This document shows positions 1-64,000 of a DNA stretch of 64,000 nucleotides, piece after piece. The stretch is from Alterileibacterium massiliense (GTDB lineage: Bacteria; Bacillota; Clostridia; Peptostreptococcales; Anaerovoracaceae), in contig NZ_FNWE01000002.1 in NCBI RefSeq assembly GCF_900104645.1, forward strand, positions 62,001 to 126,000. Direction: 5' to 3'. The translations under genes were made by a program, and so were the position numbers. Below the pieces are notes generated by a model that had not been told where the DNA came from, ran no database searches, and saw only the letters and a list, made by a program, of their open reading frames with translations. Positions within the stretch are counted from its first letter, which is position 1. Every line of letters begins with the position of its first letter.

Positions 1-518
1 TTAAGATAAGTCTTTATAACTCCTAATATGATGAGCATCGATATTATAACCATAATGCTGATGTGCATAAATGCCATGAGTATAAATGCCAATACCGCAA
101 TATTTGCTGATTCAATATCTTTTATCGCAACCTTTCCTATGGTATAGGTTGCATATGCAACCATGCCTGTTGCAGCAGCTCTAAGCCCGCCCATAGCACC
201 AAGCACATAGGGATTGTCTTTTATAAAATTAAGTCCCATGGCAATAAAAATTATTATAACAAATGATGGCAAAATTACCCCAAAAGTTGCAACAAGGGAT
301 CCAAGAAACTTACGCCTCTTAAACCCCACAAAAGTAGCCATATTGATCGCAATGACCCCCGGCAAGCTCTGGCACACCGTTATAATATCGAGCATTTCCT
401 CGTCGTCGAACCATTTCTTGTCTTCTACCATGGCTTGCCTAAGGATAGGAATCATCGCAATTCCGCCTCCTATGGTAAAAAGTCCCATTTTAAAGAATAC
501 TAGAAATAGTTCTAACAC
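1..518 (-). CDS. Chromate transporter family protein (half-size, 3' end cut off)
   Basis: The minus strand reads from a GTG that directly follows the proS stop codon (TAA then GTG). The protein begins LELFLVFFKMGLFTIGGGIA, which matches the start of the single-domain CHR (ChrA) transporters. The hydrophobic segments, the FTIGGG motif and a later SLPGVIAINMATFVG stretch (pore-loop-like) fit that family. Half-size members are about 180-190 residues and usually come as adjacent pairs that act together; about 172 codons are visible before the window ends, so the partner would lie outside. An internal ATG at codon 11 is an alternative start. The substrate may not be chromate; family membership is firmer than function. 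Confidence 0.8.
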   Translation of the reverse strand, partial: MLELFLVFFKMGLFTIGGGIAMIPILRQAMVEDKKWFDDEEMLDIITVCQSLPGVIAINMATFVGFKRRKFLGSLVATFGVILPSFVIIIFIAMGLNFIKDNPYVLGAMGGLRAAATGMVAYATYTIGKVAIKDIESANIAVLAFILMAFMHISIMVIISMLIILGVIKTYL

Positions 519-2255
519 TTATATACCAAATCTTTCTTTTTCTATCAATTTCTTAGCTGAAGAAATCGCTTCCTCTGCTGTAAGAACAGACATTTCGCTA
601 TCTCTCCTCAGCTTATATTCTACTTTTCCCTCACCAGCCATCTTTCCTATCGTTATTCTGATAGGGATTCCAATTAGGTCTGCATCGTTAAATTTAACTC
701 CGGCTCTTTCTTTTCTATCATCTACAAGAACCTCTATATTGTTCTTCATAAGCTCAGACTCTATCCTGTCTGCAAGCTCTTTTTGTGCCTCGTCCTCAGG
801 CTTGATAAGAGTTATGATGACATGATAAGGTGCGACCGAAATTGGCCAGATAATTCCCTTGTCATCGTGACACTGGTCTACTATGGCTTGAAGCGTTCTT
901 GTAATGCCTATTCCATAACATCCCATCCAGTACACATTCTCATTGCCTTTTTCATCTTTATAATATGTCTTTAATGATTCAGAATACTTTGTTCCAAGCT
1001 TGAATATCTGTCCTACTTCAATTCCCCTCGTGTGCTTTACAGGCTTGCCACACTTAGGGCATGGTGCTCCTTCTTCTAGAACTTTAACATCGGTCAAAAT
1101 GTCCGCCTTATAATCTCTGCCATAGCAAACTCCCGTGTAATGATAATCTTCTTCATTAGCACCCGTGCACATATTTACAGTGCCTTCCAGCTCGCTATCA
1201 ACAACTACCTTGCAATTGTGCAATCCGACCGGACCCGTAAATCCTCCGACGATGCCCGTCGCAGGACCCATGTCATTTTCGTCAGCAAATTCTATAAAAT
1301 GTTCAGGAATATCTAAGGCGTTTACAAGCTTTACCATGTTAAGTTCTCGATCTCCCCTTATGAATACCGCAACATATTCCGACGGATTGAGTTCTTCATC
1401 ATAGGTAACAAACATGAGTGCCTTGATAGATTTCTTTTTATCTATACCTAGGTATTCGCACACCTCTTTAATAGTTTTTGTGCTAGGCGTATGAACCTTC
1501 TTTAATTCCTGAGGTTCTTCCACTATAGGTTTTTCGTCAACACAAGCCGCTCTTTCGACTGTAGCAGCCATATCGCAGCTCTCACAGTACACGAGCTCGC
1601 TTTCACCATTGCTTGATAAGGCAGAGAATTCGTGCGAATTGCTACCTCCTATTGCCCCATTGTCAGCCTCTACAACCCTGAAATTCAGTCCGCATCTTTT
1701 AAAAATTCTTTCATATGACTTATATTCTTCTTCATAAGAGGCATCGAGCTCCTCTTTATTTCTATCAAAGGTATAAGCATCTTTCATGAGAAATTCTCTA
1801 GACCTCATAAGCCCATATCTTGGGCGAGCTTCATCTCTATATTTGAGCTGAATCTGGTAAAAATTCATCGGAAGCTCTTTATACGACGAAACTTCGTTTT
1901 TAACTATATTTGTAATCATCTCTTCGCAGGTCGGTGCTAGGCAAAAATCTCTGTTATTTCTGTCCTGAATTCTCCATAATTCAGGTCCATACGCATACCA
2001 TCTTCCAGATTCCTGCCATAGCTCTGCCGGCTGAGTTGCAGGCATATGAAGCTCCTCTGCTCCAATCCTGTCCTGCTCATATCTAACAATGTCCTCTATC
2101 TTTCTTACGACTTTCCAGCCAAGAGGCATAAAAGTATAGACTCCCGCAGCCTCTTTTCTAATCATATTTGCTCTGATAAGCAATTGGTGACTCTCAAGTT
2201 CAGCTTCTTTTGAGGCTTCTCTAAGAGTCCTCAGGTGCATCTTTGATAATTTCAT
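519..2255 (-). CDS. proS: Prolyl-tRNA synthetase
   Basis: Charges tRNA-Pro with proline in the cytoplasm. At 578 residues it has the size of the bacterial-type ProRS with an inserted editing domain. Class II motif 2 is seen as YRDEARPRYGLMRSREF near residue 140, TCEE lies just before it, and motif 3 is CYGIGITRTLQA near residue 440. The YbaK-like editing insertion occupies about residues 225-390. The C-terminal anticodon-binding domain follows (from about residue 470). It starts 4 bases after the end of ispDF, so the two are cotranscribed. No T-box was seen upstream. Confidence 0.97.
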   Translation of the reverse strand: MKLSKMHLRTLREASKEAELESHQLLIRANMIRKEAAGVYTFMPLGWKVVRKIEDIVRYEQDRIGAEELHMPATQPAELWQESGRWYAYGPELWRIQDRNNRDFCLAPTCEEMITNIVKNEVSSYKELPMNFYQIQLKYRDEARPRYGLMRSREFLMKDAYTFDRNKEELDASYEEEYKSYERIFKRCGLNFRVVEADNGAIGGSNSHEFSALSSNGESELVYCESCDMAATVERAACVDEKPIVEEPQELKKVHTPSTKTIKEVCEYLGIDKKKSIKALMFVTYDEELNPSEYVAVFIRGDRELNMVKLVNALDIPEHFIEFADENDMGPATGIVGGFTGPVGLHNCKVVVDSELEGTVNMCTGANEEDYHYTGVCYGRDYKADILTDVKVLEEGAPCPKCGKPVKHTRGIEVGQIFKLGTKYSESLKTYYKDEKGNENVYWMGCYGIGITRTLQAIVDQCHDDKGIIWPISVAPYHVIITLIKPEDEAQKELADRIESELMKNNIEVLVDDRKERAGVKFNDADLIGIPIRITIGKMAGEGKVEYKLRRDSEMSVLTAEEAISSAKKLIEKERFGI

Positions 2256-2259
2256 ATTG

Positions 2260-3459
2260 TTAAAATCTCCCCTCTATGGAACATATCGCCATTGCGGCAA
2301 TTCCCTCTTTTCTTCCTGTAAATCCAAGCCCCTCGGTTGTAGTAGCTTTTACATTCACTGCATTGATGTCAACTTCTAGTGCAGATACAAGGCTTTTTCT
2401 CATATCTTCGATATATGGTGCAAGCTTTGGCTTTTCTGCGATTATGGTTAGGTCAACATTTACTATATTTGCTATATCAATTATCTCCATTGTTTCCTTG
2501 AGAAGCTCTATGCTTGACGCGTCTTTATATCTTTCATCTGTATCAGGAAAATGCTTGCCAATATCTCCCTTGCTTCCCGCTCCAAGCATTGCATCTATCA
2601 AAGCATGGGTTGCTACATCGGCATCAGAGTGTCCATCTAGTCCCATTTCGCTTTGAATCTCTACTCCACATAGTATGAGCCTTCTATCTCTATCAAATTT
2701 ATGTACATCATATCCTATTCCAACCCTCGTTGTAACAGGTATATCCGTCTCGGTTGTAATTTTAATATTTGAATAACTACCGTCTACTATAGCAATCTCT
2801 GTGCCTGAGTATTCAACTATCGAAGCATCATCTGTTCCGCTGTATCCAATCCTTTCTGCAGCCTCATATGCTTGCTTAACAACGCTGAGCTTAAAACTCT
2901 GTGGAGTTTGAACATTGAATATCTTCTCTCTATCAATTTGTTCGGTAATTATTATAGGATAATCGATTTCGGAGTTCAAGGATTTAATACGCATAGAATC
3001 AATAGCTCTAACGGCTGTGCATACCGCATCTCGCTCTCTTAATCCTGCGATATTCCTCTCTATAATATCATCATTTATATTTGGTCTTGCACCATCGTGA
3101 ATAAGGATGCGGACATCATCACTTTTTATGCCTTTTTCTGAATACAGGTCTTCTATGAAAATAAGCCCCTTATATACTGAGCTAGACCTCTCATCTCCTC
3201 CATGAATTAGAATTATGTCCTTTTCGAACTGCCTCTTAAGTCTTTTTGCAATATCTGTATATGGAGAATCTTCAAGATTAGTCCCCTCAGGCACTGCAAC
3301 AACAACAATTTCTATTTTGTCGTTGCCGAGAAATGGTATTATAGCTGATTCCAAAACGCTCTTTCCCTTATACATTAGGAGTTGCTTTGGCTTTTTTGTC
3401 TTCATTCTCAAGCCTTTTCCTGCGGCAACAACAAGTGCACAATATTTTATTTCTTCCAA
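2260..3459 (-). CDS. ispDF: Bifunctional IspD/IspF (MEP pathway)
   Basis: Fusion of two non-consecutive enzymes of the MEP isoprenoid pathway. Residues 1 to about 235 are 2-C-methyl-D-erythritol 4-phosphate cytidylyltransferase (VVAAGKGLRMKTKKPKQ CTP-binding loop, IHDGARP, VQTPQSF). Residues about 240-399 are 2-C-methyl-D-erythritol 2,4-cyclodiphosphate synthase (RVGIGYDVHKF, metal site DGHSDADVATHALIDA, FPDTDERYK). The start is TTG, supported by a GGAGG site 9 bases upstream. Such fusions are known in several bacterial lineages. It lies directly upstream of proS on the same strand and downstream of carD. Confidence 0.95.
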   Translation of the reverse strand: MEEIKYCALVVAAGKGLRMKTKKPKQLLMYKGKSVLESAIIPFLGNDKIEIVVVAVPEGTNLEDSPYTDIAKRLKRQFEKDIILIHGGDERSSSVYKGLIFIEDLYSEKGIKSDDVRILIHDGARPNINDDIIERNIAGLRERDAVCTAVRAIDSMRIKSLNSEIDYPIIITEQIDREKIFNVQTPQSFKLSVVKQAYEAAERIGYSGTDDASIVEYSGTEIAIVDGSYSNIKITTETDIPVTTRVGIGYDVHKFDRDRRLILCGVEIQSEMGLDGHSDADVATHALIDAMLGAGSKGDIGKHFPDTDERYKDASSIELLKETMEIIDIANIVNVDLTIIAEKPKLAPYIEDMRKSLVSALEVDINAVNVKATTTEGLGFTGRKEGIAAMAICSIEGRF

Positions 3460-3640
3460 GTTTTCCTACCTCCAGAGCACAAATTAGAAATATTAATGGA
3501 ATAATATTTCTATTTAATATATTGGTTTTTAGAAGGCGAATTCTGTTTAATCTAAATTATCATTTTTAATAAAATCGAGCACAAATTATAAAAAATACTG
3601 TTTAGAGCATAAAAATAGCCGAAACTCACATCTGCTTACG

Positions 3641-4114
3641 CTATATATGGGATTCGACCAATTCATCAGCTTCCGCCATCGTATATCCGCCCGCTAGAAC
3701 GAGTTCGCTCTCAAGTATCTGCTTTGCAACACCCAAAAGCTTTCTCTCTCCGGTGGAAAGACGCTTTATCCTATCTCGCCGAACAAGATCTCTGACAACT
3801 CCTGCAGCGACATGAATATCTCCCGTCTGGAGCTTCTCTTTATTAGCTCGATCTCTCCTATTCCAGTTGGTAGGCATAGGTTCTGATTCAGCTTCAAGCA
3901 CTTCTAACACCTTGCCAATATCCGCCGATTCGATTATTCGCCTAACGCCTACTATCTCGGAATTTTCTACAGGAACCATGACCTTTAAATCGCTGTGAGA
4001 AAGCTCCACATGATAATACTTATGAAGCTCTTCACCTGCTTTTTCTTCGCTAATATCTACAATGACGCCTGCTCCCTGCATAGGATATGCAATTTTATCT
4101 CCTATTTTAAACAT
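3641..4114 (-). CDS. CarD family transcription regulator
   Basis: RNA polymerase-binding regulator of the CarD/CdnL type, which contacts the beta subunit through its N-terminal Tudor-like domain and stabilises open promoter complexes. MFKIGDKIAYPMQGAGVI is the typical N-terminus, followed by the beta-rich interaction domain and a helical C-terminal half (NWNRRDRANKEKL, RDLVRRDRIKRLSTGERK). An open frame continues 30 codons upstream, but the conserved family start is the ATG at 4112-4114, giving 157 residues, the usual length. It faces the two-component operon divergently. Confidence 0.9.
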   Translation of the reverse strand: MFKIGDKIAYPMQGAGVIVDISEEKAGEELHKYYHVELSHSDLKVMVPVENSEIVGVRRIIESADIGKVLEVLEAESEPMPTNWNRRDRANKEKLQTGDIHVAAGVVRDLVRRDRIKRLSTGERKLLGVAKQILESELVLAGGYTMAEADELVESHI

Positions 4115-4283
4115 TACGCATCGACTTTCTTTGCTAAACATGAATTTTCTGCACAATCTTACGGCTTTCATTATACATGAAATATAAAATATTTTCAAAT
4201 TCAAAATTTTGTATTATATAATTTAATTCTCTATATGTCAATCATTATTTAGGATATACCTATGATTTTGAAATTTTATATGT

Positions 4284-4312
4284 TTTACAGGTTTTTTTAA
4301 CTATGATATAAT
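4284..4312 (+). promoter_or_regulatory. Predicted sigma-70-type promoter of the two-component operon
   Basis: TTTACA (4284-4289), a 17-base spacer and a perfect TATAAT (4307-4312) sit about 30 bases before the response regulator start. A GAAAGGGG ribosome-binding site lies between them. Confidence 0.7.
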
Positions 4313-4341
4313 CTGTCTAACAAATTGAAAGGGGATTAGCA

Positions 4342-5028
4342 ATGAAACAACTTCTTGTAGTAGATGACGAAGCGAAGATAAGAGAGGTTATTAAAGAATA
4401 TGCCGAATTTAGCGGTTACGAGGTGACCGAAGCGGGAGATGGAATGAGTGCAATAGGATTATGTAAATTAAATGATTATGACCTTATAATCATGGATGTC
4501 ATGATGCCTAAGCTCGACGGTTTTAGCTCTGTAAAAGAAATAAAAAAGATTAAAGACATTCCTGTAATCATGCTATCTGCACGAGGCGAGGAATATGACA
4601 AGCTCTTCGGATTTGAGCTTGGAATTGATGATTATGTTGTAAAACCTTTCAGCCCTAAGGAGCTTATGGCTAGGGTAAATGCAGTTCTTAATAGAAAAAA
4701 TGGTTCTGACCAGATGTCTGCTTCAATTGCATCATTCGACGGACTCGAAGTCAATTTCGCCGCTAGAACTGTCACGGTTGATGGTCAAAAAGTCAACCTT
4801 ACCCCAAAGGAATATGACCTATTATTCTACCTTATAAAGAATAAAAATATCGCATTATCTCGTGATAAATTACTTTCTGACATCTGGGGATATGATTTCT
4901 TTGGTGATGATAGGACGATAGACACTCACATCAAAAATCTTCGTAATAATCTCGGAGCATATAGGAAATTTATTGTCACTTTGAGGGGCGTAGGATATAA
5001 ATTCGAATATGAAGACAAAGAAAAGTAG
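4342..5028 (+). CDS. OmpR/PhoB-family response regulator
   Basis: DNA-binding regulator paired with the next gene. The receiver domain (residues 1-118) has the acidic pair VVDDE, the phosphoacceptor Asp52 in IIMDVMMP and the conserved Lys in DYVVKPFSP. The C-terminal winged-helix domain (about 130-226) has the family signature LTPKEYDLLFYL and RTIDTHIKNLRNNL. Length 228 is standard. Its end overlaps the kinase start by 20 bases, so translation is probably coupled. The regulon cannot be read from sequence; the mixed cell-envelope neighbourhood gives no firm hint. Confidence 0.95.
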   Translation: MKQLLVVDDEAKIREVIKEYAEFSGYEVTEAGDGMSAIGLCKLNDYDLIIMDVMMPKLDGFSSVKEIKKIKDIPVIMLSARGEEYDKLFGFELGIDDYVVKPFSPKELMARVNAVLNRKNGSDQMSASIASFDGLEVNFAARTVTVDGQKVNLTPKEYDLLFYLIKNKNIALSRDKLLSDIWGYDFFGDDRTIDTHIKNLRNNLGAYRKFIVTLRGVGYKFEYEDKEK

Positions 5029-6442
5029 ATTCGATTTCAGCAGCATACGAACGGTATCGCTGCTTTATTTTGTTATTTTTGCAGTTCTCTTGCTACTCTT
5101 GGTGTGGTTTCTTCAAAATTTTTTAATCAATAACTACTACGAGGAGATGAGAATTTCTGAAATCAGAACCTCTGCAAAGATGCTTGAAAATAAGTATCAT
5201 TTTAACCGCAAGGCTTTTAACGATGCTGCCGTTGATGTGTCAAAAAATAGCGGTGTTTATATACTTGTAAGCTCATCTGACGGTACCATTTCATATAATT
5301 ATGGTGCGGGTGTTCAGCCCGTATCACTCGGATATGACTACGAAATATCTGAAGCTAATACAAATCTAAGAAATAGCAATCTAAATAGCGTGTCTATAAC
5401 TACAAAGGAAGATGACTCTGACCTTTATACCTTGGTATATGCTAGTTATCTAAATCCTGATTCAAAGGACGAGATACTGTATCTGGTAGCACCTCTTTAT
5501 CCCGTCCGTTCAACGGTGCAAATCCTTAGATCGCAATTTCACCTTATAACGCTATTTTCACTTATTGTTGCTGTCGTCCTTGCACTATATCTATCACGCA
5601 GGTTATCTGGGCCGATCGACAATATCACAAAGTCTGCCGTTGAGCTTAGCAAAGGGAATTTTAATGTTAAATTTAACGGCGGTATGTTCACAGAGACAAA
5701 CGAACTTGCAAGAACCTTAAATACGGCTTCTTATGAGATGCAACGCTCTGATTCATACCAAAGGGATTTGATTGCAAATGTAACTCACGATTTAAAAACC
5801 CCTCTGACAATGATTAAGTCATATGCCGAGATGATAAATGATATTTCTGGTGATAATCCGAAAAAGCGTAAAGAACACCTCAGGGTAATCATCTCCGAAG
5901 CTGATCGCCTCAATAAATTGGTAAGTGATATGCTCGCTATGTCACGACTTCAGTCCGGCAATATTATTCTAGACAAGACAAAGTTCAACATAGTTGAAGC
6001 TGCTGAAGAAGTATTTGAAACTTATAAATATTTAAGCGAGCAAGATGGATATACCATTAAATTCAATAAGCCAAAGGCAACATATGTCTACGGCGACCTC
6101 GACAAGATAAAACAGGTCATGATTAATTTTATATCAAATGCAATTAAGTATTCGGAGGACAATAAAAATATTGAGATTAATTTGAAAAAGGCTTTTTCCG
6201 GAAAAACTATAAGGTTCAGCGTTCTCGACCACGGCGTTGGAATCCCTGCCGACGAATTAAGTCATGTATGGGACAGATATTATAGGACGAGTGCAAATCA
6301 CAAGCAGTCTGTAGATGGGAACGGTCTCGGTCTTTCAATCGTCAAGGGCATATTATCGCTTCATAATGCGAATTACGGAGTAACTAGTAAAGAGGGCGTT
6401 GGCAGTGAGTTTTGGTTTGAGATGGATGTAGTAAAAAAATAG
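5009..6442 (+). CDS. Sensor histidine kinase
   Basis: Membrane sensor kinase of 477 residues. It has a transmembrane helix near residues 14-36, an extracellular sensor region to about 170, a second helix (LITLFSLIVAVVLALYL) and a HAMP linker starting at RRLSGPIDNI. The HisKA dimerisation domain carries the phosphorylated His in LIANVTHDLKTPLTM. The ATPase domain has the N box (INFISNAIKYSED), G1 (LDHGVGIP) and G2 (GNGLGLSIVKGI). It overlaps the response regulator gene and should phosphorylate it. The signal sensed is unknown. Confidence 0.95.
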   Translation: MKTKKSRFDFSSIRTVSLLYFVIFAVLLLLLVWFLQNFLINNYYEEMRISEIRTSAKMLENKYHFNRKAFNDAAVDVSKNSGVYILVSSSDGTISYNYGAGVQPVSLGYDYEISEANTNLRNSNLNSVSITTKEDDSDLYTLVYASYLNPDSKDEILYLVAPLYPVRSTVQILRSQFHLITLFSLIVAVVLALYLSRRLSGPIDNITKSAVELSKGNFNVKFNGGMFTETNELARTLNTASYEMQRSDSYQRDLIANVTHDLKTPLTMIKSYAEMINDISGDNPKKRKEHLRVIISEADRLNKLVSDMLAMSRLQSGNIILDKTKFNIVEAAEEVFETYKYLSEQDGYTIKFNKPKATYVYGDLDKIKQVMINFISNAIKYSEDNKNIEINLKKAFSGKTIRFSVLDHGVGIPADELSHVWDRYYRTSANHKQSVDGNGLGLSIVKGILSLHNANYGVTSKEGVGSEFWFEMDVVKK

Positions 6443-6505
6443 ACTGGTAAAATCCAACACAAACTGTTCAAAAATTTATCATATAAATAATTCAATATAA
6501 GCTTA

Positions 6506-6534
6506 TTGATTTTGTACAATGTAATTAATATAAT
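6506..6534 (+). promoter_or_regulatory. Possible promoter in the 300-base gap before the Mop-domain gene
   Basis: The gap 6443-6744 is strongly AT-rich. TTGATT (6506-6511) and TATAAT (6529-6534) are separated by 17 bases. If used, the message would carry a leader of about 200 bases. I saw no recognisable riboswitch fold in it, and no G-rich molybdenum-cofactor aptamer. A clear AGGAGG site precedes the coding start. Confidence 0.45.
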
Positions 6535-6744
6535 TAACGATTAAAAAACTTCTTTCTTTATTTTTATATATACTAAATATTTCATATTATTTATAATTAT
6601 AAAGTTTAAAGCTTAATAAATATATCTATATGCGGTGCGTTTTAGACTATACCCACTTATATTATTTATTAAGATTTTTAGAAGTTTTATTAGGAATTAT
6701 ATAAATTAAATCATATAAGGAATTAAAAATTAGGAGGAAAAATC

Positions 6745-7155
6745 ATGAAATTATCTGCTAGGAACCAGTTTGAAGGTAAGGTTAAGTCTGTTGAAGAAGG
6801 TGCTGTAAACTCAATCGTTAAGATTGATGTTAATGGAGCAATTGTTACTGCAACTATTTCAAAGGCTTCTGCTAATGAGCTAGAGCTAAAAGAGGGAGTT
6901 GCTGCTACAGCAGTTATTAAGGCTACAGAGGTAATGGTTGGAAAGGGAACACTTAAGCTATCAGCTAGAAACCAGTTCGAAGGTAAGGTTAAGTCTGTTG
7001 AAGAAGGTGCTGTAAATTCAATTGTTAAGATTGACGCACCTATCGGTCAGGTAACAGCTACAATTTCAAATGCTGCTGTAAAAGAACTTGAGCTAAAAGA
7101 AGGTGCTCCAGCTACAGCAGTCATCAAGGCTACTTCAGTAATGGTTGGTCGCTAA
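6745..7155 (+). CDS. Tandem Mop-domain (molbindin-like) protein
   Basis: A 136-residue protein of two near-identical TOBE/Mop domains, each beginning KLSARNQFEGKVKSVEEGAV and ending in TAVIKAT(E/S)VMVG. Mop-domain proteins bind molybdate or tungstate, usually in oligomers, and are thought to store or buffer the oxyanion. The repeat period is 69 residues (207 bp) and the DNA of the two copies is also very alike, so the duplication is recent or kept uniform. No molybdate transporter or molybdoenzyme gene is nearby. It is monocistronic, with an AGGAGG site before the start and a strong terminator after the end. Confidence 0.9.
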   Translation: MKLSARNQFEGKVKSVEEGAVNSIVKIDVNGAIVTATISKASANELELKEGVAATAVIKATEVMVGKGTLKLSARNQFEGKVKSVEEGAVNSIVKIDAPIGQVTATISNAAVKELELKEGAPATAVIKATSVMVGR

Positions 7156-7196
7156 TTTATAGAAATATAAATAGCCATAAGAAAAATTATAGGGAA

Positions 7197-7229
7197 TAAA
7201 ACCGCACCTATCAATAGGTGCGGTTTTTG
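7197..7229. terminator. Rho-independent terminator after the Mop gene
   Basis: ACCGCACCTA and TAGGTGCGGT form a 10-bp stem with a TCAA loop, preceded by an A run and followed by TTTTT. It can work in both directions and also lies beyond the end of radA on the opposite strand. Confidence 0.9.
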
Positions 7230-7306
7230 AATGCGTTGGATTTAATACATTTGATTTATTGCGTTTGATTTGCCGGATTGGATTGACCATATTTGCTAAG
7301 CCTTCC

Positions 7307-8689
7307 CTAGAAATGCTTTATCGCATCTATAATGTTTTGGACTTTGCAAATTGTTATTTGCTCGTCCTTATAATCGCTCGACTTATTTTTACTTCTGGAT
7401 TCAGGAAGTATGATAGCCTCATATCCAATTCTTTCAGCTTCTAATATTATCTTATCAGCATTTTTTACGCTTCTTAGATTGCCTGTAAGACCAACTTCTC
7501 CAATTGCTACAATCTCTTTTCTTGAACTTTTGTCGCAATATGAGCTATATATTGCTAGGGCAACTGCGAGGTCTGTGCTTGGATTCCCCGGTTTAACTCC
7601 TCCGACCACATTTACATATACATCGTGATTTATAAGATTAATACCTGCTTTTTTCTCTAGAACAGCAAGAATCATGTTTAATCTGTTATTATCTATTCCT
7701 ACCGATGTTCGCCTTGCAAATCCAACATTTGCAGGTGTTACAAGTGCCTGTATTTCAAAGAAAATAGGTCTGCTTCCCTCATAGACTGCGGACGCAACTG
7801 ATCCAATTTCCCTAATACCGGTATTTTCGAGGAGCTGAGTGCTTAAGTCCGTGACATCTTCCATTCCAATATTGCACATTCTAAAAGCTCCTATCTCATC
7901 TGTCGTACCAAACCTATTCTTCTTAGACCTTAATATCCTAAGGTCTTTATCCCTTTCTCCTTCAAAGCCCAAAACGCAGTCTACCATGTGTTCGATGGTC
8001 TTTGGTCCGGACAATTCTCCTGTTTTGGTGACATGGGCAACTATAAAAATTGGCACATTATTTGTCTTAGCATATTGCATGAGAGTAGAAGTGCAAGCTC
8101 TTATCTGTGATATTGAACCGGCAGCTGAGTCTATCTCTTCTAAAAACATAGTCTGAATGGAATCTATTATTAGTAAACTTGGAGAAATATCCTCGCATAT
8201 GCCTATTATAGTATTAAGGTTGATTTCCGGCACAACAAGGAGGTCATTTGAAATTTTTTCGCAAACTCTATCTGCTCTAATCTTAACCTGTTCCTCTGAC
8301 TCTTCTCCTGTAGCATATAAGACTTTGCCATTATTTTTTGCAATATCATTTGCACTCTGGAGTATTAGAGTGGATTTTCCTATCCCCGGTTCACCTGAAA
8401 TAAGTATGAGCGAACCCAAAACAATTCCGCCTCCAAGCACCCTATCCAGCTCTTTTATGCCCGAACTAATCCTGTCATATTTATCCGTGCCAACCTCGCT
8501 CAGCCTAATCGGATTAACAGCCTTTGTATTCAAAATTTTATTTCCCTGCGAAGATGACTTAGGTGCCTCGCTTATCCTATGCTCTACTATTGTATTCCAA
8601 GAGCCACAATAATCGCACCTTCCCTGCCAAGCAGGATATTCATTTCCACATTCTTTGCATAGATATACCTTCTTTGCTTTTTTTGCCAT
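7307..8689 (-). CDS. radA: DNA repair protein RadA/Sms
   Basis: RecA-like branch-migration ATPase that helps process recombination intermediates. The N-terminal zinc finger is CKECGNEYPAWQGRCDYCG, Walker A is GEPGIGKST (about residue 100), the RadA-specific KNRFG motif is at about residue 255, and the C-terminal third is the Lon-protease-like domain. Length 460 is typical. It lies downstream of the EF-G-like gene on the same strand, but a terminator hairpin separates them. Confidence 0.96.
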   Translation of the reverse strand: MAKKAKKVYLCKECGNEYPAWQGRCDYCGSWNTIVEHRISEAPKSSSQGNKILNTKAVNPIRLSEVGTDKYDRISSGIKELDRVLGGGIVLGSLILISGEPGIGKSTLILQSANDIAKNNGKVLYATGEESEEQVKIRADRVCEKISNDLLVVPEINLNTIIGICEDISPSLLIIDSIQTMFLEEIDSAAGSISQIRACTSTLMQYAKTNNVPIFIVAHVTKTGELSGPKTIEHMVDCVLGFEGERDKDLRILRSKKNRFGTTDEIGAFRMCNIGMEDVTDLSTQLLENTGIREIGSVASAVYEGSRPIFFEIQALVTPANVGFARRTSVGIDNNRLNMILAVLEKKAGINLINHDVYVNVVGGVKPGNPSTDLAVALAIYSSYCDKSSRKEIVAIGEVGLTGNLRSVKNADKIILEAERIGYEAIILPESRSKNKSSDYKDEQITICKVQNIIDAIKHF

Positions 8690-8720
8690 AACAACCTGCC
8701 AAATCTCAAATTCTTCTTAC

Positions 8721-8755
8721 AAATAAGGAGCCTCTCGTCTAAGCGATAGGCTCCT
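8721..8755 (-). terminator. Terminator after the EF-G-like gene
   Basis: AGGAGCCT (8726-8733) pairs with AGGCTCCT (8748-8755), extended by TCG/CGA after one mismatch. On the minus strand the stem is followed by TTATTTGT, a weak T tract. Confidence 0.65.
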
Positions 8756-8773
8756 GCCATAATCTGCTAATTC

Positions 8774-10720
8774 TTATTTCTTTTCTTTATCATCTTGATA
8801 TTCAGATATTACCTTCTGTGCTATATTAGATGGCACTTCATCATATCTATCAAATTCAAGTGTAAATTCTCCTCTAGCTTGTGTCATTGCCCTCAAAACT
8901 ATGGAATAGTCGAAAAGTTCAGCCTGTGGAGCTTCTGCATGGAGCACGGTTGTGCCTCCGTCTTCTGCAGGATCCATTCCAAGTATTCTTCCTCTCCTCT
9001 TGTTCATATCGCCCATTACATCACCTGTGTATTTCTCAGGAACGATAATATCCATCTTCATAATCGGCTCAAGTAGGCAAGGCTTAGCTTCTTGAATACC
9101 CTTTTTGAATGCCAGAGAAGCTGCAATCTTAAATGCCATTTCGTTGGAATCAACATCGTGATATGAACCGTCATATAATACGGCTTTGATATTTACAACC
9201 TTGCATCCTGCAAGCGGTCCCTTTTCCATGCTCTCGATAAGTCCTTTTTCTACAGCTGGAACATAGTTCTTAGGTATCGAGCCACCGAAGAGTTCTTCGC
9301 TAAATTCAAATTCCTGTTGTGACGGAGAAAATCTTATATGTACATCTCCATACTGACCTGCTCCTCCCGTCTGCTTCTTATGTTTACCTTGAACATCAGA
9401 ATTGCCCTTTATAGTTTCTCTATATGCAATCTTCTGAGGCACTGTCTGTATCTCAACTCCATATTTTGATTTTAATTTATCTCTAATTATACTTAGCTGA
9501 ATGTCTCCCTGTCCGCCTAAGAGGCTCTGATGAGTTTCTGAATTTCTCTCAAGAACAAATGATGGATCTTCTTCCATCAGCTTGAAAAGTCCCTGTGCCA
9601 TCTTTTCTTCATCATTCTTATCCTTAGCTTCAACAGCAACAAAGTAATTAGGTTTTGGAAATTCTATTCTAGGCATTTCAACTGCCTTATCCTTAAGGCA
9701 TAGTGTGTCGCCCGTCTTAGTATTCTGCAGTTTAGCAAGTGCAACCATATCTCCCGCATTGACCTCAGTTGCTGCAACCTGCTCTTTTCCTCTTACAAAG
9801 AACATAGCTCCGAGCTTTTCAGATTTTTGCGTTCTAGGGTTATACATCTCAGTTCCCGATTTAATCTGTCCAGTCAAAACCTTTGCATAAGAAATCTTAC
9901 CTAGGAATGGATCTGCTATAGTCTTAAATACGAATAAAATAGGATCTCCATCAACCTTTGTAGCTACCTCAACCTCATTGTCATTAAAGTCTTTTCCAAT
10001 ATATGGTGCGTGCTTTGTAGGCTCCGGAATATATCTATTAATTGAGCGAAGGACTTCATCAATTCCATCTTCAGTCATAGATGATGTCTTTATGACAGGA
10101 ACGATTTCACCTGTACCAATTCCTCTGCGAAGTCCATTGTTAAATTCTTCTTCGGTAAATGCTTCGCCCTCAAAAAATTTCTCCATCAATTCTTCATCCG
10201 TAGCTGCAATTGCCTCATTGAGTGCATCTTCATCTTCATCAGTTACTACAGAATTTCCAAATTTTTCTCTAAGCTCTGCTATTACTGCATCGCAATCTAC
10301 ATTTTCCTTATCTATCTTGGTCATAACCATAAATACAGGTGTCTTTGCCTTTTTGCACTCTTTCCATGCTTTTTCAGTTCCAACCTGTATTCCTGCAGAA
10401 GCATCAACCATTATAATCGCAGCCGCAGCTGTGCTGAGTGCAGATCTAACCTCTCCTATGAAGTCAAAGAATCCCGGAGTATCGAGAAAATTATACTTAA
10501 ATCCCTTATATTCAACCGGTACAAGGGTAGTATTTATAGAGTATCCCTTAGCAATTTCCATCTTGTCATAGTCAGAAACTGTGTTTCCGTCCTCAACTCG
10601 ACCCATCCTATTAATTGCACCGGTATACTTTAGTGCAGCCTCCAAAAAAGTTGTCTTTCCGCAGTTTCCATGTCCAAGTAAAATGACATTTCTAATCTTC
10701 TCTGTCTTGTAACCTTTCAT
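8774..10720 (-). CDS. Elongation factor G-like GTPase
   Basis: A translational GTPase of the EF-G family, 648 residues, with G1 loop GHGNCGKT, G3 DTPGF and G4 TKID. Domains II-V follow, with GGAGQYGDVHIRF in domain IV. EF-G itself is about 690 residues with G1 AHIDAGKTT; this protein has a shorter, divergent G domain like the second EF-G (EF-G-like/FusA2 type) found in many Clostridia and Thermotoga. A role in translocation or ribosome rescue is possible but not shown. The ATG at 10718-10720 follows a good AGGAGG site; a TTG one codon upstream is less likely. It starts 23 bases beyond the end of asnS and is probably cotranscribed with it. Confidence 0.88.
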   Translation of the reverse strand: MKGYKTEKIRNVILLGHGNCGKTTFLEAALKYTGAINRMGRVEDGNTVSDYDKMEIAKGYSINTTLVPVEYKGFKYNFLDTPGFFDFIGEVRSALSTAAAAIIMVDASAGIQVGTEKAWKECKKAKTPVFMVMTKIDKENVDCDAVIAELREKFGNSVVTDEDEDALNEAIAATDEELMEKFFEGEAFTEEEFNNGLRRGIGTGEIVPVIKTSSMTEDGIDEVLRSINRYIPEPTKHAPYIGKDFNDNEVEVATKVDGDPILFVFKTIADPFLGKISYAKVLTGQIKSGTEMYNPRTQKSEKLGAMFFVRGKEQVAATEVNAGDMVALAKLQNTKTGDTLCLKDKAVEMPRIEFPKPNYFVAVEAKDKNDEEKMAQGLFKLMEEDPSFVLERNSETHQSLLGGQGDIQLSIIRDKLKSKYGVEIQTVPQKIAYRETIKGNSDVQGKHKKQTGGAGQYGDVHIRFSPSQQEFEFSEELFGGSIPKNYVPAVEKGLIESMEKGPLAGCKVVNIKAVLYDGSYHDVDSNEMAFKIAASLAFKKGIQEAKPCLLEPIMKMDIIVPEKYTGDVMGDMNKRRGRILGMDPAEDGGTTVLHAEAPQAELFDYSIVLRAMTQARGEFTLEFDRYDEVPSNIAQKVISEYQDDKEKK

Positions 10721-10743
10721 CAAAGTTCCTCCTTGATATTTTA

Positions 10744-12138
10744 TTAAAATTCAGCTGTCTTAGGTGTTCTAGGAAATGGCAGGACATCTCTTATATTGCT
10801 CATGCCTGTAACATACATCAACATTCTCTCAAATCCGAGTCCAAAGCCTGAATGTTTTACCCCTCCATACTTTCTTAAATCTAAATACCATGAGTATGGC
10901 TCAATTGGCATTTCAAGCTCTTTCATCTTATCTACGAGAACATCATACCTCTCTTCTCTCTGGCTACCACCGATAATCTCGCCTACTCCCGGAACAAGCA
11001 GGTCACAAGCGGCAACCGTCTTATTATCTTCATTAACTCTCATATAAAATGCTTTGATGTCCTTAGGATAGTCTGTTACAAATATAGGCTTCTTATAAAT
11101 TTCTTCTGTCAAATATCTCTCATGCTCTGTCTGAAGGTCAATCCCCCATTCAACAGGATATTCAAATTTCTTGTCCGCCTTGGTTAAAATCTCTATCGCC
11201 TTTGTATATGTAACCCTTTCAAAATCAGAGTTTACAACATGGATTAGCCTTTCAATTAATCCCTTGTCAATCCTCTTATTGAAAAATTCCATCTCTTCAG
11301 GAGCATTGTCAAGAAGATATTTGATGAGATATTTAATCATCTCCTCTGCAACTTCCATATTCTTATTTAAATCTGCAAAAGCCATCTCTGGCTCTATCAT
11401 CCAAAACTCAGATGCGTGTCTTGCAGTATTTGAGTTTTCTGCTCTGAATGTAGGTCCAAATGTGTATACATCTCTAAATGCAAGTGCCATAATCTCTGCT
11501 TCAAGTTGCCCCGAAACGGTGAGATTTGTTTCCTTGCCGAAAAAATCCTTGCTATAATCTACTTCTCCGTCCTCCGTCCTTGGTATGCTTTCAAAGTCAA
11601 GCGTTGTTACCTTGAACATCTCTCCTGCACCCTCTGCATCACTTCCGGTTATTATTGGAGTGTGTGCATATATAAATCCTTTCTCTTGGAAAAATTTATG
11701 AACAGCATATGCAAGCATACTTCTTACTCTGAATACCGCTTGAAATGTATTGCTTCTAGGTCTTAGGTGTGCAATTTCTCTAAGAAATTCCATAGAATGT
11801 CTTTTATTTTGCAATGGATAATCTGAGTCTGAGTCAGCTTCAAGAACCACTTCTTCTGCTTGAATTTCAAATGGTTGCTGTGAATTAGGCGTCAGTTTTA
11901 AAACACCCCTTATCATCACTCCTGACGAGAGCTTAAATTTAGATATTTCTGCAAAATTATCGAGCTTGTCTGCCTCGCATATCACCTGCACCGGCGAAAA
12001 AAATGTACCATCATTTACATTAAGAAAACAATATTTGCTAGAGCCTCTATTATTTCTAACCCAGCCTCTAACACATACTTCCTTATCTGCATATGATTCA
12101 GCACTACGAAACAAATCCCTAATTCTTACACTTTCCAT
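10744..12138 (-). CDS. asnS: Asparaginyl-tRNA synthetase
   Basis: Class IIb synthetase charging tRNA-Asn. The N-terminal OB-fold anticodon-binding domain includes [10 protein letters not shown]. Motif 2 is [21 protein letters not shown] and motif 3 is [15 protein letters not shown] near the C-terminus. Its 464 residues match the family. AsnRS and AspRS are related; the asparagine-type motif 2 with its [11 protein letters not shown] ending favours AsnRS. No T-box leader was recognised in the 144 bases upstream. Confidence 0.95.
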
Positions 12139-12282
12139 TCTTGCTCGGTTCCCTTTCTTTATACAAATTTATTCTATCACTCGTAGCGATATACAACAAA
12201 CAAATTATAACATAGTGATGTTGCCTTTTCCATGCTTTAGATGTTAGTTAGTATAATATTAATATTATCTATTTTGGGATAT

Positions 12283-13176
12283 TTACCTAGGGTTCACATG
12301 AATCATTATATGTTTTATATTATCAAAATTGTTTTCAACTTCGTTATGTACTCTCTCTGCTATGCTATGAGCTTCTCTCAACCTTAAATTTCCATCTACA
12401 GAGATTTCTGCGTCTACATATATTTTGTTACCAAAGGTTCTCGTCCTTAGCAAATCTACTCCGATGACTCCCTCTTGAGCTGAAATAAAATTGGTCATCT
12501 TATCTTCATATTCCTTGCCACATGATGTATCAAGCATTTTAGATATGGCAACCATTATTACATCAAAGGCTATTTTAAATATGAATATACAAATTATGAG
12601 CCCTGCAATGGGATCCATTATCTTAAACCCAAGCATGGCAGCTCCTATCCCTATGAGCGAGCCTATTGATGAAAAAGCATCAGAGCGATGATGCCAAGCG
12701 TCTGCCATAAAAGCATCTGAATTTAGCTTCTTCGCCACAGCTCTTGTATATCTAAACATTACCTCTTTAGTAACTATTGAAATTATCGCAGCTATAAGTG
12801 CGATCTCCTTAGGGCTTTCAATGCCATCTGATTGACCTAGGATGATTTTCTTTACTGAAGCTATTCCAATTCCTATTCCTGTCATAAATAAAATACTTCC
12901 GAGAATCAAAGAGGCAACGCATTCAATTCTCTCATGTCCATATGGGTGCTTAGAATCCGCTTCTTTTTTAGATGCTCTGACTCCGATAAATGCAACCAGC
13001 GTAGCTACGACATCGGAAGCTGAATGAATAGCATCTGATACCATCGCAGCTGAATTGCCTATTATTCCCGCAAAAAGCTTGAATATAACAAGCAAGACAT
13101 TTCCGAAAATTCCTACAGCTGACACCTGTTTTATCATTTTTTGTTCATAATTATCGTCTATTTTTTTATTGTTCAT
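12283..13176 (-). CDS. Cation diffusion facilitator family transporter
   Basis: Divalent-cation/proton antiporter of the CDF family, 297 residues with about six membrane helices. The metal-site motifs are visible: DAIHSASD in helix II and DAWHHRSDAFSS in helix V, giving the HxxxD arrangement typical of zinc- or iron/manganese-type members. The cytoplasmic C-terminal ferredoxin-like domain runs from about residue 210. The upstream gap (13177-13300) is an A/T-tract-rich stretch with runs about every 10 bases. The metal cannot be assigned from sequence alone. Confidence 0.93.
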   Translation of the reverse strand: MNNKKIDDNYEQKMIKQVSAVGIFGNVLLVIFKLFAGIIGNSAAMVSDAIHSASDVVATLVAFIGVRASKKEADSKHPYGHERIECVASLILGSILFMTGIGIGIASVKKIILGQSDGIESPKEIALIAAIISIVTKEVMFRYTRAVAKKLNSDAFMADAWHHRSDAFSSIGSLIGIGAAMLGFKIMDPIAGLIICIFIFKIAFDVIMVAISKMLDTSCGKEYEDKMTNFISAQEGVIGVDLLRTRTFGNKIYVDAEISVDGNLRLREAHSIAERVHNEVENNFDNIKHIMIHVNPR

Positions 13177-13304
13177 CTTCCCTATTTTTCACTATTTTTT
13201 ATCATTCTTTGCTCATTTTTAGTATTTTTCATTCTTTTTTCATTTTGGCAATAATATATAGGCTGAAACATCAGCTTTTTTAATATTGAAATATTATATA
13301 TTCT

Positions 13305-13499
13305 CTAAAAAGGGTAGTCAATTTTATCATCTTCATCTTCCTTATATATGTCTTGTGTTTTTTCATATGTCTTTTCATACGCTTTTTCAATTTCTATTTC
13401 TTTTTCTGCCAAGGCTGCACTCAAACCTGAAAGTGCTGAAAAAGGCATGAACTGCTTTGCCCTTTTGGATATTGGCATCTTTGAGTTTGGTTTATTCAT
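13305..13499 (-). CDS. YolD-like small protein, partner of the Y-family polymerase
   Basis: A 64-residue protein with the signature SKRAKQFMPFSALSGLSAAL, which resembles YolD-type proteins encoded next to Y-family polymerases in Firmicutes (UmuD-like partners in proposed models). The rest is an acidic, helix-prone tail. The start at 13499 is chosen because AAAGG lies 7 bases before that ATG; the frame stays open 18 codons further upstream without a comparable site. It lies 81 bases downstream of the polymerase gene. Identification rests on the short motif and context. Confidence 0.72.
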   Translation of the reverse strand: MNKPNSKMPISKRAKQFMPFSALSGLSAALAEKEIEIEKAYEKTYEKTQDIYKEDEDDKIDYPF

Positions 13500-13580
13500 A
13501 CTTTTACCTTTCATTTTTATATAGTTCTCTAAAACTCTATACATTTTATACAATTTTATATACAGTTTTTTATATGCAGT

Positions 13581-14852
13581 CTAATGCCCGCTCTTATGTC
13601 CGCCTATCTGCCCATTCCTTTCAAGTCCTGTTGCCTCTTCTTTGAGATCGATTGCCTTGAATACTGAATTAAGTCCGAATTTATCCTTGATGTCGATTAC
13701 TATTTTCTGAGAATTTTTCTTTTTTCTCTCGTTTTTTTCATTAAAATTAATCTTAATCTGTCTATCGTCTTCTACGGAAAGAATTGCATTGCAAGAGATA
13801 CTTATCTTCCTTATCGGTAATCCTGATGAATTTATTCTATTATATACTTTCATCACTTCTCCTATTATCTCCTCATACGAGTTGCTCATCTCTATAAGTC
13901 CTGCGGTTCCTCTGGCAGGTATTGCTCCTGAATGTCTTGAATATCCTATGTAAATACTTATGGATCTCGTCTTAATTTTCTCCCTCTCCATATCTAGGCA
14001 GATTTGATATATCATCTCTTTGATAATTACCTTTGCCTCTTCAAAGGAGTAGTCGCGGGAAAGAACTTGACCTGAAGAGATGCTCCTAGAACTAGGCTTA
14101 TATCTTTTAATATCTGCGATTGTAACCGGCTCTCTTCCAAAGGCATGATCTATTAGTAGCTCTGCATCTACTCCAAACTTTTTATATAAAATTTCTTCAT
14201 CTGTCCTCGCTATATCCCCCATGGTATATATTCCTATTTTGGATAAGGCTTTCTCCGTGGCAGGTCCTATACGCCAAAAATCTCTGAGCGGTCTATGCTC
14301 CCATAGAGTCTGTCTATAAATCCACTCATCAAGGCAACCTATGAAATTATCTTCGTGCTTGGCAATTATATCCATGGCTATCTTTGCAAGATAAAGGTTG
14401 GTCCCAATTCCCGCTGTTGCCTGAATACCGTATTTCTTTTTTATATCGCCTATTATCATAGAGGCAAATTCCTTTGCCGTCTTGTCGTATAACCTTAGAT
14501 AATTTGTTACATCTATAAAAACTTCATCTATGGAATAAACATGAATATCATCTTTTGATACATAATTAAGGTATAACCCATATATATTCGCTGAGTATTC
14601 TATATACTTCTGCATTCGTGGCTCTGCCATTATATAATCTACGCCCCGTGGTATCTCAAATACCCTGCACCTATTTTTTATTCCGAGCTTTTTCATAGCC
14701 GGCGTAATTGCAAGGCAAATAGTCTTATCAGTCCTATCTGGATCTGCAACTACAAGGTTCGTATTCATAGGGTCGAGCCCTCTTTCCACGCACTCAACAG
14801 AAGCATAAAAAGATTTAAGATCTATACAAATATATGATTTTGTCGCACTCAT
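13581..14852 (-). CDS. Y-family translesion DNA polymerase (UmuC/DinB-like)
   Basis: Error-prone polymerase that copies damaged DNA. The catalytic palm residues are visible in YICIDLKSFYASVE and in SIDEVFIDVTNY. The thumb HhH region (RIGPATEKALSKIGIYTMGD) and a little-finger domain follow. The MSATKS start at 14852 has a GGAAGGG site 4 bases upstream, giving 423 residues; 21 more upstream codons are open but unlikely. It forms an operon with the YolD-like gene. A LexA-type box and promoter lie about 130-170 bases upstream, inside the end of the neighbouring surface-protein gene, so SOS control is likely. Confidence 0.93.
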   Translation of the reverse strand: MSATKSYICIDLKSFYASVECVERGLDPMNTNLVVADPDRTDKTICLAITPAMKKLGIKNRCRVFEIPRGVDYIMAEPRMQKYIEYSANIYGLYLNYVSKDDIHVYSIDEVFIDVTNYLRLYDKTAKEFASMIIGDIKKKYGIQATAGIGTNLYLAKIAMDIIAKHEDNFIGCLDEWIYRQTLWEHRPLRDFWRIGPATEKALSKIGIYTMGDIARTDEEILYKKFGVDAELLIDHAFGREPVTIADIKRYKPSSRSISSGQVLSRDYSFEEAKVIIKEMIYQICLDMEREKIKTRSISIYIGYSRHSGAIPARGTAGLIEMSNSYEEIIGEVMKVYNRINSSGLPIRKISISCNAILSVEDDRQIKINFNEKNERKKKNSQKIVIDIKDKFGLNSVFKAIDLKEEATGLERNGQIGGHKSGH

Positions 14853-14893
14853 ATTCCCTTCCTCTTTTAAAAGATAACCGATTAAAAATTTAT

Positions 14894-14953
14894 TGCCATT
14901 TATCGGAATTTGCATTTTATTGCGATTTACTGCAAGTCACTGCCGTTCAATGC
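14894..14953. repeat. 10-bp phased TGC repeat in the polymerase leader
   Basis: TGC recurs at exactly 10-base intervals at 14911, 14921, 14931, 14941 and 14951, with an earlier copy at 14894. The bases between are loosely similar A/T-rich segments. It lies between the predicted SOS promoter and the polymerase start. Confidence 0.6.
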
Positions 14954-14984
14954 AAAAATTTAGTTAAATAATTTAAGTGCGATT

Positions 14985-15024
14985 ATTATACTACATTTCA
15001 TCCCAAAAATCGAACATTAGTTCT
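14985..15024 (-). promoter_or_regulatory. Candidate SOS promoter with LexA/DinR-like box
   Basis: CGAACATTAGTTCT (15011-15024) fits the Firmicutes LexA half-site pattern CGAAC-N4-GTTC(G/T). On the minus strand a perfect TATAAT (14985-14990) lies 20 bases downstream, so the box would cover the -35 region. The predicted start near 14978 leaves a leader of about 125 bases before the polymerase gene. The box overlaps the last codons of the surface-protein gene. Confidence 0.6.
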
Positions 15025-17955
15025 ATTTTTTATCGTGATAATTAAAATTAATTCTAGGCATCCCATTCCAAAGATTATAAAAAGCAATTTATTAGCTGAT
15101 GAAATTTCTCCTGTTTTGGGAGGAGTGATAATCTTAACAGTCTGTTCTTCATTATTGATATCACTGTGGTTTACCACTTTTTCATCTCTTTCGTTATACA
15201 CAGTTTCATAAGCTACAATTTCCTTATTATCAAGCCTAGTGGTATCCAAAGTAAATACAACATTGGCTGTTCCCTTTGTTGATTTCGCTGTAAACTTAGC
15301 TAATCCCTCTACATTTTTCCCGTCTTGAACTAAGGGCTTGCCACTTTCTTTTGCGATTAGCTCACCTCTTATTGTGTACTCCTTACCCGGTATAAGATTC
15401 TCGTATCTTATTACATCTACGAGCTTGGTGTTCTTCAATGCTATGACCGTCTTAGTGCCATCTTTTCCCGTAAGGGTTGTTCCTATCTTAGGATAAACTA
15501 TAGTCTGGTCTTTATCATTGATGTCTGCATGGACTGCGACCTTTATCTTGTCATATTCAAGGTCTTCAAATACGACTGTTGCCTTACCCTGTCTTATGCT
15601 TGATTCATAGACAAATACCAGTTCAACAGAACCTTTAGACTTTTCAGGTGTAAATGTCTTTTCAGCAGTTATTTCTTTACCGTCCTTATCTTTTAAAGGT
15701 TTCTTCGTATCCTTATCCATCAATGTACCTTTAACGGTATATTCTTTACCCGGTATAAGGTTATCGTACTTAACAATATCAATGATGGTTTCCTCTTTTG
15801 ATGGGCTTCCTATATTCGTTCCGCTTTCCTTTGATTTTGCTACTGTCTTTATGTCAGGAAAATGCACGCTCTGAGCCTCGTCATTTATATCTTCGTGAGT
15901 TGCTACTTCCTTATCATTATAGAAAAGCTTTTCAAATACGACTGTTGTCTTACCCTTTAGAAGAGTGCTGTCAACCTCATATGTTAGCTCTACTGTTCCG
16001 CTTGCTCCGTTACCGTCAACAGTGGAATTATCTTTTGTTACAGTAAAGGTCTTTTCAGCTGTAATTTCCTTTCCGTCCTTATCCTTTAGTGCCTTTCCTG
16101 TTGCCTTATCCATGAGCTTACCTTTAACGGTATATTTTTCACCCTCGCTAAGCTCCTTATATGAAACCTTATCGATTATCTTAATCTTCTTGCCATATTC
16201 GCCTACATTGTTCTTTGTGTTCTCGCTCATTGCGGTTGTCTTGATACTAGGTACTAACGGCTTATTTGGCTGCTCAGGGGTGTTACCAAGATTAAAAATG
16301 ACGCTATTGTCTTCAGAATCAACATCTACCTTAAATTTGTAAATATTATTATCAATTTTAAATCCCTTAGGAGCTTTCGTTTCCTGCATAGTAACAGTTC
16401 CACGAGGTATTACAATTATCCCATTTTCATCCTTGTATAATTCATCACTACCTTCAAGGATATTTGCTTTTCTGAGCATCGCAAAATATTTGCCATTTTT
16501 AGCTTTGCTTGTTTTCAGCTTCCATACTCTTGTCGGAGTTTTTTCTGTAACATCATCTGTAATTTCATCATAATATGAGATTCTGAACTCTGCACCTGAC
16601 ATATCTGCATCGTTATTAAGATAACTTTTTCCATCTGCAACCTTCCTTAACACTATTGAAATAGGGTCAAATAATGGACTATCCTTAGACTCGATTGTTG
16701 CAGTTTCACCGGCAGTTATAGTTACTGTATATACTTTTTGATCAAGTGCAAATCCCTTAGGTGCTTTTGTTTCTTTGACATAATATGTTCCAGGTGTATG
16801 CTCAAGTATATTGGTACTTCCATCTTCCTTAGTTATTAGCTTACCTTGCGTTCTTGTTAGTGCAGCATCTTCATATACTGTATACTCTGCTCCTGCTAGT
16901 GAGTACATCTTCTTGCACTCTTCCGTTAGTGCTTTATTATCTGCTACACTCTTTAGAATCTTTACTTTACCTTTAGGCTTATCTCTCCAAAAGAGCATTG
17001 CCTGCTTGCTCCCTGCTGTACCTACATAGCACTCAAAGCTTGATGGACCTGCTGGAAGTGTTCCTGCTCTTGCTTCTCTTTCAATTCTCTGAGATAGAGG
17101 TCCATATTTTGTTCCTTGGTTTGCTCCTCTGATACAAGTTGCTGCTGCTGATGTTGCATATAAACTATCCTGATTTCCACGGTTCAGATAACCATAGTAT
17201 GCTACTCTTCCTAATGCACTATTGTTATCTACCTTTGTTAGACTCATTACATTACCTTTATTTGGGGTATTTGTATTAGGTCTTTCACAACATACTCCAA
17301 ACATATCACCGTCAGAAACAGATAAAACAGCTTGTAATACATTGCCATATCCATATCCAGTTACACTTGTTATAGTTCCTGATGTAGCTGCACTTCTTGC
17401 CATTCTAAGCATTTGAACGACTTTTGCACCATTAGAATCAAAACGTACTGACATTTTAGCAACTTCTTCAGTTAGTTTTATTTTATATAGGCTTGCTCTT
17501 TCAGGCAGTCCTGTCTTTTCTACAGTTTCTACTCCTTTAAGATTAACTTTAGGATTCTTTCCATATACTGCTATTTCAAGTGTATCTCCTACATTAGCTT
17601 TAACTGTATCGCTTTCACCTGAAGAAATGATGGTAGCCTTACCATTCTCATCTTTATTTACAATGGCAAGATATCCATATTTTCCAGATTTAAGGGTGAG
17701 CTTTGCTCCCTTAGTAACATCTTTTTTAGGTGATTCTGATTTATTGTTAGCCTCTTTATCAGTAGCTTTATCTTCAATCTTTGTTTCAGTTTTTGTTTCT
17801 ACCTTTTTATCATTTTGCTCTACTGATACATTATTCTTATCTTCTCCGTTAGGATTATCAGTTGTTTCTGCAAATGACATAATAGGCGATAGTGTCATTG
17901 ACATACTTAACATCATAGTTAAGCAAGCTAATAGCTTTTTATATCTTTTTTGCAT
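14998..17955 (-). CDS. VaFE/SpaA-repeat cell-wall surface protein
   Basis: A 985-residue secreted, wall-anchored protein. Residues 1-29 are a signal peptide, followed by a Lys/Glu-rich stretch to about 85. The region about 180-340 (FGVCCERPNTNTP, RVAYYGYLNRG, ATSAAATCIRGAN) resembles the N-terminal domain of VaFE-type surface proteins, which can carry a thioester. Two SpaA/Cna-B-like domains follow (YYVKETKAPKGF, VTMQETKAPKGF). Three VaFE repeats each contain (V/A)(V/A)(F/Y)E and end in H(E/A/S)DIN(D/N). The C-terminus has PPKTG, a membrane helix and a basic tail, a sortase signal with P in place of the usual L. No sortase gene is in view. Unlike the other three surface genes it has no poly-G run. 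Confidence 0.88.
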   Translation of the reverse strand: MQKRYKKLLACLTMMLSMSMTLSPIMSFAETTDNPNGEDKNNVSVEQNDKKVETKTETKIEDKATDKEANNKSESPKKDVTKGAKLTLKSGKYGYLAIVNKDENGKATIISSGESDTVKANVGDTLEIAVYGKNPKVNLKGVETVEKTGLPERASLYKIKLTEEVAKMSVRFDSNGAKVVQMLRMARSAATSGTITSVTGYGYGNVLQAVLSVSDGDMFGVCCERPNTNTPNKGNVMSLTKVDNNSALGRVAYYGYLNRGNQDSLYATSAAATCIRGANQGTKYGPLSQRIEREARAGTLPAGPSSFECYVGTAGSKQAMLFWRDKPKGKVKILKSVADNKALTEECKKMYSLAGAEYTVYEDAALTRTQGKLITKEDGSTNILEHTPGTYYVKETKAPKGFALDQKVYTVTITAGETATIESKDSPLFDPISIVLRKVADGKSYLNNDADMSGAEFRISYYDEITDDVTEKTPTRVWKLKTSKAKNGKYFAMLRKANILEGSDELYKDENGIIVIPRGTVTMQETKAPKGFKIDNNIYKFKVDVDSEDNSVIFNLGNTPEQPNKPLVPSIKTTAMSENTKNNVGEYGKKIKIIDKVSYKELSEGEKYTVKGKLMDKATGKALKDKDGKEITAEKTFTVTKDNSTVDGNGASGTVELTYEVDSTLLKGKTTVVFEKLFYNDKEVATHEDINDEAQSVHFPDIKTVAKSKESGTNIGSPSKEETIIDIVKYDNLIPGKEYTVKGTLMDKDTKKPLKDKDGKEITAEKTFTPEKSKGSVELVFVYESSIRQGKATVVFEDLEYDKIKVAVHADINDKDQTIVYPKIGTTLTGKDGTKTVIALKNTKLVDVIRYENLIPGKEYTIRGELIAKESGKPLVQDGKNVEGLAKFTAKSTKGTANVVFTLDTTRLDNKEIVAYETVYNERDEKVVNHSDINNEEQTVKIITPPKTGEISSANKLLFIIFGMGCLELILIITIKNRTNVRFLG

Positions 17956-18107
17956 TTTTATTTCCTTTCTTTAAATAAAAATAGAGAGGCGTCCCTCTCC
18001 TTATCGCATGTTAGGCCTGTGTTAGTCTTGCAAGATTAAATCTTTTCTATTTATGAGCTATCTAAATACTCTAGCATGTATATCACCACCTTTTATTTTT
18101 ATATATA

Positions 18108-18133
18108 AAAAAAGGACAGATTTCTCTGTCCTT
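18108..18133 (-). terminator. Terminator after the coiled-coil lipoprotein gene
   Basis: AAGGACAGA (18112-18120) and TCTGTCCTT (18125-18133) form a 9-bp stem with a 4-base loop. On the minus strand a run of seven T follows. Confidence 0.9.
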
Positions 18134-18161
18134 AGATTTAACTGTTTGTATTTTAAATTAA

Positions 18162-18950
18162 TTATCTATATTCCCAATGCCCTTCCTCAGGATGGTTAAT
18201 CGTTTCAGTATATGGAACTTGAACAGTTCTTGTTTTCGTTACTGGTCCTATATGACAAGGGATGCCCTCTTCGCTTAATTTTTCAAGATATGCATTTGCT
18301 GATGCATAATCATTGAATTCTGTTCCATCGTTTGCTCTATAAACCGTATACTGCTGTGTTTCAGTCCTGTATTTGGTTACTGTTTCAGTCCATGCTTCTT
18401 TATCTACAACCCATACTCTCTGTTTAGTATGTCCGCTAGTGCTTCTTCCTGTTGATGCCTGCTTTGTATATGCTTTGGCTGCTGGTGTAGATGTTTCAAC
18501 CTCAGATGTCGTTACTGAAATAGCTTCCCCTGTCTTTTCCGTTAGCTTTTCATTAATTTCTTTAGTTAACTTGTCAAACTCTTTATTTGACTTAACATCA
18601 TTAAGCTTCTTCTCATAGTCTTTAAGCACCTTTTCAGCTTCAGCCTTTTTATCCCCTGCCTCTTTTAGAACAAGTTCCTTATACGTCTTAATCTTATCTT
18701 TCTTAGTTGCAAAGGTCTTAAGGTCTTCCTTGAACTGTTTTAGAAGCTTCTCAGCCTCCTTATCGTTTTTAGCCTTCTCCATGTCTTTTATATATGCTTC
18801 CTTGAACTCTTTAAGGTCATTTTGGTCTTCCTGCATATATGCTTTTAGGTCTATTCCCTTTATCTCTTTTATCGCCTTATCTTTTACTCCGCAAGCAGTT
18901 AAGGAAAGAGCGAGGATTAATATGCTTGATATTAATAGGATTTTCTTCAT
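18162..18950 (-). CDS. Coiled-coil lipoprotein of unknown function
   Basis: A 262-residue predicted lipoprotein. The signal sequence ends in the lipobox LTAC (about residues 22-25). Residues 30-150 are a Lys/Glu-rich helical, coiled-coil-prone stalk. The C-terminal 90 residues are different: an aromatic, Tyr/Thr/His-rich segment (RVWVVDKEAWTETVTKY, TVPYTETINHPEEGHWEYR-like ending), suggesting a small binding domain held off the membrane. GGGAG is 8 bases before the chosen ATG; a second ATG six codons earlier overlaps the Fic gene end. I do not recognise a named family. Confidence 0.75.
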   Translation of the reverse strand: MKKILLISSILILALSLTACGVKDKAIKEIKGIDLKAYMQEDQNDLKEFKEAYIKDMEKAKNDKEAEKLLKQFKEDLKTFATKKDKIKTYKELVLKEAGDKKAEAEKVLKDYEKKLNDVKSNKEFDKLTKEINEKLTEKTGEAISVTTSEVETSTPAAKAYTKQASTGRSTSGHTKQRVWVVDKEAWTETVTKYRTETQQYTVYRANDGTEFNDYASANAYLEKLSEEGIPCHIGPVTKTRTVQVPYTETINHPEEGHWEYR

Positions 18951-18964
18951 TTTTTCTTCTCCCT

Positions 18965-19753
18965 TCAAATTTCAATCTCTATATCTTTTGATTTTCCGAG
19001 TGAAATTTCTTTATTTTTTGTAATTTGCTCTATCTTTTTTATGGATTTAAACTGCCCTTTATAAATAATATTTTCCATTAGCGATGTATCTTGATTATTG
19101 TTATATTCCTTAAATGCACTTCTATATTTTGATTTTGGTTCTATAACTATAGGTAACAGTCCTTCATTTATGAGAGATTGATTTAATATAATCCTGCCTG
19201 TCCTTCCATTACCATCTGTAAATGGATGTATTCTTTCAAACTCGATATGTTTTTTTGCAATATATTTTATCTTATCTCCTACGCTCAGTTTACTAAATGC
19301 CTTTATATTACTTACATATTCTGCCATTAATTCTTCTACCTTATCAAGGCTTGGCGGATAATATATCGCTTCTAAAAGAGTTCCTATATATACATTTTCT
19401 TTTCTATATCCTTTTTCCTTTCCAGTAGCTTCTTTGGCAATATCTTTTATCCAATTTTCTGTAATTTCTTTATATTCAAAACTAAGATATTTTTCAATGG
19501 CTGAATACAGCCTCTTTGCCTCATCGTATTCCCTGAAGCTATGTCCTGCTGACACCTCATCATATTCAAGCAAAGATATGGTTTCATCAAGAGATAAGGT
19601 GTTTCCTTCAATCGCATTAGAACTCCAACAAAATGAATACTTAAAGTCTTTATAAAATGGTTCTGATATTAAATTATCCTTTAATTTCTCCTTTATACCA
19701 GGTAAAACAAACTCAATTCTCTTTTGTTTTTCCTTTAAATCTATGCTTATCAT
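18965..19753 (-). CDS. Fic family protein (probable AMPylase)
   Basis: The Fic core motif HPFTDGNGRTGR is complete (about residues 176-187), including the catalytic His, the phosphate-binding DGNGR and the second Arg, so AMP transfer from ATP to a protein side chain is expected. SSNAIEGN near residue 45 matches the inhibitory (S/T)xxxE(G/N) helix placed N-terminal to the core, as in class II Fic proteins. At 262 residues it lacks the C-terminal winged helix seen in some members. AGGAG sits 5 bases before the start. No antitoxin-like partner flanks it; the adjacent lipoprotein gene may only share the transcript. Target unknown. Confidence 0.9.
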   Translation of the reverse strand: MISIDLKEKQKRIEFVLPGIKEKLKDNLISEPFYKDFKYSFCWSSNAIEGNTLSLDETISLLEYDEVSAGHSFREYDEAKRLYSAIEKYLSFEYKEITENWIKDIAKEATGKEKGYRKENVYIGTLLEAIYYPPSLDKVEELMAEYVSNIKAFSKLSVGDKIKYIAKKHIEFERIHPFTDGNGRTGRIILNQSLINEGLLPIVIEPKSKYRSAFKEYNNNQDTSLMENIIYKGQFKSIKKIEQITKNKEISLGKSKDIEIEI

Positions 19754-19979
19754 AAATTCTCCTGTTTCTTATCAAAACGCTGTATGCATTGATTTTAATA
19801 GCTTATCTACTTTACCTCTTACATTTGTGAAATTTAAGGTACACGTTTCTATAATTTAAGTATAACATATGTAAATTTTCGCAAACTACTATCTTTTAAT
19901 TTTTTATTTTATTTTTCTTGAATGCACCTGCATTTTCTGCTACCTCAATATATTCTATCTTCTAAAACTGCTATTTCTC

Positions 19980-20072
19980 TTATGCTTTATAAAAAATCAG
20001 CACTATCAACGTAGGCATAATTCCAATTACTAGTCCAACTATTGTGTGACCTATGTATATTAATGCTTGCAT
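19980..20072 (-). CDS. Possible 30-residue single-span membrane peptide
   Basis: A short frame encoding MQALIYIGHTIVGLVIGIMP followed by TLIVLIFYKA, essentially one hydrophobic helix with a Lys near the end. AAGGA lies 5-6 bases before the ATG. It sits in the otherwise gene-free interval 19754-20273. Its size and shape recall small type I toxin or holin-like peptides, but no antisense RNA promoter was identified, so it may equally be a regulatory or chance peptide. Confidence 0.4.
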   Translation of the reverse strand: MQALIYIGHTIVGLVIGIMPTLIVLIFYKA

Positions 20073-20142
20073 TTAAATCCTTCCATATCTTTTGTCAAAT
20101 AGTTTTAATTACGCCCATACCTCTCATACCTCTTCTTTTATT

Positions 20143-20166
20143 AAAAAAGAGCGACTACTATCGCCC
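20143..20166 (-). terminator. Terminator after the 20.3-kb hypothetical gene
   Basis: GGGCGA and TCGCTC (minus strand, one G-U pair) form a 6-bp stem with a 6-base loop followed by TTTTTT. Confidence 0.75.
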
Positions 20167-20273
20167 TTCCTAATATTCTGATTTAAATTCGATAATCTCC
20201 CTATGATATAACATTAACACATTAAATCAGTCGCATCTTAGGTTCTTTCTGAAATTAAATCACTAATCGCAAA

Positions 20274-20663
20274 TTATAAATACAGATTTTCTCCCAGCTC
20301 GTGGCTCACCCCATACACATATTTTTGATAACATTCCCTAAGATATTCCTCGCTATAATTATATTTATCTGCAAGTTCCTTGAAGCTGATGTCCGCCGTA
20401 ACGAACTCCCATATTATTTCCCTCTTGTCCTCACCTATCCAGTAAAGCCCATTTTCTATACATTTTACATAAAACTCAGCAGTGCTTTTATTTTCTATGT
20501 CTTTCTTCGTAATTATATTTACGCTCTTTTCTTTGATTTTATTTATAATATCCAAATATTCCTCGTAACTGCTTATCCTTGTTATAGTCACCTTGTATGC
20601 AGAACTTGGAAGTGCAAAGCTTGTCTTTGGTTGCTTATAACTTTTTCTATAAATGCCTTTCAT
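20274..20663 (-). CDS. Hypothetical protein with C-terminal helix-turn-helix-like segment
   Basis: Not recognised. The likely product is 129 residues starting MKGIYRKSYKQPKTS, with GGAG 6 bases before the ATG; the frame is open 21 more codons but the further start is a TTG inside a terminator T tract. The middle part is mixed alpha/beta, and the end (FKELADKYNYSEEYLRECYQ) looks like a sigma-region-4-type helix-turn-helix. No hydrophobic segment is present, so it is probably cytoplasmic. It is flanked by terminators on both sides and stands alone. Confidence 0.6.
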   Translation of the reverse strand: MKGIYRKSYKQPKTSFALPSSAYKVTITRISSYEEYLDIINKIKEKSVNIITKKDIENKSTAEFYVKCIENGLYWIGEDKREIIWEFVTADISFKELADKYNYSEEYLRECYQKYVYGVSHELGENLYL

Positions 20664-20728
20664 CGCCATCTCCATTTTTAAGAAATTATTTGCCCAAAGC
20701 TTATCAAATATTATTTTTTCTCTCAAAC

Positions 20729-20764
20729 AAAAAAAGCCCTTTATCCAGCAGGTAAAAGACTTTT
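20729..20764 (-). terminator. Terminator after the DHHW/MBOAT operon
   Basis: On the minus strand an imperfect stem (AAAAG...TTTACC with GG.TAAA...CTTTT) around the loop TGCT is followed by TTTTTTTG, 55 bases after the DHHW gene end. Confidence 0.7.
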
Positions 20765-20818
20765 GATTTCGTGAGCGAAATCCATATTTTTAATTATAAA
20801 TTTTGTATCTCAATCCAC

Positions 20819-22015
20819 CTATTTTGTAAGAGTGAGCGAAAGCGAATTATCTTCAAAGAATGTATTCGCATTGTATAAAAACATAACCTGAGTAATTCCC
20901 TCTGCCGATATTAAATCATCTATATCATCATAATAATACCTAGGGTCAACTACTACAATCTTCCTAAAATTCTGCGAAAGAAATGGTATCATGCTATTTG
21001 CATATGAATCCTTTATCAAGAGGAGATTTTCCGCCGGCGTAACAGGTGTTTCAATCTTATATACCGGATGATTGCTTCCTCCGAATACCGTATAAGCATC
21101 TTTCTTATTTAAATTATTAAGTCTATAAAAATTTGTCGTCTTTTCCTTGGTTTCCGGATAGTAGATGAGCGACGGTTTATATCCGCTGTTTTTCTCAGGC
21201 AAAAATACCTTTATGCTGTCATATTTACCGCCTGTAAAACCGCTTTTTGAGCTCAGCGTACCGATAAAATCATTTTTTACTATCACCGGCTTATACTTTA
21301 CCTTATTATCCATTCCGAGGTCTGATGCAAGCTTGGAATATGCCACATAGGCACCATCACTTGTCCAGTGGTGATCCGTCCTATAGTAGATTTGCCTTTT
21401 TTTAGATGCCTCTATGAGAGGTTTTCTAACATCAACTGTCTTAACTCCGGTAGCACTTAGCTTCGAGAAAAAATCGTCCATGTATTTATTTTGATTGCTC
21501 AGTTTTACTGCATTCGGTAGCTTGTCAGAAAGAATATTTGCCGTATTCGGTGCCAGCATAAAGCTCATGCCGATATTATTATATCTCTCCTTAAATTCCT
21601 TTATCGCAGAGAGCGAATTATCAACATACTTTCTATTTGGCGAGCTTATATCTTCCATTAAATAATTATCTTTACACCTATAAACTCCATTTGCCTCGAG
21701 AACTCCCATGCTCACATCTGCCGATGTCTTTACCCTTACTGCCCCTTTTCTTGCAAAAAATTGGTCATTTGAATAAGCATCGATTTCGCTTTCAAGTCGT
21801 CCATCTAGATAATGCGATATTGTAAAATTCGGCTCAGTTTGAAGAACTCTATTTTCTTCAGGCGAAAATTTTCTATCCTTTACAATCAAATTGAGCATCA
21901 AAACGACACCTATTGTTATGCAAAATATAACTGCTATTATATTAGAATATTTTTCTCTATCTTTTATCAATATACTCGCTTTAGCCTTTCTATAACCTTT
22001 ATATCGGTCACTCAT
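20819..22015 (-). CDS. DHHW family protein, probable polymer O-acyl transfer partner
   Basis: A 398-residue protein with one N-terminal membrane helix (about residues 25-43) and an extracellular domain related to AlgJ/AlgX-type SGNH-like proteins. The family signature is YYRTDHHWTSDGAYVAY (about residue 210); a candidate catalytic Ser is in LLIKDSYANSMIPFL near residue 335. In alginate and similar systems such proteins move acetyl groups, exported by an MBOAT protein, onto a polysaccharide outside the cell. It lies directly downstream of the MBOAT gene (31-base gap), which supports that role here. The polymer is unknown. Confidence 0.87.
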   Translation of the reverse strand: MSDRYKGYRKAKASILIKDREKYSNIIAVIFCITIGVVLMLNLIVKDRKFSPEENRVLQTEPNFTISHYLDGRLESEIDAYSNDQFFARKGAVRVKTSADVSMGVLEANGVYRCKDNYLMEDISSPNRKYVDNSLSAIKEFKERYNNIGMSFMLAPNTANILSDKLPNAVKLSNQNKYMDDFFSKLSATGVKTVDVRKPLIEASKKRQIYYRTDHHWTSDGAYVAYSKLASDLGMDNKVKYKPVIVKNDFIGTLSSKSGFTGGKYDSIKVFLPEKNSGYKPSLIYYPETKEKTTNFYRLNNLNKKDAYTVFGGSNHPVYKIETPVTPAENLLLIKDSYANSMIPFLSQNFRKIVVVDPRYYYDDIDDLISAEGITQVMFLYNANTFFEDNSLSLTLTK

Positions 22016-22046
22016 TGATTTATCTAAAATATCGGTCGCTCACCGA

Positions 22047-23447
22047 TTAAAATCTAAAATAAAGGAATGGATTGTATGAACTATAGACTAGGTATGCAAC
22101 TGATAATAAGAAAAGAATCATCAGTATTCCCGCTCCTGCTATATATCTTTCGCGGGAAATTCTGTTGAACTCCTCAATAACCCTAGGCGTACTGCAAACT
22201 GCACTTATTATAATTATTATTATGCTTGTTCTTAAAAGGTACAGTGTTGTGCTATCAGCAAACCCATTAGCACCTATTCCAAACATAACCCCTAGATATT
22301 TTAGTGCCGATAAGCCCGGTCTCGAGAAGAATACCCAGCTTATAATTACTATCACAAGCGTATATATATGCCTCAGTCCATCGTTCCATTTCTCAATATA
22401 TTCCCCAATCAAATACTTTTCTACTACTAGTATAATTCCGAAATAAGTACCCCAGAAAACAAAATTCCATGCCGCACCATGCCATAAGCCTGTTAGCGAC
22501 CAGACTATGAGCAGATTCAAAATATGCCTTTTTTTGCTAACCCTATTACCTCCGAGGGGGATGTATACATATTCCCTAAACCAAGTGCTCAAGGACATAT
22601 GCCAGCGACGCCAAAATTCCGTAACAGATTTTGATATGTATGGATAGTTAAAGTTTTCGAGAAATTCAAATCCAAACATTCTTCCAAGTCCAATAGCCAT
22701 GTCTGAATATCCGCTGAAATCAAAATAAATCTGGAAGGTGTAGGCGATAATTCCAATCCAATATGTCATCACGGTAACCTTGCTATGTGGCATGGATGTT
22801 ACGACATCATAAAGTGCCCCAAGATTATTGGCAAGGATTACCTTCTTAGACAAACCAAATATAAACCTGGAGGCCCCTTCTCCGAATTTCTGCTGGGTGC
22901 ATTCCCTTGAATCAAGTTGCGTAGCTACATCTCTATATTTAACTATGGGTCCTGCTATAAGCTGTGGAAATAATGAAAGATATAAGCCGAACTTTAATAC
23001 ATTTTTCTGTGCTCCCACCGTTCCCTTGTAAACATCAAATACATATGAAAGTGCTTGGAATGTGTAAAAAGAAATTCCAATCGGAAGTGCAAGTGCCGTG
23101 TACTTTATATGCGTTCTAAATACAAAATTGATTGTCTCCATTAGGAAGCCAAAGTATTTGAAAAAGCCCATTATAAAGAGGTTTATGATTATGGTAAAAA
23201 CGAGCTCCTTCTTTGCACTTAATTCCTTGCTTTTAGTCCTTTCAATCACAAGAGACATATACCAGTTAAACGCGATGCTGAAAATCATAAGAGCTACATA
23301 AACAGGCTCACCCCAGCTGTAAAAAATCAAGCTGGCTACGAGAAGAACCCCATTCCTTACCCTCATCTTTTTAGCAGGTATCATGAAATATATTGCGAGT
23401 AAAATAGGTAAAAAGGTAAATATAAAGAAGATAGTGCTAAATAGCAT
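22047..23447 (-). CDS. MBOAT family membrane O-acyltransferase (AlgI-like)
   Basis: Multi-pass membrane protein of 466 residues. The MBOAT core is clear: FLENFNYPYISKSVTEFWRR, WHMSLSTWFREYVYIPLGGN, and the conserved histidine in LTGLWHGAAWNFVFWG. AlgI/PatA-like members carry an acyl group, usually acetyl, from a cytoplasmic donor across the membrane to an extracellular acceptor enzyme. The start at 23447 is preceded by AGGAGG; 12 upstream codons are open but overlap further into the DUF4358 gene. It is the third gene of a four-gene operon. Confidence 0.95.
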   Translation of the reverse strand: MLFSTIFFIFTFLPILLAIYFMIPAKKMRVRNGVLLVASLIFYSWGEPVYVALMIFSIAFNWYMSLVIERTKSKELSAKKELVFTIIINLFIMGFFKYFGFLMETINFVFRTHIKYTALALPIGISFYTFQALSYVFDVYKGTVGAQKNVLKFGLYLSLFPQLIAGPIVKYRDVATQLDSRECTQQKFGEGASRFIFGLSKKVILANNLGALYDVVTSMPHSKVTVMTYWIGIIAYTFQIYFDFSGYSDMAIGLGRMFGFEFLENFNYPYISKSVTEFWRRWHMSLSTWFREYVYIPLGGNRVSKKRHILNLLIVWSLTGLWHGAAWNFVFWGTYFGIILVVEKYLIGEYIEKWNDGLRHIYTLVIVIISWVFFSRPGLSALKYLGVMFGIGANGFADSTTLYLLRTSIIIIIISAVCSTPRVIEEFNRISRERYIAGAGILMILFLLSVAYLVYSSYNPFLYFRF

Positions 23448-23958
23448 CCTTGAACACCTCCTCATACTTATCCTTATAAGCATTGGTGCAGTAGAATATG
23501 TACGAACCTTTTTTCATGACTATGGAGTCCTTCAAAAGCTTAACCTGCTTTGGTCCATAGCTATCAAATAAATCTATCTGCGACGACACTCTATTTTCTA
23601 CCGCCGTCTGGACAGAGGTTAGCTTCCCTCGATTTTTGACCTTTACTATGAGCAATTCCTCAACGCCGAGTGCTTCCTTGCTTTTATAATATATGTACTC
23701 ATCAACCATAGACTGCTCAATTCCCATGAATTGCTTAAGCTGCCTGGCGGTGCATTTTTCCATCTCCTGAATGTCGGTTTTTTTAATCAACTCTTCTTCT
23801 ATATCATCAAGCGGAACATCTTTTGCACTAGCTCCTGCATATATAAATGCCATAAATGAGATGAGTAGCATGACAAAAAGCACCTCAATATATCTGGTGC
23901 TCTTCTCGCTTTCTATAATTTTTTTGAGTGAATTAATTAATTTATTAAATATTTCCAT
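23437..23958 (-). CDS. DUF4358-like membrane-anchored protein
   Basis: 173 residues with one membrane helix (about 25-43) and an extracellular domain. It fits the DUF4358 pattern (YIYYKSKEALGVEELLIVKVKN region and a C-terminal SYIFYCT segment). Small proteins of this kind are commonly encoded beside MBOAT and SGNH genes in Clostridia; function unknown. It overlaps the MBOAT start by 11 bases and follows the SGNH gene by 9 bases, so it belongs to the same transcript. Confidence 0.75.
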   Translation of the reverse strand: MEIFNKLINSLKKIIESEKSTRYIEVLFVMLLISFMAFIYAGASAKDVPLDDIEEELIKKTDIQEMEKCTARQLKQFMGIEQSMVDEYIYYKSKEALGVEELLIVKVKNRGKLTSVQTAVENRVSSQIDLFDSYGPKQVKLLKDSIVMKKGSYIFYCTNAYKDKYEEVFKDAI

Positions 23959-23967
23959 AAGTTTGAA

Positions 23968-24795
23968 TTATAAACCTGCTGCCTCCGCCATCATATTTAG
24001 CCACAATGGATAGTAAGACGCATCTGCATGAATACCATCTGGAGCGTACTTTTCAGGATGCTCTGGCAAAATCTTAGATATGTCTATATATGTGAGCTTT
24101 TTATCCTTGCACATCTTGCTAATCGCCTCGTTAAACTCCGCATATTTGGCAATAGATGCGTTGTCCTTTATGGCATCCTCTCTTGGAGTAGAAATACTGC
24201 AAATATAAATCTTTGTCTTTGGCGAATCCTTGTGAAGCATATCTATTAGCTCGGAATATCTATTTATAAAAGCCTTTGCATCGCCCCTGTAATTACCCAT
24301 GTCATTCATTCCAAACGCAAGGAAAACATTCTTAGGCCTTGCCGATGAAGCTTTTTTAAACATATCATCACCATATATGATCGAGGCTCCTATCTTGCTT
24401 ACTACCTGATCCCCAGACAAATAGCCGTAGAGCGGTAGTCCCTCGGTCAGCGAATCTCCAACTACTATAGAATTTGCAAATTTTCTCTTAAATCTCGCCT
24501 TAACCGTTTCAGCGACTTTGGTATTATTTGATTGTTCCATAGCATCAAGCTGTGCCTGAACTGCATCAACTGTAGCTGATGCAACAATTCTATTTAATGA
24601 TTTCGCATTTTCTTTCATATCAGCCTTGCTAAGGTCATCTGTTGCCTTATTGGTCTTAAAAAGATTAAATATAAAAACAAGTGCAATTAGGAGAATTGCT
24701 CCATAAAACCCCTTGCGAATTATCTCTTTCTTATTATCAATAAATGCCTTTTTATATTTTTCAAAAATTTCTGACAAGTCAATCTTCCTCTTCAT
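23968..24795 (-). CDS. SGNH/GDSL-type esterase or acetyltransferase, membrane-anchored
   Basis: 275 residues with an N-terminal membrane helix (about 30-47) and an extracellular SGNH hydrolase domain. Block I is VVGDSLTEGLP (Ser nucleophile), block III is FGMNDMG, and the catalytic Asp/His pair is DGIHADASYY near the end. As first gene of the MBOAT operon it may remove or place acyl groups on the same polymer. The start MKRKIDL at 24795 is chosen over an ATG at 24843 because a terminator hairpin occupies the intervening bases. Confidence 0.88.
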   Translation of the reverse strand: MKRKIDLSEIFEKYKKAFIDNKKEIIRKGFYGAILLIALVFIFNLFKTNKATDDLSKADMKENAKSLNRIVASATVDAVQAQLDAMEQSNNTKVAETVKARFKRKFANSIVVGDSLTEGLPLYGYLSGDQVVSKIGASIIYGDDMFKKASSARPKNVFLAFGMNDMGNYRGDAKAFINRYSELIDMLHKDSPKTKIYICSISTPREDAIKDNASIAKYAEFNEAISKMCKDKKLTYIDISKILPEHPEKYAPDGIHADASYYPLWLNMMAEAAGL

Positions 24796-24810
24796 TTTTG
24801 CTTTTTTACA

Positions 24811-24842
24811 ATAAAAAATACACCCAATACTACAAGGGTGCA
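24811..24842 (-). terminator. Hairpin just upstream of the SGNH operon
   Basis: On the minus strand TGCACCC pairs with GGGTGTA (one G-U pair) around a 10-base loop and is followed by ATTTTTTATT. It lies just downstream of the isocitrate dehydrogenase end (24879) and should terminate the citrate-pathway transcript. Confidence 0.75.
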
Positions 24843-24878
24843 TTTATTTTATATAATTTGAGCTAAAAAGTAAAGTTG

Positions 24879-26099
24879 TTAAATCCTCATAAGGAGATTA
24901 TCTGCATATTCCTTGCAAGTCGCCCCATCTCTAAGCCCTGTCATCTTTTCACCCATCGCCTTATCTGTTTCATATATAGCATTTTCAAGCTCTTTTGCCT
25001 TTTCTCCATATCCAATATGTTCGAGCATCATGACGCTTGCCCTGAGTAGTGATGACGGATTAGCCTTATCCGAAAGCCCGTCAAGAACCATTCTAGGAGC
25101 ACTTCCATGTATAGCTTCAAAAATAGCATAGCTAGTTCCTATGTTTGAACTTCCCGCTGTGCCAACGCCTCCCTGTATCTCTGCCGCCTCGTCAGTAATA
25201 ATATCTCCATATAGATTAGGAAGAATAATAACTTCAAAGTTTTTCCTCATATCCTCATTTATAAGATTTGCTGCCATAATATCTACAAACCAGCTGTCCA
25301 CCTGAATTTCTGGATATTCTGAAGCCACCTCTTTACAAATCCTAAGAAAATCTCCATCTGTTTTTTTCATTATATTCGCCTTGGTCACCACGGAGACCTT
25401 TTCCTTCCCATTTTTTCGTGCATATTCAAAGGCTGATCTTGCTATACGCCTCGTGCCCTCGTAGCTTGTAACTTTAAAATCGAGAGAAAACTTATCTCCT
25501 ATCCTTATTCCACTGCTCCCTAGAGCATATTCGCCCTCGGTATTTTCTCTAAAAAAAGTCCAATCTATTCCAAGCGACGGAATTTTTACAGGTCTAATGT
25601 TAGCAAATAGGTCAAACTCTTTTCTGAGAAAAACATTTGCACTCTCAAGATTTGTCATCCTATTATCGCTAGACGGAGTTGTAGTAGGCCCCTTCAAAAG
25701 CACACCGCATTTTCTCATCTCACTTAAAACTTCAGGAGGAACCGTTTTGCCTTTGGACAATCTATTTTCAAGTGTTAGTCCCCGAATATCTTTAAGCTTG
25801 ATTTTTCCCTCGCTTATTTCACCAGCGAGAAGCTTTCTAAGCACCCTACCTACCTCTGACATTATAACCGGCCCTATTCCGTCTCCAGCTATCAATCCTA
25901 TCAGAATCTCCTTTCCCCTTTCAGAAATTCTCTCAGGCTTTTCGCTTATAGCTTTCATCTCCTCGCATCTTTCAATCTGTTCTCTTAGTATATCTTCAAA
26001 CTGCCTAAGTGCTTCTTTTATATCTGTTTCGATATTTATATCTTTATTCATATCTTTTTCTATATCTTTTTCGATATCCTTTTCGATTTTCTCTTTCAT
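24879..26099 (-). CDS. icd: Isocitrate dehydrogenase (isocitrate/isopropylmalate dehydrogenase family)
   Basis: Oxidative decarboxylation of isocitrate to 2-oxoglutarate. The catalytic domain starts around residue 63 (IGLIAGDGIGP) and has the substrate loop TTTPSSDNRMTNLESANVFLR-like region with RKEFDLFANIRP, the catalytic Lys in VVTKANIMKK, and metal-site Asp residues in GDIITDEAAE. The context with aconitase and citrate synthase decides against isopropylmalate dehydrogenase; NAD or NADP use is not assigned. Odd: the first 60 residues are an extra charged segment beginning with four EKDI/NKDI-like units encoded by 12-bp repeats, with no clear ribosome-binding site before the first ATG. Translation may begin further in. 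Confidence 0.88.
   Translation of the reverse strand: MKEKIEKDIEKDIEKDMNKDINIETDIKEALRQFEDILREQIERCEEMKAISEKPERISERGKEILIGLIAGDGIGPVIMSEVGRVLRKLLAGEISEGKIKLKDIRGLTLENRLSKGKTVPPEVLSEMRKCGVLLKGPTTTPSSDNRMTNLESANVFLRKEFDLFANIRPVKIPSLGIDWTFFRENTEGEYALGSSGIRIGDKFSLDFKVTSYEGTRRIARSAFEYARKNGKEKVSVVTKANIMKKTDGDFLRICKEVASEYPEIQVDSWFVDIMAANLINEDMRKNFEVIILPNLYGDIITDEAAEIQGGVGTAGSSNIGTSYAIFEAIHGSAPRMVLDGLSDKANPSSLLRASVMMLEHIGYGEKAKELENAIYETDKAMGEKMTGLRDGATCKEYADNLLMRI
26040..26099. repeat. 12-bp imperfect tandem repeat at the start of icd
   Basis: On the minus strand units close to GAAAAAGATATA recur about five times and encode Glu-Lys-Asp-Ile. The AT-rich spacer just upstream (26100-26177) has a similar low-complexity texture. 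Confidence 0.75.
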
Positions 26100-26177
26100 A
26101 TTTTTATCCGTTTTATATCCATATTTAAATTTATGTTTTTTATTAATATTTGCTTTTATTTGCTTTTATTTTTTCCT

Positions 26178-28121
26178 CTAGGCATCTTTATTAACAGTAT
26201 ACTTGAGCAGTCCTCCAGCGAGCAGTATCTCTTTCTGTCTTTTGCTAATTTCCATCCTAGTCAAAAGTTCCCATTCACTGCCATCATCGCTCACTACCTT
26301 TATAAATACTTTGTCATTTTCAAGAGAATTATGTATGCCATAAATTGCTAGGACATCTCCTTGTTTAACTCTATCGTAATCATCAGAATTATTAAAAATT
26401 AGCGGAAGTATGCCGGCATTTATGAGGTTTGCCATATGTATCCTCGCAAAGCTCTTTGCTATGACAGCCTTTATTCCAAGATAAAGTGGAACTAAAGCTG
26501 CGTGCTCTCTTGATGAGCCCTGCCCATAATTTGAGCCACCGACTATTATCCCTTTCCCTGCTTCTTTAGCTCTATTTGCAAAATTTTCATCTATGACCTC
26601 AAAGCAAAACTCAGACATTTTTGGAATGTTTGAGCGATAAGGAAGTACCTTCCCTCCCGCAGGCATTATATGGTCTGTCGTTATATTGTCACCAGTTTTT
26701 AAAATGACTTCTGCCTTGATTTCATCAGGAAGCGGATATGTGTTTGGAAATGGCTTTATATTTGGTCCCCTTATAACCTCAGCTTTTTCTGCCTCATCTA
26801 AAGATAGCGGTCTTATAATTCCATTATCATTTATTTTGTACTCCTTAGGCAGTTCTATCTTTGAAATATCAACATCAAGGCTTCTTGGATCTGTAATCTC
26901 TCCTCTAAGTGCTGACGCCGCTGCTGTTTCAGGGCTTACAAGGTATACCTCGGCATCTTTTGTTCCAGACCTTCCAAGAAAATTTCTATTAAATGTCCTC
27001 AAGCTCACACCCTTAGAATTAGGTGAAAATCCCATGCCAATACATGGCCCGCAAGCACATTCTAGAATCCTTGCACCAGCCTCAATTATATCTCCTAGTG
27101 CTCCGCTATCAGAAAGCATTGAAAGAACCTGCCTTGACCCCGGTGAAATTCCAAGGCTCACCGAATCTGATATTGTATTTCCTCTCAAGATAGCTGCCGT
27201 TTTCATCATGTCAAGTAGAGATGAGTTAGTGCATGAGCCGATTGAAATTTGGTCTACCTTTTTGCCCGCTAGCTCGCTGACTTTTTTTACATTATCTGGG
27301 CTGCTTGGACAAGCTAAGAGTGGTTCAAGTGTGCTTAAATTTATCTCATATACCTCATCATAGGTTGCATCATCGTCGCTATCTATATATCTATGAACTT
27401 CTTCTCGCTTTTGAGCTCTTAGAAATTCCTTTGTAATATCATCTGACGGAAAAATCGAAGTCGTTGCACCGAGTTCAGCTCCCATATTTGTTATTGTGCA
27501 CCTTTCAGGGACGCTAAGCGTTTTGACTCCCTCCCCGCTGTATTCGAGTATGGAGCCGACCCCGCCTTTAACTCCTAAAATTCTTAGAACTTCCAATATA
27601 ATATCCTTTGCTGTAACAAAGGGTCTTAGACTTCCTATCAGATTTATCTTTATAATCTTTGGCATCTTTATATAATATGCTCCTCCGCCCATGGCAACGG
27701 CAACATCCATGCCTCCTGCACCCATCGCAAGCATAGAAAGTCCTCCGCCTGTAGGTGTGTGCGAATCTGAGCCGATCAAAGTTTTACCGGGAGCTCCAAA
27801 TCTCTCATAATGAACCTGATGACATATCCCATTGCCCGGCCTAGAATAATAAATTCCATGTTTTCTTGCGACTGTCTGTATATACCTGTGGTCATCGGAA
27901 TTTCTAAAACCCGACTGGAGCATATTGTGGTCTATGTATGCAACAGATAATTCTGTCTTTACCCTTTTTATCCCCATGGACTCAAGTTCAAGATATGCCA
28001 TTGTTCCTGTCGCGTCCTGAGTGAGAGTTTGGTCTATTCTTAGCCCTATCTCCTCTCCCCTTATCATCTCTCCAGATATGAGATGTTCTTTTATTATTTT
28101 CTCAGCAATCGTTTTTCCCAT
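26178..28121 (-). CDS. acnA: Aconitate hydratase
   Basis: Interconverts citrate and isocitrate using a [4Fe-4S] cluster. The cluster cysteines are seen in GSCTNSS (about residue 300) and CGPCIGMGFSPNSKG (about 360); NRNFLGRSGTKDAEVYL and the swivelling domain YGQGSSREHAALVP are conserved. Its 647 residues match the compact aconitase class common in Clostridia, shorter than the 900-residue AcnA. It follows the citrate synthase gene after 124 bases and precedes icd by 78 bases. Confidence 0.95.
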   Translation of the reverse strand: MGKTIAEKIIKEHLISGEMIRGEEIGLRIDQTLTQDATGTMAYLELESMGIKRVKTELSVAYIDHNMLQSGFRNSDDHRYIQTVARKHGIYYSRPGNGICHQVHYERFGAPGKTLIGSDSHTPTGGGLSMLAMGAGGMDVAVAMGGGAYYIKMPKIIKINLIGSLRPFVTAKDIILEVLRILGVKGGVGSILEYSGEGVKTLSVPERCTITNMGAELGATTSIFPSDDITKEFLRAQKREEVHRYIDSDDDATYDEVYEINLSTLEPLLACPSSPDNVKKVSELAGKKVDQISIGSCTNSSLLDMMKTAAILRGNTISDSVSLGISPGSRQVLSMLSDSGALGDIIEAGARILECACGPCIGMGFSPNSKGVSLRTFNRNFLGRSGTKDAEVYLVSPETAAASALRGEITDPRSLDVDISKIELPKEYKINDNGIIRPLSLDEAEKAEVIRGPNIKPFPNTYPLPDEIKAEVILKTGDNITTDHIMPAGGKVLPYRSNIPKMSEFCFEVIDENFANRAKEAGKGIIVGGSNYGQGSSREHAALVPLYLGIKAVIAKSFARIHMANLINAGILPLIFNNSDDYDRVKQGDVLAIYGIHNSLENDKVFIKVVSDDGSEWELLTRMEISKRQKEILLAGGLLKYTVNKDA

Positions 28122-28245
28122 CTATTTTCACTCTTTCTATAATCTCTTTTTTACTTATTTACTTTTAGCTTTTGCAAGCTATTTTTAACTATTTTATAAG
28201 CTCTCAATAATTCCCATTTATAAGCCATTTTTCAAACTCTGTCGC

Positions 28246-29637
28246 CTATTCGCCTGTATATGTTTCAAAGAATGAATTGACCAGAAGATTTATCTCTTCA
28301 CTTCCAATTCCAGATACTCTGCCATCTTCATATTCCTTATCTACCCAATCTTTTATATATTTGACAAGCGGGCTTGTTTTGCTAACCTTTCTTCCGTCTT
28401 TTAGCCCATATTTATTATTGATATAGACTGCTATTCCGGCATTGCCTGAATTTTGATTGATTGCGACCAGCGGAGGTCTATTTAGAAATTTATCTGTATC
28501 GAAGATATTGTATATCTCCTCATCTTTGAGCAATCCGTCTGCGTGAATACCAGCCCTTGTTACATTGAAATTTTCTCCAACAAAAGGCATATGCTCAGGA
28601 AGCTTATATCCAATCTTTTTTTCATAATAATCTTTAAGTTCCGTTATTACGGTAGTGTCCATTCCATCAAGAGTCCCTCTTAGCTGTGCATATTCAAACA
28701 CCATGGCTTCAAGAGGAACATTCCCTGTCCTCTCTCCAATTCCAAAGACCGTCGTATTCACTGCCGAAGCACCATATAACCAAGCACTAGCAGCATTAGG
28801 AACGGCCTTATAAAAATCATTATGTCCATGCCACTCGAGCATCTCACTTGGTACCTCTGCATAATGCTGAAGTCCATATAAAATCCCCGGAACGCTCCTA
28901 GGCATCGCAACTCCATTATATGGAACGCCGTATCCGAGGGTATCGCAAGCTCTAAATTTTACAGGCATATTAGCCTCAACTGAGAGCTTACGAATTGCAT
29001 TAACAAAAGGCACTACAAAACCATAAAAATCTGAGCGAGTTATGTCTTCCAGATGACATCTTGGAACAACTCCCGCTTCAAATGCACTATTTATCACAGA
29101 TAGATAGTGATTCATAGCCTCTCTTCTGCTCATTCCGAGCTTATTAAAAATATGATAGTCAGAGCAACTTACTAAAATTCCCGTTTCCTTAATTCCTAGG
29201 TCAGCTACAAGCTTGAAATCTTCGGCTTTAGCTCTAATCCATGTCGTAATTTCAGGAAATTCATATCCAAGCTCCTTGCACCTTTCGATCGCTTCCCTGT
29301 CTCTCTTGCTATATGCAAAAAACTCAGTCTGTCTTATGAGCCCCTTAGGTCCGCCAAGCCTATTTAACATCTTATATATATCTACAATCTGCTCAACTGT
29401 ATAAGGCTCTCTCGACTGCTGTCCATCTCTGAATGTCGTATCGGTTATCCATATCTCCTCTGGCATATTAATCGGAGTCCTTCTAAAGTTAAAACATACT
29501 TTTGGAATTTCGGTGTATTCAAAAAATTCTCTTAGAAGGTTAGGCTGCTTAACATCTTGCAGTTCATAATTATAAGGATCTTTTTCAAGCAGATTAGAAT
29601 GTCTATTTATGCTAACTTCCGTCGGTGTATTACTCAT
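28246..29637 (-). CDS. Re-type citrate synthase (homocitrate/isopropylmalate synthase family)
   Basis: DRE-TIM metallolyase of 463 residues condensing acetyl-CoA with a 2-oxo acid. The active-site signature is WITDTTFRDGQQSR (about residue 65) and the metal-binding HxH is EWHGHND; GNAGIAVYINNKYG lies near the C-terminus. The family includes homocitrate synthase and isopropylmalate synthase, but this protein resembles the Re-citrate synthases of anaerobic Clostridia, and it heads a cluster with aconitase and isocitrate dehydrogenase rather than lysine or leucine genes. It lacks a LeuA-type regulatory C-terminus. AGGAGG precedes the chosen ATG; 15 further codons are open upstream. Confidence 0.85.
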   Translation of the reverse strand: MSNTPTEVSINRHSNLLEKDPYNYELQDVKQPNLLREFFEYTEIPKVCFNFRRTPINMPEEIWITDTTFRDGQQSREPYTVEQIVDIYKMLNRLGGPKGLIRQTEFFAYSKRDREAIERCKELGYEFPEITTWIRAKAEDFKLVADLGIKETGILVSCSDYHIFNKLGMSRREAMNHYLSVINSAFEAGVVPRCHLEDITRSDFYGFVVPFVNAIRKLSVEANMPVKFRACDTLGYGVPYNGVAMPRSVPGILYGLQHYAEVPSEMLEWHGHNDFYKAVPNAASAWLYGASAVNTTVFGIGERTGNVPLEAMVFEYAQLRGTLDGMDTTVITELKDYYEKKIGYKLPEHMPFVGENFNVTRAGIHADGLLKDEEIYNIFDTDKFLNRPPLVAINQNSGNAGIAVYINNKYGLKDGRKVSKTSPLVKYIKDWVDKEYEDGRVSGIGSEEINLLVNSFFETYTGE

Positions 29638-29665
29638 AGCTCTTCCTCCTATTTTGTATACAAGT

Positions 29666-29694
29666 ATTCTAATGTGCAACATTACTTATGTCAA
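29666..29694 (-). promoter_or_regulatory. Promoter of the citrate synthase-aconitase-isocitrate dehydrogenase cluster
   Basis: TTGACA (29689-29694) and TAGAAT (29666-29671) on the minus strand, 17 bases apart, about 28 bases before the coding start. An A run lies just upstream. Confidence 0.8.
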
Positions 29695-29753
29695 GTTTTT
29701 TTTAGTATAAAAACTGCAAAATCTTAAAAAGCTTAATGAAAAATCACAAAATT

Positions 29754-29790
29754 AAAAAGAGCACTGGCAGGTATAAATATGCCAATGCTC
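29754..29790 (-). terminator. Terminator after the ferredoxin-flavodoxin gene
   Basis: GAGCATTGGCA and TGCCAGTGCTC form an 11-bp stem with one G-U pair (minus strand), followed by TTTTTAATTTT. Confidence 0.88.
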
Positions 29791-29830
29791 CTCTTGATGC
29801 CAAGGCTCAAGCTATCAAAAAGACAGCTCT

Positions 29831-30646
29831 TTATATAAACCACTCCGGTTCTCTTTTTTTCTTTGTAAAAATCTCATATGCAAGCTTTGATGCTGAGTAC
29901 ATAGGACCGCTAAAACCTCTTGCGTCTTGTTCGCACGCATTAATGCAAGCCGTGCAAGCTATACATTTTTTTATATCGAGATTTGACGGGTCATTCTTAT
30001 CTATCGCCTCCATCGGGCAAATCTCTATGCACTTACCGCAGCCAATACAAAGTGAGTTCGTCGATGGGTGAAGTGGAATTTTCACAGGCTTGCGATGAGG
30101 CTTTGACCCTTTGATATTAAGGGGTGCAGGCTTTGTCCTCATCTCATCAATAATTGTACCGGACAGTCTTTTTATCTTATTTGCACTAACCCTAGCAAAT
30201 TCTATGATTTTCTCAATATCTTCTCTATATGGTTTGCCAATCCCAGGGGAACCGAATATGGCATTATCCATAGCAAATGCCGCAGCACTCATAACATTAA
30301 ATCCGGCTTCCTCTGCAAGATTGTACATCTCAAAGAGCGAGTCTCCATATGTATTATTGCCATAAGTGACAAGTATTACCGCAAAAGCTCCATTTCCGCG
30401 AATTTTCTTAAGCGAATTTATGCAGGGAGCGAGAAGTCTGCCTGAAGCCGATGGCACGCCGATGACTACGACTGTTTCAGAATCAAACTCATTAGAATAA
30501 TCCCCGAGCATATCTTCATAGTCACAATTAATCTCTTCTATTGAAATATCTTCTATATTATCTTTTATAACCTTGGATATTTTTTTTGTTAACTTTGCCG
30601 CTTCGCCAGACGGGCTGAAATACATACCGGCAACAGATTTAATCAT
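29831..30646 (-). CDS. EFR1-type flavodoxin/ferredoxin fusion protein
   Basis: A 271-residue electron-transfer protein. The N-terminal half is flavodoxin-like, starting MIKSVAGMYFSPSGEAAKLT with the phosphate-binding loop, and includes VVIGVPSASGR. The C-terminal part holds two [4Fe-4S] motifs, CIGCGKCIEICP and CIACTACINACE (about residues 205-250). EFR1 proteins are common in anaerobes; their partners are mostly unknown. The start is set at the ATG preceded by GGAGG, 25 codons inside the longest frame. It stands alone between a terminator and the DUF2752 gene. Confidence 0.9.
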   Translation of the reverse strand: MIKSVAGMYFSPSGEAAKLTKKISKVIKDNIEDISIEEINCDYEDMLGDYSNEFDSETVVVIGVPSASGRLLAPCINSLKKIRGNGAFAVILVTYGNNTYGDSLFEMYNLAEEAGFNVMSAAAFAMDNAIFGSPGIGKPYREDIEKIIEFARVSANKIKRLSGTIIDEMRTKPAPLNIKGSKPHRKPVKIPLHPSTNSLCIGCGKCIEICPMEAIDKNDPSNLDIKKCIACTACINACEQDARGFSGPMYSASKLAYEIFTKKKREPEWFI

Positions 30647-30728
30647 GTCCTTGCCTCCTAAACATAAGTGCATTTTAGCACAGCCTTGACATGGATTATC
30701 GTATAATCTGTGAAGAAACAATGATAAA

Positions 30729-31151
30729 TTAGATATTGATTATATTTCTTACTATTCCAAAAATTAGTAGAAGTGCCAGATAGAGGTAGAGCAATATCGT
30801 ATTCCACCTTGGTAGATTTTCGCTTTTTTCTTTTTTTACATATGCGTATATTAGCTCAAGAGCAAGGAAGGGTGCTGTTATGAAAAGAAATGGGTTTGCT
30901 ATAAATGCTCCCCTAAAATTTAACAATGAAAGCCTCATTATCATGGTGGTTATTCCGCAGCCTGGGCATTTTAGACCGGTAATGAGCCTAAATATACATG
31001 GTATGCAAAGTCCTGTAGTTCTAATCCAGACATAATAACAGAATCCAAAAAATAGCAACGCAAGAACTTTCCCTGCGTTGCTTGATTTTTCGTTGCTTAT
31101 TTTTTTGTAAGCTATTTGATTTTCAACTTCATTAAATTTATCTTTTAGCAA
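30729..31151 (-). CDS. DUF2752 domain membrane protein
   Basis: 140 residues with three hydrophobic segments. The family hallmark CPGCGITTMIMRLSLLNF (about residue 72) follows CIPCIFRLITGLK, a Cys-rich patch at the membrane surface. DUF2752 proteins have no established function. It follows the DUF4234 gene on the same strand after a 39-base gap. Confidence 0.85.
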   Translation of the reverse strand: MLKDKFNEVENQIAYKKISNEKSSNAGKVLALLFFGFCYYVWIRTTGLCIPCIFRLITGLKCPGCGITTMIMRLSLLNFRGAFIANPFLFITAPFLALELIYAYVKKEKSENLPRWNTILLYLYLALLLIFGIVRNIINI

Positions 31152-31190
31152 TTTTAATTATTGTTATTATAAATTTGTATTTTAGTAATT

Positions 31191-31793
31191 TTAGTTATTA
31201 TTCCTGTTGCTACTTAATCCATTAAGTGCGTCCTGCATAAAACAGAAATTTACTATGTCCAGCCCAAATATGGATAGTATCAGATATAAAATATTTGAAT
31301 TTCCATTTGATGTATCGTCGATAATGTCGATCTTTTCGCCCATCTTATATGACCAATACACTTGGTAAATCCCGCATGTAACAAGGCTAAGAAGAAATAC
31401 TATACCGCCTGAAAATGCTTTATAATCTTCGGATGCCTGATTTACCTCATCATTTAACATTATCATCCAGTAAATGCCGTAGATTCCGCAGGTTACTATA
31501 GACAAAATGACACATAATGCGAGATTTCTATTTGGAATACCCTGAATATTTTTCTTACTCGCATTGCTATTTTCAGATTTTTCTGCGAGAAGCTCAAGCT
31601 CCCTTTTCGCTGATGCCTCCTTTTGCTCCGCCTCTTTTCTTTCTATTTCTTTTTGTTCAATGCTATCTTCTTTTTCCGCCTTAGCATTTTCTTCTAAGTC
31701 TTTTGCCTTGTCTTTATCAAGCAAAGCTCCGCATTTGTGGCAGAATATGGCATCATTTCTACACTCTGCACTGCATTTTGGGCATTTTTTCAT
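31191..31793 (-). CDS. Zinc-ribbon, DUF4234 membrane protein
   Basis: 200 residues. The N-terminus is a zinc ribbon (CPKCSAECRNDAIFCHKCG), followed by a Glu/Lys-rich coiled coil (30-80) and a DUF4234-like membrane domain with two similar hairpins, LSIVTCGIYGIYW and LSLVTCGIYQVYW. This arrangement is frequent in Firmicutes; function unknown. It begins 4 bases after the Asp23 gene ends, so it is likely part of the envelope-stress transcript. Confidence 0.85.
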   Translation of the reverse strand: MKKCPKCSAECRNDAIFCHKCGALLDKDKAKDLEENAKAEKEDSIEQKEIERKEAEQKEASAKRELELLAEKSENSNASKKNIQGIPNRNLALCVILSIVTCGIYGIYWMIMLNDEVNQASEDYKAFSGGIVFLLSLVTCGIYQVYWSYKMGEKIDIIDDTSNGNSNILYLILSIFGLDIVNFCFMQDALNGLSSNRNNN

Positions 31794-31797
31794 ATAT

Positions 31798-32307
31798 TTA
31801 TTCCTTTTCTTCCTTCATCTGTTTGTATTCTTTTTCGGTCATGATGTCGCTTACCTTCATATTGACAGATGTTACATTTAGGCCGGTCATCTCCTTAACC
31901 TTTTCTCTAATCGTATCCTTTACCTTTGAGAAAATTCGAGGTGCACTCTGTCCATATTCAAGGATAGCCTTAATGTCTACTATTACATTCTTTTCATCAA
32001 TTTCTACGCTTACTCCCTGAGTGTTTGTATCAGTGCTTGATGAAAATGCTTCGGTAATTCCTGCAAAAATTCCGCCTTTAAGCTCTAGAACTCCTTTAAT
32101 ATCTCTTGCAGCGATTGCAGCAATCTTTTCAATTACATAGTCGTCAAAAGTGAGAGTATCCCTATGCTTTTCTGCTTCCTTTTCTTCCTTTATCTCCTCT
32201 ACCTTTTCCTGAATTGAATCGGTCGCTTTTTCAATAATATTCTTTTCTTTTTCTTCAGTCTTCTTCTCTTCTACCTTCTTTTCCTCTGTCTTATTATTAG
32301 CCATCAT
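31798..32307 (-). CDS. Asp23/Gls24 family envelope stress protein
   Basis: 169 residues. The first 55 are a charged Lys/Glu coiled coil; the rest is the Asp23 domain (YVIEKIAAIAARDIKGVLELKGG, then VSVEIDEKNVIVDIKAILEYG). Asp23 proteins are abundant, membrane-tethered through AmaP in Staphylococcus, and linked to cell-envelope stress. Two ATGs are adjacent; the second has better spacing to the GGAGG site. It is the third gene after amaP and the DUF2273 gene. Confidence 0.92.
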   Translation of the reverse strand: MMANNKTEEKKVEEKKTEEKEKNIIEKATDSIQEKVEEIKEEKEAEKHRDTLTFDDYVIEKIAAIAARDIKGVLELKGGIFAGITEAFSSSTDTNTQGVSVEIDEKNVIVDIKAILEYGQSAPRIFSKVKDTIREKVKEMTGLNVTSVNMKVSDIMTEKEYKQMKEEKE

Positions 32308-32410
32308 TTTCCTCCTTTATAATCTAATATTATCCTTTTATAATTAATATAATTATAAAATAATTAAAAACATATTTTTATCGCCTGCTCATTTCCATCT
32401 TTAAGTTAAA

Positions 32411-32755
32411 TCATTTAAGCGATTTTGAAATCTTCTTTAGCAATTTGTATACCCATAGTTTTTTGTCCTTATACTGCCCATATACAAAACCTATGCCTGT
32501 CAGCAGTATTATTAGTACTACAGGCCAAAATCCCAGATTTATAAAACAAATTGACAATACCAATCCTAAGGCTCCAAATTTAACAGTGTTTGGCTCTTTT
32601 TCATATATTTCTCTAAGAAAAGATTCCGCTTTTTCTGATTTTGATTCTATTCCATCTGATTTGCTTTCAGCTCTTTCTGATTTTTTTACTGTTTCCTTAG
32701 AGTCAATGGAAGCTTTCTTTTGCTTTGTTTTATTTGATGTTTCTTTGCTAGCCAT
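32411..32755 (-). CDS. DUF2273 small membrane protein
   Basis: 114 residues: a charged N-terminal half (Lys/Ser/Glu-rich) and a membrane hairpin (ALGLVLSICFINLGFWPVVL) with a basic C-terminal tail. DUF2273 proteins are regularly encoded between AmaP and Asp23 in Firmicutes. The gap to Asp23 (103 bases) shows nothing beyond AT-rich sequence. Confidence 0.88.
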   Translation of the reverse strand: MASKETSNKTKQKKASIDSKETVKKSERAESKSDGIESKSEKAESFLREIYEKEPNTVKFGALGLVLSICFINLGFWPVVLIILLTGIGFVYGQYKDKKLWVYKLLKKISKSLK

Positions 32756-32766
32756 ATAAACCTCCC

Positions 32767-33357
32767 TTACTCAATTGATATTGAATTTGTTTTTGCATCT
32801 ATGCTATTAGAATCTTTTTTCTTATTATCGATAGTTATATGCACATCTGCAATTTCTCTTCCGACAAAATTATTTATATCTTCTCTTAGCTTATCCTTGA
32901 CCCTAGCTGAAAACTCAGATAGATCCATTTCTTCGTAAACCTCAGCACTGGCTTTTGCAGTAATTCTCTCATTATTACTTCCCAGAATTTTGCAAACTAC
33001 ATCAATATTTTTTAGCTCTTTAAAATTCATAAGCGATCTTTTCGCATAAGCCTCAATTGCATCATCTGTCAGGACTACCTTTCCGTCCTGATCTGCAATC
33101 GTCAGCGTAGCACGCGATGTTTTCCTTGCGAGGGTAGCTACAAATAAAATTATTGCTCCGATTATAAGTATTGCACTTGTTATAGATATTACATAAAAGC
33201 CATACTCATGGATAGAAAATTCAAGCAATTTCTCCTGTGCAGGTTTCATATCAAATCCCCAAGGAGCACCTCCCTCAAGAGCGAGGAATGTAAATATTGC
33301 CATTATTATTATGAGCAATGAAAAGATAATCCTTATTGTTTTTACGAATCTTGACAA
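32767..33357 (-). CDS. amaP: Alkaline shock response membrane anchor AmaP
   Basis: 196 residues with two membrane helices (about 8-28 and 55-75) joined by a short outside loop, then a cytoplasmic Asp23-related domain (KVVLTDDAIEAYAKRSLMNF). AmaP tethers Asp23 at the membrane. A TTG start (33355-33357) is chosen because AGGAGG lies 8 bases before it; the GTG three codons earlier is too close to that site. First gene of the amaP-DUF2273-Asp23-DUF4234 run. Confidence 0.88.
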   Translation of the reverse strand: MSRFVKTIRIIFSLLIIIMAIFTFLALEGGAPWGFDMKPAQEKLLEFSIHEYGFYVISITSAILIIGAIILFVATLARKTSRATLTIADQDGKVVLTDDAIEAYAKRSLMNFKELKNIDVVCKILGSNNERITAKASAEVYEEMDLSEFSARVKDKLREDINNFVGREIADVHITIDNKKKDSNSIDAKTNSISIE

Positions 33358-33435
33358 GGCTGACACCTCCTAACAATCTCAAGAATCTTTAATTATTTCC
33401 ATGAATATTATAGCATTTTTGTGAATTAATATCAA

Positions 33436-33510
33436 TTTACGAGCTGTTTGTGAGCAATTTTCGAGCAGTTTACGAGCAATTACTAGCAGTTTCGAACAGT
33501 TTACGAATTT
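33436..33510. repeat. Seven-unit repeat phased at 10-11 bp upstream of amaP
   Basis: The motif (A/T)CGAGCA and close variants recurs with unit starts at 33441, 33452, 33463, 33474, 33484, 33494 and 33505, i.e. spacings of 11, 11, 11, 10, 10 and 11. It lies 80-150 bases before the amaP start, between amaP and the end of htrA. Confidence 0.7.
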
Positions 33511-33586
33511 GTACATTTATATATATTCATGGATTTTTCAAGCTAATTTACCACGCTAAAATACCTGCTTCTAATTTGATTCTATT

Positions 33587-34699
33587 TTAATTATTTATCT
33601 CATTTGAATCCTCAAGCTTTACGCTTGCTACAATGTCCTTATTATTTCTCTTAACCTTTATTTTTACCGTGTCTCCGACCTTGTGTTCTTGTATCTTCAT
33701 TATAAAAGTGTTTGCCGAAGTAATCTCTTCTCCGTCCAGTCCTACTATCTTATCGCCCGATTTAAGCCCTGATTTTTTCGCATTACTACCTATTACATCT
33801 TTGATATATACTCCTCCTGAATCGACTCCCGCCTTATCTATCTCTTCATCTGAAATGTCAAAGATGCTTATTCCAACAGCGGGCCTACCTGTCACATGAC
33901 CGTGCTCAATCAGATCATCAATTATCTTACCCACCTTGTCGATAGGAAGGGCAAAGCCAAGTCCTTCTACACCTATTCCCGAAGCCTTAGAATCAACTAT
34001 TCCAATTAGCTCACCTTTGCTATTAAAAAGTCCTCCGCCCGAATTGCCCGGATTTATCGCAGCATCTGTTTGAAGAAGCGAGAGCGACATACCCTCAACC
34101 TGAATTTTTCTATCTAAAGCACTTATTATACCTTGCGTAGCCGTGCCCCCTAGCTTTCCGAGAGGATTTCCAATCGCAACAGCCAAATCTCCTACCGACA
34201 GCTCCTTGCTCTTTCCAATCGTTACCGCTTTCAAATTTTTCGCATCGATTTTTAGAACTGCTATATCATTTCTCTCATCGCTTCCAATTAGCTCTGCCGG
34301 ATAAGTTGAGCCATCGTGAAGTCTTACATTAATTGAGGTCGCCCCGTCAATTACATGATGATTTGTTGCGATATATCCATCCTTATTAACAATTACGCCA
34401 CTACCTGCTCCCTCTGAATTGGTCGTCCCAAACAAGGAATGTGATTGCATCGATGTGTTTATCTCAACAACAGAGTTCTTATTCGCTTCAACTATCTTTG
34501 AGATGGTCAGCTTGCTTCCTGTCACCTTTTCGAGACTTGCATCGTTTAAATTCTTATAGCCCTTGCTATCATTTATACGGTAGGCAAAAGTCGCGACTAC
34601 CGCTCCTATAATCGCAGCCAAAATTATCCCGAATATAAGCGTCGTCAAAAAAGCTCTCCTGCTAACGCCATTTGAATTGTTTTCGTTTTCGTAATTCAT
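33587..34699 (-). CDS. HtrA/DegP-type serine protease with PDZ domain
   Basis: 370 residues. One N-terminal membrane helix (about 17-38) anchors a trypsin-like domain outside the cell. The catalytic triad is visible: His in ATNHHVID, Asp in DERNDIAVLKI, Ser in NPGNSGGGLFN. A single PDZ domain (about 270-365) follows. Family members degrade or refold misfolded secreted proteins, which fits the neighbouring envelope-stress genes, though it is transcribed separately. The long phased-repeat gap separates it from amaP. Confidence 0.95.
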   Translation of the reverse strand: MNYENENNSNGVSRRAFLTTLIFGIILAAIIGAVVATFAYRINDSKGYKNLNDASLEKVTGSKLTISKIVEANKNSVVEINTSMQSHSLFGTTNSEGAGSGVIVNKDGYIATNHHVIDGATSINVRLHDGSTYPAELIGSDERNDIAVLKIDAKNLKAVTIGKSKELSVGDLAVAIGNPLGKLGGTATQGIISALDRKIQVEGMSLSLLQTDAAINPGNSGGGLFNSKGELIGIVDSKASGIGVEGLGFALPIDKVGKIIDDLIEHGHVTGRPAVGISIFDISDEEIDKAGVDSGGVYIKDVIGSNAKKSGLKSGDKIVGLDGEEITSANTFIMKIQEHKVGDTVKIKVKRNNKDIVASVKLEDSNEINN

Positions 34700-35177
34700 A
34701 AATACCTCTCATGCCTAAAATATTATTGTACCACTATTATTATGCAGAGAATTTAATCATTTTTTTGTATTATTTGTGTTTTTAATATGTTTCTTGGGAC
34801 TATGAAATGGATACAATTACACGATACAAATAAAAATGCACCCACCTTTACATGTATATATAACTTGTAAAATATTACTCCTCTATTTTAAAGCAAAAAA
34901 ATCTTAAAGAAAAGTGACTAAAACATTTAATCGTAAAAGCCAATATTATTTAATGGGTCATTAATTTGAGAATTTTGGCTAATGTAATCTATATTGTCTA
35001 GAGTGTAGTCTTCTAATTGCTAGTTGAAGGTAGTGAAATCTGGGTCAACTGTTCTCCTCCTGCATCAATAGACGGATTCCCGGTTGTTGGATGTAAACTT
35101 CAGTTGTTTTTGGTTCGCACTAGATGACATTTTTGACATTCTAGATAGTGGGGAAATGATTGTAGAAAAGGATTGGA
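34700..35177. other. 478-base gap without a recognisable gene
   Basis: AT-rich at the left, with more balanced composition from about 35010. I see no convincing coding frame, RNA or terminator. The right part (35040-35170) reads like old decayed coding sequence next to an unfamiliar ORF, but no product can be named. Confidence 0.6.
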
Positions 35178-35498
35178 TTGGGGGCAGATGAAACGGCGCT
35201 GCAAAGATATCAAAAGAAACATCCCTTAAAAGGTACGCAAAATAGCGCCATTGCTAAGATGTCGGGCCTGTCTGATCAGCAAATTGAGGCGAGGATAGCT
35301 TTTGCGGAGGCGCTTGCGGAGATTGTGCAGTATCAAGACGAGATTATGACTAGAGAAGCTTTTCCGAAAAAAGAGCAGCGACTACCGGCAGCGCCGCTCT
35401 TAGCGGAGCTAGGCTTAAAATTAGAGCAGCGACGTAGTTTCGCTAATATGGCGAGGTGCATGGAGCTACCAGTGAAATATGAATACAGCTTAGCTTAG
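35178..35498 (+). CDS. Orphan hypothetical protein of unusual composition
   Basis: Open frame of 106 residues from a TTG preceded by AAAAGGATTGGA; an in-frame stop 15 bases upstream limits the start. The product is helical and charged (AIAKMSGLSDQQIEARIAFAE and LLAELGLKLEQRRSFANM regions) with a proline break in the middle. The DNA is clearly richer in G+C than its neighbours, with GCG codons that are rare elsewhere here. It lies on the plus strand among minus-strand genes, next to mobile-element remains, suggesting acquired DNA. No family recognised; it may be a fragment. Confidence 0.5.
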   Translation: MGADETALQRYQKKHPLKGTQNSAIAKMSGLSDQQIEARIAFAEALAEIVQYQDEIMTREAFPKKEQRLPAAPLLAELGLKLEQRRSFANMARCMELPVKYEYSLA

Positions 35499-35512
35499 AT
35501 TCTAGGTCCATG

Positions 35513-35542
35513 AAAAAGCCACCATTATATCATAATGGTGGC
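35513..35542 (-). terminator. Terminator between the orphan ORF and the lipoprotein gene
   Basis: GCCACCATTAT and ATAATGGTGGC form a perfect 11-bp stem with a 3-base loop (35518-35542); on the minus strand TTTTT follows. It terminates the lipoprotein gene. Confidence 0.9.
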
Positions 35543-35548
35543 GAGACT

Positions 35549-36166
35549 TTAATGAGAAATCAGGTAGTCTATAATTCCCAATACGAATTCTTCATTTGAA
35601 GCTTCATATACAGAGAAATCTTCATTAATGCAGCCCGAGCCTGCTTCAGAATAATTATCTTCGGTCCCTAAGCTAATGCCGATATATCTACCGACAACTT
35701 TAATGGTTTTTTGGTCACGCGAAATAGCATCGTATGAAGCCTCATCTTTGAATATGTAAATTTGATCATATGAGTTGGCGTCGTCAATTTCGCCTTGTAT
35801 TGCGCTAATAACGAAATATTTTAGCCCGTTTTCATCTAACTTTTGTGTGATTGTATCGGATAACTGAGGTTTGCTGGCTACGAAAGCTATAATATCGCCA
35901 TCAGTTGAGGTACCTTGATAGCAGCCATAAATAGTGCCTGGTTCGGCGTCTGGATCGTCCACGGTGCTATTGTAGATAGACTGATAGAAGATGTCGCCAT
36001 CCTCGTTAGTCTCAGGGAAAGTGAGCTCGCTAGGATTATCTGGGTCGGTGGAGATGCTAGCATGTGAACCGCCACCTGAACTGCCACTGCCGCAAGCAGT
36101 CATAACTACAACTAAACTAAAACAAGCAATAACTAACAGTACTTTCTTAAATCTATATTTCTTCAT
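35549..36166 (-). CDS. Hypothetical lipoprotein
   Basis: 205 residues. The signal sequence ends in VMTACGSGSSGGGS, a lipobox with a flexible Gly/Ser linker. The rest is an acidic, soluble extracellular domain (DEASYDAISRDQKTIKVVGRY, IGISLGTEDNY). No family recognised. A strong AGGGGAG-type site precedes the ATG. Its G+C content is above the window average, matching the adjacent orphan ORF, so both may have arrived together. Confidence 0.75.
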   Translation of the reverse strand: MKKYRFKKVLLVIACFSLVVVMTACGSGSSGGGSHASISTDPDNPSELTFPETNEDGDIFYQSIYNSTVDDPDAEPGTIYGCYQGTSTDGDIIAFVASKPQLSDTITQKLDENGLKYFVISAIQGEIDDANSYDQIYIFKDEASYDAISRDQKTIKVVGRYIGISLGTEDNYSEAGSGCINEDFSVYEASNEEFVLGIIDYLISH

Positions 36167-36261
36167 AATATCCCCTCCTTTGAAGCCGATTATGCTCAGA
36201 AATCTTGTAAGGTGCGCTATAATTAGTTGCTAATAATTATGTCACAATTATAGACTTATGG

Positions 36262-36352
36262 CAATCACAACCACCAGCTTAGTTGATGGTTTGTTTTGCC
36301 CCTATAAGGGGCTGTTACCTACAAGCATCTCAAGGTGCATGAAACGGTTCGC
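36262..36352 (-). mobile_element. IS200/IS605-like element end with TnpB RNA-like scaffold (remnant)
   Basis: Two hairpins lie close together: ACCACCAGC/GTTGATGGT (about 36269-36289) and GCCCCTATAAGGGGC (36298-36312). On the minus strand they follow GAACCGTTTCATGCACCTTG. This order resembles the right ends of clostridial IS605-type elements, where the tnpB-associated guide RNA (omega RNA) is encoded. No tnpA or tnpB gene remains here. The identification is from remembered pattern, not an alignment. Confidence 0.45.
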
Positions 36353-36950
36353 CTTCCGCTCCACTTATTTCACTTGTGCCGTTTTTCCTTCTTTCAATTT
36401 CAGCTTGTATATAATCAAACTGTTCTGGTTGGATAATAGCTTTATGATGCTCCTCAACATAATACTTTGGTATCTCGCCTTTGTTTTCTTTTACAGTCTT
36501 CTGCAGAAAATCTGATGTATATTGTTTTTGCCATATGGCATCACCTTTATATTTTTCGTTTGTTAGTATTGATCTAATAGTTGATATATGCCATTTATCC
36601 TTACCAAGAAAATGCTTAAATCCTACACTACCCTTTCCTTTAGCAAATTGTTTTCTTCTGCCCCATGTAGTGTTTTCTGATATGCTTCTACTTTCCTCTT
36701 TTAGCAAGTGAACTCATTATTGTTATAAGTAAGCTTTCTAACAGTCTGAAGAGAATCCACTGTGTTTCTTGCAAACCTACTGACTGGTTCTGTGATTCAT
36801 AGCTTATTGCTTGTTCTTCTCTATCAGCAGATACTCTAGCATATCCAGCGGTTTTCCTTTTTTAGTATTTATTATAGGTTCAAGGCTTATTCTATTTATT
36901 GTAGCAGGTATTGTCGTCACTTTTCTTGATTTTATTATAAAAAACTGCCC
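36330..36950 (-). pseudogene. Decayed large serine recombinase
   Basis: Pieces of one site-specific recombinase are spread over different frames. Reading 5' to 3' on the minus strand they are KVTTIPATINR (about 36930), GYARVSADREEQAISYESQ (the N-terminal catalytic domain start, about 36850), SRFARNTVDSLQTVRKL (about 36775), and an open 125-codon stretch from 36707 with the recombinase-domain signature WHISTIRSILTNEKYKGDA. At least two frameshifts and large internal deletions are evident, and the zinc-ribbon/coiled-coil end is replaced by the IS-like end. It marks a former integrative element. Confidence 0.8.
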
Positions 36951-36976
36951 TAATGCTTTTTACAAAAGAGCAGCCT
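36937..36976 (-). terminator. Terminator of the metNIQ operon
   Basis: A GCAG/CTGC plus AAAAG/CTTTT stem lies 14 bases after the metQ stop, followed on the minus strand by TTTTTTATAAT. The stem is imperfect. Confidence 0.65.
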
Positions 36977-36989
36977 TTTAATTTATATT

Positions 36990-37817
36990 TTATTTGCTGA
37001 ACTTAGGTATTACCGTTCCCTGATACTTTTCTTCAATAAAGGTTTTTACCTTGTCACTGTGAAGTGCTTTTACTAGAACCTCTATTTTCTTTGCATCTTT
37101 ATCGCCCTTGTTTACCGCAATTATATTGGCATATTTAAGAGCTGCTTCCGAATCGCTTGACTCACCTGCAATTCTATCATCTGCCTTGAGATTTGCTCCG
37201 AGTGCAAAATTGCCATTTATTACACCTAGTGCAACATCAGGAAGAGTTTTAGGAATTATCGCAGCATCTATCTCTTCTATTTCAATATTCTTTGGATTTG
37301 ATACTATATCTTTCTTTGTTGCCTCAAGTCCAGCTCCCTCTTTAAGCTTAATTATTCCATTAGACTCAAGAAGAAGTAATGCTCTTGCTTCATTTGTAGT
37401 GTCATTAGGAACTGCAATCTTATCTCCGCTAGCGAGTTCATCAAAGGACTTTTTCTTTCCCTTGTATACTCCGAGTGATTCAAAATGTTCTAGCCCTGCA
37501 ACTTCGATTTCTGTCTTATTCTTTTTATTGTAATCGATGAGATATGGCTCATGCTGGAAGAAATTCGCGTCGAGGTCCCCGTCAGCGAGTGCCTGATTTG
37601 GTTTTACATAATCTTCAAATTCCTTAATCTCGAGCATATATCCCTCTTTTTCAATTTCCTCCCTAGCTACTTCAAGGATTTCTGCGTGAGGCGTCGGCGA
37701 TGCTCCGACTACTATTTTCTTATCATTTTTTTCAGTCTTTCCGCAACCTGTAAGTGCAAGAGCTCCGATTAGCAAAGCTCCTATTACAACAATTCCAGCT
37801 AAATTTCTCTTTTTCAT
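36990..37817 (-). CDS. metQ: Methionine ABC transporter substrate-binding lipoprotein
   Basis: 275 residues. Signal peptide with lipobox ALTGCGK, then the NlpA/MetQ fold: VGASPTPHAEILEVAREEIEKEGY at the start of the mature domain, FFQHEPYLIDYN, and IPKTLPDVALGVINGNFAL-like segments. It captures methionine or related sulphur compounds outside the cell for MetNI. It is the last gene of metNIQ, 43 bases after metI, with a terminator just beyond. Confidence 0.95.
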   Translation of the reverse strand: MKKRNLAGIVVIGALLIGALALTGCGKTEKNDKKIVVGASPTPHAEILEVAREEIEKEGYMLEIKEFEDYVKPNQALADGDLDANFFQHEPYLIDYNKKNKTEIEVAGLEHFESLGVYKGKKKSFDELASGDKIAVPNDTTNEARALLLLESNGIIKLKEGAGLEATKKDIVSNPKNIEIEEIDAAIIPKTLPDVALGVINGNFALGANLKADDRIAGESSDSEAALKYANIIAVNKGDKDAKKIEVLVKALHSDKVKTFIEEKYQGTVIPKFSK

Positions 37818-37860
37818 TTTCTTTTCCCCCTTAAATGTTTTGTTAATTATCCTTTTGTCC

Positions 37861-38505
37861 TTAAATTCTATTGTCCAATTTTTTTGAGATATAATTTCCT
37901 ATCGACTGCAAGAGCTGAACTAGCAAAATCAATATGACTACAGTTATCCACATTGTCTTTGAATCGTACCTATATAAGCCATATTTGATAGCTATATCGC
38001 CTAGTCCCCCGCCACCTACGACACCTGCCATCGCCGAATAGCCGAGAATGGTGATTGTAGATACCGCTGTTCCTATTAATAGCGACGGCCTTGCTTCTAG
38101 CAACATCACCTTGATTACTATCTGCATATTGCTCGCTCCCATTGACTGTGCAGCCTCGATTACGCCCTTATCCACTTCTCTCAGCTCCGATTCCACAAGC
38201 CTTGCGACGAACGGCACTGCTGAGGCAACGAGCACAGCTACAGTCGCCGAAGTTCCTATTCCCGTTCCTATTATTATTCTCACATAAGGCATTAGTGCTA
38301 TCATGAGAATTAGGAATGGAACCGACCTTACTATATTTACAATAAAGCCCATAACCTTGTTATATGTATGGTGCGGGCTTATGCCGTCTGGTGCGGTTAC
38401 TACCAGAGAAACGCCTATCGGAAGTCCGAAAAGATATGCTATCGCCGTCGCTCCAACTGTCATATAAAGCGTATCGAGTATCCCTTGAATTAGCATCTGT
38501 CCCAT
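37861..38505 (-). CDS. metI: Methionine ABC transporter permease
   Basis: 214 residues with five membrane helices. The permease coupling loop is EAAQSMGASNMQIVIKVMLLEARP, and SAMAGVVGGGGLGDIAIKYG is typical of MetI. It shares its first base(s) with the end of metN, so the two are translationally coupled. Confidence 0.95.
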   Translation of the reverse strand: MGQMLIQGILDTLYMTVGATAIAYLFGLPIGVSLVVTAPDGISPHHTYNKVMGFIVNIVRSVPFLILMIALMPYVRIIIGTGIGTSATVAVLVASAVPFVARLVESELREVDKGVIEAAQSMGASNMQIVIKVMLLEARPSLLIGTAVSTITILGYSAMAGVVGGGGLGDIAIKYGLYRYDSKTMWITVVILILLVQLLQSIGNYISKKLDNRI

Positions 38506-39587
38506 TATCTTCCCTCCTTTCCATACATATTTCTATCCTCATCTTCTTCCAAATCATTCGATTCTAAAGAGTTCGCTTCTCCCTCTTCAAGTTCTATAAA
38601 TGTGACCTTATTTTCCCTGAGATATTCTTTCTGCTTTCTTGCAATCTCTTCATCTTCTGAAAGCCCTATAACCATCTGACCTTTTTGATTTTCTCCAACG
38701 CTCTCCATCCTCGCATATAAGATGTTAACAGGGGCCTTTAACTCTATAATCATATTCGCAATTACCGGCTCATAGGCTCTATTGTCATCAAATGCCAACC
38801 TAACTCGATTCTTCACCGATGTTCTCATATGTAAATCCGGCTCGTCTTCTTTTTGGAAAAATAGCCTTCTTCCGGCAGCTGACTTTGGCTTTTTAAAAAC
38901 AGCTTCTACAGTTCCCGTCTCCGCAATTTCTCCTTTTTCTATTATTGCGACCTTATTGCAAATCTGCCTAACAACTTCCATCTCATGCGTTATAACTATT
39001 ATAGTTATTTTATAATCTCTATTTATCTTTTTTAAAAGCCTTAGAATCGACTTCGTTGTATCTGGGTCAAGTGCCGATGTCGCCTCATCGCAGAGAAGAA
39101 CTTTTGGATTTGTTGAAAGTGCTCTCGCTATTGCAACTCTTTGTTTCTGCCCGCCGGAGAGCTGTGATGGATAGGAGTAAATTCTGTCCTCAAGGTCTAC
39201 CAGCTTTAATAATTCTTTTGCTTTTTCCTCTGCATTTTTCTTTGAAATGCCTGCTATTTCAAGCGGAAATGAAACATTCCTTAGAACATTTTTCTGCATA
39301 AGCAGGTTAAACTGCTGAAAAATCATGGCTATATTTCTTCTCTTTTTATTAAGCTCTTTCTTGTTCCTATCCGTTAACTCCTCTCCATCAAATACGACCT
39401 TTCCCTCAGTCGGTATCTCAAGCAAGTTCATACATCTTACAAGGGTGCTTTTGCCTGCTCCAGACAATCCTATAATTCCATAAATATCTCCCTCTTCAAT
39501 TTCTAGGTTAATGTCAGTTATTGCGTTGACCTTTCCCGCTCTTGTATTAAATTCCTTGCTAACGCCCTTTAACGAAATAATGCTCAA
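38505..39587 (-). CDS. metN: Methionine ABC transporter ATPase
   Basis: 360 residues. Walker A GLSGAGKST, signature LSGGQKQRVAIARAL, Walker B VLLCDEATSALDP, and a C-terminal NIL regulatory domain (about 265-345, binding methionine for feedback inhibition of transport). The start is TTG with AGGAGGAG 5 bases upstream. It is first in the operon and lies behind a leader region of about 425 bases with a Met-rich peptide and a terminator. The MetN family identity is firm. Confidence 0.95.
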   Translation of the reverse strand: MSIISLKGVSKEFNTRAGKVNAITDINLEIEEGDIYGIIGLSGAGKSTLVRCMNLLEIPTEGKVVFDGEELTDRNKKELNKKRRNIAMIFQQFNLLMQKNVLRNVSFPLEIAGISKKNAEEKAKELLKLVDLEDRIYSYPSQLSGGQKQRVAIARALSTNPKVLLCDEATSALDPDTTKSILRLLKKINRDYKITIIVITHEMEVVRQICNKVAIIEKGEIAETGTVEAVFKKPKSAAGRRLFFQKEDEPDLHMRTSVKNRVRLAFDDNRAYEPVIANMIIELKAPVNILYARMESVGENQKGQMVIGLSEDEEIARKQKEYLRENKVTFIELEEGEANSLESNDLEEDEDRNMYGKEGR

Positions 39588-39769
39588 TGTTCTCCTCCTA
39601 ATTGCAAATTATATGTTATTTATTTTGACTTCCCTTGCTTACTAAATTGTATTAAATATTTTGATTGGATATTTATATTTCGTTTTTGCTTTTATAATCT
39701 CTTATAATCTCTCATAATTCTTGTTCATAAGCCATTTTTGAAGTCATGCTCGATATGCCTTTATTAAAA

Positions 39770-39798
39770 TAAAAAAGCGGGTCTCTAACGACCCGCTT
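39770..39798 (-). terminator. Leader terminator (attenuator) before metNIQ
   Basis: AAGCGGGTC and GACCCGCTT form a perfect 9-bp stem with a 6-base loop, followed on the minus strand by TTTTTTATTTT. It lies between the Met-rich leader peptide and metN, so most transcripts should stop here unless the hairpin is prevented. Confidence 0.88.
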
Positions 39799-39876
39799 CA
39801 CATTTCTCTTACCATGCTATAAGCATAACACGATAATTTAATAGCTATTATCCACAGATTCTGTTAGATTAATTAC

Positions 39877-39960
39877 CTATTTAAGTTGGCGGCTGCTCAT
39901 GCACATACCCATCATATTCATTTCCATCATCTCGATGTTGATATTATATTTATTTAGCAT
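39877..39960 (-). CDS. Methionine-rich leader peptide of metNIQ
   Basis: A 27-codon frame, MLNKYNINIEMMEMNMMGMC then MSSRQLK, with 8 Met residues; 7 of codons 11-21 are Met. A strong AAAGGAGG site lies 9 bases before the ATG. It sits 52 bases after a predicted start of transcription and ends about 80 bases before the attenuator hairpin. By analogy with trp and his leader peptides, ribosome stalling when charged tRNA-Met is scarce would favour read-through into metNIQ. I saw no S-box or T-box in this leader. Confidence 0.8.
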   Translation of the reverse strand: MLNKYNINIEMMEMNMMGMCMSSRQLK

Positions 39961-40018
39961 GATAGCCTGCCTCCTTTCTTTGTAACTAATCTCTTTGTTT
40001 TAATTATCCTGTATGTGA

Positions 40019-40047
40019 AATATACCAATCTTTTTCATCTATGTCAA
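40019..40047 (-). promoter_or_regulatory. Promoter of the metNIQ leader
   Basis: TTGACA (40042-40047) and TATATT (40019-40024) on the minus strand with a 17-base spacer. The predicted start near 40012 precedes the Met-rich leader peptide. Confidence 0.82.
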
Positions 40048-40127
40048 TATGTTTTTGTAATTTTTTACAATATTTTTATTTATTTCTATTTGCTATAATA
40101 TATGAGTGTAATTTCAAGCATAGACTT

Positions 40128-40203
40128 GCACCGGTAGCTCAGGGGATAGAGTAGCACACTCCGAATGTGTTGGTCGTGAGTTCAAATCTCACTCGGTGCA
40201 CCA
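40128..40203 (+). tRNA. tRNA-Arg (anticodon CCG)
   Basis: A full 76-base cloverleaf: acceptor stem GCACCGG/TCGGTGC, D arm GCTC/GAGT, anticodon stem GCACA/TGTGT with loop CTCCGAA (anticodon CCG), T arm GTGAG/CTCAC with loop TTCAAAT, discriminator A, and an encoded CCA. An extended -10 (TGCTATAAT, 40091-40099) lies upstream. The EamA gene starts 28 bases after it and may share the transcript. Confidence 0.96.
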
Positions 40204-40231
40204 CTAATTTTAAGCTTCTTGGAGGTAGTTA

Positions 40232-41146
40232 ATGATCAAAGAAATAATAAATGGAGAAAAGACCCTTTCGGTTACAGCATCAGACCTGCTATTTGCACTT
40301 GCGATTGTCGTAAGATCCTCAGCTCTATTGTTCAGTTCGATAGCTATGAGAGGCCTTGAACCATTTAATATTCTTGCAGTAAGATTTCTTCTCGCCTTTG
40401 CCATACTTCTTATATTGTTTAGAAAACGCTTCCTGAATATAAATAAGAAAACTTTTTACCGCGGGCTTGCAGTCGGTCTTTCATTTTTCTCCTGCATGGC
40501 TTTTGAAATGTTTGCTCTTAAATACTCTCCATCATCAAAGGTTGCTTTTCTTGAAAATTTGGCGATGGTTTTTGTTCCTCTTATCGATGCTTTTTTGCTA
40601 AGATGTCTGCCAAAGGCTTCTGCCATACTAAGTGCAATCGTCGCTCTCTTTGGCGTTGCTCTTTTAACATTGGGTGAAAGCGGGCAGATGACTTTATCAA
40701 AGGGTGAAATACTTGCAATTCTTGCAGCCTTTGGTTTTGCAGTAACAATTATAATCACAGACCGAGTATCAAAGAATGGCGATAGTTTTATGATAGGTGT
40801 AATTCAGGTTGGCGTTATAGGTTTTGCAAGCTTAGCCTGCTCGCTAATATTTGAGTCCTCTAAGCTTCCTTCTTCAGGCAGCCAGTGGGGTGCGATTATC
40901 TATCTTGCTATAGTTGCGACCTGCGTAGGTTTCGTTATACAGCCCGTTGCTCAGAGTGGCACAACTTCTTCTCATACAGGCTTAATATCTTCATTAAATC
41001 CTGTGGTTGCGGCCCTGCTCGGTGCAATCTTCCTTGGGGAAAGATTTGGAACAAAGGGTATAATTGGGGCTTTTCTCATTCTATTTGCAATTTTAATGCA
41101 GAATTATCTTGAAAAAATTTCTCTAAAAAAATCATTATCTAAATAA
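40232..41146 (+). CDS. EamA/DMT-family transporter
   Basis: 304 residues with about ten membrane helices in two EamA repeats. The second repeat ends with SSLNPVVAALLGAIFLGERF, the usual helix-9 motif. DMT-family proteins export or import amino acids, nucleotides or other metabolites; the substrate cannot be told here. TTGGAGG precedes the start. It lies right after tRNA-Arg. Confidence 0.92.
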   Translation: MIKEIINGEKTLSVTASDLLFALAIVVRSSALLFSSIAMRGLEPFNILAVRFLLAFAILLILFRKRFLNINKKTFYRGLAVGLSFFSCMAFEMFALKYSPSSKVAFLENLAMVFVPLIDAFLLRCLPKASAILSAIVALFGVALLTLGESGQMTLSKGEILAILAAFGFAVTIIITDRVSKNGDSFMIGVIQVGVIGFASLACSLIFESSKLPSSGSQWGAIIYLAIVATCVGFVIQPVAQSGTTSSHTGLISSLNPVVAALLGAIFLGERFGTKGIIGAFLILFAILMQNYLEKISLKKSLSK

Positions 41147-41178
41147 ATTAAATAATGATTTTAATTAACTATTTTAAA

Positions 41179-41260
41179 TTGCGATTTTAGATTATAATCG
41201 TGGATTATGATTTTGGGTTGCGATTTTAGATTATGCTTTTAAATTGCGATTTATTATAAT
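41179..41260. repeat. Imperfect direct repeats TTGCGATTTTAGATTAT
   Basis: The 17-base unit occurs at 41179 and 41218 without change and again in part at 41244, interleaved with further GATT units, in the 180-base gap between two convergent transporter genes. No terminator of normal form was seen. Confidence 0.6.
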
Positions 41261-41329
41261 TTGCTAAATTATAATTACGCAATTTTGCACCCTTAATTTT
41301 CATTTTTTTAAATTATAATCTTAAACTTT

Positions 41330-42307
41330 TTAATCGGCATTAGTTCTTTTTTTCTTTTTAATTGGCACTTGAGCGAAGGCTGTAGCAATGAATATTATCG
41401 CACAACCTAGCAATTCTCTATTTGTCATATGCTCGCCTAGGAGCAATACTCCGAAAATCATTGAAAATATAGCCTCGGTACTCATTATGAGTGAAGCGAT
41501 TGTCGGGTTTGTCCTCTTTTGACCGATTATTTGCAATGTAAAGCAGAGTGCTCCAGGAAATAGTGCTGAATACATCAGCGGTTTTATTCCATTAAAAATC
41601 TGAATTAGCGACGGATTTTCTGTAAAAATAGAAACTGCTATATTCGTTACCCCGCAGATAAACATCTGAATCATAGAAAGTAACAAGGGGTTCGTCCTAG
41701 GTGAATATATCCCGACCGCATTTATCTGTATTGCGAAAAAGAGTGCACTAAGGACTATGATTAAATCACCCAGCGATACTCCACCCGCGTCCTTGTTTAG
41801 ACTTAATAGTGCAAATCCTATAAGTGCAACAATTACGCAGACCCAGAGTTTTAAATCGACCTTTCTTCCAAGTACAATTCCAATGACCGGAACTAGAATT
41901 ACATATAGAGTGGTTAAAAATCCTGCTTTACCAACCGATACCATGTTTATTCCAATTTGCTGAACTCCCGCTCCAACCGCTGTAAAAAGTCCGCAGATAA
42001 TTCCACCGATTAAAATATCTCTTCTTCTTTTCTTGATAATTCTTCCCGCTTCGTCCTCAATATTCCCATTGAATGAATTATCTATAGCTAAAACCGCCAT
42101 AGTCCTTTCTCTTGAATAAAATCCCGAGCGAGCTGAGCTGATAAGTGCAGCGGGGAGAAGAACCATTGAAGCTATGAACATTCTGCTTCCATTAAAAAGC
42201 AGAGGTCCCATATGCACCATTCCAAGCTTTTGTGCAATCAAACCAGATCCCCATACACAGGCGGTTATTAGAAGGCATATTGTTCCACGCAGATTATTTT
42301 CTTTCAT
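41330..42307 (-). CDS. EamA/DMT-family transporter
   Basis: 325 residues, ten membrane helices in two EamA repeats with a longer cytoplasmic loop in the first half (residues about 62-90, rich in charged residues). IASLIMSTEAIFSMIFGVLLLGE is the helix-9 motif of the second repeat. It resembles the neighbouring plus-strand transporter only at family level. Substrate unknown. Confidence 0.92.
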   Translation of the reverse strand: MKENNLRGTICLLITACVWGSGLIAQKLGMVHMGPLLFNGSRMFIASMVLLPAALISSARSGFYSRERTMAVLAIDNSFNGNIEDEAGRIIKKRRRDILIGGIICGLFTAVGAGVQQIGINMVSVGKAGFLTTLYVILVPVIGIVLGRKVDLKLWVCVIVALIGFALLSLNKDAGGVSLGDLIIVLSALFFAIQINAVGIYSPRTNPLLLSMIQMFICGVTNIAVSIFTENPSLIQIFNGIKPLMYSALFPGALCFTLQIIGQKRTNPTIASLIMSTEAIFSMIFGVLLLGEHMTNRELLGCAIIFIATAFAQVPIKKKKRTNAD

Positions 42308-42617
42308 TATATTTAAACTCCGTATTTAACCTTTCTCGATAGTGCTAATCATTCTTTTTATGTGAATAAGTTGTTTTAATATTAGATTAATTTTATATTG
42401 ATAAGTTATGGATAAGTTTATCTTGAAGTTTATTTTGAAATTTATCCAGCCTCTACAGTATACACTTTATTGCCATTTTGTTAAAGGTTCTAAGGAGTAA
42501 AGTAGAATAAACAAGTTAAGATTTTTCCTCTTTAATGTATTTTTCTAAATGTTAAGATTAAATTTCACATTTATTAAAAATAATTTAAACATTTTATTTT
42601 TCAAATATTAGTTATCA
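42308..42617. other. AT-rich gap upstream of the EamA gene
   Basis: Low-complexity, AT-rich sequence with no convincing frame. It should carry the promoter of the minus-strand EamA gene, but no candidate stood out. Confidence 0.6.
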
Positions 42618-42658
42618 CAAAAAATATCAAAGCAAATCCTATTCAGATTTGCTTTGAT
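42616..42658 (-). terminator. Terminator of the InlB/Rib-type surface protein gene
   Basis: ATCAAAGCAAATC and GATTTGCTTTGAT form a perfect 13-bp stem with a 7-base loop, followed on the minus strand by ATTTTTTG. Confidence 0.92.
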
Positions 42659-42690
42659 AAATAGTATTTAAATTTAGAATTTTTGTGATA

Positions 42691-44067
42691 TTATTTATAA
42701 TTTTTCTTTCTGAGAATGAATAAAATATTCATGCTCATAATAGCAAGTAGCCCGCCATAAAGTAATACATCAGAAGTATCGCCTGTCTTTGGAGCTGTAT
42801 TTCCTCCATTATTCTTTCCTTTAACAGTAACTTTAATTGCAACTTCTTTAATATCTCCATTAGGATATTTAACAAGTAGCGTTACATCATATATTCCCGA
42901 TTTACTCGTATCAACAATATCTTTAGTCTCTATTGTTGTGCCCTTAGGTAATTTATCCTTGTTTTTAATTCCATCTTCAGGTCTAAACTTATCACCTAGA
43001 TTGATTTCTATATCCTTACCCTTAGGCATTGTATAGTTGTTCCACTTAGCTTTTAGAACCATGTTTTTAGTAACAGGTTTAGAAAAATCATAATCCTTTC
43101 CATCTTCCGTTGTCCAGCCTAAAAATTCAGCATATTTCTTAACCGGTGCCTCTGGTTCTATAAGTTTCTCGCCTTCCTTCACAACGGCTTTTTCTACTGG
43201 ACTGCCTCCATTAGAATCAAATTCAACCTCTGCGTTCCAAAGAGCTCTTAAAAGAAAAATGCCGTCATACAAAGGATCATCATTCGGATCATTGAACAAC
43301 TTCCAATCCCTATTGTAATCAGAAAATCTATCTTCTTCATTCCACAAATACATTTTCCCTGGCTCTGGCAGTGGATTGCCTTGGTAGGCTTCTGGCATTT
43401 TTGTGTACCAGCCTCCAAAGTTTAGATCTTTTTTCATCGGTTTGCTAGGAAAATCAACTGTGTTATCTTTTTTAATTTTATTTATTATCGCATCTGTGTT
43501 TCCTAAGACATTGCCACCTTGCAAATCAAATTTCACGGACATAGCACCCATAGGAATTCTGATGTGCATTTTATCATTAGAATTGTGTGTATATTTAATC
43601 TTAAATTTATAATAGCCACCTTCTATGACATACTTATGTTCTTTTTTATTAAATGGAGAATATGATATATGGTATCCCTCAGGTAAACCACTTGTATCAA
43701 CAGTAATTGTCAGCTCTTCTCCTTCTTCATATAGTCCACCTAATCTGTTAACGAACATTTTGTTTTTAACGCCTTCATTATTATAAAATTCATTAGGGAC
43801 ATTGTAGACATTACCCTTTGAATCAGTAACTGTTATAGAAAGAGCCTTCCACATTTCATCAAATCCTTCTCCCATTTGTCCTGTTCCTCCTGGATGGGTA
43901 TGCGCACCACCAGGCTTATCAGCAAAATCTGGATCAATAAGGAGAGGTGTTTCTTGTCCCTCAGCAAAAGCTTCTGTCATATAAGCACACATACTCAAAG
44001 ATAACATGCATACGCATACGACAAAAGCAAGTACAAAACCTATTGTTCTTTTTACAATTTTATTCAT
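42691..44067 (-). CDS. Sortase-anchored surface protein with InlB-type and Rib-like repeats
   Basis: 458 residues. Signal peptide 1-35, a His/Gly-rich short linker, a beta-rich N-terminal domain, then two InlB B-repeat-like units (VKFDLQGGNVLG...FGGWYT and VEFDSNGGSPVEKAVVKEGE...FLGWTTEDG), a Rib-like domain (KDIVDTSKSGIYDVTLLVKY) and the sorting signal APKTGD, helix, basic tail. Such proteins are adhesins in other Firmicutes. The start MNKIVKRT has GGAGG 8-9 bases upstream. Its promoter spacer contains a run of eight G, suggesting on/off or graded phase variation. Confidence 0.9.
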   Translation of the reverse strand: MNKIVKRTIGFVLAFVVCVCMLSLSMCAYMTEAFAEGQETPLLIDPDFADKPGGAHTHPGGTGQMGEGFDEMWKALSITVTDSKGNVYNVPNEFYNNEGVKNKMFVNRLGGLYEEGEELTITVDTSGLPEGYHISYSPFNKKEHKYVIEGGYYKFKIKYTHNSNDKMHIRIPMGAMSVKFDLQGGNVLGNTDAIINKIKKDNTVDFPSKPMKKDLNFGGWYTKMPEAYQGNPLPEPGKMYLWNEEDRFSDYNRDWKLFNDPNDDPLYDGIFLLRALWNAEVEFDSNGGSPVEKAVVKEGEKLIEPEAPVKKYAEFLGWTTEDGKDYDFSKPVTKNMVLKAKWNNYTMPKGKDIEINLGDKFRPEDGIKNKDKLPKGTTIETKDIVDTSKSGIYDVTLLVKYPNGDIKEVAIKVTVKGKNNGGNTAPKTGDTSDVLLYGGLLAIMSMNILFILRKKNYK

Positions 44068-44089
44068 CTTAATTTGCCTCCTTTTTTGC

Positions 44090-44117
44090 ATTTTAGCACA
44101 ACCCCCCCCTGTGTCTA
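44090..44117 (-). promoter_or_regulatory. Promoter with a poly-G spacer (phase-variation candidate)
   Basis: TAGACA (44112-44117, one mismatch to TTGACA) and an extended -10 TGCTAAAAT (TAAAAT at 44090-44095) on the minus strand are 16 bases apart. Eight G (44102-44109) fill half of that spacer. One added G gives the optimal 17. The start of transcription falls just before the GGAGG site. Confidence 0.72.
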
Positions 44118-44353
44118 CTCTAAGGTTGTCTTTGCAATCACAAGGATAGACGCTTTACAAAGTAATATCTAGAATCAATAGTATGGGGCAAATATCTCAG
44201 AAAAAATTTTACTGTTCATCGCGATTGAATGCCCTTTTTTTGGTTTATTTTGTGGTAAAACAATTCCTATGGGCTCAGTCGCTTTTTGTATCCACAAGGG
44301 CTCATATCTATTGTAAAATTAGATAAAATTTGACTTTTTATGTTAACAACAGA

Positions 44354-44382
44354 TTGACTTTTCACTTTATACATAATATAAT
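44354..44382 (+). promoter_or_regulatory. Promoter of rplM-rpsI
   Basis: TTGACT (44354-44359), 17-base spacer, TATAAT (44377-44382). The message would have a leader of about 150 bases. Confidence 0.8.
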
Positions 44383-44388
44383 CTTTTA

Positions 44389-44541
44389 GCTTGTCGCAGT
44401 GTTTTTTGCACAGGTAATCGGGGCAGGGTAATCCGAGCTCCGAAGCTATAGTTATAGTTAGCTGAAAAAGTTGGATTTTACAACCTAGTAAGCGATGCCG
44501 AAACAAATCCAAGGGATTTTAGTAGGTAGAAGGGAGTTTAA
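44389..44541 (+). promoter_or_regulatory. Structured rplM leader (L13 leader type)
   Basis: The leader has G/C-rich pairing segments (for example CGGGGCAG...CTCCG) unlike ordinary spacers here, and it ends at an AGAAGGGAG site before rplM. Firmicutes rplM-rpsI operons often have an autoregulatory L13 leader; assignment rests on position and structure potential only. Confidence 0.5.
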
Positions 44542-44970
44542 ATGAAATCTTATATCGCAAAGCCTCAAGAAGTCGAGCATAAATGGTATGTTATCGACGC
44601 TGAGGGCAAGACACTTGGAAAGCTTGCTTCTGAAGCTGCCTCAATTCTAAGAGGAAAAAAGAAGCCGATTTACACACCTCATGTTGACTGCGGTGACTAT
44701 GTAATCGTCGTTAATGCAGAAAAAGTTCATGTTACAGGTAAGAAAGAAACTGATAAAATCTATAAGAGCTACAGTGGCTATCCTGGTGGACTAAAGGAAA
44801 TTACGCTTGGTGAGATGCGTGAGAAAAAGCCTGAGGAAATCATTCGCCATGCAATAAAGGGAATGATGCCTAAGGGAAAGCTCGGCAGACAGATGTATAA
44901 GAAGTTAAAGGTTTATGCAGGTTCTGAGCATCCGCACGCAGCACAGAATCCGGAAGAATACACATACTAG
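44542..44970 (+). CDS. rplM: 50S ribosomal protein L13
   Basis: 142 residues, the normal length. [21 protein letters not shown] is the N-terminal signature, with [20 protein letters not shown] and [19 protein letters not shown] further on. An early-assembling large-subunit protein. It is followed by rpsI after 17 bases. Confidence 0.98.
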
Positions 44971-44987
44971 AAAGGAGGAGAAGATAG

Positions 44988-45389
44988 ATGGCTAAATTAC
45001 AATATCAGGCAACAGGAAGAAGAAAATCATCAGTTGCAAGAGTTAGACTCCTCCAAGGTACAGGAGTTGTAACAGTAAATGGCAAGGACCTAGACGAATA
45101 CTTCGGCAAGGGAAATGAAATCGTTAAGCGTGAAGTTATGAGACCTTTTGCAATTGCATCAGCTGAAGGTAAATACGATGTAATTGCTACAGTTAAAGGC
45201 GGCGGCTTTACAGGTCAGGCGGGAGCACTCCGTCATGGCATTTCAAGAGCTCTTGTTGTTGCAAATAAAGAAGATTATCGTCCAGCCCTAAAGGCTGCAG
45301 GCTTCCTCACAAGAGACCCTCGTATGAAGGAAAGAAAGAAATACGGTCTCAAGAAAGCTCGTAGAGCAAGCCAGTTCAGCAAGAGATAA
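44988..45389 (+). CDS. rpsI: 30S ribosomal protein S9
   Basis: 133 residues ending in the universal [12 protein letters not shown] tail that reaches the decoding centre; [16 protein letters not shown] is the start signature. GGAGGAGAAGAT precedes the ATG. Second gene of the conserved rplM-rpsI pair. Confidence 0.98.
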
Positions 45390-45415
45390 TTTTCTCTTAT
45401 TGTTTATGTTGAAAT

Positions 45416-45446
45416 AAAAAAGTCTGCACAATTGTGCAGACTTTTT
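45416..45446. terminator. Bidirectional terminator after rpsI
   Basis: AAAAAGTCTGCACAA and TTGTGCAGACTTTTT form a perfect self-complementary stem. It lies between convergent rpsI and the surface-protein gene and can serve both. Confidence 0.93.
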
Positions 45447-45462
45447 GTTTTTGATATATATT

Positions 45463-47108
45463 TTATCTAGCTTCTCTTATCTTTTTTACTATAGCAAGTC
45501 CAGCGATAGTAATGATTATAAATAGGCTTCCATAAATATTAGTTCTGTCTGCCGTCTTAATCTTGTTATCTTTCATATCGCCACTCATCGCTTTTTCAGC
45601 AACTATTACACTTGCTTTCTTCGTCATTGACGCTCCATCTTTATCGCTAACCTTGAATGTAATTATATATTTACCAACCTTACTTGCATCAAATCCGCCA
45701 TCATCAAGAATTACGACCTTATCCATCAAATCACCGTCTTCTGCGTCTTTTGCAGATTTAACAAGTGACATTAAGTCTAATTTTTCTCCTTTGGTAATTG
45801 TCTTATTCTTTACCTTTAATACAGGTGCAGTATTCATAACTCCGGCTTCCTTTGCAAACTTAACCGTGAACACCTTGTCTTTCATTATCTTTGTATCAGG
45901 CTCGTCGAGTGCTGGCATTATTGATGAGAATTTATATCCCTTGTCAGCCTTAACTTCAGGTAAAGGAATTTCCTTAAATTTCGTTCCCTTCTTTACTAAA
46001 TATGCGAGTGCCTGTTTCCCATCAAGATTTCCATGTCCATTTGTGTTGAATGCTATAATTGCATAATCAGCCCTATCTATAGGGTGATCTTTTTCCACTT
46101 CCTTGAAAACCTTATCAATATTAGGGTCCTGAGGATCTTCTGGCTTCTTTGGGTTTGTTGGCTCAAAAGGAATTATCTTAGGCACTGTCCTTATCTGGTA
46201 TCTTCCTATAGCACTACCTTCCTTATCCTGTGCATTTAGACCTGCTACCATGACATCGTAAGGCTTCTGATTGTCAACCCTCTTATTATCCTTGTCATAA
46301 ATTCCTGCAAAATCATATCCATCTTTTAAAGTATAGAAATCTTTTCCCATTTTGCCTGTTACAAAATCAATTTCCCTTTGCAAGTGTCCCCAAGTTGTAT
46401 CCTTTGAAAGCCACCCCATTCTTGAGTAGTGATCTTTCAATCCAACTTCCTTAACTCCTTTGTCTCCTGTGAAAACATAATGCCTTGCAACAAAAGGCTC
46501 AGTAACAAACAACATTTCTGAATCACTGAGCACTTGGTGCATTGTGCTAGGTTCTGCAAATTTATCAAAATCAAATATTTCCTCAGGTTCTTGTACAAAT
46601 AAGCTTAAGGATGCCTCGCCTTTTCTTGGGAATCTATACTTGTCTTTGTACTCATCTTTGATTCTAAGCTTCATATACCTAGTCATGGTCTGACTATCAT
46701 CATAGTGGTTGCCTTCTTCAAGAGGCCATATGATAGTTGTATCTTTATCAAATTTAAGTTCATTTTTATTCCCTCCATAATAAAAATGAATCCATTCAGC
46801 GGTATCTGGAACTACTTCGATAATGTCAGCAATTCCCTCACCTTTTGAGTTTTTATCTGTGTAGATATTGAACTTCTCCCATGATAATGATGAGTCTGTA
46901 AGCTTCTTTCCTAGAATAGGATAGTAGTTTGGAATTTCTTCATTTGAGCTTATTACAGCTCTAATTCCGGTGATAACCTTTTGGTCACCAATTGGAGTAG
47001 TACCCCCCCCCCATTTCCTGCGAATGCAGGTGCACGGAAGCAAAATAATGCAATCATCGTGACTAAGGCAAGCACTAATCCGATAGATTTTTTCATCGTT
47101 TTAGTCAT
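45463..47108 (-). CDS. Surface protein interrupted by a poly-G frameshift (phase OFF)
   Basis: The ATG at 47108, with GGGAGG before it, encodes a good signal peptide (MTKTMKKSIGLVLALVTMIA, then ALFCFRAPAFA). Ten G follow at once. In that frame translation runs only 18 more codons to a stop; the 515-residue body is in another frame and would be joined by 8 or 11 G. The body has an unrecognised domain, a Pro-rich linker (EPTNPKKPEDPQDPN), an Ig-like DUF5011-type domain (NTAPVLKVKNKTITKGEKLD) and a C-terminal helix with basic tail. Its sorting motif is degenerate (KIKTAD instead of LPxTG). Either a switched-off phase-variable gene or a sequencing slip. Confidence 0.82.
47003..47012 (-). repeat. 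Poly-G run of ten within a surface-protein gene
   Basis: Ten C on the plus strand, i.e. ten G in the coding strand, directly after the signal-peptide codons. The frame fits with 8 or 11 but not with 10. Confidence 0.9.
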
Positions 47109-47198
47109 CTTTTCCTCCCAAATATTGTTTATGAATATCTAACAATTATTTTCTATATAGAATGTAACCTATATATAAAGTAAGTTTATTATAACATA

Positions 47199-47237
47199 AA
47201 AAATGTCTACCATGTACATTTTTTGCACATGGTAGAC
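47199..47237 (-). terminator. Terminator of the feo operon
   Basis: GTCTACCATGT (47205-47215) and ACATGGTAGAC (47227-47237) form a perfect 11-bp stem; ATTTTTTATG follows on the minus strand. It lies 32 bases beyond the Cys-rich FeoB partner gene. Confidence 0.92.
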
Positions 47238-47268
47238 TGGTTAAATCTAGGATGTTTCCCTGTTTAAA

Positions 47269-47445
47269 TCATTTTAAATCATCATTCGCTCTGGCATCTT
47301 TGCAGCCCGAGCAACCACTGCACCCACAGCCACAAGAACCGCCACTCTTCTTGTCTTTACGCATCTTCCTTATTATCAATGCTACAATTCCTATTATGAC
47401 AAGCGATATTACAATTGTTCCTATATTATCTGTTATAAGGTTCAT
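47269..47445 (-). CDS. FeoB-associated Cys-rich membrane protein
   Basis: 58 residues: one membrane helix (GTIVISLVIIGIVALII), a basic patch (RKMRKDKKS) and a Cys-rich tail, SCGCGCSGCSGC. This matches the small proteins found after feoB in Firmicutes, which may bind iron or redox-sense for the transporter. AGAGG is 6 bases before the ATG. It is the last gene of the feo operon, followed by a strong terminator. Confidence 0.92.
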   Translation of the reverse strand: MNLITDNIGTIVISLVIIGIVALIIRKMRKDKKSGGSCGCGCSGCSGCKDARANDDLK

Positions 47446-47532
47446 ATTTTACCTCTATTTTGTTTTTGCTTTTTGCTTTTGCTTTTCGTTTTTTCGTTTA
47501 TTTATCTTTCTTTGCCTGCTTCTTTTTTTCGC

Positions 47533-50046
47533 CTACTTAGCTTCTGCTCTTGCATTTATAGCAAAGTCATCTCCTAGTTCGTTTGCATCACTATACTTTT
47601 TGATGAAAAGCATATATATCATGTAAACGAGGGCTATAACAGCAGCTGCAAAACCTATGATATTTCCCTTTCCTGTAAAGAAGTTTCCGAACTGTGTAAT
47701 CATAAATGCTATAACATATGCGAATCCGCACTGATAACCAATTGCGAACCATGTCCACTTAGCACTGTTCATCTCACGCTTAATTGCACCGATTGCAGCA
47801 AAGCAAGGAGCACATAGCAGGTTAAATGCTAGGAAGGAGTATCCGGTAACATGTGTGAATGCCTGTGAAATGCTGTGATATACACCGCCGTCCCCACCTC
47901 CATAGAGTATTCCCATCGTACCTACGATATTCTCTTTAGCTACAAGTCCTGTGATTGATGCAACTGTAGCCTGCCAATTCCCCCAGCCAAGTGGTGCAAA
48001 TATCCATGCAATTAGTCCACCGAGTTTTGCAAGAAGCGACATATTAATCTCATCTTCTGCAAGCATTCTAAAGCTTCCGTCAACAACCCCAAAGAAAGAT
48101 GTGAACCAAACAAATATAGTTGAAAGGAGAATAATGGTTCCCGCCTTTTTAATAAATGACCAGCCGCGCTCCCACATCGAACGAAGTACATTGCCAACTG
48201 TAGGCCAGTGATAAGGAGGAAGTTCCATTACAAAAGGTGCTGGCTTACCGGCAAACATCTTTGTCTTTTTGAGCATAACTCCTGATACAATAATCGCAGC
48301 CATTCCTAGGAAATATGCACTTGTTGCAATATGAGGACTTCCTCCAAATATTGCTCCTGCAACCATTGCTATGAACGGAACTTTTGCACCGCAAGGAATA
48401 AAGGTGGTTGTCATTATAGTCATTCTACGATCGCGCTCGTTCTCAATTGTTCGACAAGCCATTACTCCAGGGACTCCGCAACCGGTACCTACAAGTACCG
48501 GAATAAACGATTTACCTGAAAGTCCGAATTTACGGAATATTCTATCTAGTACAAAGGCTATTCTTGCCATGTAACCACATGCTTCCAAGAACGCAAGAAG
48601 CAGGAATAGTACGAGCATCTGAGGAACGAAGCCTAGAACCGCTCCGACTCCGGCAACTATACCATCAAGAATCAATCCTTTTAGCCAATCCGCTGCATGC
48701 AGCTTATCAAGTCCTGCCTCGACTATTGGTGGTACTCCAGGTACCCATGTTCCATAGTTTGCAGGATCAGGCTCTTCAAATCCATTTTTCTCAAAGTATT
48801 TGACCGCTTCCATATATGTCATTTGGATTGTGTTTTCGTCCTTCTTTGCAGAATCAGGAATTTTATCATAATAAACATTTTTCTTATCGACTGCGAGAGT
48901 TTCTTCATCTGTAACTCCTACTGTGGACTTAAGAGGTCCCTGAACTTTCTTCATATCTGAAATCGCAGTCTTGGCATCGAATTTTTCATCTTCAATATCA
49001 AAATCATAATATGCCATTGCTGCATTTGTAGCATTTCCATACTCTTCAGAGGCAGCCTCATAAGCCTTGCTTCCCATTCCAAATAAATGGTATCCGTCGC
49101 CGAACAAGCCGTCATTAGCCCAGTCCGTCGAAGCGGTTCCAACGCCGACCATCGCAATCCAGTACACTAGGTACATCACGAGTACAAAGATTGGGAGTCC
49201 GAGCCAGCGGTTCGTAACGACTTTGTCAATCTTATCTGAAGTCGATAAATTGTTAGTTCTCTTTCTCTTGTAACAACCTTTTATTATCGAAGCTATATAA
49301 TTATATCTTTCATTTGTGATTATGCTTTCCGAATCGTCATCTAGCTCCTTTTCTGCCGCCTGAATATCCTTTTCGACATGGTTCAATTTTTCTTGTGAGA
49401 TATTCAGCTGTTTCAAAACCTTTGAATCTCTCTCAAAGACCTTTATAGCATACCATCTCTGCTGTTCTTCAGGCATTTCGTGAACTATCGCTTCTTCAAT
49501 ATGTGCGATAGCGTGCTCAACTGGTCCTGAGAATGTGTGCTGTGGAACGGTTTTCATATTCTTTGCCGCATTGATTGCCTCTTCTGCAGCCTCTTTTATA
49601 CCTGTTCCCTTTAGAGCTGATATTTCGACAACCTTACAACCCAGTGCACGAGAAAGCTCCTCTGTATTGATCTTATCCCCATTTTTTCTAATAATATCCA
49701 TCATGTTGACAGCTACTACGACAGGAATACCCAGCTCTACAAGCTGAGTTGTTAAATATAAATTTCTCTCAAGGTTGGTTCCATCAACTATATTAAGAAT
49801 TGCATCGGGTCTATCTTCGATAAGATAAGTCCTAGCTACCACCTCTTCAAGCGTGTATGGCGATAGCGAATAAATACCAGGCAAATCCTGAATTATTACA
49901 TCTTTATGCCCCTTTAACTTACCGTCCTTTTTCTCAACGGTAACGCCAGGCCAGTTTCCAACAAATTGATTATTTCCTGTAAGTCCGTTAAAAAGCGTGG
50001 TTTTTCCGCTGTTTGGATTACCTGCTAGTGCTAACTTTATTGTCAT
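47533..50046 (-). CDS. feoB: Ferrous iron transporter FeoB
   Basis: 837 residues. The N-terminal GTPase domain has G1 GNPNSGKTTLFN, G3 DLPGIYSLSPYT and G4 NMMD; a helical insertion follows, then the membrane domain with GTGCGVPGVMACRTIEN (pore Cys). Odd: an extra acidic segment of about 110 residues (about 305-415, rich in Tyr, Asp and Lys) separates the first membrane helix from the rest, making it longer than the usual 650-780. Encoded directly after two feoA genes (11-base gap). Confidence 0.95.
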   Translation of the reverse strand: MTIKLALAGNPNSGKTTLFNGLTGNNQFVGNWPGVTVEKKDGKLKGHKDVIIQDLPGIYSLSPYTLEEVVARTYLIEDRPDAILNIVDGTNLERNLYLTTQLVELGIPVVVAVNMMDIIRKNGDKINTEELSRALGCKVVEISALKGTGIKEAAEEAINAAKNMKTVPQHTFSGPVEHAIAHIEEAIVHEMPEEQQRWYAIKVFERDSKVLKQLNISQEKLNHVEKDIQAAEKELDDDSESIITNERYNYIASIIKGCYKRKRTNNLSTSDKIDKVVTNRWLGLPIFVLVMYLVYWIAMVGVGTASTDWANDGLFGDGYHLFGMGSKAYEAASEEYGNATNAAMAYYDFDIEDEKFDAKTAISDMKKVQGPLKSTVGVTDEETLAVDKKNVYYDKIPDSAKKDENTIQMTYMEAVKYFEKNGFEEPDPANYGTWVPGVPPIVEAGLDKLHAADWLKGLILDGIVAGVGAVLGFVPQMLVLFLLLAFLEACGYMARIAFVLDRIFRKFGLSGKSFIPVLVGTGCGVPGVMACRTIENERDRRMTIMTTTFIPCGAKVPFIAMVAGAIFGGSPHIATSAYFLGMAAIIVSGVMLKKTKMFAGKPAPFVMELPPYHWPTVGNVLRSMWERGWSFIKKAGTIILLSTIFVWFTSFFGVVDGSFRMLAEDEINMSLLAKLGGLIAWIFAPLGWGNWQATVASITGLVAKENIVGTMGILYGGGDGGVYHSISQAFTHVTGYSFLAFNLLCAPCFAAIGAIKREMNSAKWTWFAIGYQCGFAYVIAFMITQFGNFFTGKGNIIGFAAAVIALVYMIYMLFIKKYSDANELGDDFAINARAEAK

Positions 50047-50057
50047 AAATACCTCCT

Positions 50058-50282
50058 TTAGATTTCTTCAACTTCAATCATCTCTGCATCAGCTTTTCTT
50101 ATAGAAAGCTCATACCCTCTGATTGTTAGTTCAATAGGATCGCCAAGAGGTGCAACTTTTCTGACATAGACCTCTGTTCCTTTCGTAATGCCCATGTCCA
50201 TTATCCTTCTCTTAACCGGTCCCTGACCAGTAATTTTCTTTACAATTACCGTCTGCCCTATCTTTACATCTTTGAGAACCAT
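50058..50282 (-). CDS. feoA: FeoA family protein (second copy)
   Basis: 74 residues with the SH3-like FeoA fold: GQTVIVKKITGQGPVKRRIMD and GTEVYVRKVAPLGDPIELTI. It supports FeoB-mediated iron uptake. It lies between another feoA and feoB; dual feoA genes are common in Clostridia. Confidence 0.93.
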   Translation of the reverse strand: MVLKDVKIGQTVIVKKITGQGPVKRRIMDMGITKGTEVYVRKVAPLGDPIELTIRGYELSIRKADAEMIEVEEI

Positions 50283-50296
50283 TCCTTACTCCTTCC

Positions 50297-50506
50297 TTAT
50301 ATAAGTATTCGTCGTGCCATGCTTTCGCTCAAGGCTACTCTGCTCTCATGAACTTGCAAGATAACACTCTCGCCGAGTTTATTAATTATCGTAACTGTTG
50401 AACCAACGACAAAGCCTAAATCTGCAAGGTGAGATTTTGCCTCATCATTTCCGGCGATTCTCTTGATTGTAACTACAGCTCCGACTTCTTCCAAGGTAAT
50501 TGGCAT
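50297..50506 (-). CDS. feoA: FeoA family protein (first copy)
   Basis: 69 residues with the FeoA core AVVTIKRIAGNDEAKSHLADLGF and a hydrophobic strand VGSTVTIINKLGESVIL. It differs clearly from the next gene's product, so the two FeoA proteins probably have distinct roles. First gene of the feo operon. Confidence 0.92.
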   Translation of the reverse strand: MPITLEEVGAVVTIKRIAGNDEAKSHLADLGFVVGSTVTIINKLGESVILQVHESRVALSESMARRILI

Positions 50507-50605
50507 TATAACCTCCTTAAAATATTATGCACGCAAAACAGTTAGTGGTTTTTAACAACTGCATAGAGCTTAACACCTTTAACTACCTTCGTCAATAGTA
50601 ATTAT

Positions 50606-52087
50606 TTATATTTTCTTTTCTGTCTTGTGGAATCCTAGTGAGAAAATTATTAGGACGGGATAAATTTCAAGTCTACCCGCTATCATGAGAATTGACATAA
50701 TGAATTTTGAAAAACCATTATATCCTGAATAGAGGAAGTCGCCTGCGAGCTTTCCGGCAGGTGTTCCAGTGTTTGTAAGCATTGCCACGGAAAAATCCAA
50801 GGAGTCTCCAAGGCTAAGTCCCGCTAGAGAAAGCATGAACGAACCAAAGACAAGCGTTATGAAGAATAGATATACATAGATGAGTGCCTTTAAAATGAGA
50901 TTATTGCTTACAGGGTAGCCGTTGTATTTTTGATTTTTTACGCTATGTGGGTGAATTGACTTATATATTCCATATTTTATGGATTTCATTGCACATATAA
51001 ATCTCGCAATCTTGATTCCTCCACCTGTCGAAAAAGCTGAAGCACCAACAATCGAAGTGAGCACGAGTATTGTAACAGCAAGTACATTCCAATTTGAGGC
51101 ATCGGTAATTATATATCCAGATGTGGAAGAAAATGAAACGACTTGCATAAATGAATCTAGAATGAGCTTTTCGATGTTTTTCACCGGTTCAGACGCCATT
51201 CTAATAAAACAGATGATTCCGCTAACTACAAATAGAGAAGAAATCAGGTATCTAAACTCTGTAGCCTTAATAAGCCTTTCTCCCTTGCGAGATATGGCGA
51301 GAACAAATATTGCAAAGTTAATTGATGCGAAAAATGTAAATATGGTGATTATTATCTTTATAGCAGGCGAAAATGCTAAGACTGTTGCAAGATCAAAATG
51401 CTGAAGTCCTGAAGTGCTTGCAACGCTTAATGCTGTTTTTAGGGCGTGAAAAGGTGGAAGCCCGAATAGACAAAGCAGTATAAACTGCAAAATTGTGAGC
51501 AATGAATATATCAGTAGAATTCTCCTATATGACGCTCTAAATGTCATGGTCGATTTCATAAATAGAGGGCCTGGAACCTCTGTAAATACCAAGGTCTGAG
51601 CTGTAAACTGCCAAGATTTTAAGAAGGTTACAGAAAGGACTATAATTCCAATTCCGCCCATCCAGTTGCAAGTACATTTCCAAAGCTGTAAACATGGAGG
51701 AAGTGTGTTCATCTTAATTGCTGAAGCCGCCGTCGTTGACCAGCCTGAGCAAGCCTCGAATATAGAATCTATCAGAGAATATCCATTGCCTGAGAAGTAG
51801 AAAGGAAGAACACTCAAAGCAATCATAAGTATCCATGTCAGCGAAGTCGCAATATAGCAGACATCTAGCCTTATGTATGTTATGTCATCTGTTAAATACC
51901 TGCTACCTATGAAACCTATTATGATTGATAGTGACGAAATAATAAGCATGGTAAATACCGAGGTCATATCCTTGTATCTGATTGCCATCAAAAGCGATGG
52001 AATCATGGATATACCCAGAATCATTATTGCCGTAAAAACAATATTGCCTATGAAGTTGGTGTTTCTTCCAATATTTCTTGCTTTCAA
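50606..52087 (-). CDS. TrkH-family cation transporter, atypical filter
   Basis: 493 residues, four M1-P-M2 units as in TrkH/KtrB. The four pore loops read CSGWSTTAAS, VASTSGLQ, FSSTSGYI and LTNTGTPA. The first lacks the filter glycine: the normal TTG is TTA. In plant HKT transporters a change at this same position shifts selectivity to sodium. It is encoded downstream of a conventional TrkH (gap 96 bases) and a TrkA, so it may share that regulator. A functional transporter is likely but potassium specificity is doubtful. Confidence 0.88.
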   Translation of the reverse strand: MKARNIGRNTNFIGNIVFTAIMILGISMIPSLLMAIRYKDMTSVFTMLIISSLSIIIGFIGSRYLTDDITYIRLDVCYIATSLTWILMIALSVLPFYFSGNGYSLIDSIFEACSGWSTTAASAIKMNTLPPCLQLWKCTCNWMGGIGIIVLSVTFLKSWQFTAQTLVFTEVPGPLFMKSTMTFRASYRRILLIYSLLTILQFILLCLFGLPPFHALKTALSVASTSGLQHFDLATVLAFSPAIKIIITIFTFFASINFAIFVLAISRKGERLIKATEFRYLISSLFVVSGIICFIRMASEPVKNIEKLILDSFMQVVSFSSTSGYIITDASNWNVLAVTILVLTSIVGASAFSTGGGIKIARFICAMKSIKYGIYKSIHPHSVKNQKYNGYPVSNNLILKALIYVYLFFITLVFGSFMLSLAGLSLGDSLDFSVAMLTNTGTPAGKLAGDFLYSGYNGFSKFIMSILMIAGRLEIYPVLIIFSLGFHKTEKKI

Positions 52088-52183
52088 TCTATTCCCTCGT
52101 TAGCATCAATATATTTTTATGTTCACTCTTTCTATTTATATTTGTTTTTATATATTTATGTTTGTATTTTTTATTTTAATAAA

Positions 52184-53647
52184 TTACGCCCTATCCGGAT
52201 TCCAGAAATGCCTTGAAAAAATTATAAAGAATGTCGTTAATTCAAGGCGGCCCGCTATCATCGTAAGTGCAAGAACCATGGTGCTGAAATTAGAATATAT
52301 GCCAAAATTCTGCGTTGGGCCTACATCTGCCAGACCCGGTCCCACATTGCTTAAGCACGACAAGCTGGCTGTGAAATTAGTTACGAAGCTGTGCCCGTCA
52401 ACGGATATGACAAGTGTAGAAGCCAAGAGTGTGAATATGAAAAATGCCATAAATATTATTATATAAGTTAGTGTTTCTGATGAAACTTTTCTTCCATTAT
52501 ATTTAATATTATAAACCGCTCTATCGTGAGTTTTCAGTCTAACCTCTCTTTTAATTATTTTTAATGTAGTAAGGACTCTGACTAATTTCATTCCGCCGGC
52601 AGTCGATGAACTACACGCCCCTGTAAGCATCAAGATTATGATAACCATTTTACAGACTGATGGCCATAGGTCGAAATCCGCTGTGCTAAATCCGGTGGTC
52701 GATACTATTGTAACCACTTGAAAAGCTCCCTCTGTTAAAGCCTTGCCAAAGCTTGAGTAATAATTTTTTATCATCAATACTGCTGTTATAATCGCCGTAG
52801 CGAGAGCCAAGTATTTGATATAAAATTTTAACTCGTCATCTTTAAACATCTTCCCGATACCTTCCCTTATTCCCACAAAGAACAAATTGAAATTCATTCC
52901 TGCAAGAATTGTGAAGAATGTTATTACCCAGTATACATAGTAGCTGTTAAAATGTGCAATGCTATCGCTATAGCAGGAAAAGCCTCCTGTCGCCATAGTG
53001 CTAAGCGAGTGAAGGATTGCATCATATAGATTAAGCCCTCCAAAGAGTAAAAAAATCACCTCTAAAAAGGTCAGTATTATGTATGCAAAGTAAAGCTGTT
53101 TTGCTGTATCTGAAAATCTTGCTCCGAGCTTACTCACCGTTGGTCCCGGCGTTTCTGCACTAGCTATATTCATTGCCCTTGCTCCAAACCCTGGAATTAT
53201 AGCCATAACAAGGACGATAACTCCCATTCCTCCGAGCCACTGAGTTATAGAACGCCACATAAGAAGGCTCCTTGGAAGTTTTTCTACATCTGGTATTATG
53301 CTCGCTCCTGTTGTCGAAAATCCTGAGCACATTTCAAAGAAGGCATCAATCGGATTAGGTATAGTGGATGTCAAAACAAATGGGATTGCTGCAATTATAG
53401 ACGCCAAAATCCAGCTTATGGCAACCAATAGGAACCTCTCCCTAGGTTGCATCTTTTCTTCATCATTATTTAGTTTTCCTGCCACCTTTAGACTGATTCC
53501 AATCGCTTCTGCAATAAAAATAGCAAGAAGAAAAGCCTTGACACAGGAAAACTCCCTGTAAATCAAAGCCGGAATCATGGGGAAGATCATCATTGCCCCT
53601 ATAAATATTAAAAAGATACCAAAGAAATTAAGTGCTCTTCTTATCAT
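52184..53647 (-). CDS. trkH: TrkH-family potassium uptake protein
   Basis: 487 residues with four M1-P-M2 units. The pore loops CSGFSTTGAS, MATGGFSCY, VSTTGFSTAD and LSNVGPGLAD each keep the filter glycine. Potassium uptake with TrkA is the expected role. It is 91 bases after trkA. Confidence 0.94.
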   Translation of the reverse strand: MIRRALNFFGIFLIFIGAMMIFPMIPALIYREFSCVKAFLLAIFIAEAIGISLKVAGKLNNDEEKMQPRERFLLVAISWILASIIAAIPFVLTSTIPNPIDAFFEMCSGFSTTGASIIPDVEKLPRSLLMWRSITQWLGGMGVIVLVMAIIPGFGARAMNIASAETPGPTVSKLGARFSDTAKQLYFAYIILTFLEVIFLLFGGLNLYDAILHSLSTMATGGFSCYSDSIAHFNSYYVYWVITFFTILAGMNFNLFFVGIREGIGKMFKDDELKFYIKYLALATAIITAVLMIKNYYSSFGKALTEGAFQVVTIVSTTGFSTADFDLWPSVCKMVIIILMLTGACSSSTAGGMKLVRVLTTLKIIKREVRLKTHDRAVYNIKYNGRKVSSETLTYIIIFMAFFIFTLLASTLVISVDGHSFVTNFTASLSCLSNVGPGLADVGPTQNFGIYSNFSTMVLALTMIAGRLELTTFFIIFSRHFWNPDRA

Positions 53648-53738
53648 TTTCTCGTCATTAAGTTATTTATTATTGATTAAAAAATAAGTATTGCTTGCTA
53701 TTTAGTTGCTTGGCTATCAAAATTCACTTCAATAAAAA

Positions 53739-55106
53739 CTATTTTAAAATGTTAAATAAGACATTCGGCTTAAATAGCTTTTCTACATAACCTATGCCTG
53801 ATAAACTGCACACAATTATCACCCTGTCGCCAGGCAAAATTCTAGTGTCTCCGTCAGGGATAATGGTGTTCCCCTTTCTTATAATAGTTGCGATTATAAT
53901 ATAATCTGGAAGGTCAAAATCCTTAAGCGGAACATTTATCATACGCATTCCTTCTTGAGCATAGACCTCCATAAGCTCAGCTTGCCCTTGAAGAATAACC
54001 GAAGAAAGAACTCTCTTTGTTCCTCTTATTCTTCTTAAGATTGCACTTGCTGTAATATCGAGCGGATTTAGTACAACATCAATTCCAAGTTTTTCAATGA
54101 GAACCTTGTAGCTCTCATGGCTAACCTTAGAAATTACATCTTCAATTCCCCTTGTCTTAGCAGAAAGTGCAAGGAGCAGGTTTTCCTCATCATATCCTGT
54201 AGCAGTAACAAAGGCATCCATCTCATCTATATTTTCTTCTTCGAGAAGTGATATATCTGCACCATTGCCATTTATCACCATGACATTGTTAAGCTTGTCT
54301 GTAAGATAATTGCAACGCTTTTTGTCAATCTCAACTATCTTTACATAAGCACCGAACTCCGAAAGCTTCTTGGCTAGATAAAAGCCCGTCTTTCCGCCAC
54401 CTATTATCATAACTTTTTTAATGCGATTTTTACGCCTTGTAAGCGGTGTTTTCTTGTTTAAGGCCTTCATTCTAGATGTTTCTCCAACTATGTAGAGCAA
54501 ATCATCTTGCATGATTTCATCATTACCATGAGGAATAATCATCTTACCATTCCTTGAAATTCCAACCATTATAAGGTCTTCCATGGTCTTTCTGAAATCT
54601 ATCAAACTCTTTCCTACAAGCTTTGTATGCTTGCTCGCTTCAAGTTCAACAAGCGAAATATTTTTAAAGCTGTAGATGCCGTCGCTGATAGAATATTTTT
54701 CGATTAGATACCTGTAGATTTCAGCTGTTATAAGCAAATCCGGATTAACTACCAAATCTATGTCGAAGTGCTCGCGGAGTAGCTCTGTCTGATTCATATG
54801 CTCAGGATCTCTAACCCTTGCGGCTACGCTCTTACACCCTAGCTTTTTAGCAAATGATGCTGAAATTATGTTTACCTCGTCAGAAGTAGTGCAGCTGAAA
54901 AGGAAATCATAGTTCTCTATTTCCATCTCTTTAAGCGTATCTATGCTCTTTGCATCTCCTGTGATAGGAAGAAAATCATACATCTGCGAGAGTTGATTTA
55001 GCTTTTCTTCCTTTGTATCAACAATTGTAATATCATAATCTCCATCAAGGAGAGCCTTTGCAATTCTTATTCCGAGCTTTCCTGCACCTAGTATGGCTAT
55101 TCTCAT
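53739..55106 (-). CDS. trkA: Trk system potassium uptake regulator TrkA
   Basis: 455 residues made of two RCK-N/RCK-C halves. Nucleotide-binding motifs are ILGAGKLGIRIAKALLDGDY at the start and MIIGGGKTGFYLAKKLSEFG near residue 230, each followed by an acidic residue at the end of the second strand. It gates TrkH according to NAD(H)/ATP state. It heads an operon with two trkH genes. Confidence 0.95.
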   Translation of the reverse strand: MRIAILGAGKLGIRIAKALLDGDYDITIVDTKEEKLNQLSQMYDFLPITGDAKSIDTLKEMEIENYDFLFSCTTSDEVNIISASFAKKLGCKSVAARVRDPEHMNQTELLREHFDIDLVVNPDLLITAEIYRYLIEKYSISDGIYSFKNISLVELEASKHTKLVGKSLIDFRKTMEDLIMVGISRNGKMIIPHGNDEIMQDDLLYIVGETSRMKALNKKTPLTRRKNRIKKVMIIGGGKTGFYLAKKLSEFGAYVKIVEIDKKRCNYLTDKLNNVMVINGNGADISLLEEENIDEMDAFVTATGYDEENLLLALSAKTRGIEDVISKVSHESYKVLIEKLGIDVVLNPLDITASAILRRIRGTKRVLSSVILQGQAELMEVYAQEGMRMINVPLKDFDLPDYIIIATIIRKGNTIIPDGDTRILPGDRVIIVCSLSGIGYVEKLFKPNVLFNILK

Positions 55107-55177
55107 TTATATCTTCTCCCAAATAAAAATATACCTTTACCTTTTGAATATCCTATGAATTATAAATCATCAATATG

Positions 55178-55260
55178 CCTTTTGCAACTTTAGGACAACT
55201 CAATACTTCCTTTTGCAACTTTAGGACAACTCAATACTTCCTTTTGCAATTTTTGAGCAA
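55178..55260. repeat. 31-bp tandem repeat upstream of trkA
   Basis: A 31-base unit starting CCTTTTGCAACTTTAGGACA occurs at 55178 and 55209 without change and in part at 55240. It lies in the 214-base gap between copA and trkA. Confidence 0.9.
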
Positions 55261-55320
55261 TGCAATCTTTCCTCGCTTACCTCGATTACTTTAAAGCATT
55301 ACATTAGGGCTTAATTCTAT

Positions 55321-57561
55321 TTAAAGCTTAACACGGTTAAGTCTAAGAGCATTCATGCAGACGCAAAAACTTGATAAGCTCATAGCAAGTGCTCCCCACA
55401 TAGGATTCATCGTCCAGCCAAATAAGTTAATAAATGCCCCTCCTGCAAGTGGAATCATTAGAATATTGTAGAAAAAAGCCCAGAAAAGATTTTCTTTTAT
55501 ATTTTTGAGCGTAGCCCTGCTCAGCTTAATGGCTTTTGTAACATCGGTTAGATTGTTATTTACGAGCACGATGTCAGCGGAATCTATTGCTATATCCGTA
55601 CCGCTTCCTATTGCAATTCCTATGTCAGCCCTTGTCAATGCCGGTGCATCATTTATTCCGTCGCCTACCATTCCTACCTTTTCATCTTGTGAAATCTCCC
55701 TTATAACCTTTTCCTTATCTTCCGGAAGAAGTTCAAAGAATACCTCGTCTACTCCGACCGTTTTTGCAATATATTTTGCAGTCTTTTCATTATCCCCCGT
55801 GAGCATTACAGCCTTTATTCCCATATCATGCAATTCTTTAATAGCTTTTATGCTGTCTTCCCTCAAACTGTCTGCCAGTCCGATAACACCTATGACCTTA
55901 TCATCTCTAGCAAAAAATATCGGCGTCTTACCGTCCTCTGCAAGCTTTTCAGCCTCATTAATTATCTCTTCAGGAATTTTAGCATTTTCTTCAATAAATC
56001 CCTTTTTACCTGCGATAATTCTATTTTTACCCGCTTTATCTTTGCAAGCTTTACCTCCTCTATCTTCATTACCTTCTGAATTAATATCGGAAATAATTGC
56101 ACTTACTCCGCTCCCTGTCAAAGAAATAAATTCCTCTGTATTTACAGGGCTAATTCCCATTTCAGTGCAGTAACTGCATATCGCCTTTGCGAATGGGTGC
56201 TCGCTTTTCTCCTCAAGCGATATTGCATACCTTAACAATTCTTGTTTTTCCACTCCATTTGCTAAGATTATATCTGTAACCTCGGGTATTCCCATGGTTA
56301 TCGTGCCGGTCTTATCTATCGCAATTTTCTCTATTTTTCCAGCTTCTTCAAGCACCTCTGCGGTTTTAAATAAAATTCCATTCTTCGCTCCCCTGCCATT
56401 TCCAACCATTATAGCAACAGGTGTCGCAAGACCTAGTGCACATGGACAGCTTATGACGAGAACCGTGATTCCCCTTGCGAGCGAATACGATAGATTTTCT
56501 CCAGCGAAAAGCCAAATAATTGTAACAATGATTGAAATAAGTATGACGGCAGGAACAAATATCCCCGAAACCTTGTCTGCAATCTTTCCTGCCCTTGTTT
56601 TGCTAGATGACGCGTCACTTACAAGTTGGATTATCTGAGCTAGAGTTGTATCGCTTCCTACCTTTTCTGCCCTAGCTTTTATATATCCTGTTTTATTCGT
56701 TGTTCCAGCAGATATATTATCTCCTAAAGCCTTGTCTACTGGAATGCTTTCACCTGTAAGGGCAGATTCATCTATTGTGGAAGCTCCTGAAATTACAATC
56801 CCGTCCACAGGCACTCTCGCTCCCGGCTTTAATATGAATTCTTCTCCCGCCTTAATTTCATTTGCTTTGACTTCGACCTCTACGCCATCCCTTATAACTA
56901 TTGCCATTTCAGGGATAAGATTCATAAGCCCTTTAATAGCATCTGTCGTTTTCCCCTTTGAAATTGATTCAAGCAATTTACCCACGGTTATAAGCGTGAC
57001 TATCATAGCCGCCGATTCAAAATATAGGGCATCTCCATTATTAGAAAAAAGCAAAATACTGCTCCAGATAAATGAGACTCCAGATCCCATTGCAACTAAG
57101 GTATCCATATTTGGAGCTAGGTGAAAAAGCCCCTTAATACCATTTATAAAAAAATCCTTGTTTATTATCATTATCACAAGCGATAAAACCATCTGCACCA
57201 AGCCGTTTCCCATGTAATTATTATCAAGGATTTTGGGGAGTGGTAGCCCTAACATTCCATGCCCCATAGTAAAGTACATCAGGAATAGCAAGAGTATCAC
57301 TGAATATATTAACCTTTTCTTTATCTTTTCCCTATCATCTTCATAAATCTTAATACTATCTTCCGGAGCAAGCGAAGCGTCATAACCAGCATTTCTGACT
57401 GCCTCTATTATGTCTTCACTATCTGCCGTTCCCGCTACAAGCATTGAGTTTGTAAGCAGGTTAACCGAACATTCAGAAACACCTTTAACCTCTGAAACAA
57501 CCTTTTGCACTCTCGCTTGGCAGGCCGCACAGCCCATTCCCTTAACTTCATATTTTTGCAT
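55321..57561 (-). CDS. copA: Copper-exporting P1B-type ATPase
   Basis: 746 residues. One N-terminal heavy-metal domain (GMGCAACQARV, Cys11 and Cys14), eight membrane helices, actuator motif TGES, the membrane metal site CPC in ISCPCALGLATP, phosphorylation site DKTGT, and hinge GDGINDAPAL. CPC with the NP/MGDG set supports Cu+ export. A charged insertion (about residues 490-520, rich in Glu, Lys and Asp) sits in the nucleotide domain. No copper chaperone or CsoR is adjacent. Confidence 0.95.
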   Translation of the reverse strand: MQKYEVKGMGCAACQARVQKVVSEVKGVSECSVNLLTNSMLVAGTADSEDIIEAVRNAGYDASLAPEDSIKIYEDDREKIKKRLIYSVILLLFLMYFTMGHGMLGLPLPKILDNNYMGNGLVQMVLSLVIMIINKDFFINGIKGLFHLAPNMDTLVAMGSGVSFIWSSILLFSNNGDALYFESAAMIVTLITVGKLLESISKGKTTDAIKGLMNLIPEMAIVIRDGVEVEVKANEIKAGEEFILKPGARVPVDGIVISGASTIDESALTGESIPVDKALGDNISAGTTNKTGYIKARAEKVGSDTTLAQIIQLVSDASSSKTRAGKIADKVSGIFVPAVILISIIVTIIWLFAGENLSYSLARGITVLVISCPCALGLATPVAIMVGNGRGAKNGILFKTAEVLEEAGKIEKIAIDKTGTITMGIPEVTDIILANGVEKQELLRYAISLEEKSEHPFAKAICSYCTEMGISPVNTEEFISLTGSGVSAIISDINSEGNEDRGGKACKDKAGKNRIIAGKKGFIEENAKIPEEIINEAEKLAEDGKTPIFFARDDKVIGVIGLADSLREDSIKAIKELHDMGIKAVMLTGDNEKTAKYIAKTVGVDEVFFELLPEDKEKVIREISQDEKVGMVGDGINDAPALTRADIGIAIGSGTDIAIDSADIVLVNNNLTDVTKAIKLSRATLKNIKENLFWAFFYNILMIPLAGGAFINLFGWTMNPMWGALAMSLSSFCVCMNALRLNRVKL

Positions 57562-57654
57562 ATTTATATTTTTCCTCTCTATTTATTGCCTCTCTTTTTT
57601 GCTTCTCTATTTATTAGAAAAGCTTTTTATATATTGCCTTGCTTTTTTAGTAAG

Positions 57655-57681
57655 ATTATACCTCATATGCTTATATGTCAA
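57655..57681 (-). promoter_or_regulatory. Possible copA promoter with a 15-base spacer
   Basis: TTGACA (57676-57681) and TATAAT (57655-57660) on the minus strand are both perfect but only 15 apart; a CATATG palindrome lies between. A short spacer may need an activator or a repressor-relief mechanism. Confidence 0.45.
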
Positions 57682-57686
57682 TCTGA

Positions 57687-57715
57687 ATGACTTTGCTTTT
57701 TTTGTGTGCTATAAT
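57687..57715 (+). promoter_or_regulatory. Promoter of the cardiolipin synthase gene
   Basis: ATGACT (57687-57692), 17-base spacer, TATAAT (57710-57715). The predicted start of transcription (about 57721-57724) is almost at the ATG (57725), so the message would be leaderless or nearly so. Confidence 0.6.
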
Positions 57716-57724
57716 GACAGCGAT

Positions 57725-59284
57725 ATGAGTAATTCACATAGGACAATTGAACAAAAAACATATTTTAAAAATAATATTTGGAGACTGATAATAGCTTTCA
57801 TAGCTTTTTTGCTTGAAATCTTTATCATCGTTTATCTTGCAAATAAAGTGTCCGTGGGTAAATCCATTAAGTTCGTAGAGCATACCGTAGGCATTCTTCT
57901 TGCACTCTATATTTTTAACAAGAATAAAACATCTTCAATAAAGGTGCCTTGGATAATACTAATTCTCATATTTCCTATCATCGGCGGTATCCTCTATTTG
58001 ATAGCAGGAACTTCTGCAACAACAAAGCGTATGAGGAGAAGATATGAAGAAATAGATGAGATGCTCTATCCACTTCTGCCTCCTCAGCTAACCCTTTATG
58101 ATGAAGATTTGTGCATAAATCGCTCAATAGCAAATCTGTCAAAATATCTATATGATTATTCGCACTATCCAATTTATAATAATAGCGATGTAAAATTTTA
58201 CGCCTATGCCACCGATGCCTTTGATGAGTTAAAAAAAGAACTTTCCAAGGCGGAGAAATTTATTTTTATGGAATATCACGCAATTGAAGATGCCGAAGCT
58301 TTTGCAATGATCGAAGAAATTCTAATCGATAGGGTTAAGCATGGCGTTGAGGTAAGGCTCTTTTACGATGATATGGGAAGCATTGTATTTATGAACAAAG
58401 ATTTCAACAGGAGAATGGAAGAAAATGGTATCCAGTGCCGTGTGTTCAATCCTGTTACTCCTTTTATAAATTTATTTTTAAATAATAGAGATCACAGAAA
58501 AATTACAGTTATAGATGGAAAAATTGCCTTTACCGGTGGTTACAATCTGGCGAATGAATATTTTAATATCACACACCCATATGGCTTTTGGAAAGATTCT
58601 GGAATAAAGATTGAAGGCCCTGCTACGAAAAGCTTTACCATAATGTTCCTTGAGATGTGGAATGCTATAAATGCAACAGATGAAGATGATATAGATGTCG
58701 AAAAGTATCTTCCTGATTTCCATTATGAGGCAAAAGAAAATTGTTTTATCCAGCCATATGCTGACAATCCAATAGATGATGAGCAGGTTGGCGAAAATGT
58801 ATATCTCAATCTCGTAGAGCGTGCAGAAAAATACATCTATATCTCAACTCCATATCTAATTCTAACAGAGGAGATGACTCACGCCCTATGTCTTGCTGCA
58901 AAGCGTGGGGTTAATGTTGTAATCCTTACCCCGGGAATACCGGACAAGAAAACTGTATATCTGATGACTCGTGCGAACTACCGCGAGCTTGTCCGCTCTG
59001 GAGTTAGAATTTTTGAATTTACCCCCGGTTTTTGCCACGCCAAGCAGTGCGTATCTGATGATATTGTCGCAACCTGCGGAACGATTAACCTCGATTTCAG
59101 AAGCCTATATCATCACTTTGAAAATGGATGCCTTATCTACGATTCAAAAGCTGTTCTTGATATAAAAGAGGACTTTGAAAATTCCTTTGATATTTCTAAA
59201 GAGGTTACAAATGACTATATGCGTCGCTCATTTAAGTTCAGCCTGTGGTATCTTTTCATGAAGATTTTTGCACCTTTATTATAA
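57725..59284 (+). CDS. cls: Cardiolipin synthase (phospholipase D superfamily)
   Basis: Joins two phosphatidylglycerol molecules into cardiolipin at the membrane. 519 residues with two N-terminal membrane helices and two HKD motifs: HRKITVIDGKIAFTGGYN and HAKQCVSDDIVATCGTINLD. The first ATG (MSNSHRTIEQ) is used as start; the frame is open far upstream but overlaps the divergent copA gene and has no family similarity there. No Shine-Dalgarno site precedes it. The aminotransferase gene follows after 27 bases. Confidence 0.94.
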   Translation: MSNSHRTIEQKTYFKNNIWRLIIAFIAFLLEIFIIVYLANKVSVGKSIKFVEHTVGILLALYIFNKNKTSSIKVPWIILILIFPIIGGILYLIAGTSATTKRMRRRYEEIDEMLYPLLPPQLTLYDEDLCINRSIANLSKYLYDYSHYPIYNNSDVKFYAYATDAFDELKKELSKAEKFIFMEYHAIEDAEAFAMIEEILIDRVKHGVEVRLFYDDMGSIVFMNKDFNRRMEENGIQCRVFNPVTPFINLFLNNRDHRKITVIDGKIAFTGGYNLANEYFNITHPYGFWKDSGIKIEGPATKSFTIMFLEMWNAINATDEDDIDVEKYLPDFHYEAKENCFIQPYADNPIDDEQVGENVYLNLVERAEKYIYISTPYLILTEEMTHALCLAAKRGVNVVILTPGIPDKKTVYLMTRANYRELVRSGVRIFEFTPGFCHAKQCVSDDIVATCGTINLDFRSLYHHFENGCLIYDSKAVLDIKEDFENSFDISKEVTNDYMRRSFKFSLWYLFMKIFAPLL

Positions 59285-59311
59285 GTTTGAAATAAGTATA
59301 GGGAGGTAAAT

Positions 59312-60433
59312 ATGAAAAATCTGAATAAACCGCTCAAGATTAGAGAAGAACTTCAAAATCAGGAGAAAATCAGTTATGCGTCCGATATTATCGCTCTTCC
59401 TCGTGGTGGCATAGATTGCAGTGAGGGTTGCAATCCCTATGGATTTCCCCCTAGCCTTGAGATGGCAATGCACAATTTTGATATTCACCGTTTTGGACCA
59501 TATCCTCACAGTCAGGCAATATACGAAGGTCTTACGGAATACTGGAAAGGTTATTCAAATATAGAAAGGGATAATGTCTTACTTTCAGACGGTAGCATCA
59601 ACGCACTTTATACTGTTTTTAATGTCTTTAATTCTAAGGGTGCTGTAGTTCTTGGAATTTCTCCTCAGTTCACCGATGCGGAGATGTTCATAAAGATTTC
59701 AGGCATGGAATATAGGTCTGTTCCTCTCAGAAAAGAAAGAAATTACAGATTTGACCCAGATGAGTTTATAGAAAATATAGACGAAAGCGTTTCTCTTATT
59801 TATATCGACAATCCGAACAACCCAACCGGTCAGGTGATAAGCCTATATGCTATAGAAAAAATCTTAAACAGGGCTATAGAGGTCGGTGCCGCTGTTATTG
59901 TCGACGAAGCATATGGCGATTTTATGCCTAATCAAAACTCGTCGATGCAGTTAACTGAGGAATACCCTAATTTGATAATGATAAGAAGCTTGTCCAAGGC
60001 CTTTGGTCTTGCAGGGCTTAGAATTGGATATGTTATCGCACCAAAACAGCTCATTTCCTATATGAGAAAGATTACAAATCCTTATCAAGTTAGTGAGTTT
60101 GCTCGTGAAATGGGCGGAGAAGCTCTAAAGCACAGCGAAAATATTTGGAAGAATATAGTTGATTTTTCAACAATGAAAAGAGAGATTCGAGATGTCCTAA
60201 AGGAATCCGGGAATCTTTTTATGCCGGAAAGCTCAGATACCGTTTCAATTTTTCTCCTAATACATAAAGATGAAACAGTTGATCTATATAAAGAATTTTT
60301 GGATAAAAAAATTCTCTCTGTACCTGGAGTTGACTTCAATACACTCGGCAAAAATTCTGTTAGAATAAGGCTTCCTCGCATAGAGGATTTTGATCTTCTT
60401 CTAAATGCAATAAAGGCTATCCACCTAGGATAG
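59312..60433 (+). CDS. PLP-dependent aminotransferase, class I/II (HisC/CobD-like)
   Basis: 373 residues. The PLP lysine is in MIRSLSKAFGLAGLRIGY; DNPNNPTGQ and VDEAYGDF are the other family motifs. It belongs to the histidinol-phosphate aminotransferase / threonine-phosphate decarboxylase branch. No his or cobalamin genes are near, so the substrate is unknown. AGGGAGG precedes the start; it probably shares a transcript with cls. Confidence 0.88.
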   Translation: MKNLNKPLKIREELQNQEKISYASDIIALPRGGIDCSEGCNPYGFPPSLEMAMHNFDIHRFGPYPHSQAIYEGLTEYWKGYSNIERDNVLLSDGSINALYTVFNVFNSKGAVVLGISPQFTDAEMFIKISGMEYRSVPLRKERNYRFDPDEFIENIDESVSLIYIDNPNNPTGQVISLYAIEKILNRAIEVGAAVIVDEAYGDFMPNQNSSMQLTEEYPNLIMIRSLSKAFGLAGLRIGYVIAPKQLISYMRKITNPYQVSEFAREMGGEALKHSENIWKNIVDFSTMKREIRDVLKESGNLFMPESSDTVSIFLLIHKDETVDLYKEFLDKKILSVPGVDFNTLGKNSVRIRLPRIEDFDLLLNAIKAIHLG

Positions 60434-60439
60434 CCTTTT
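60412..60439 (+). terminator. Terminator overlapping the aminotransferase end
   Basis: AAAGGCTATCC and GGATAGCCTTT form an 11-bp stem with a 5-base loop, ending in TTTTG. It spans the stop codon. Confidence 0.85.
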
Positions 60440-60458
60440 GCCTTCGTTTTTCGTTCTT

Positions 60459-63400
60459 CTAATTTTGGCTTTCGCCCTTTCTTTTCCTAAGTGCAGTCGA
60501 TATTGCAATCGTTCCCATAATCACAAGTAAAATTGCAAATCCATCTATGCCACTATCTCCTGTGCCTATGGACTTATCATTCTTATCAGGCTTAGGTTTT
60601 TCAGGTGTATCAGGCGTAACAGGTGCGTCAGGTATCACACTTCCCCTTATACCTAAAAGGTCAATCACTGCTCCATCCTTTGTAATCAGACCCGCATGGC
60701 GATTAAAGTAATTGTCCAAAGAAGCCTTGCTTCCTCCATCTTTTATAATAGAAGCGTCAACTCCAATAAAATCTATATCTCCAAATGTAGATGAGTTTAG
60801 ATATTGGAAATTTTTCTCCTCGCCCGTGGTATTATACCTGCCAACCTTGTCATTCCAGTACTTGTCTTGGAATGAACGCTTTGCAATAAGAGCTTTACCT
60901 TTCGAATCTCCAGTCTTTGACACTACCTTAACCTTTTTGCCATTTTCTGTTATTTCATTTTCTCCTGTTGCAAAGACCTCTCGATTTGTCTTTTCATCTG
61001 TTTTTCCTACGACTGTTACATAATTATCCTTGCTCTCCTCTGACACATTGCCCGTTCTATATAACCATGTGTCCTCATTCTCCTTTTCTACTAGGAGGGT
61101 TGAATTGGTTATTATAGGTTTATTATTGTTTCTATCTGCTCCTAGGATTGCTGACCAGAATTTAGGATTTGGCTTATTTATATAATGTGCAACGCCTGTA
61201 ATCTTTCCACCATCTGCAAATCCTGTGAATACTGCCCAGTCATTTAATATAAGGCTTCTGGAATTTGATATTGTCGTATTTTTAATCCATCCTGCAAAGC
61301 CTGCAAATATACCTTTTCCATTTTGAGCGACTTCACTCTTTCCATTTATCTGATAATCGCAGTTATCAATCGTCATATTGTTTGCATATCCTGCAAATCC
61401 ACCCGCATATTTAGTTCCTGCCGTATCTAATTTAAAATCCTTGTCGACAAATACTGCGGAACCCTCAATTTTGCTATTTTTTGAGAAAGCAGTTCCAAGC
61501 CCCATATATAAAGGCTTTTGTGTTTGATTTTTGATGTCAACATCGCCTACATAAACTCTGCATCCCTTGATAGGTGCTTGTTGAAATGTCGCTATTCCTG
61601 CAATTGATGTGCTACCACCTTTTACATTTTCATCTGTAAGGTTTACATTGAGAGCCTTTGCTTTAACCGTGCAATTTTCAATAGGCTGATTTTCGCCTTG
61701 AGTTCCTGCCATTAGTGAAATTGTAATTCCTGAATTGCCTTCAAGATTAATCGTGCCGAACTCGAGTATGTTCCCCTTAGTGAGACAAGGATGTGGGGTG
61801 TTTATAGGCTCTTTTGCTTCTACATTGCCCATTCCAGTGAAGTTAATTACATCGGTCTTGCAATTTATATCTCCATAGCTTACAGTGTTATCCTTTGAAT
61901 TTGTAGCTTGCATCATGAAAGGATATATCATGCCATACGCCTTAGGTGTATCTATGTCTACTTTCCCAACTTTAAGGCTGTTATTCTTTAAGCTTGCCTC
62001 AGGAAGTTCAGGTCTTCCCTCTTTAGATTGCTTTCCTGCATATACTTTCTGTGACAATCCTACAAATGCAGTCTGCGAGCTTTCAGCATTTTTTATCTCC
62101 ACTGCACCAACTTGCATCTCGTTATTTTCAAAAGTCTGCAAGAAATCCACACCATATTCGTTAGAACTGTTCCAGCCATTTCCAAATCCTAGACCCATAG
62201 TATTTCTAAATGGTGCATTATTGCTCATCTTGCCACGAACATTAAACTTATTATTTGATAGATTTTCAGCCCATCCATGGCTATTCGTCGATGCGACGAG
62301 GTACATCTGAGTAAAGGCATTGCTCTTTGCCATTCCATCCTCAGCATCTATGACAATATTATTTACATCTAGGCTAGAATTGATAAATGTTCCAATTTCG
62401 TCGCTTATACCATGAGCATATGTGGACTCTCCTCCAGACTGATTGATTCCGCCCTTATGTAACTTCGTTAATATATCTCCCTTGATATTTACATGAAGAT
62501 TGTCAACCCATGCTTCTCCAAGATCATTTGAAACACCTGCTGAATATCCTTGTGAATAAGCATATGCCTGAACATTTCCACCGATATTTACATTTACATT
62601 AACAATCTGTCCCGCTTTCTTTAGCATCGCAGTATTTTGCTTCATATATATTTCATCGCCTGAAGGTGTATTTGGGGCAGGCATCTTTTTATCCCAATGG
62701 AAGGTGAGTCCGGTAGCTCCTGATCTGAAATTTTTATCAGCTGGAGCTTTATCAGAACCTATATTACCGGTTACTTCTAGGTCTATATCTTCAAGAGAGG
62801 TCTTGCTCAAAAACCATGATAGTCCACTTGCTATCTGTCCCTTTCCAAATTGGTCTGAGAAATGGTTGTCTATTATAACATTTCCCCAAACTTCTTTGGA
62901 TTCAATATTTCCATTTACCTTTACCTTAATATTTTTAATAATTGAGTTGTTAATATCAAAGCCATTCGCATCAACAGGGGTGCCAAAAGAAATTAGCTCC
63001 CCGATAAAACCATATCCGCTTACGCTAACTGGATATTCAACGCTCATATTTGAAATATTTACATTTTTAGCCCTAATTCCAGCGAACAAAGGAGCTACTT
63101 TCTTACCCTTAAATGTTATCTTGTGATTTCCACCATCAATACTTAGGATGCCATCTTTGTTGTCATGAGAAATAATACCTCTCTCAATCTCCACCCTCTT
63201 ATCGTCGAAATATGAATCATTTAGATCGATTTCTATATCTTTGGTAAATACATAATTACCCGACTTTAACAAAAGAGCAGAGTAATCTCTGTTCGTCAAA
63301 AATGTGTAATTACCTTTCTCGAGATAAGGTTTTAGATCATCAAATGAACTTATCTCAACTACCCCGCCTGCAGGAGGCACTCTTAGCGGAGATTTTTTTA

Positions 63401-63680
63401 TCTGATTTTTCTTTGCCTCTTTTACTTGATTTCCCGCCTTTTCGGATTTATCAGATTTATCTGATTTTTCTGCTATTTCAGTTTTTTCTGATTTTTCCTC
63501 CTTAGGTGAAATTGTATCTTCTATGTTTTTTTCATTCACCTTAGGTTCAGACATCGTCTTGGTTTCTTTTTCACCCAGTGTCTCCGCACTTACACTAAAT
63601 TTTGAAAAAGAAATAACCAACAAAAGCGAAAATGCAATTGCCAGCATCTGTTTTCCTCTGGTATAAATTTGTTTCTTCAC
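60459..63680 (-). CDS. Large sortase-anchored surface protein with beta-helix-like repeats
   Basis: 1,073 residues. The signal peptide runs VKKQIYTRGKQMLAIAFSLL and on to SVSA. A Lys/Glu/Ser-rich stretch (30-90) leads to a long Asn/Gly-rich region of irregular repeats (NISNMSVEYPVSVSGYGFIG, IKNTTISNSRSL), probably a right-handed beta-helix. The C-terminus is a Pro-rich linker, IGTGDSG (a degenerate sorting motif), a membrane helix and RKRKGESQN. The start is taken as GTG at 63680, with GGGAGG 5 bases before; nine G immediately precede that site. Confidence 0.85.
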   Translation of the reverse strand: MKKQIYTRGKQMLAIAFSLLLVISFSKFSVSAETLGEKETKTMSEPKVNEKNIEDTISPKEEKSEKTEIAEKSDKSDKSEKAGNQVKEAKKNQIKKSPLRVPPAGGVVEISSFDDLKPYLEKGNYTFLTNRDYSALLLKSGNYVFTKDIEIDLNDSYFDDKRVEIERGIISHDNKDGILSIDGGNHKITFKGKKVAPLFAGIRAKNVNISNMSVEYPVSVSGYGFIGELISFGTPVDANGFDINNSIIKNIKVKVNGNIESKEVWGNVIIDNHFSDQFGKGQIASGLSWFLSKTSLEDIDLEVTGNIGSDKAPADKNFRSGATGLTFHWDKKMPAPNTPSGDEIYMKQNTAMLKKAGQIVNVNVNIGGNVQAYAYSQGYSAGVSNDLGEAWVDNLHVNIKGDILTKLHKGGINQSGGESTYAHGISDEIGTFINSSLDVNNIVIDAEDGMAKSNAFTQMYLVASTNSHGWAENLSNNKFNVRGKMSNNAPFRNTMGLGFGNGWNSSNEYGVDFLQTFENNEMQVGAVEIKNAESSQTAFVGLSQKVYAGKQSKEGRPELPEASLKNNSLKVGKVDIDTPKAYGMIYPFMMQATNSKDNTVSYGDINCKTDVINFTGMGNVEAKEPINTPHPCLTKGNILEFGTINLEGNSGITISLMAGTQGENQPIENCTVKAKALNVNLTDENVKGGSTSIAGIATFQQAPIKGCRVYVGDVDIKNQTQKPLYMGLGTAFSKNSKIEGSAVFVDKDFKLDTAGTKYAGGFAGYANNMTIDNCDYQINGKSEVAQNGKGIFAGFAGWIKNTTISNSRSLILNDWAVFTGFADGGKITGVAHYINKPNPKFWSAILGADRNNNKPIITNSTLLVEKENEDTWLYRTGNVSEESKDNYVTVVGKTDEKTNREVFATGENEITENGKKVKVVSKTGDSKGKALIAKRSFQDKYWNDKVGRYNTTGEEKNFQYLNSSTFGDIDFIGVDASIIKDGGSKASLDNYFNRHAGLITKDGAVIDLLGIRGSVIPDAPVTPDTPEKPKPDKNDKSIGTGDSGIDGFAILLVIMGTIAISTALRKRKGESQN

Positions 63681-63692
63681 ATCTGCCTCCCA

Positions 63693-63701
63693 CCCCCCCC
63701 C
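63693..63701 (-). repeat. Poly-G run of nine next to the ribosome-binding site
   Basis: Nine G on the coding strand, 12 bases before the GTG start. CCCCCAT and ATGGGGG flank ATTTTGC, so the run can pair with upstream C bases into a hairpin. An ATG at its front is in frame with the protein only at ten G. Confidence 0.85.
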
Positions 63702-63769
63702 ATGCAAAATATGGGGGTATTTAAAATAAATATTAAAAATAAATTGTTTAAAAAATATAAAATATTATA

Positions 63770-64000
63770 TCACATTTTTTTATTCGTTTTTCTCCATATT
63801 TTTTGATTCTCAGCAGCTCTGATGAGTTCATCTCTAAATTCAGGATCTGCAATGCTAATAAGTGCCTCAGCTCTTTCCCAGACGGTTTTTCCCGTCAGAT
63901 TTATAAGCCCGTGCTCGGTTACGATTGTTCCCGCCTGACTTCTAGGGTCTGTGATAATATCTCCATTAAAATGAGGAACTATCCTAGAATGTTTAATCCC
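63770..64000 (-). CDS. Acetyl-CoA hydrolase/CoA-transferase, C-terminal end (5' part outside)
   Basis: The last 76 codons of a CoA-transferase run in from the right edge. HSRIVPHFNGDIITDPRSQA, GTIVTEHGLINLTGKTVWER and ISIADPEFRDELI are typical of the C-terminus of 4-hydroxybutyrate/butyryl-CoA:acetate CoA-transferase-like enzymes. These link CoA esters to acetate in fermentation. The exact substrate cannot be judged from this part. It ends 90 bases before the surface-protein gene on the same strand. Confidence 0.85.
   Translation of the reverse strand, partial: GIKHSRIVPHFNGDIITDPRSQAGTIVTEHGLINLTGKTVWERAEALISIADPEFRDELIRAAENQKIWRKTNKKM

Follow-up and report, generated by a model that had tools for sequence, protein, structure and literature searches.

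A Met-codon leader open reading frame upstream of metNIQ in Alterileibacterium massiliense and its relatives: a putative leader-peptide attenuator of a methionine transporter operon

Organization of the metNIQ locus

The window, a stretch of 64,000 nucleotides of the Alterileibacterium massiliense genome, carries on its minus strand the three genes of a methionine transporter: metN for the ATP-binding protein (38505-39587, with a TTG start at 39587), metI for the permease (37861-38505) and metQ for the substrate-binding lipoprotein (36990-37817). In NCBIfam they match MetN, MetI and MetQ best, none of them reaching the full-protein cut-off. Upstream of metN, on the same strand, a promoter is followed by a strong ribosome-binding site, an open reading frame (ORF) of 27 codons and an intrinsic terminator. 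The promoter at 40047-40019 (TTGACA-17-TATATT, with an extended -10 TG) scores 11 of 12 matches; the region shows no overall enrichment of promoter-like sites (6 against 4.7 expected), of which this one is the best. The ribosome-binding site AAAGGAGG can be read directly at 39977-39970, 9 nt 5' of the ATG. The ORF MLNKYNINIEMMEMNMMGMCMSSRQLK occupies 39960-39880, with a TAG stop at 39879-39877, and contains eight Met codons (1, 11, 12, 14, 16, 17, 19 and 21), seven of them within codons 11-21. The terminator GAAGCGGGTCGTTAGAGACCCGCTTT (39799-39774), a 10-pair stem followed by a T-run, is the sole terminator-like site in 39500-40300, where 0.3 would be expected. The near-perfect promoter boxes, the strong ribosome-binding site, the Met-rich peptide and the terminator before metN, all described by a first-pass annotation, are thus each found in place.

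Several folded elements are predicted on this strand around the end of the ORF. Hairpin P1 is formed by AATAG (39877-39881), which overlaps the stop codon, and its partner CTATT (39840-39844). Strand X, ATCTAACAGAATCTGTG (39853-39869), lies after the stop codon and is the proposed antiterminator strand; in the window leader it could pair with AGCGGGTCGTTAGAG of the terminator at -11.2 kcal/mol. Between X and the terminator, a stable hairpin TTATCGTGTTAT..ATAGCATGGTAA is predicted at 39809-39836. Elsewhere in the genome, a second match to the leader region (74% over query 111-183) falls outside the ORF and the terminator. Divergent from the leader promoter is a tRNA-Arg gene with anticodon CCG (40128-40203, plus strand), followed by two converging genes for exporter-like proteins with multiple membrane spans (40232-41146, plus strand, and 41330-42307, minus strand), the former with TIGR00950 as its best NCBIfam match, below the cut-off.

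The Met density of the leader was compared with that of all ORFs of 10-60 codons on both strands of the window, one per stop (1,394 in total). Only the leader reaches 7 Met in 11 codons, the runner-up having 5; in 12 dinucleotide shuffles of the window, which yielded 22,993 ORFs, the maximum was 5 Met in 11 codons, reached twice. The leader is a real feature, beyond chance.

Riboswitches and methionine physiology

Methionine control in Clostridia is normally credited to riboswitches that bind SAM or tRNA. Such S-box and T-box RNAs resemble the proposed leader in acting on methionine genes of Firmicutes by transcription attenuation, but neither was matched in the window leader, where no Rfam family, RF00162 and RF00230 included, reached its gathering score. 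A search of the surrounding locus against Rfam at E<=1 yielded nothing further except one match below threshold, antisense to the adjacent tRNA gene. The genome as assembled (1.45 Mb in two contigs, about 89% complete) has one S-box (RF00162), upstream of metK, and no T-box (RF00230) match; 5 of 14 control genomes had such a match. In other families of the order, four genomes (L019, L020, L022, L023) have an S-box near metN. The genome also lacks matches to TIGR01326 (O-acetylhomoserine sulfhydrylase), PF01717 (MetE C-terminal domain) and PF02574 (homocysteine S-methyltransferase). The source bacterium is probably a methionine auxotroph fed by MetNIQ, an inference that is limited by the incomplete genome.

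Conservation of the leader within the family

MetN matches at E<=1e-85 occur in 113 of the 349 genomes of the same GTDB family, at 115 places. Of these places 106 were examined, 103 through up to 800 nt upstream of metN and three through longer stretches. A Met-rich in-frame leader, intact or cut by a contig end, is observed at 79 of the 106 places and in 17 genera, whereas non-conservation in relatives would have refuted the initial proposal. At 67 places of the family the leader stands directly before metN; these, together with G048 from another family, make up the set of 68 metN-adjoining leaders used below. At 12 places, including G186 and G214 (the latter cut by a contig end), it stands before metQ in operons where metQ comes first. 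Similarity to MetQ just downstream was confirmed by tblastn at 10 of these 12 places; in G027 and G003 the downstream MetQ was identified by reading its residues. The leader hence stays with the methionine transporter operon despite changes in gene order.

No Met-rich leader was seen at 26 of the 106 examined places, one of which has only 72 nt of upstream sequence; at several leaderless places with metQ in between, the scanned sequence before metN extended to as much as about 1,900 nt. The second metN copy of G329 (L042, L199), with 145 nt available before a contig end, retains a leader remnant with a broken frame, and the leader of the other copy (L064) is intact. Three further variants were noticed. 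Before metQ in G016 (L156), which is among the 26 places, there is in the position of the relatives' Met-rich leader a Cys-rich one, MKKFLNSAEAVRMCGCCCMCMESDCSS, with a strong ribosome-binding site, possibly a change of the sensed amino acid. At L053 (G342), a second, shorter Met-rich ORF MMMELRMMDMCMCAPK lies 82 nt before metN and shares its ending with the leader MTKKNMMMEMGMMGMCMCAPK; it may be a duplicated leader. A second copy of the g88-type leader stands at the end of contig 73 of G214 (L232, L152), with no downstream sequence.

The nearest genus has the leader consensus MMMEMGMMGMCMC. Other genera keep the density of Met, usually together with Cys, and not the order of residues, as in MMMDMMMCMGAMCM, MMMDMCMAMPMR and MMMPMHMVMAMC. 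This distribution bears on whether the leader could be an arrest peptide, that is, whether its nascent Met-rich chain would stall the ribosome on a ligand such as free methionine or SAM, instead of the codons awaiting Met-tRNA. Such a peptide would be compatible with the nearest genus, which also keeps the residues between the Met, but between genera only the Met density is kept, often with Cys, which argues against it.

Leaders before other methionine genes

Pattern searches extended the survey beyond metN. Of 393 genomes of the order, 30 match a DNA pattern for MGMCMC, every one belonging to the leader's own family, and none matches the reversed control pattern; 29 of the 30 loci are leaders already found before metN or metQ and one lies at a contig end. 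The pattern MMGM[CR]M was matched in five of 391 genomes of the class (control, 0): one is the window's genome, two have a leader before a gene for O-acetylhomoserine sulfhydrylase, and two have longer coding frames. The two leaders (L302, L303) are of 43 residues and are followed by a terminator before the metY-type gene, which at L302 matches TIGR01326 with 595 bits, above the cut-off. The two longer frames, one Met-rich and of 137 codons (L299) and one permease-like (L300), were set aside.

A pattern scan of species genomes matched at least 118 stretches; among the 80 matches listed, 29 were read as leaders, of which one has a broken frame and several run into a contig end. When 14 of the 29 were examined by tblastn, 13 were found to adjoin metNIQ genes and one (L204) to precede metG, the gene for methionine--tRNA ligase (NF008900, 916 bits). 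The metNIQ-linked leaders include those of Candidatus Coliplasma caballi and Candidatus Onthovicinus excrementipullorum, assigned by the NCBI taxonomy to Eubacteriales incertae sedis and Oscillospiraceae, respectively. No Met-rich leader was seen upstream of metG in the window's own genome. The leader before metG at L204 (3100-3365) has no clear ribosome-binding site; since a -10-like CATAAT stands directly before its ATG, translation from a nearly leaderless transcript is possible.

Other matches of the scan were not counted as leaders. Many come from Bacteroidales, where MMGMCMRGLFFTSPISVQSASPVYI is shared by frames that differ in length and mostly lack a ribosome-binding site; we tentatively read these frames as the antisense of a conserved gene. 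Four more (L211, L230, L242, L249) consist of a short frame with an RBS-like motif.

Peptides rich in Met and Cys resemble metal-binding motifs, and this counts for the possibility of a small Met/Cys-rich protein, for example a metal-binding one, whose ORF is merely co-transcribed with the transporter, the terminator setting a constant low read-through. Against it, the ORF follows the methionine transporter through gene-order changes and is found also before metG and a metY-type gene, its residue spacing is not fixed, and the RNA after the Met run fits the terminator, as described in the next section. We consider this explanation hardly credible.

Terminators and alternative pairing

A terminator-like hairpin follows 67 of the 68 leaders adjoining metN, compared to 34 of 680 shuffled spacers. 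Under this lenient criterion it also follows all 20 further leaders, here without a shuffle control. In the nearest genus, the alignment comprised 40 of the 45 extracted fragments, L037, L049, L052, L076 and L080 being left out. The covariation of the terminator stem was not equalled in any of 500 shuffles. The terminator loop and 3' arm contain TCGTTA-GACC, with which a strand after the ORF, GGTC-TAACGA, pairs; 90.4% of cells are paired, against at most 52.8% for slid versions. As a check of alternative pairing in relatives, this result is mixed: the pairing is kept within the nearest genus, but its covariation score in the 40-fragment alignment is no higher than that of shuffles (238/500). 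Hairpin P1 (CATAG:CTATG in this genus) encloses the antiterminator strand and is paired in 99.5% of cells against at most 55% for slid versions, with no change on both sides. The window counterparts of these elements are ATCTAACAGAATCTGTG, AGCGGGTCGTTAGAG of the terminator and the P1 arms AATAG:CTATT. In several metQ-first genera, the pairing strand is found inside the 3' part of the ORF, for instance AAAGTCAGATACTTTCC with GGAAAGTTGTTTGACTTT, where none of 200 shuffles was as good.

Leader by leader, the pairing ranks within the best 5% relative to shuffles in 18 of 44 leaders of the nearest genus and in 12 of 43 others. The comparison of own with foreign combinations covered 26 lineages, with up to six members each, which are not phylogenetically independent. 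The mean energy was -16.7 kcal/mol for own pairings, as compared with -13.7 when the terminator was foreign (one-sided Wilcoxon p 1.2e-4) and -13.6 when the upstream region was (p 4.1e-5). Seven lineages are clear in both directions, no more than 2 of 25 foreign combinations being as strong. The window lineage is not among the supportive ones, foreign combinations being as strong in 12/25 and 19/25 cases, and seven lineages besides it lack clear support in this test. The pairing of the window's own X with its terminator is no better than in shuffles, 72 of 200 being as good, or 116 of 200 with a wider region. Pairing of the RNA after the Met run with the terminator, as a putative antiterminator, is accordingly a feature supported across the 26 lineages and not for the window leader alone.

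The first-pass annotation had pointed to a different and admittedly weak antiterminator, CCGC:GCGG. These letters are present, but relatives support the strand after the stop codon (39869-39853) instead: CCGC:GCGG amounts to four pairs that cannot be nested with those of X, relatives do not keep it, and it was rejected as the main antiterminator.

Position of the ribosome and the proposed mechanism

Of the 12 leaders outside the nearest genus with the best support, 11 have a pairing strand that begins 15-23 nt downstream of their last Met codon and one has it at 2 nt, while its position relative to the stop codon varies from -45 to -18. For the nearest genus the median distances are 24 nt from the last Met and +11 from the stop, and for the window leader the values are 28 nt and +10. 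A ribosome at the last Met codon leaves the pairing strand free in nearly all leaders. A ribosome at the stop covers from 0 to 100% of the strand across leaders, including 15% of the X pairs in the window leader and none in six others, and a general rule that the ribosome at the stop masks X was abandoned because of this variation.

The fairly steady distance from the last Met codon to the pairing strand, like the presence of a similar leader before a Met-tRNA ligase gene, speaks for codons being read and not for an arrest peptide, which we regard as unlikely. We favour the reading of the metNIQ leader as a transcription attenuator of the trp type, sensing methionine via the charging of Met-tRNA; in the absence of expression data we consider this very probable. 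The sequences themselves show the ORF and its conservation, the terminator, the tie to methionine genes and, for several lineages, the alternative pairing shortly after the Met run. Translation of the ORF is itself an inference, as are the stalling on its Met codons, the part played by P1 and the direction in which the system responds. When charged Met-tRNA is ample, the ribosome would cross the AUG-rich ORF and then cover X or leave it to P1; with X covered, the terminator would form and metNIQ would be off. When methionine is short, the ribosome would stall within the Met run, too far upstream to cover X, so X would be free to pair with the emerging loop and arms of the terminator. This pairing would pre-empt the terminator and metNIQ would be transcribed. 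A ribosome at the Met run that leaves the strand free, and one further on that covers it for a time, would together provide the logic of trp-type attenuation. Since the same arrangement is found in many related bacteria, methionine supply is most likely gauged by the ease of translating the leader ORF.

Modelled folding agrees with part of this scheme. With the window RNA made up to the loop, the modelled antiterminator probability is 0.01 without a ribosome, 0.18 with a ribosome at the first internal Met, 0.74 at the last Met and 0.70 at the stop. With four nucleotides more it is at most 0.13 at every ribosome position, P1 and the starting terminator winning. The corresponding means for 44 leaders of the nearest genus are 0.19 without a ribosome, 0.46 at the last Met and 0.70 at the stop for RNA up to the loop, and 0.52, 0.80 and 0.75, respectively, for the loop plus four. 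The finished terminator wins at equilibrium in nearly every modelled case. Since a ribosome at the stop codon leaves the antiterminator likely in these models, the off-state must, by inference, hinge on timing, on X being covered or on P1.

The modelled antiterminator of the nearest genus depends more on the presence of any ribosome than on the Met codon that it occupies. This would suit a real terminator and leader ORF that respond to the general rate of translation, or to some other signal, and not to methionine. Against this stand the composition of the leaders, Met making up 31% of the residues in 87 of them (746/2395), and the identified downstream genes, which serve methionine; a response of this kind seems to us very unlikely. 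The originally proposed Met-codon leader-peptide attenuator for metNIQ has thus gained support from comparison, not from experiment, through the leaders at 79/106 places, the terminators after 67/68 metN-adjoining leaders, the pairing across 26 lineages and the leaders before metG and a metY-type gene.

Relation to known systems

The arrangement resembles the trp- and his-type attenuators of Proteobacteria and the his leaders of bacilli in having a short ORF rich in codons of the amino acid concerned, a terminator between ORF and operon, and a proposed alternative pairing of the RNA just after the regulatory codons. It differs from them in that the amino acid is Met, whose sole codon is also the initiation codon, that the ORFs are rich in Cys as well, and that the position of the pairing strand varies by genus, within the ORF or beyond its stop codon. 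AUG being both the only Met codon and the initiation codon, Met is an odd amino acid to read by attenuation, and codon-replacement tests would be unusually clean.

Leader peptides as such are not foreign to Firmicutes: histidine leaders occur in bacilli (PMC2965389) and a Leu-rich leader is mentioned in S. aureus (PMC13009471), so the mechanism exists in this phylum. A close likeness is the metL leader predicted before metNIQ of Streptomyces lividans, a peptide with Met and Cys for which termination is unclear (PMC8079986). According to its authors, metL has no typical Rho-independent terminator; it has 3 Met in 29 residues and a leaderless start, whereas the leader described here has 8 in 27, a ribosome-binding site and a terminator. 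The likeness drawn here is one of arrangement. Leader ORFs with Cys codons before actinobacterial cys operons likewise read a sulphur amino acid, but their Cys runs are near the stop and no conserved terminator hairpin is reported (PMC1262725), in contrast to the Met runs and terminators found here. The same 2005 survey gives no conserved RNA structure for methionine operons in Actinobacteria. The arrangement had been called unusual and apparently undescribed for this operon. That holds insofar as no description of a Met-codon leader in Firmicutes was recognised in the literature searched, which was covered only partly; it must be qualified by the predicted metL before the same operon and by the leader peptides known elsewhere in Firmicutes.

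If the proposed reading is true, ribosome-mediated methionine attenuation would be a conserved system in Clostridia, and a single genome would keep two signals separate, SAM through the metK S-box and charged Met-tRNA through the metNIQ leader. The recurrent short Met-rich ORFs of gut and rumen bacteria would also gain a probable function. More tentatively, and with considerable doubt, these leaders may represent an unnamed, widespread class in Clostridia, whose AUG- and UGY-rich ORFs would read the charging of Met-tRNA and Cys-tRNA together and control uptake (metNIQ), synthesis (metY) and tRNA charging (metG), sharing the labour with the SAM riboswitch of metK. As methionine starvation also lowers initiator tRNA, such a Met and Cys switch would need to respond to stalls in elongation while initiation still works.

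MetQ of the metQ-first operons

In the metQ-first operons (L151, at 1390-2244, and L170, L171, L172, L198, L222, L234 and L252), the blocks of MetQ similarity appear in swapped order. Compared to the MetQ of the window, residues from about 133 come first and residues of about 34-130 come after. From this order of blocks, the MetQ of the metQ-first operons looks circularly permuted.
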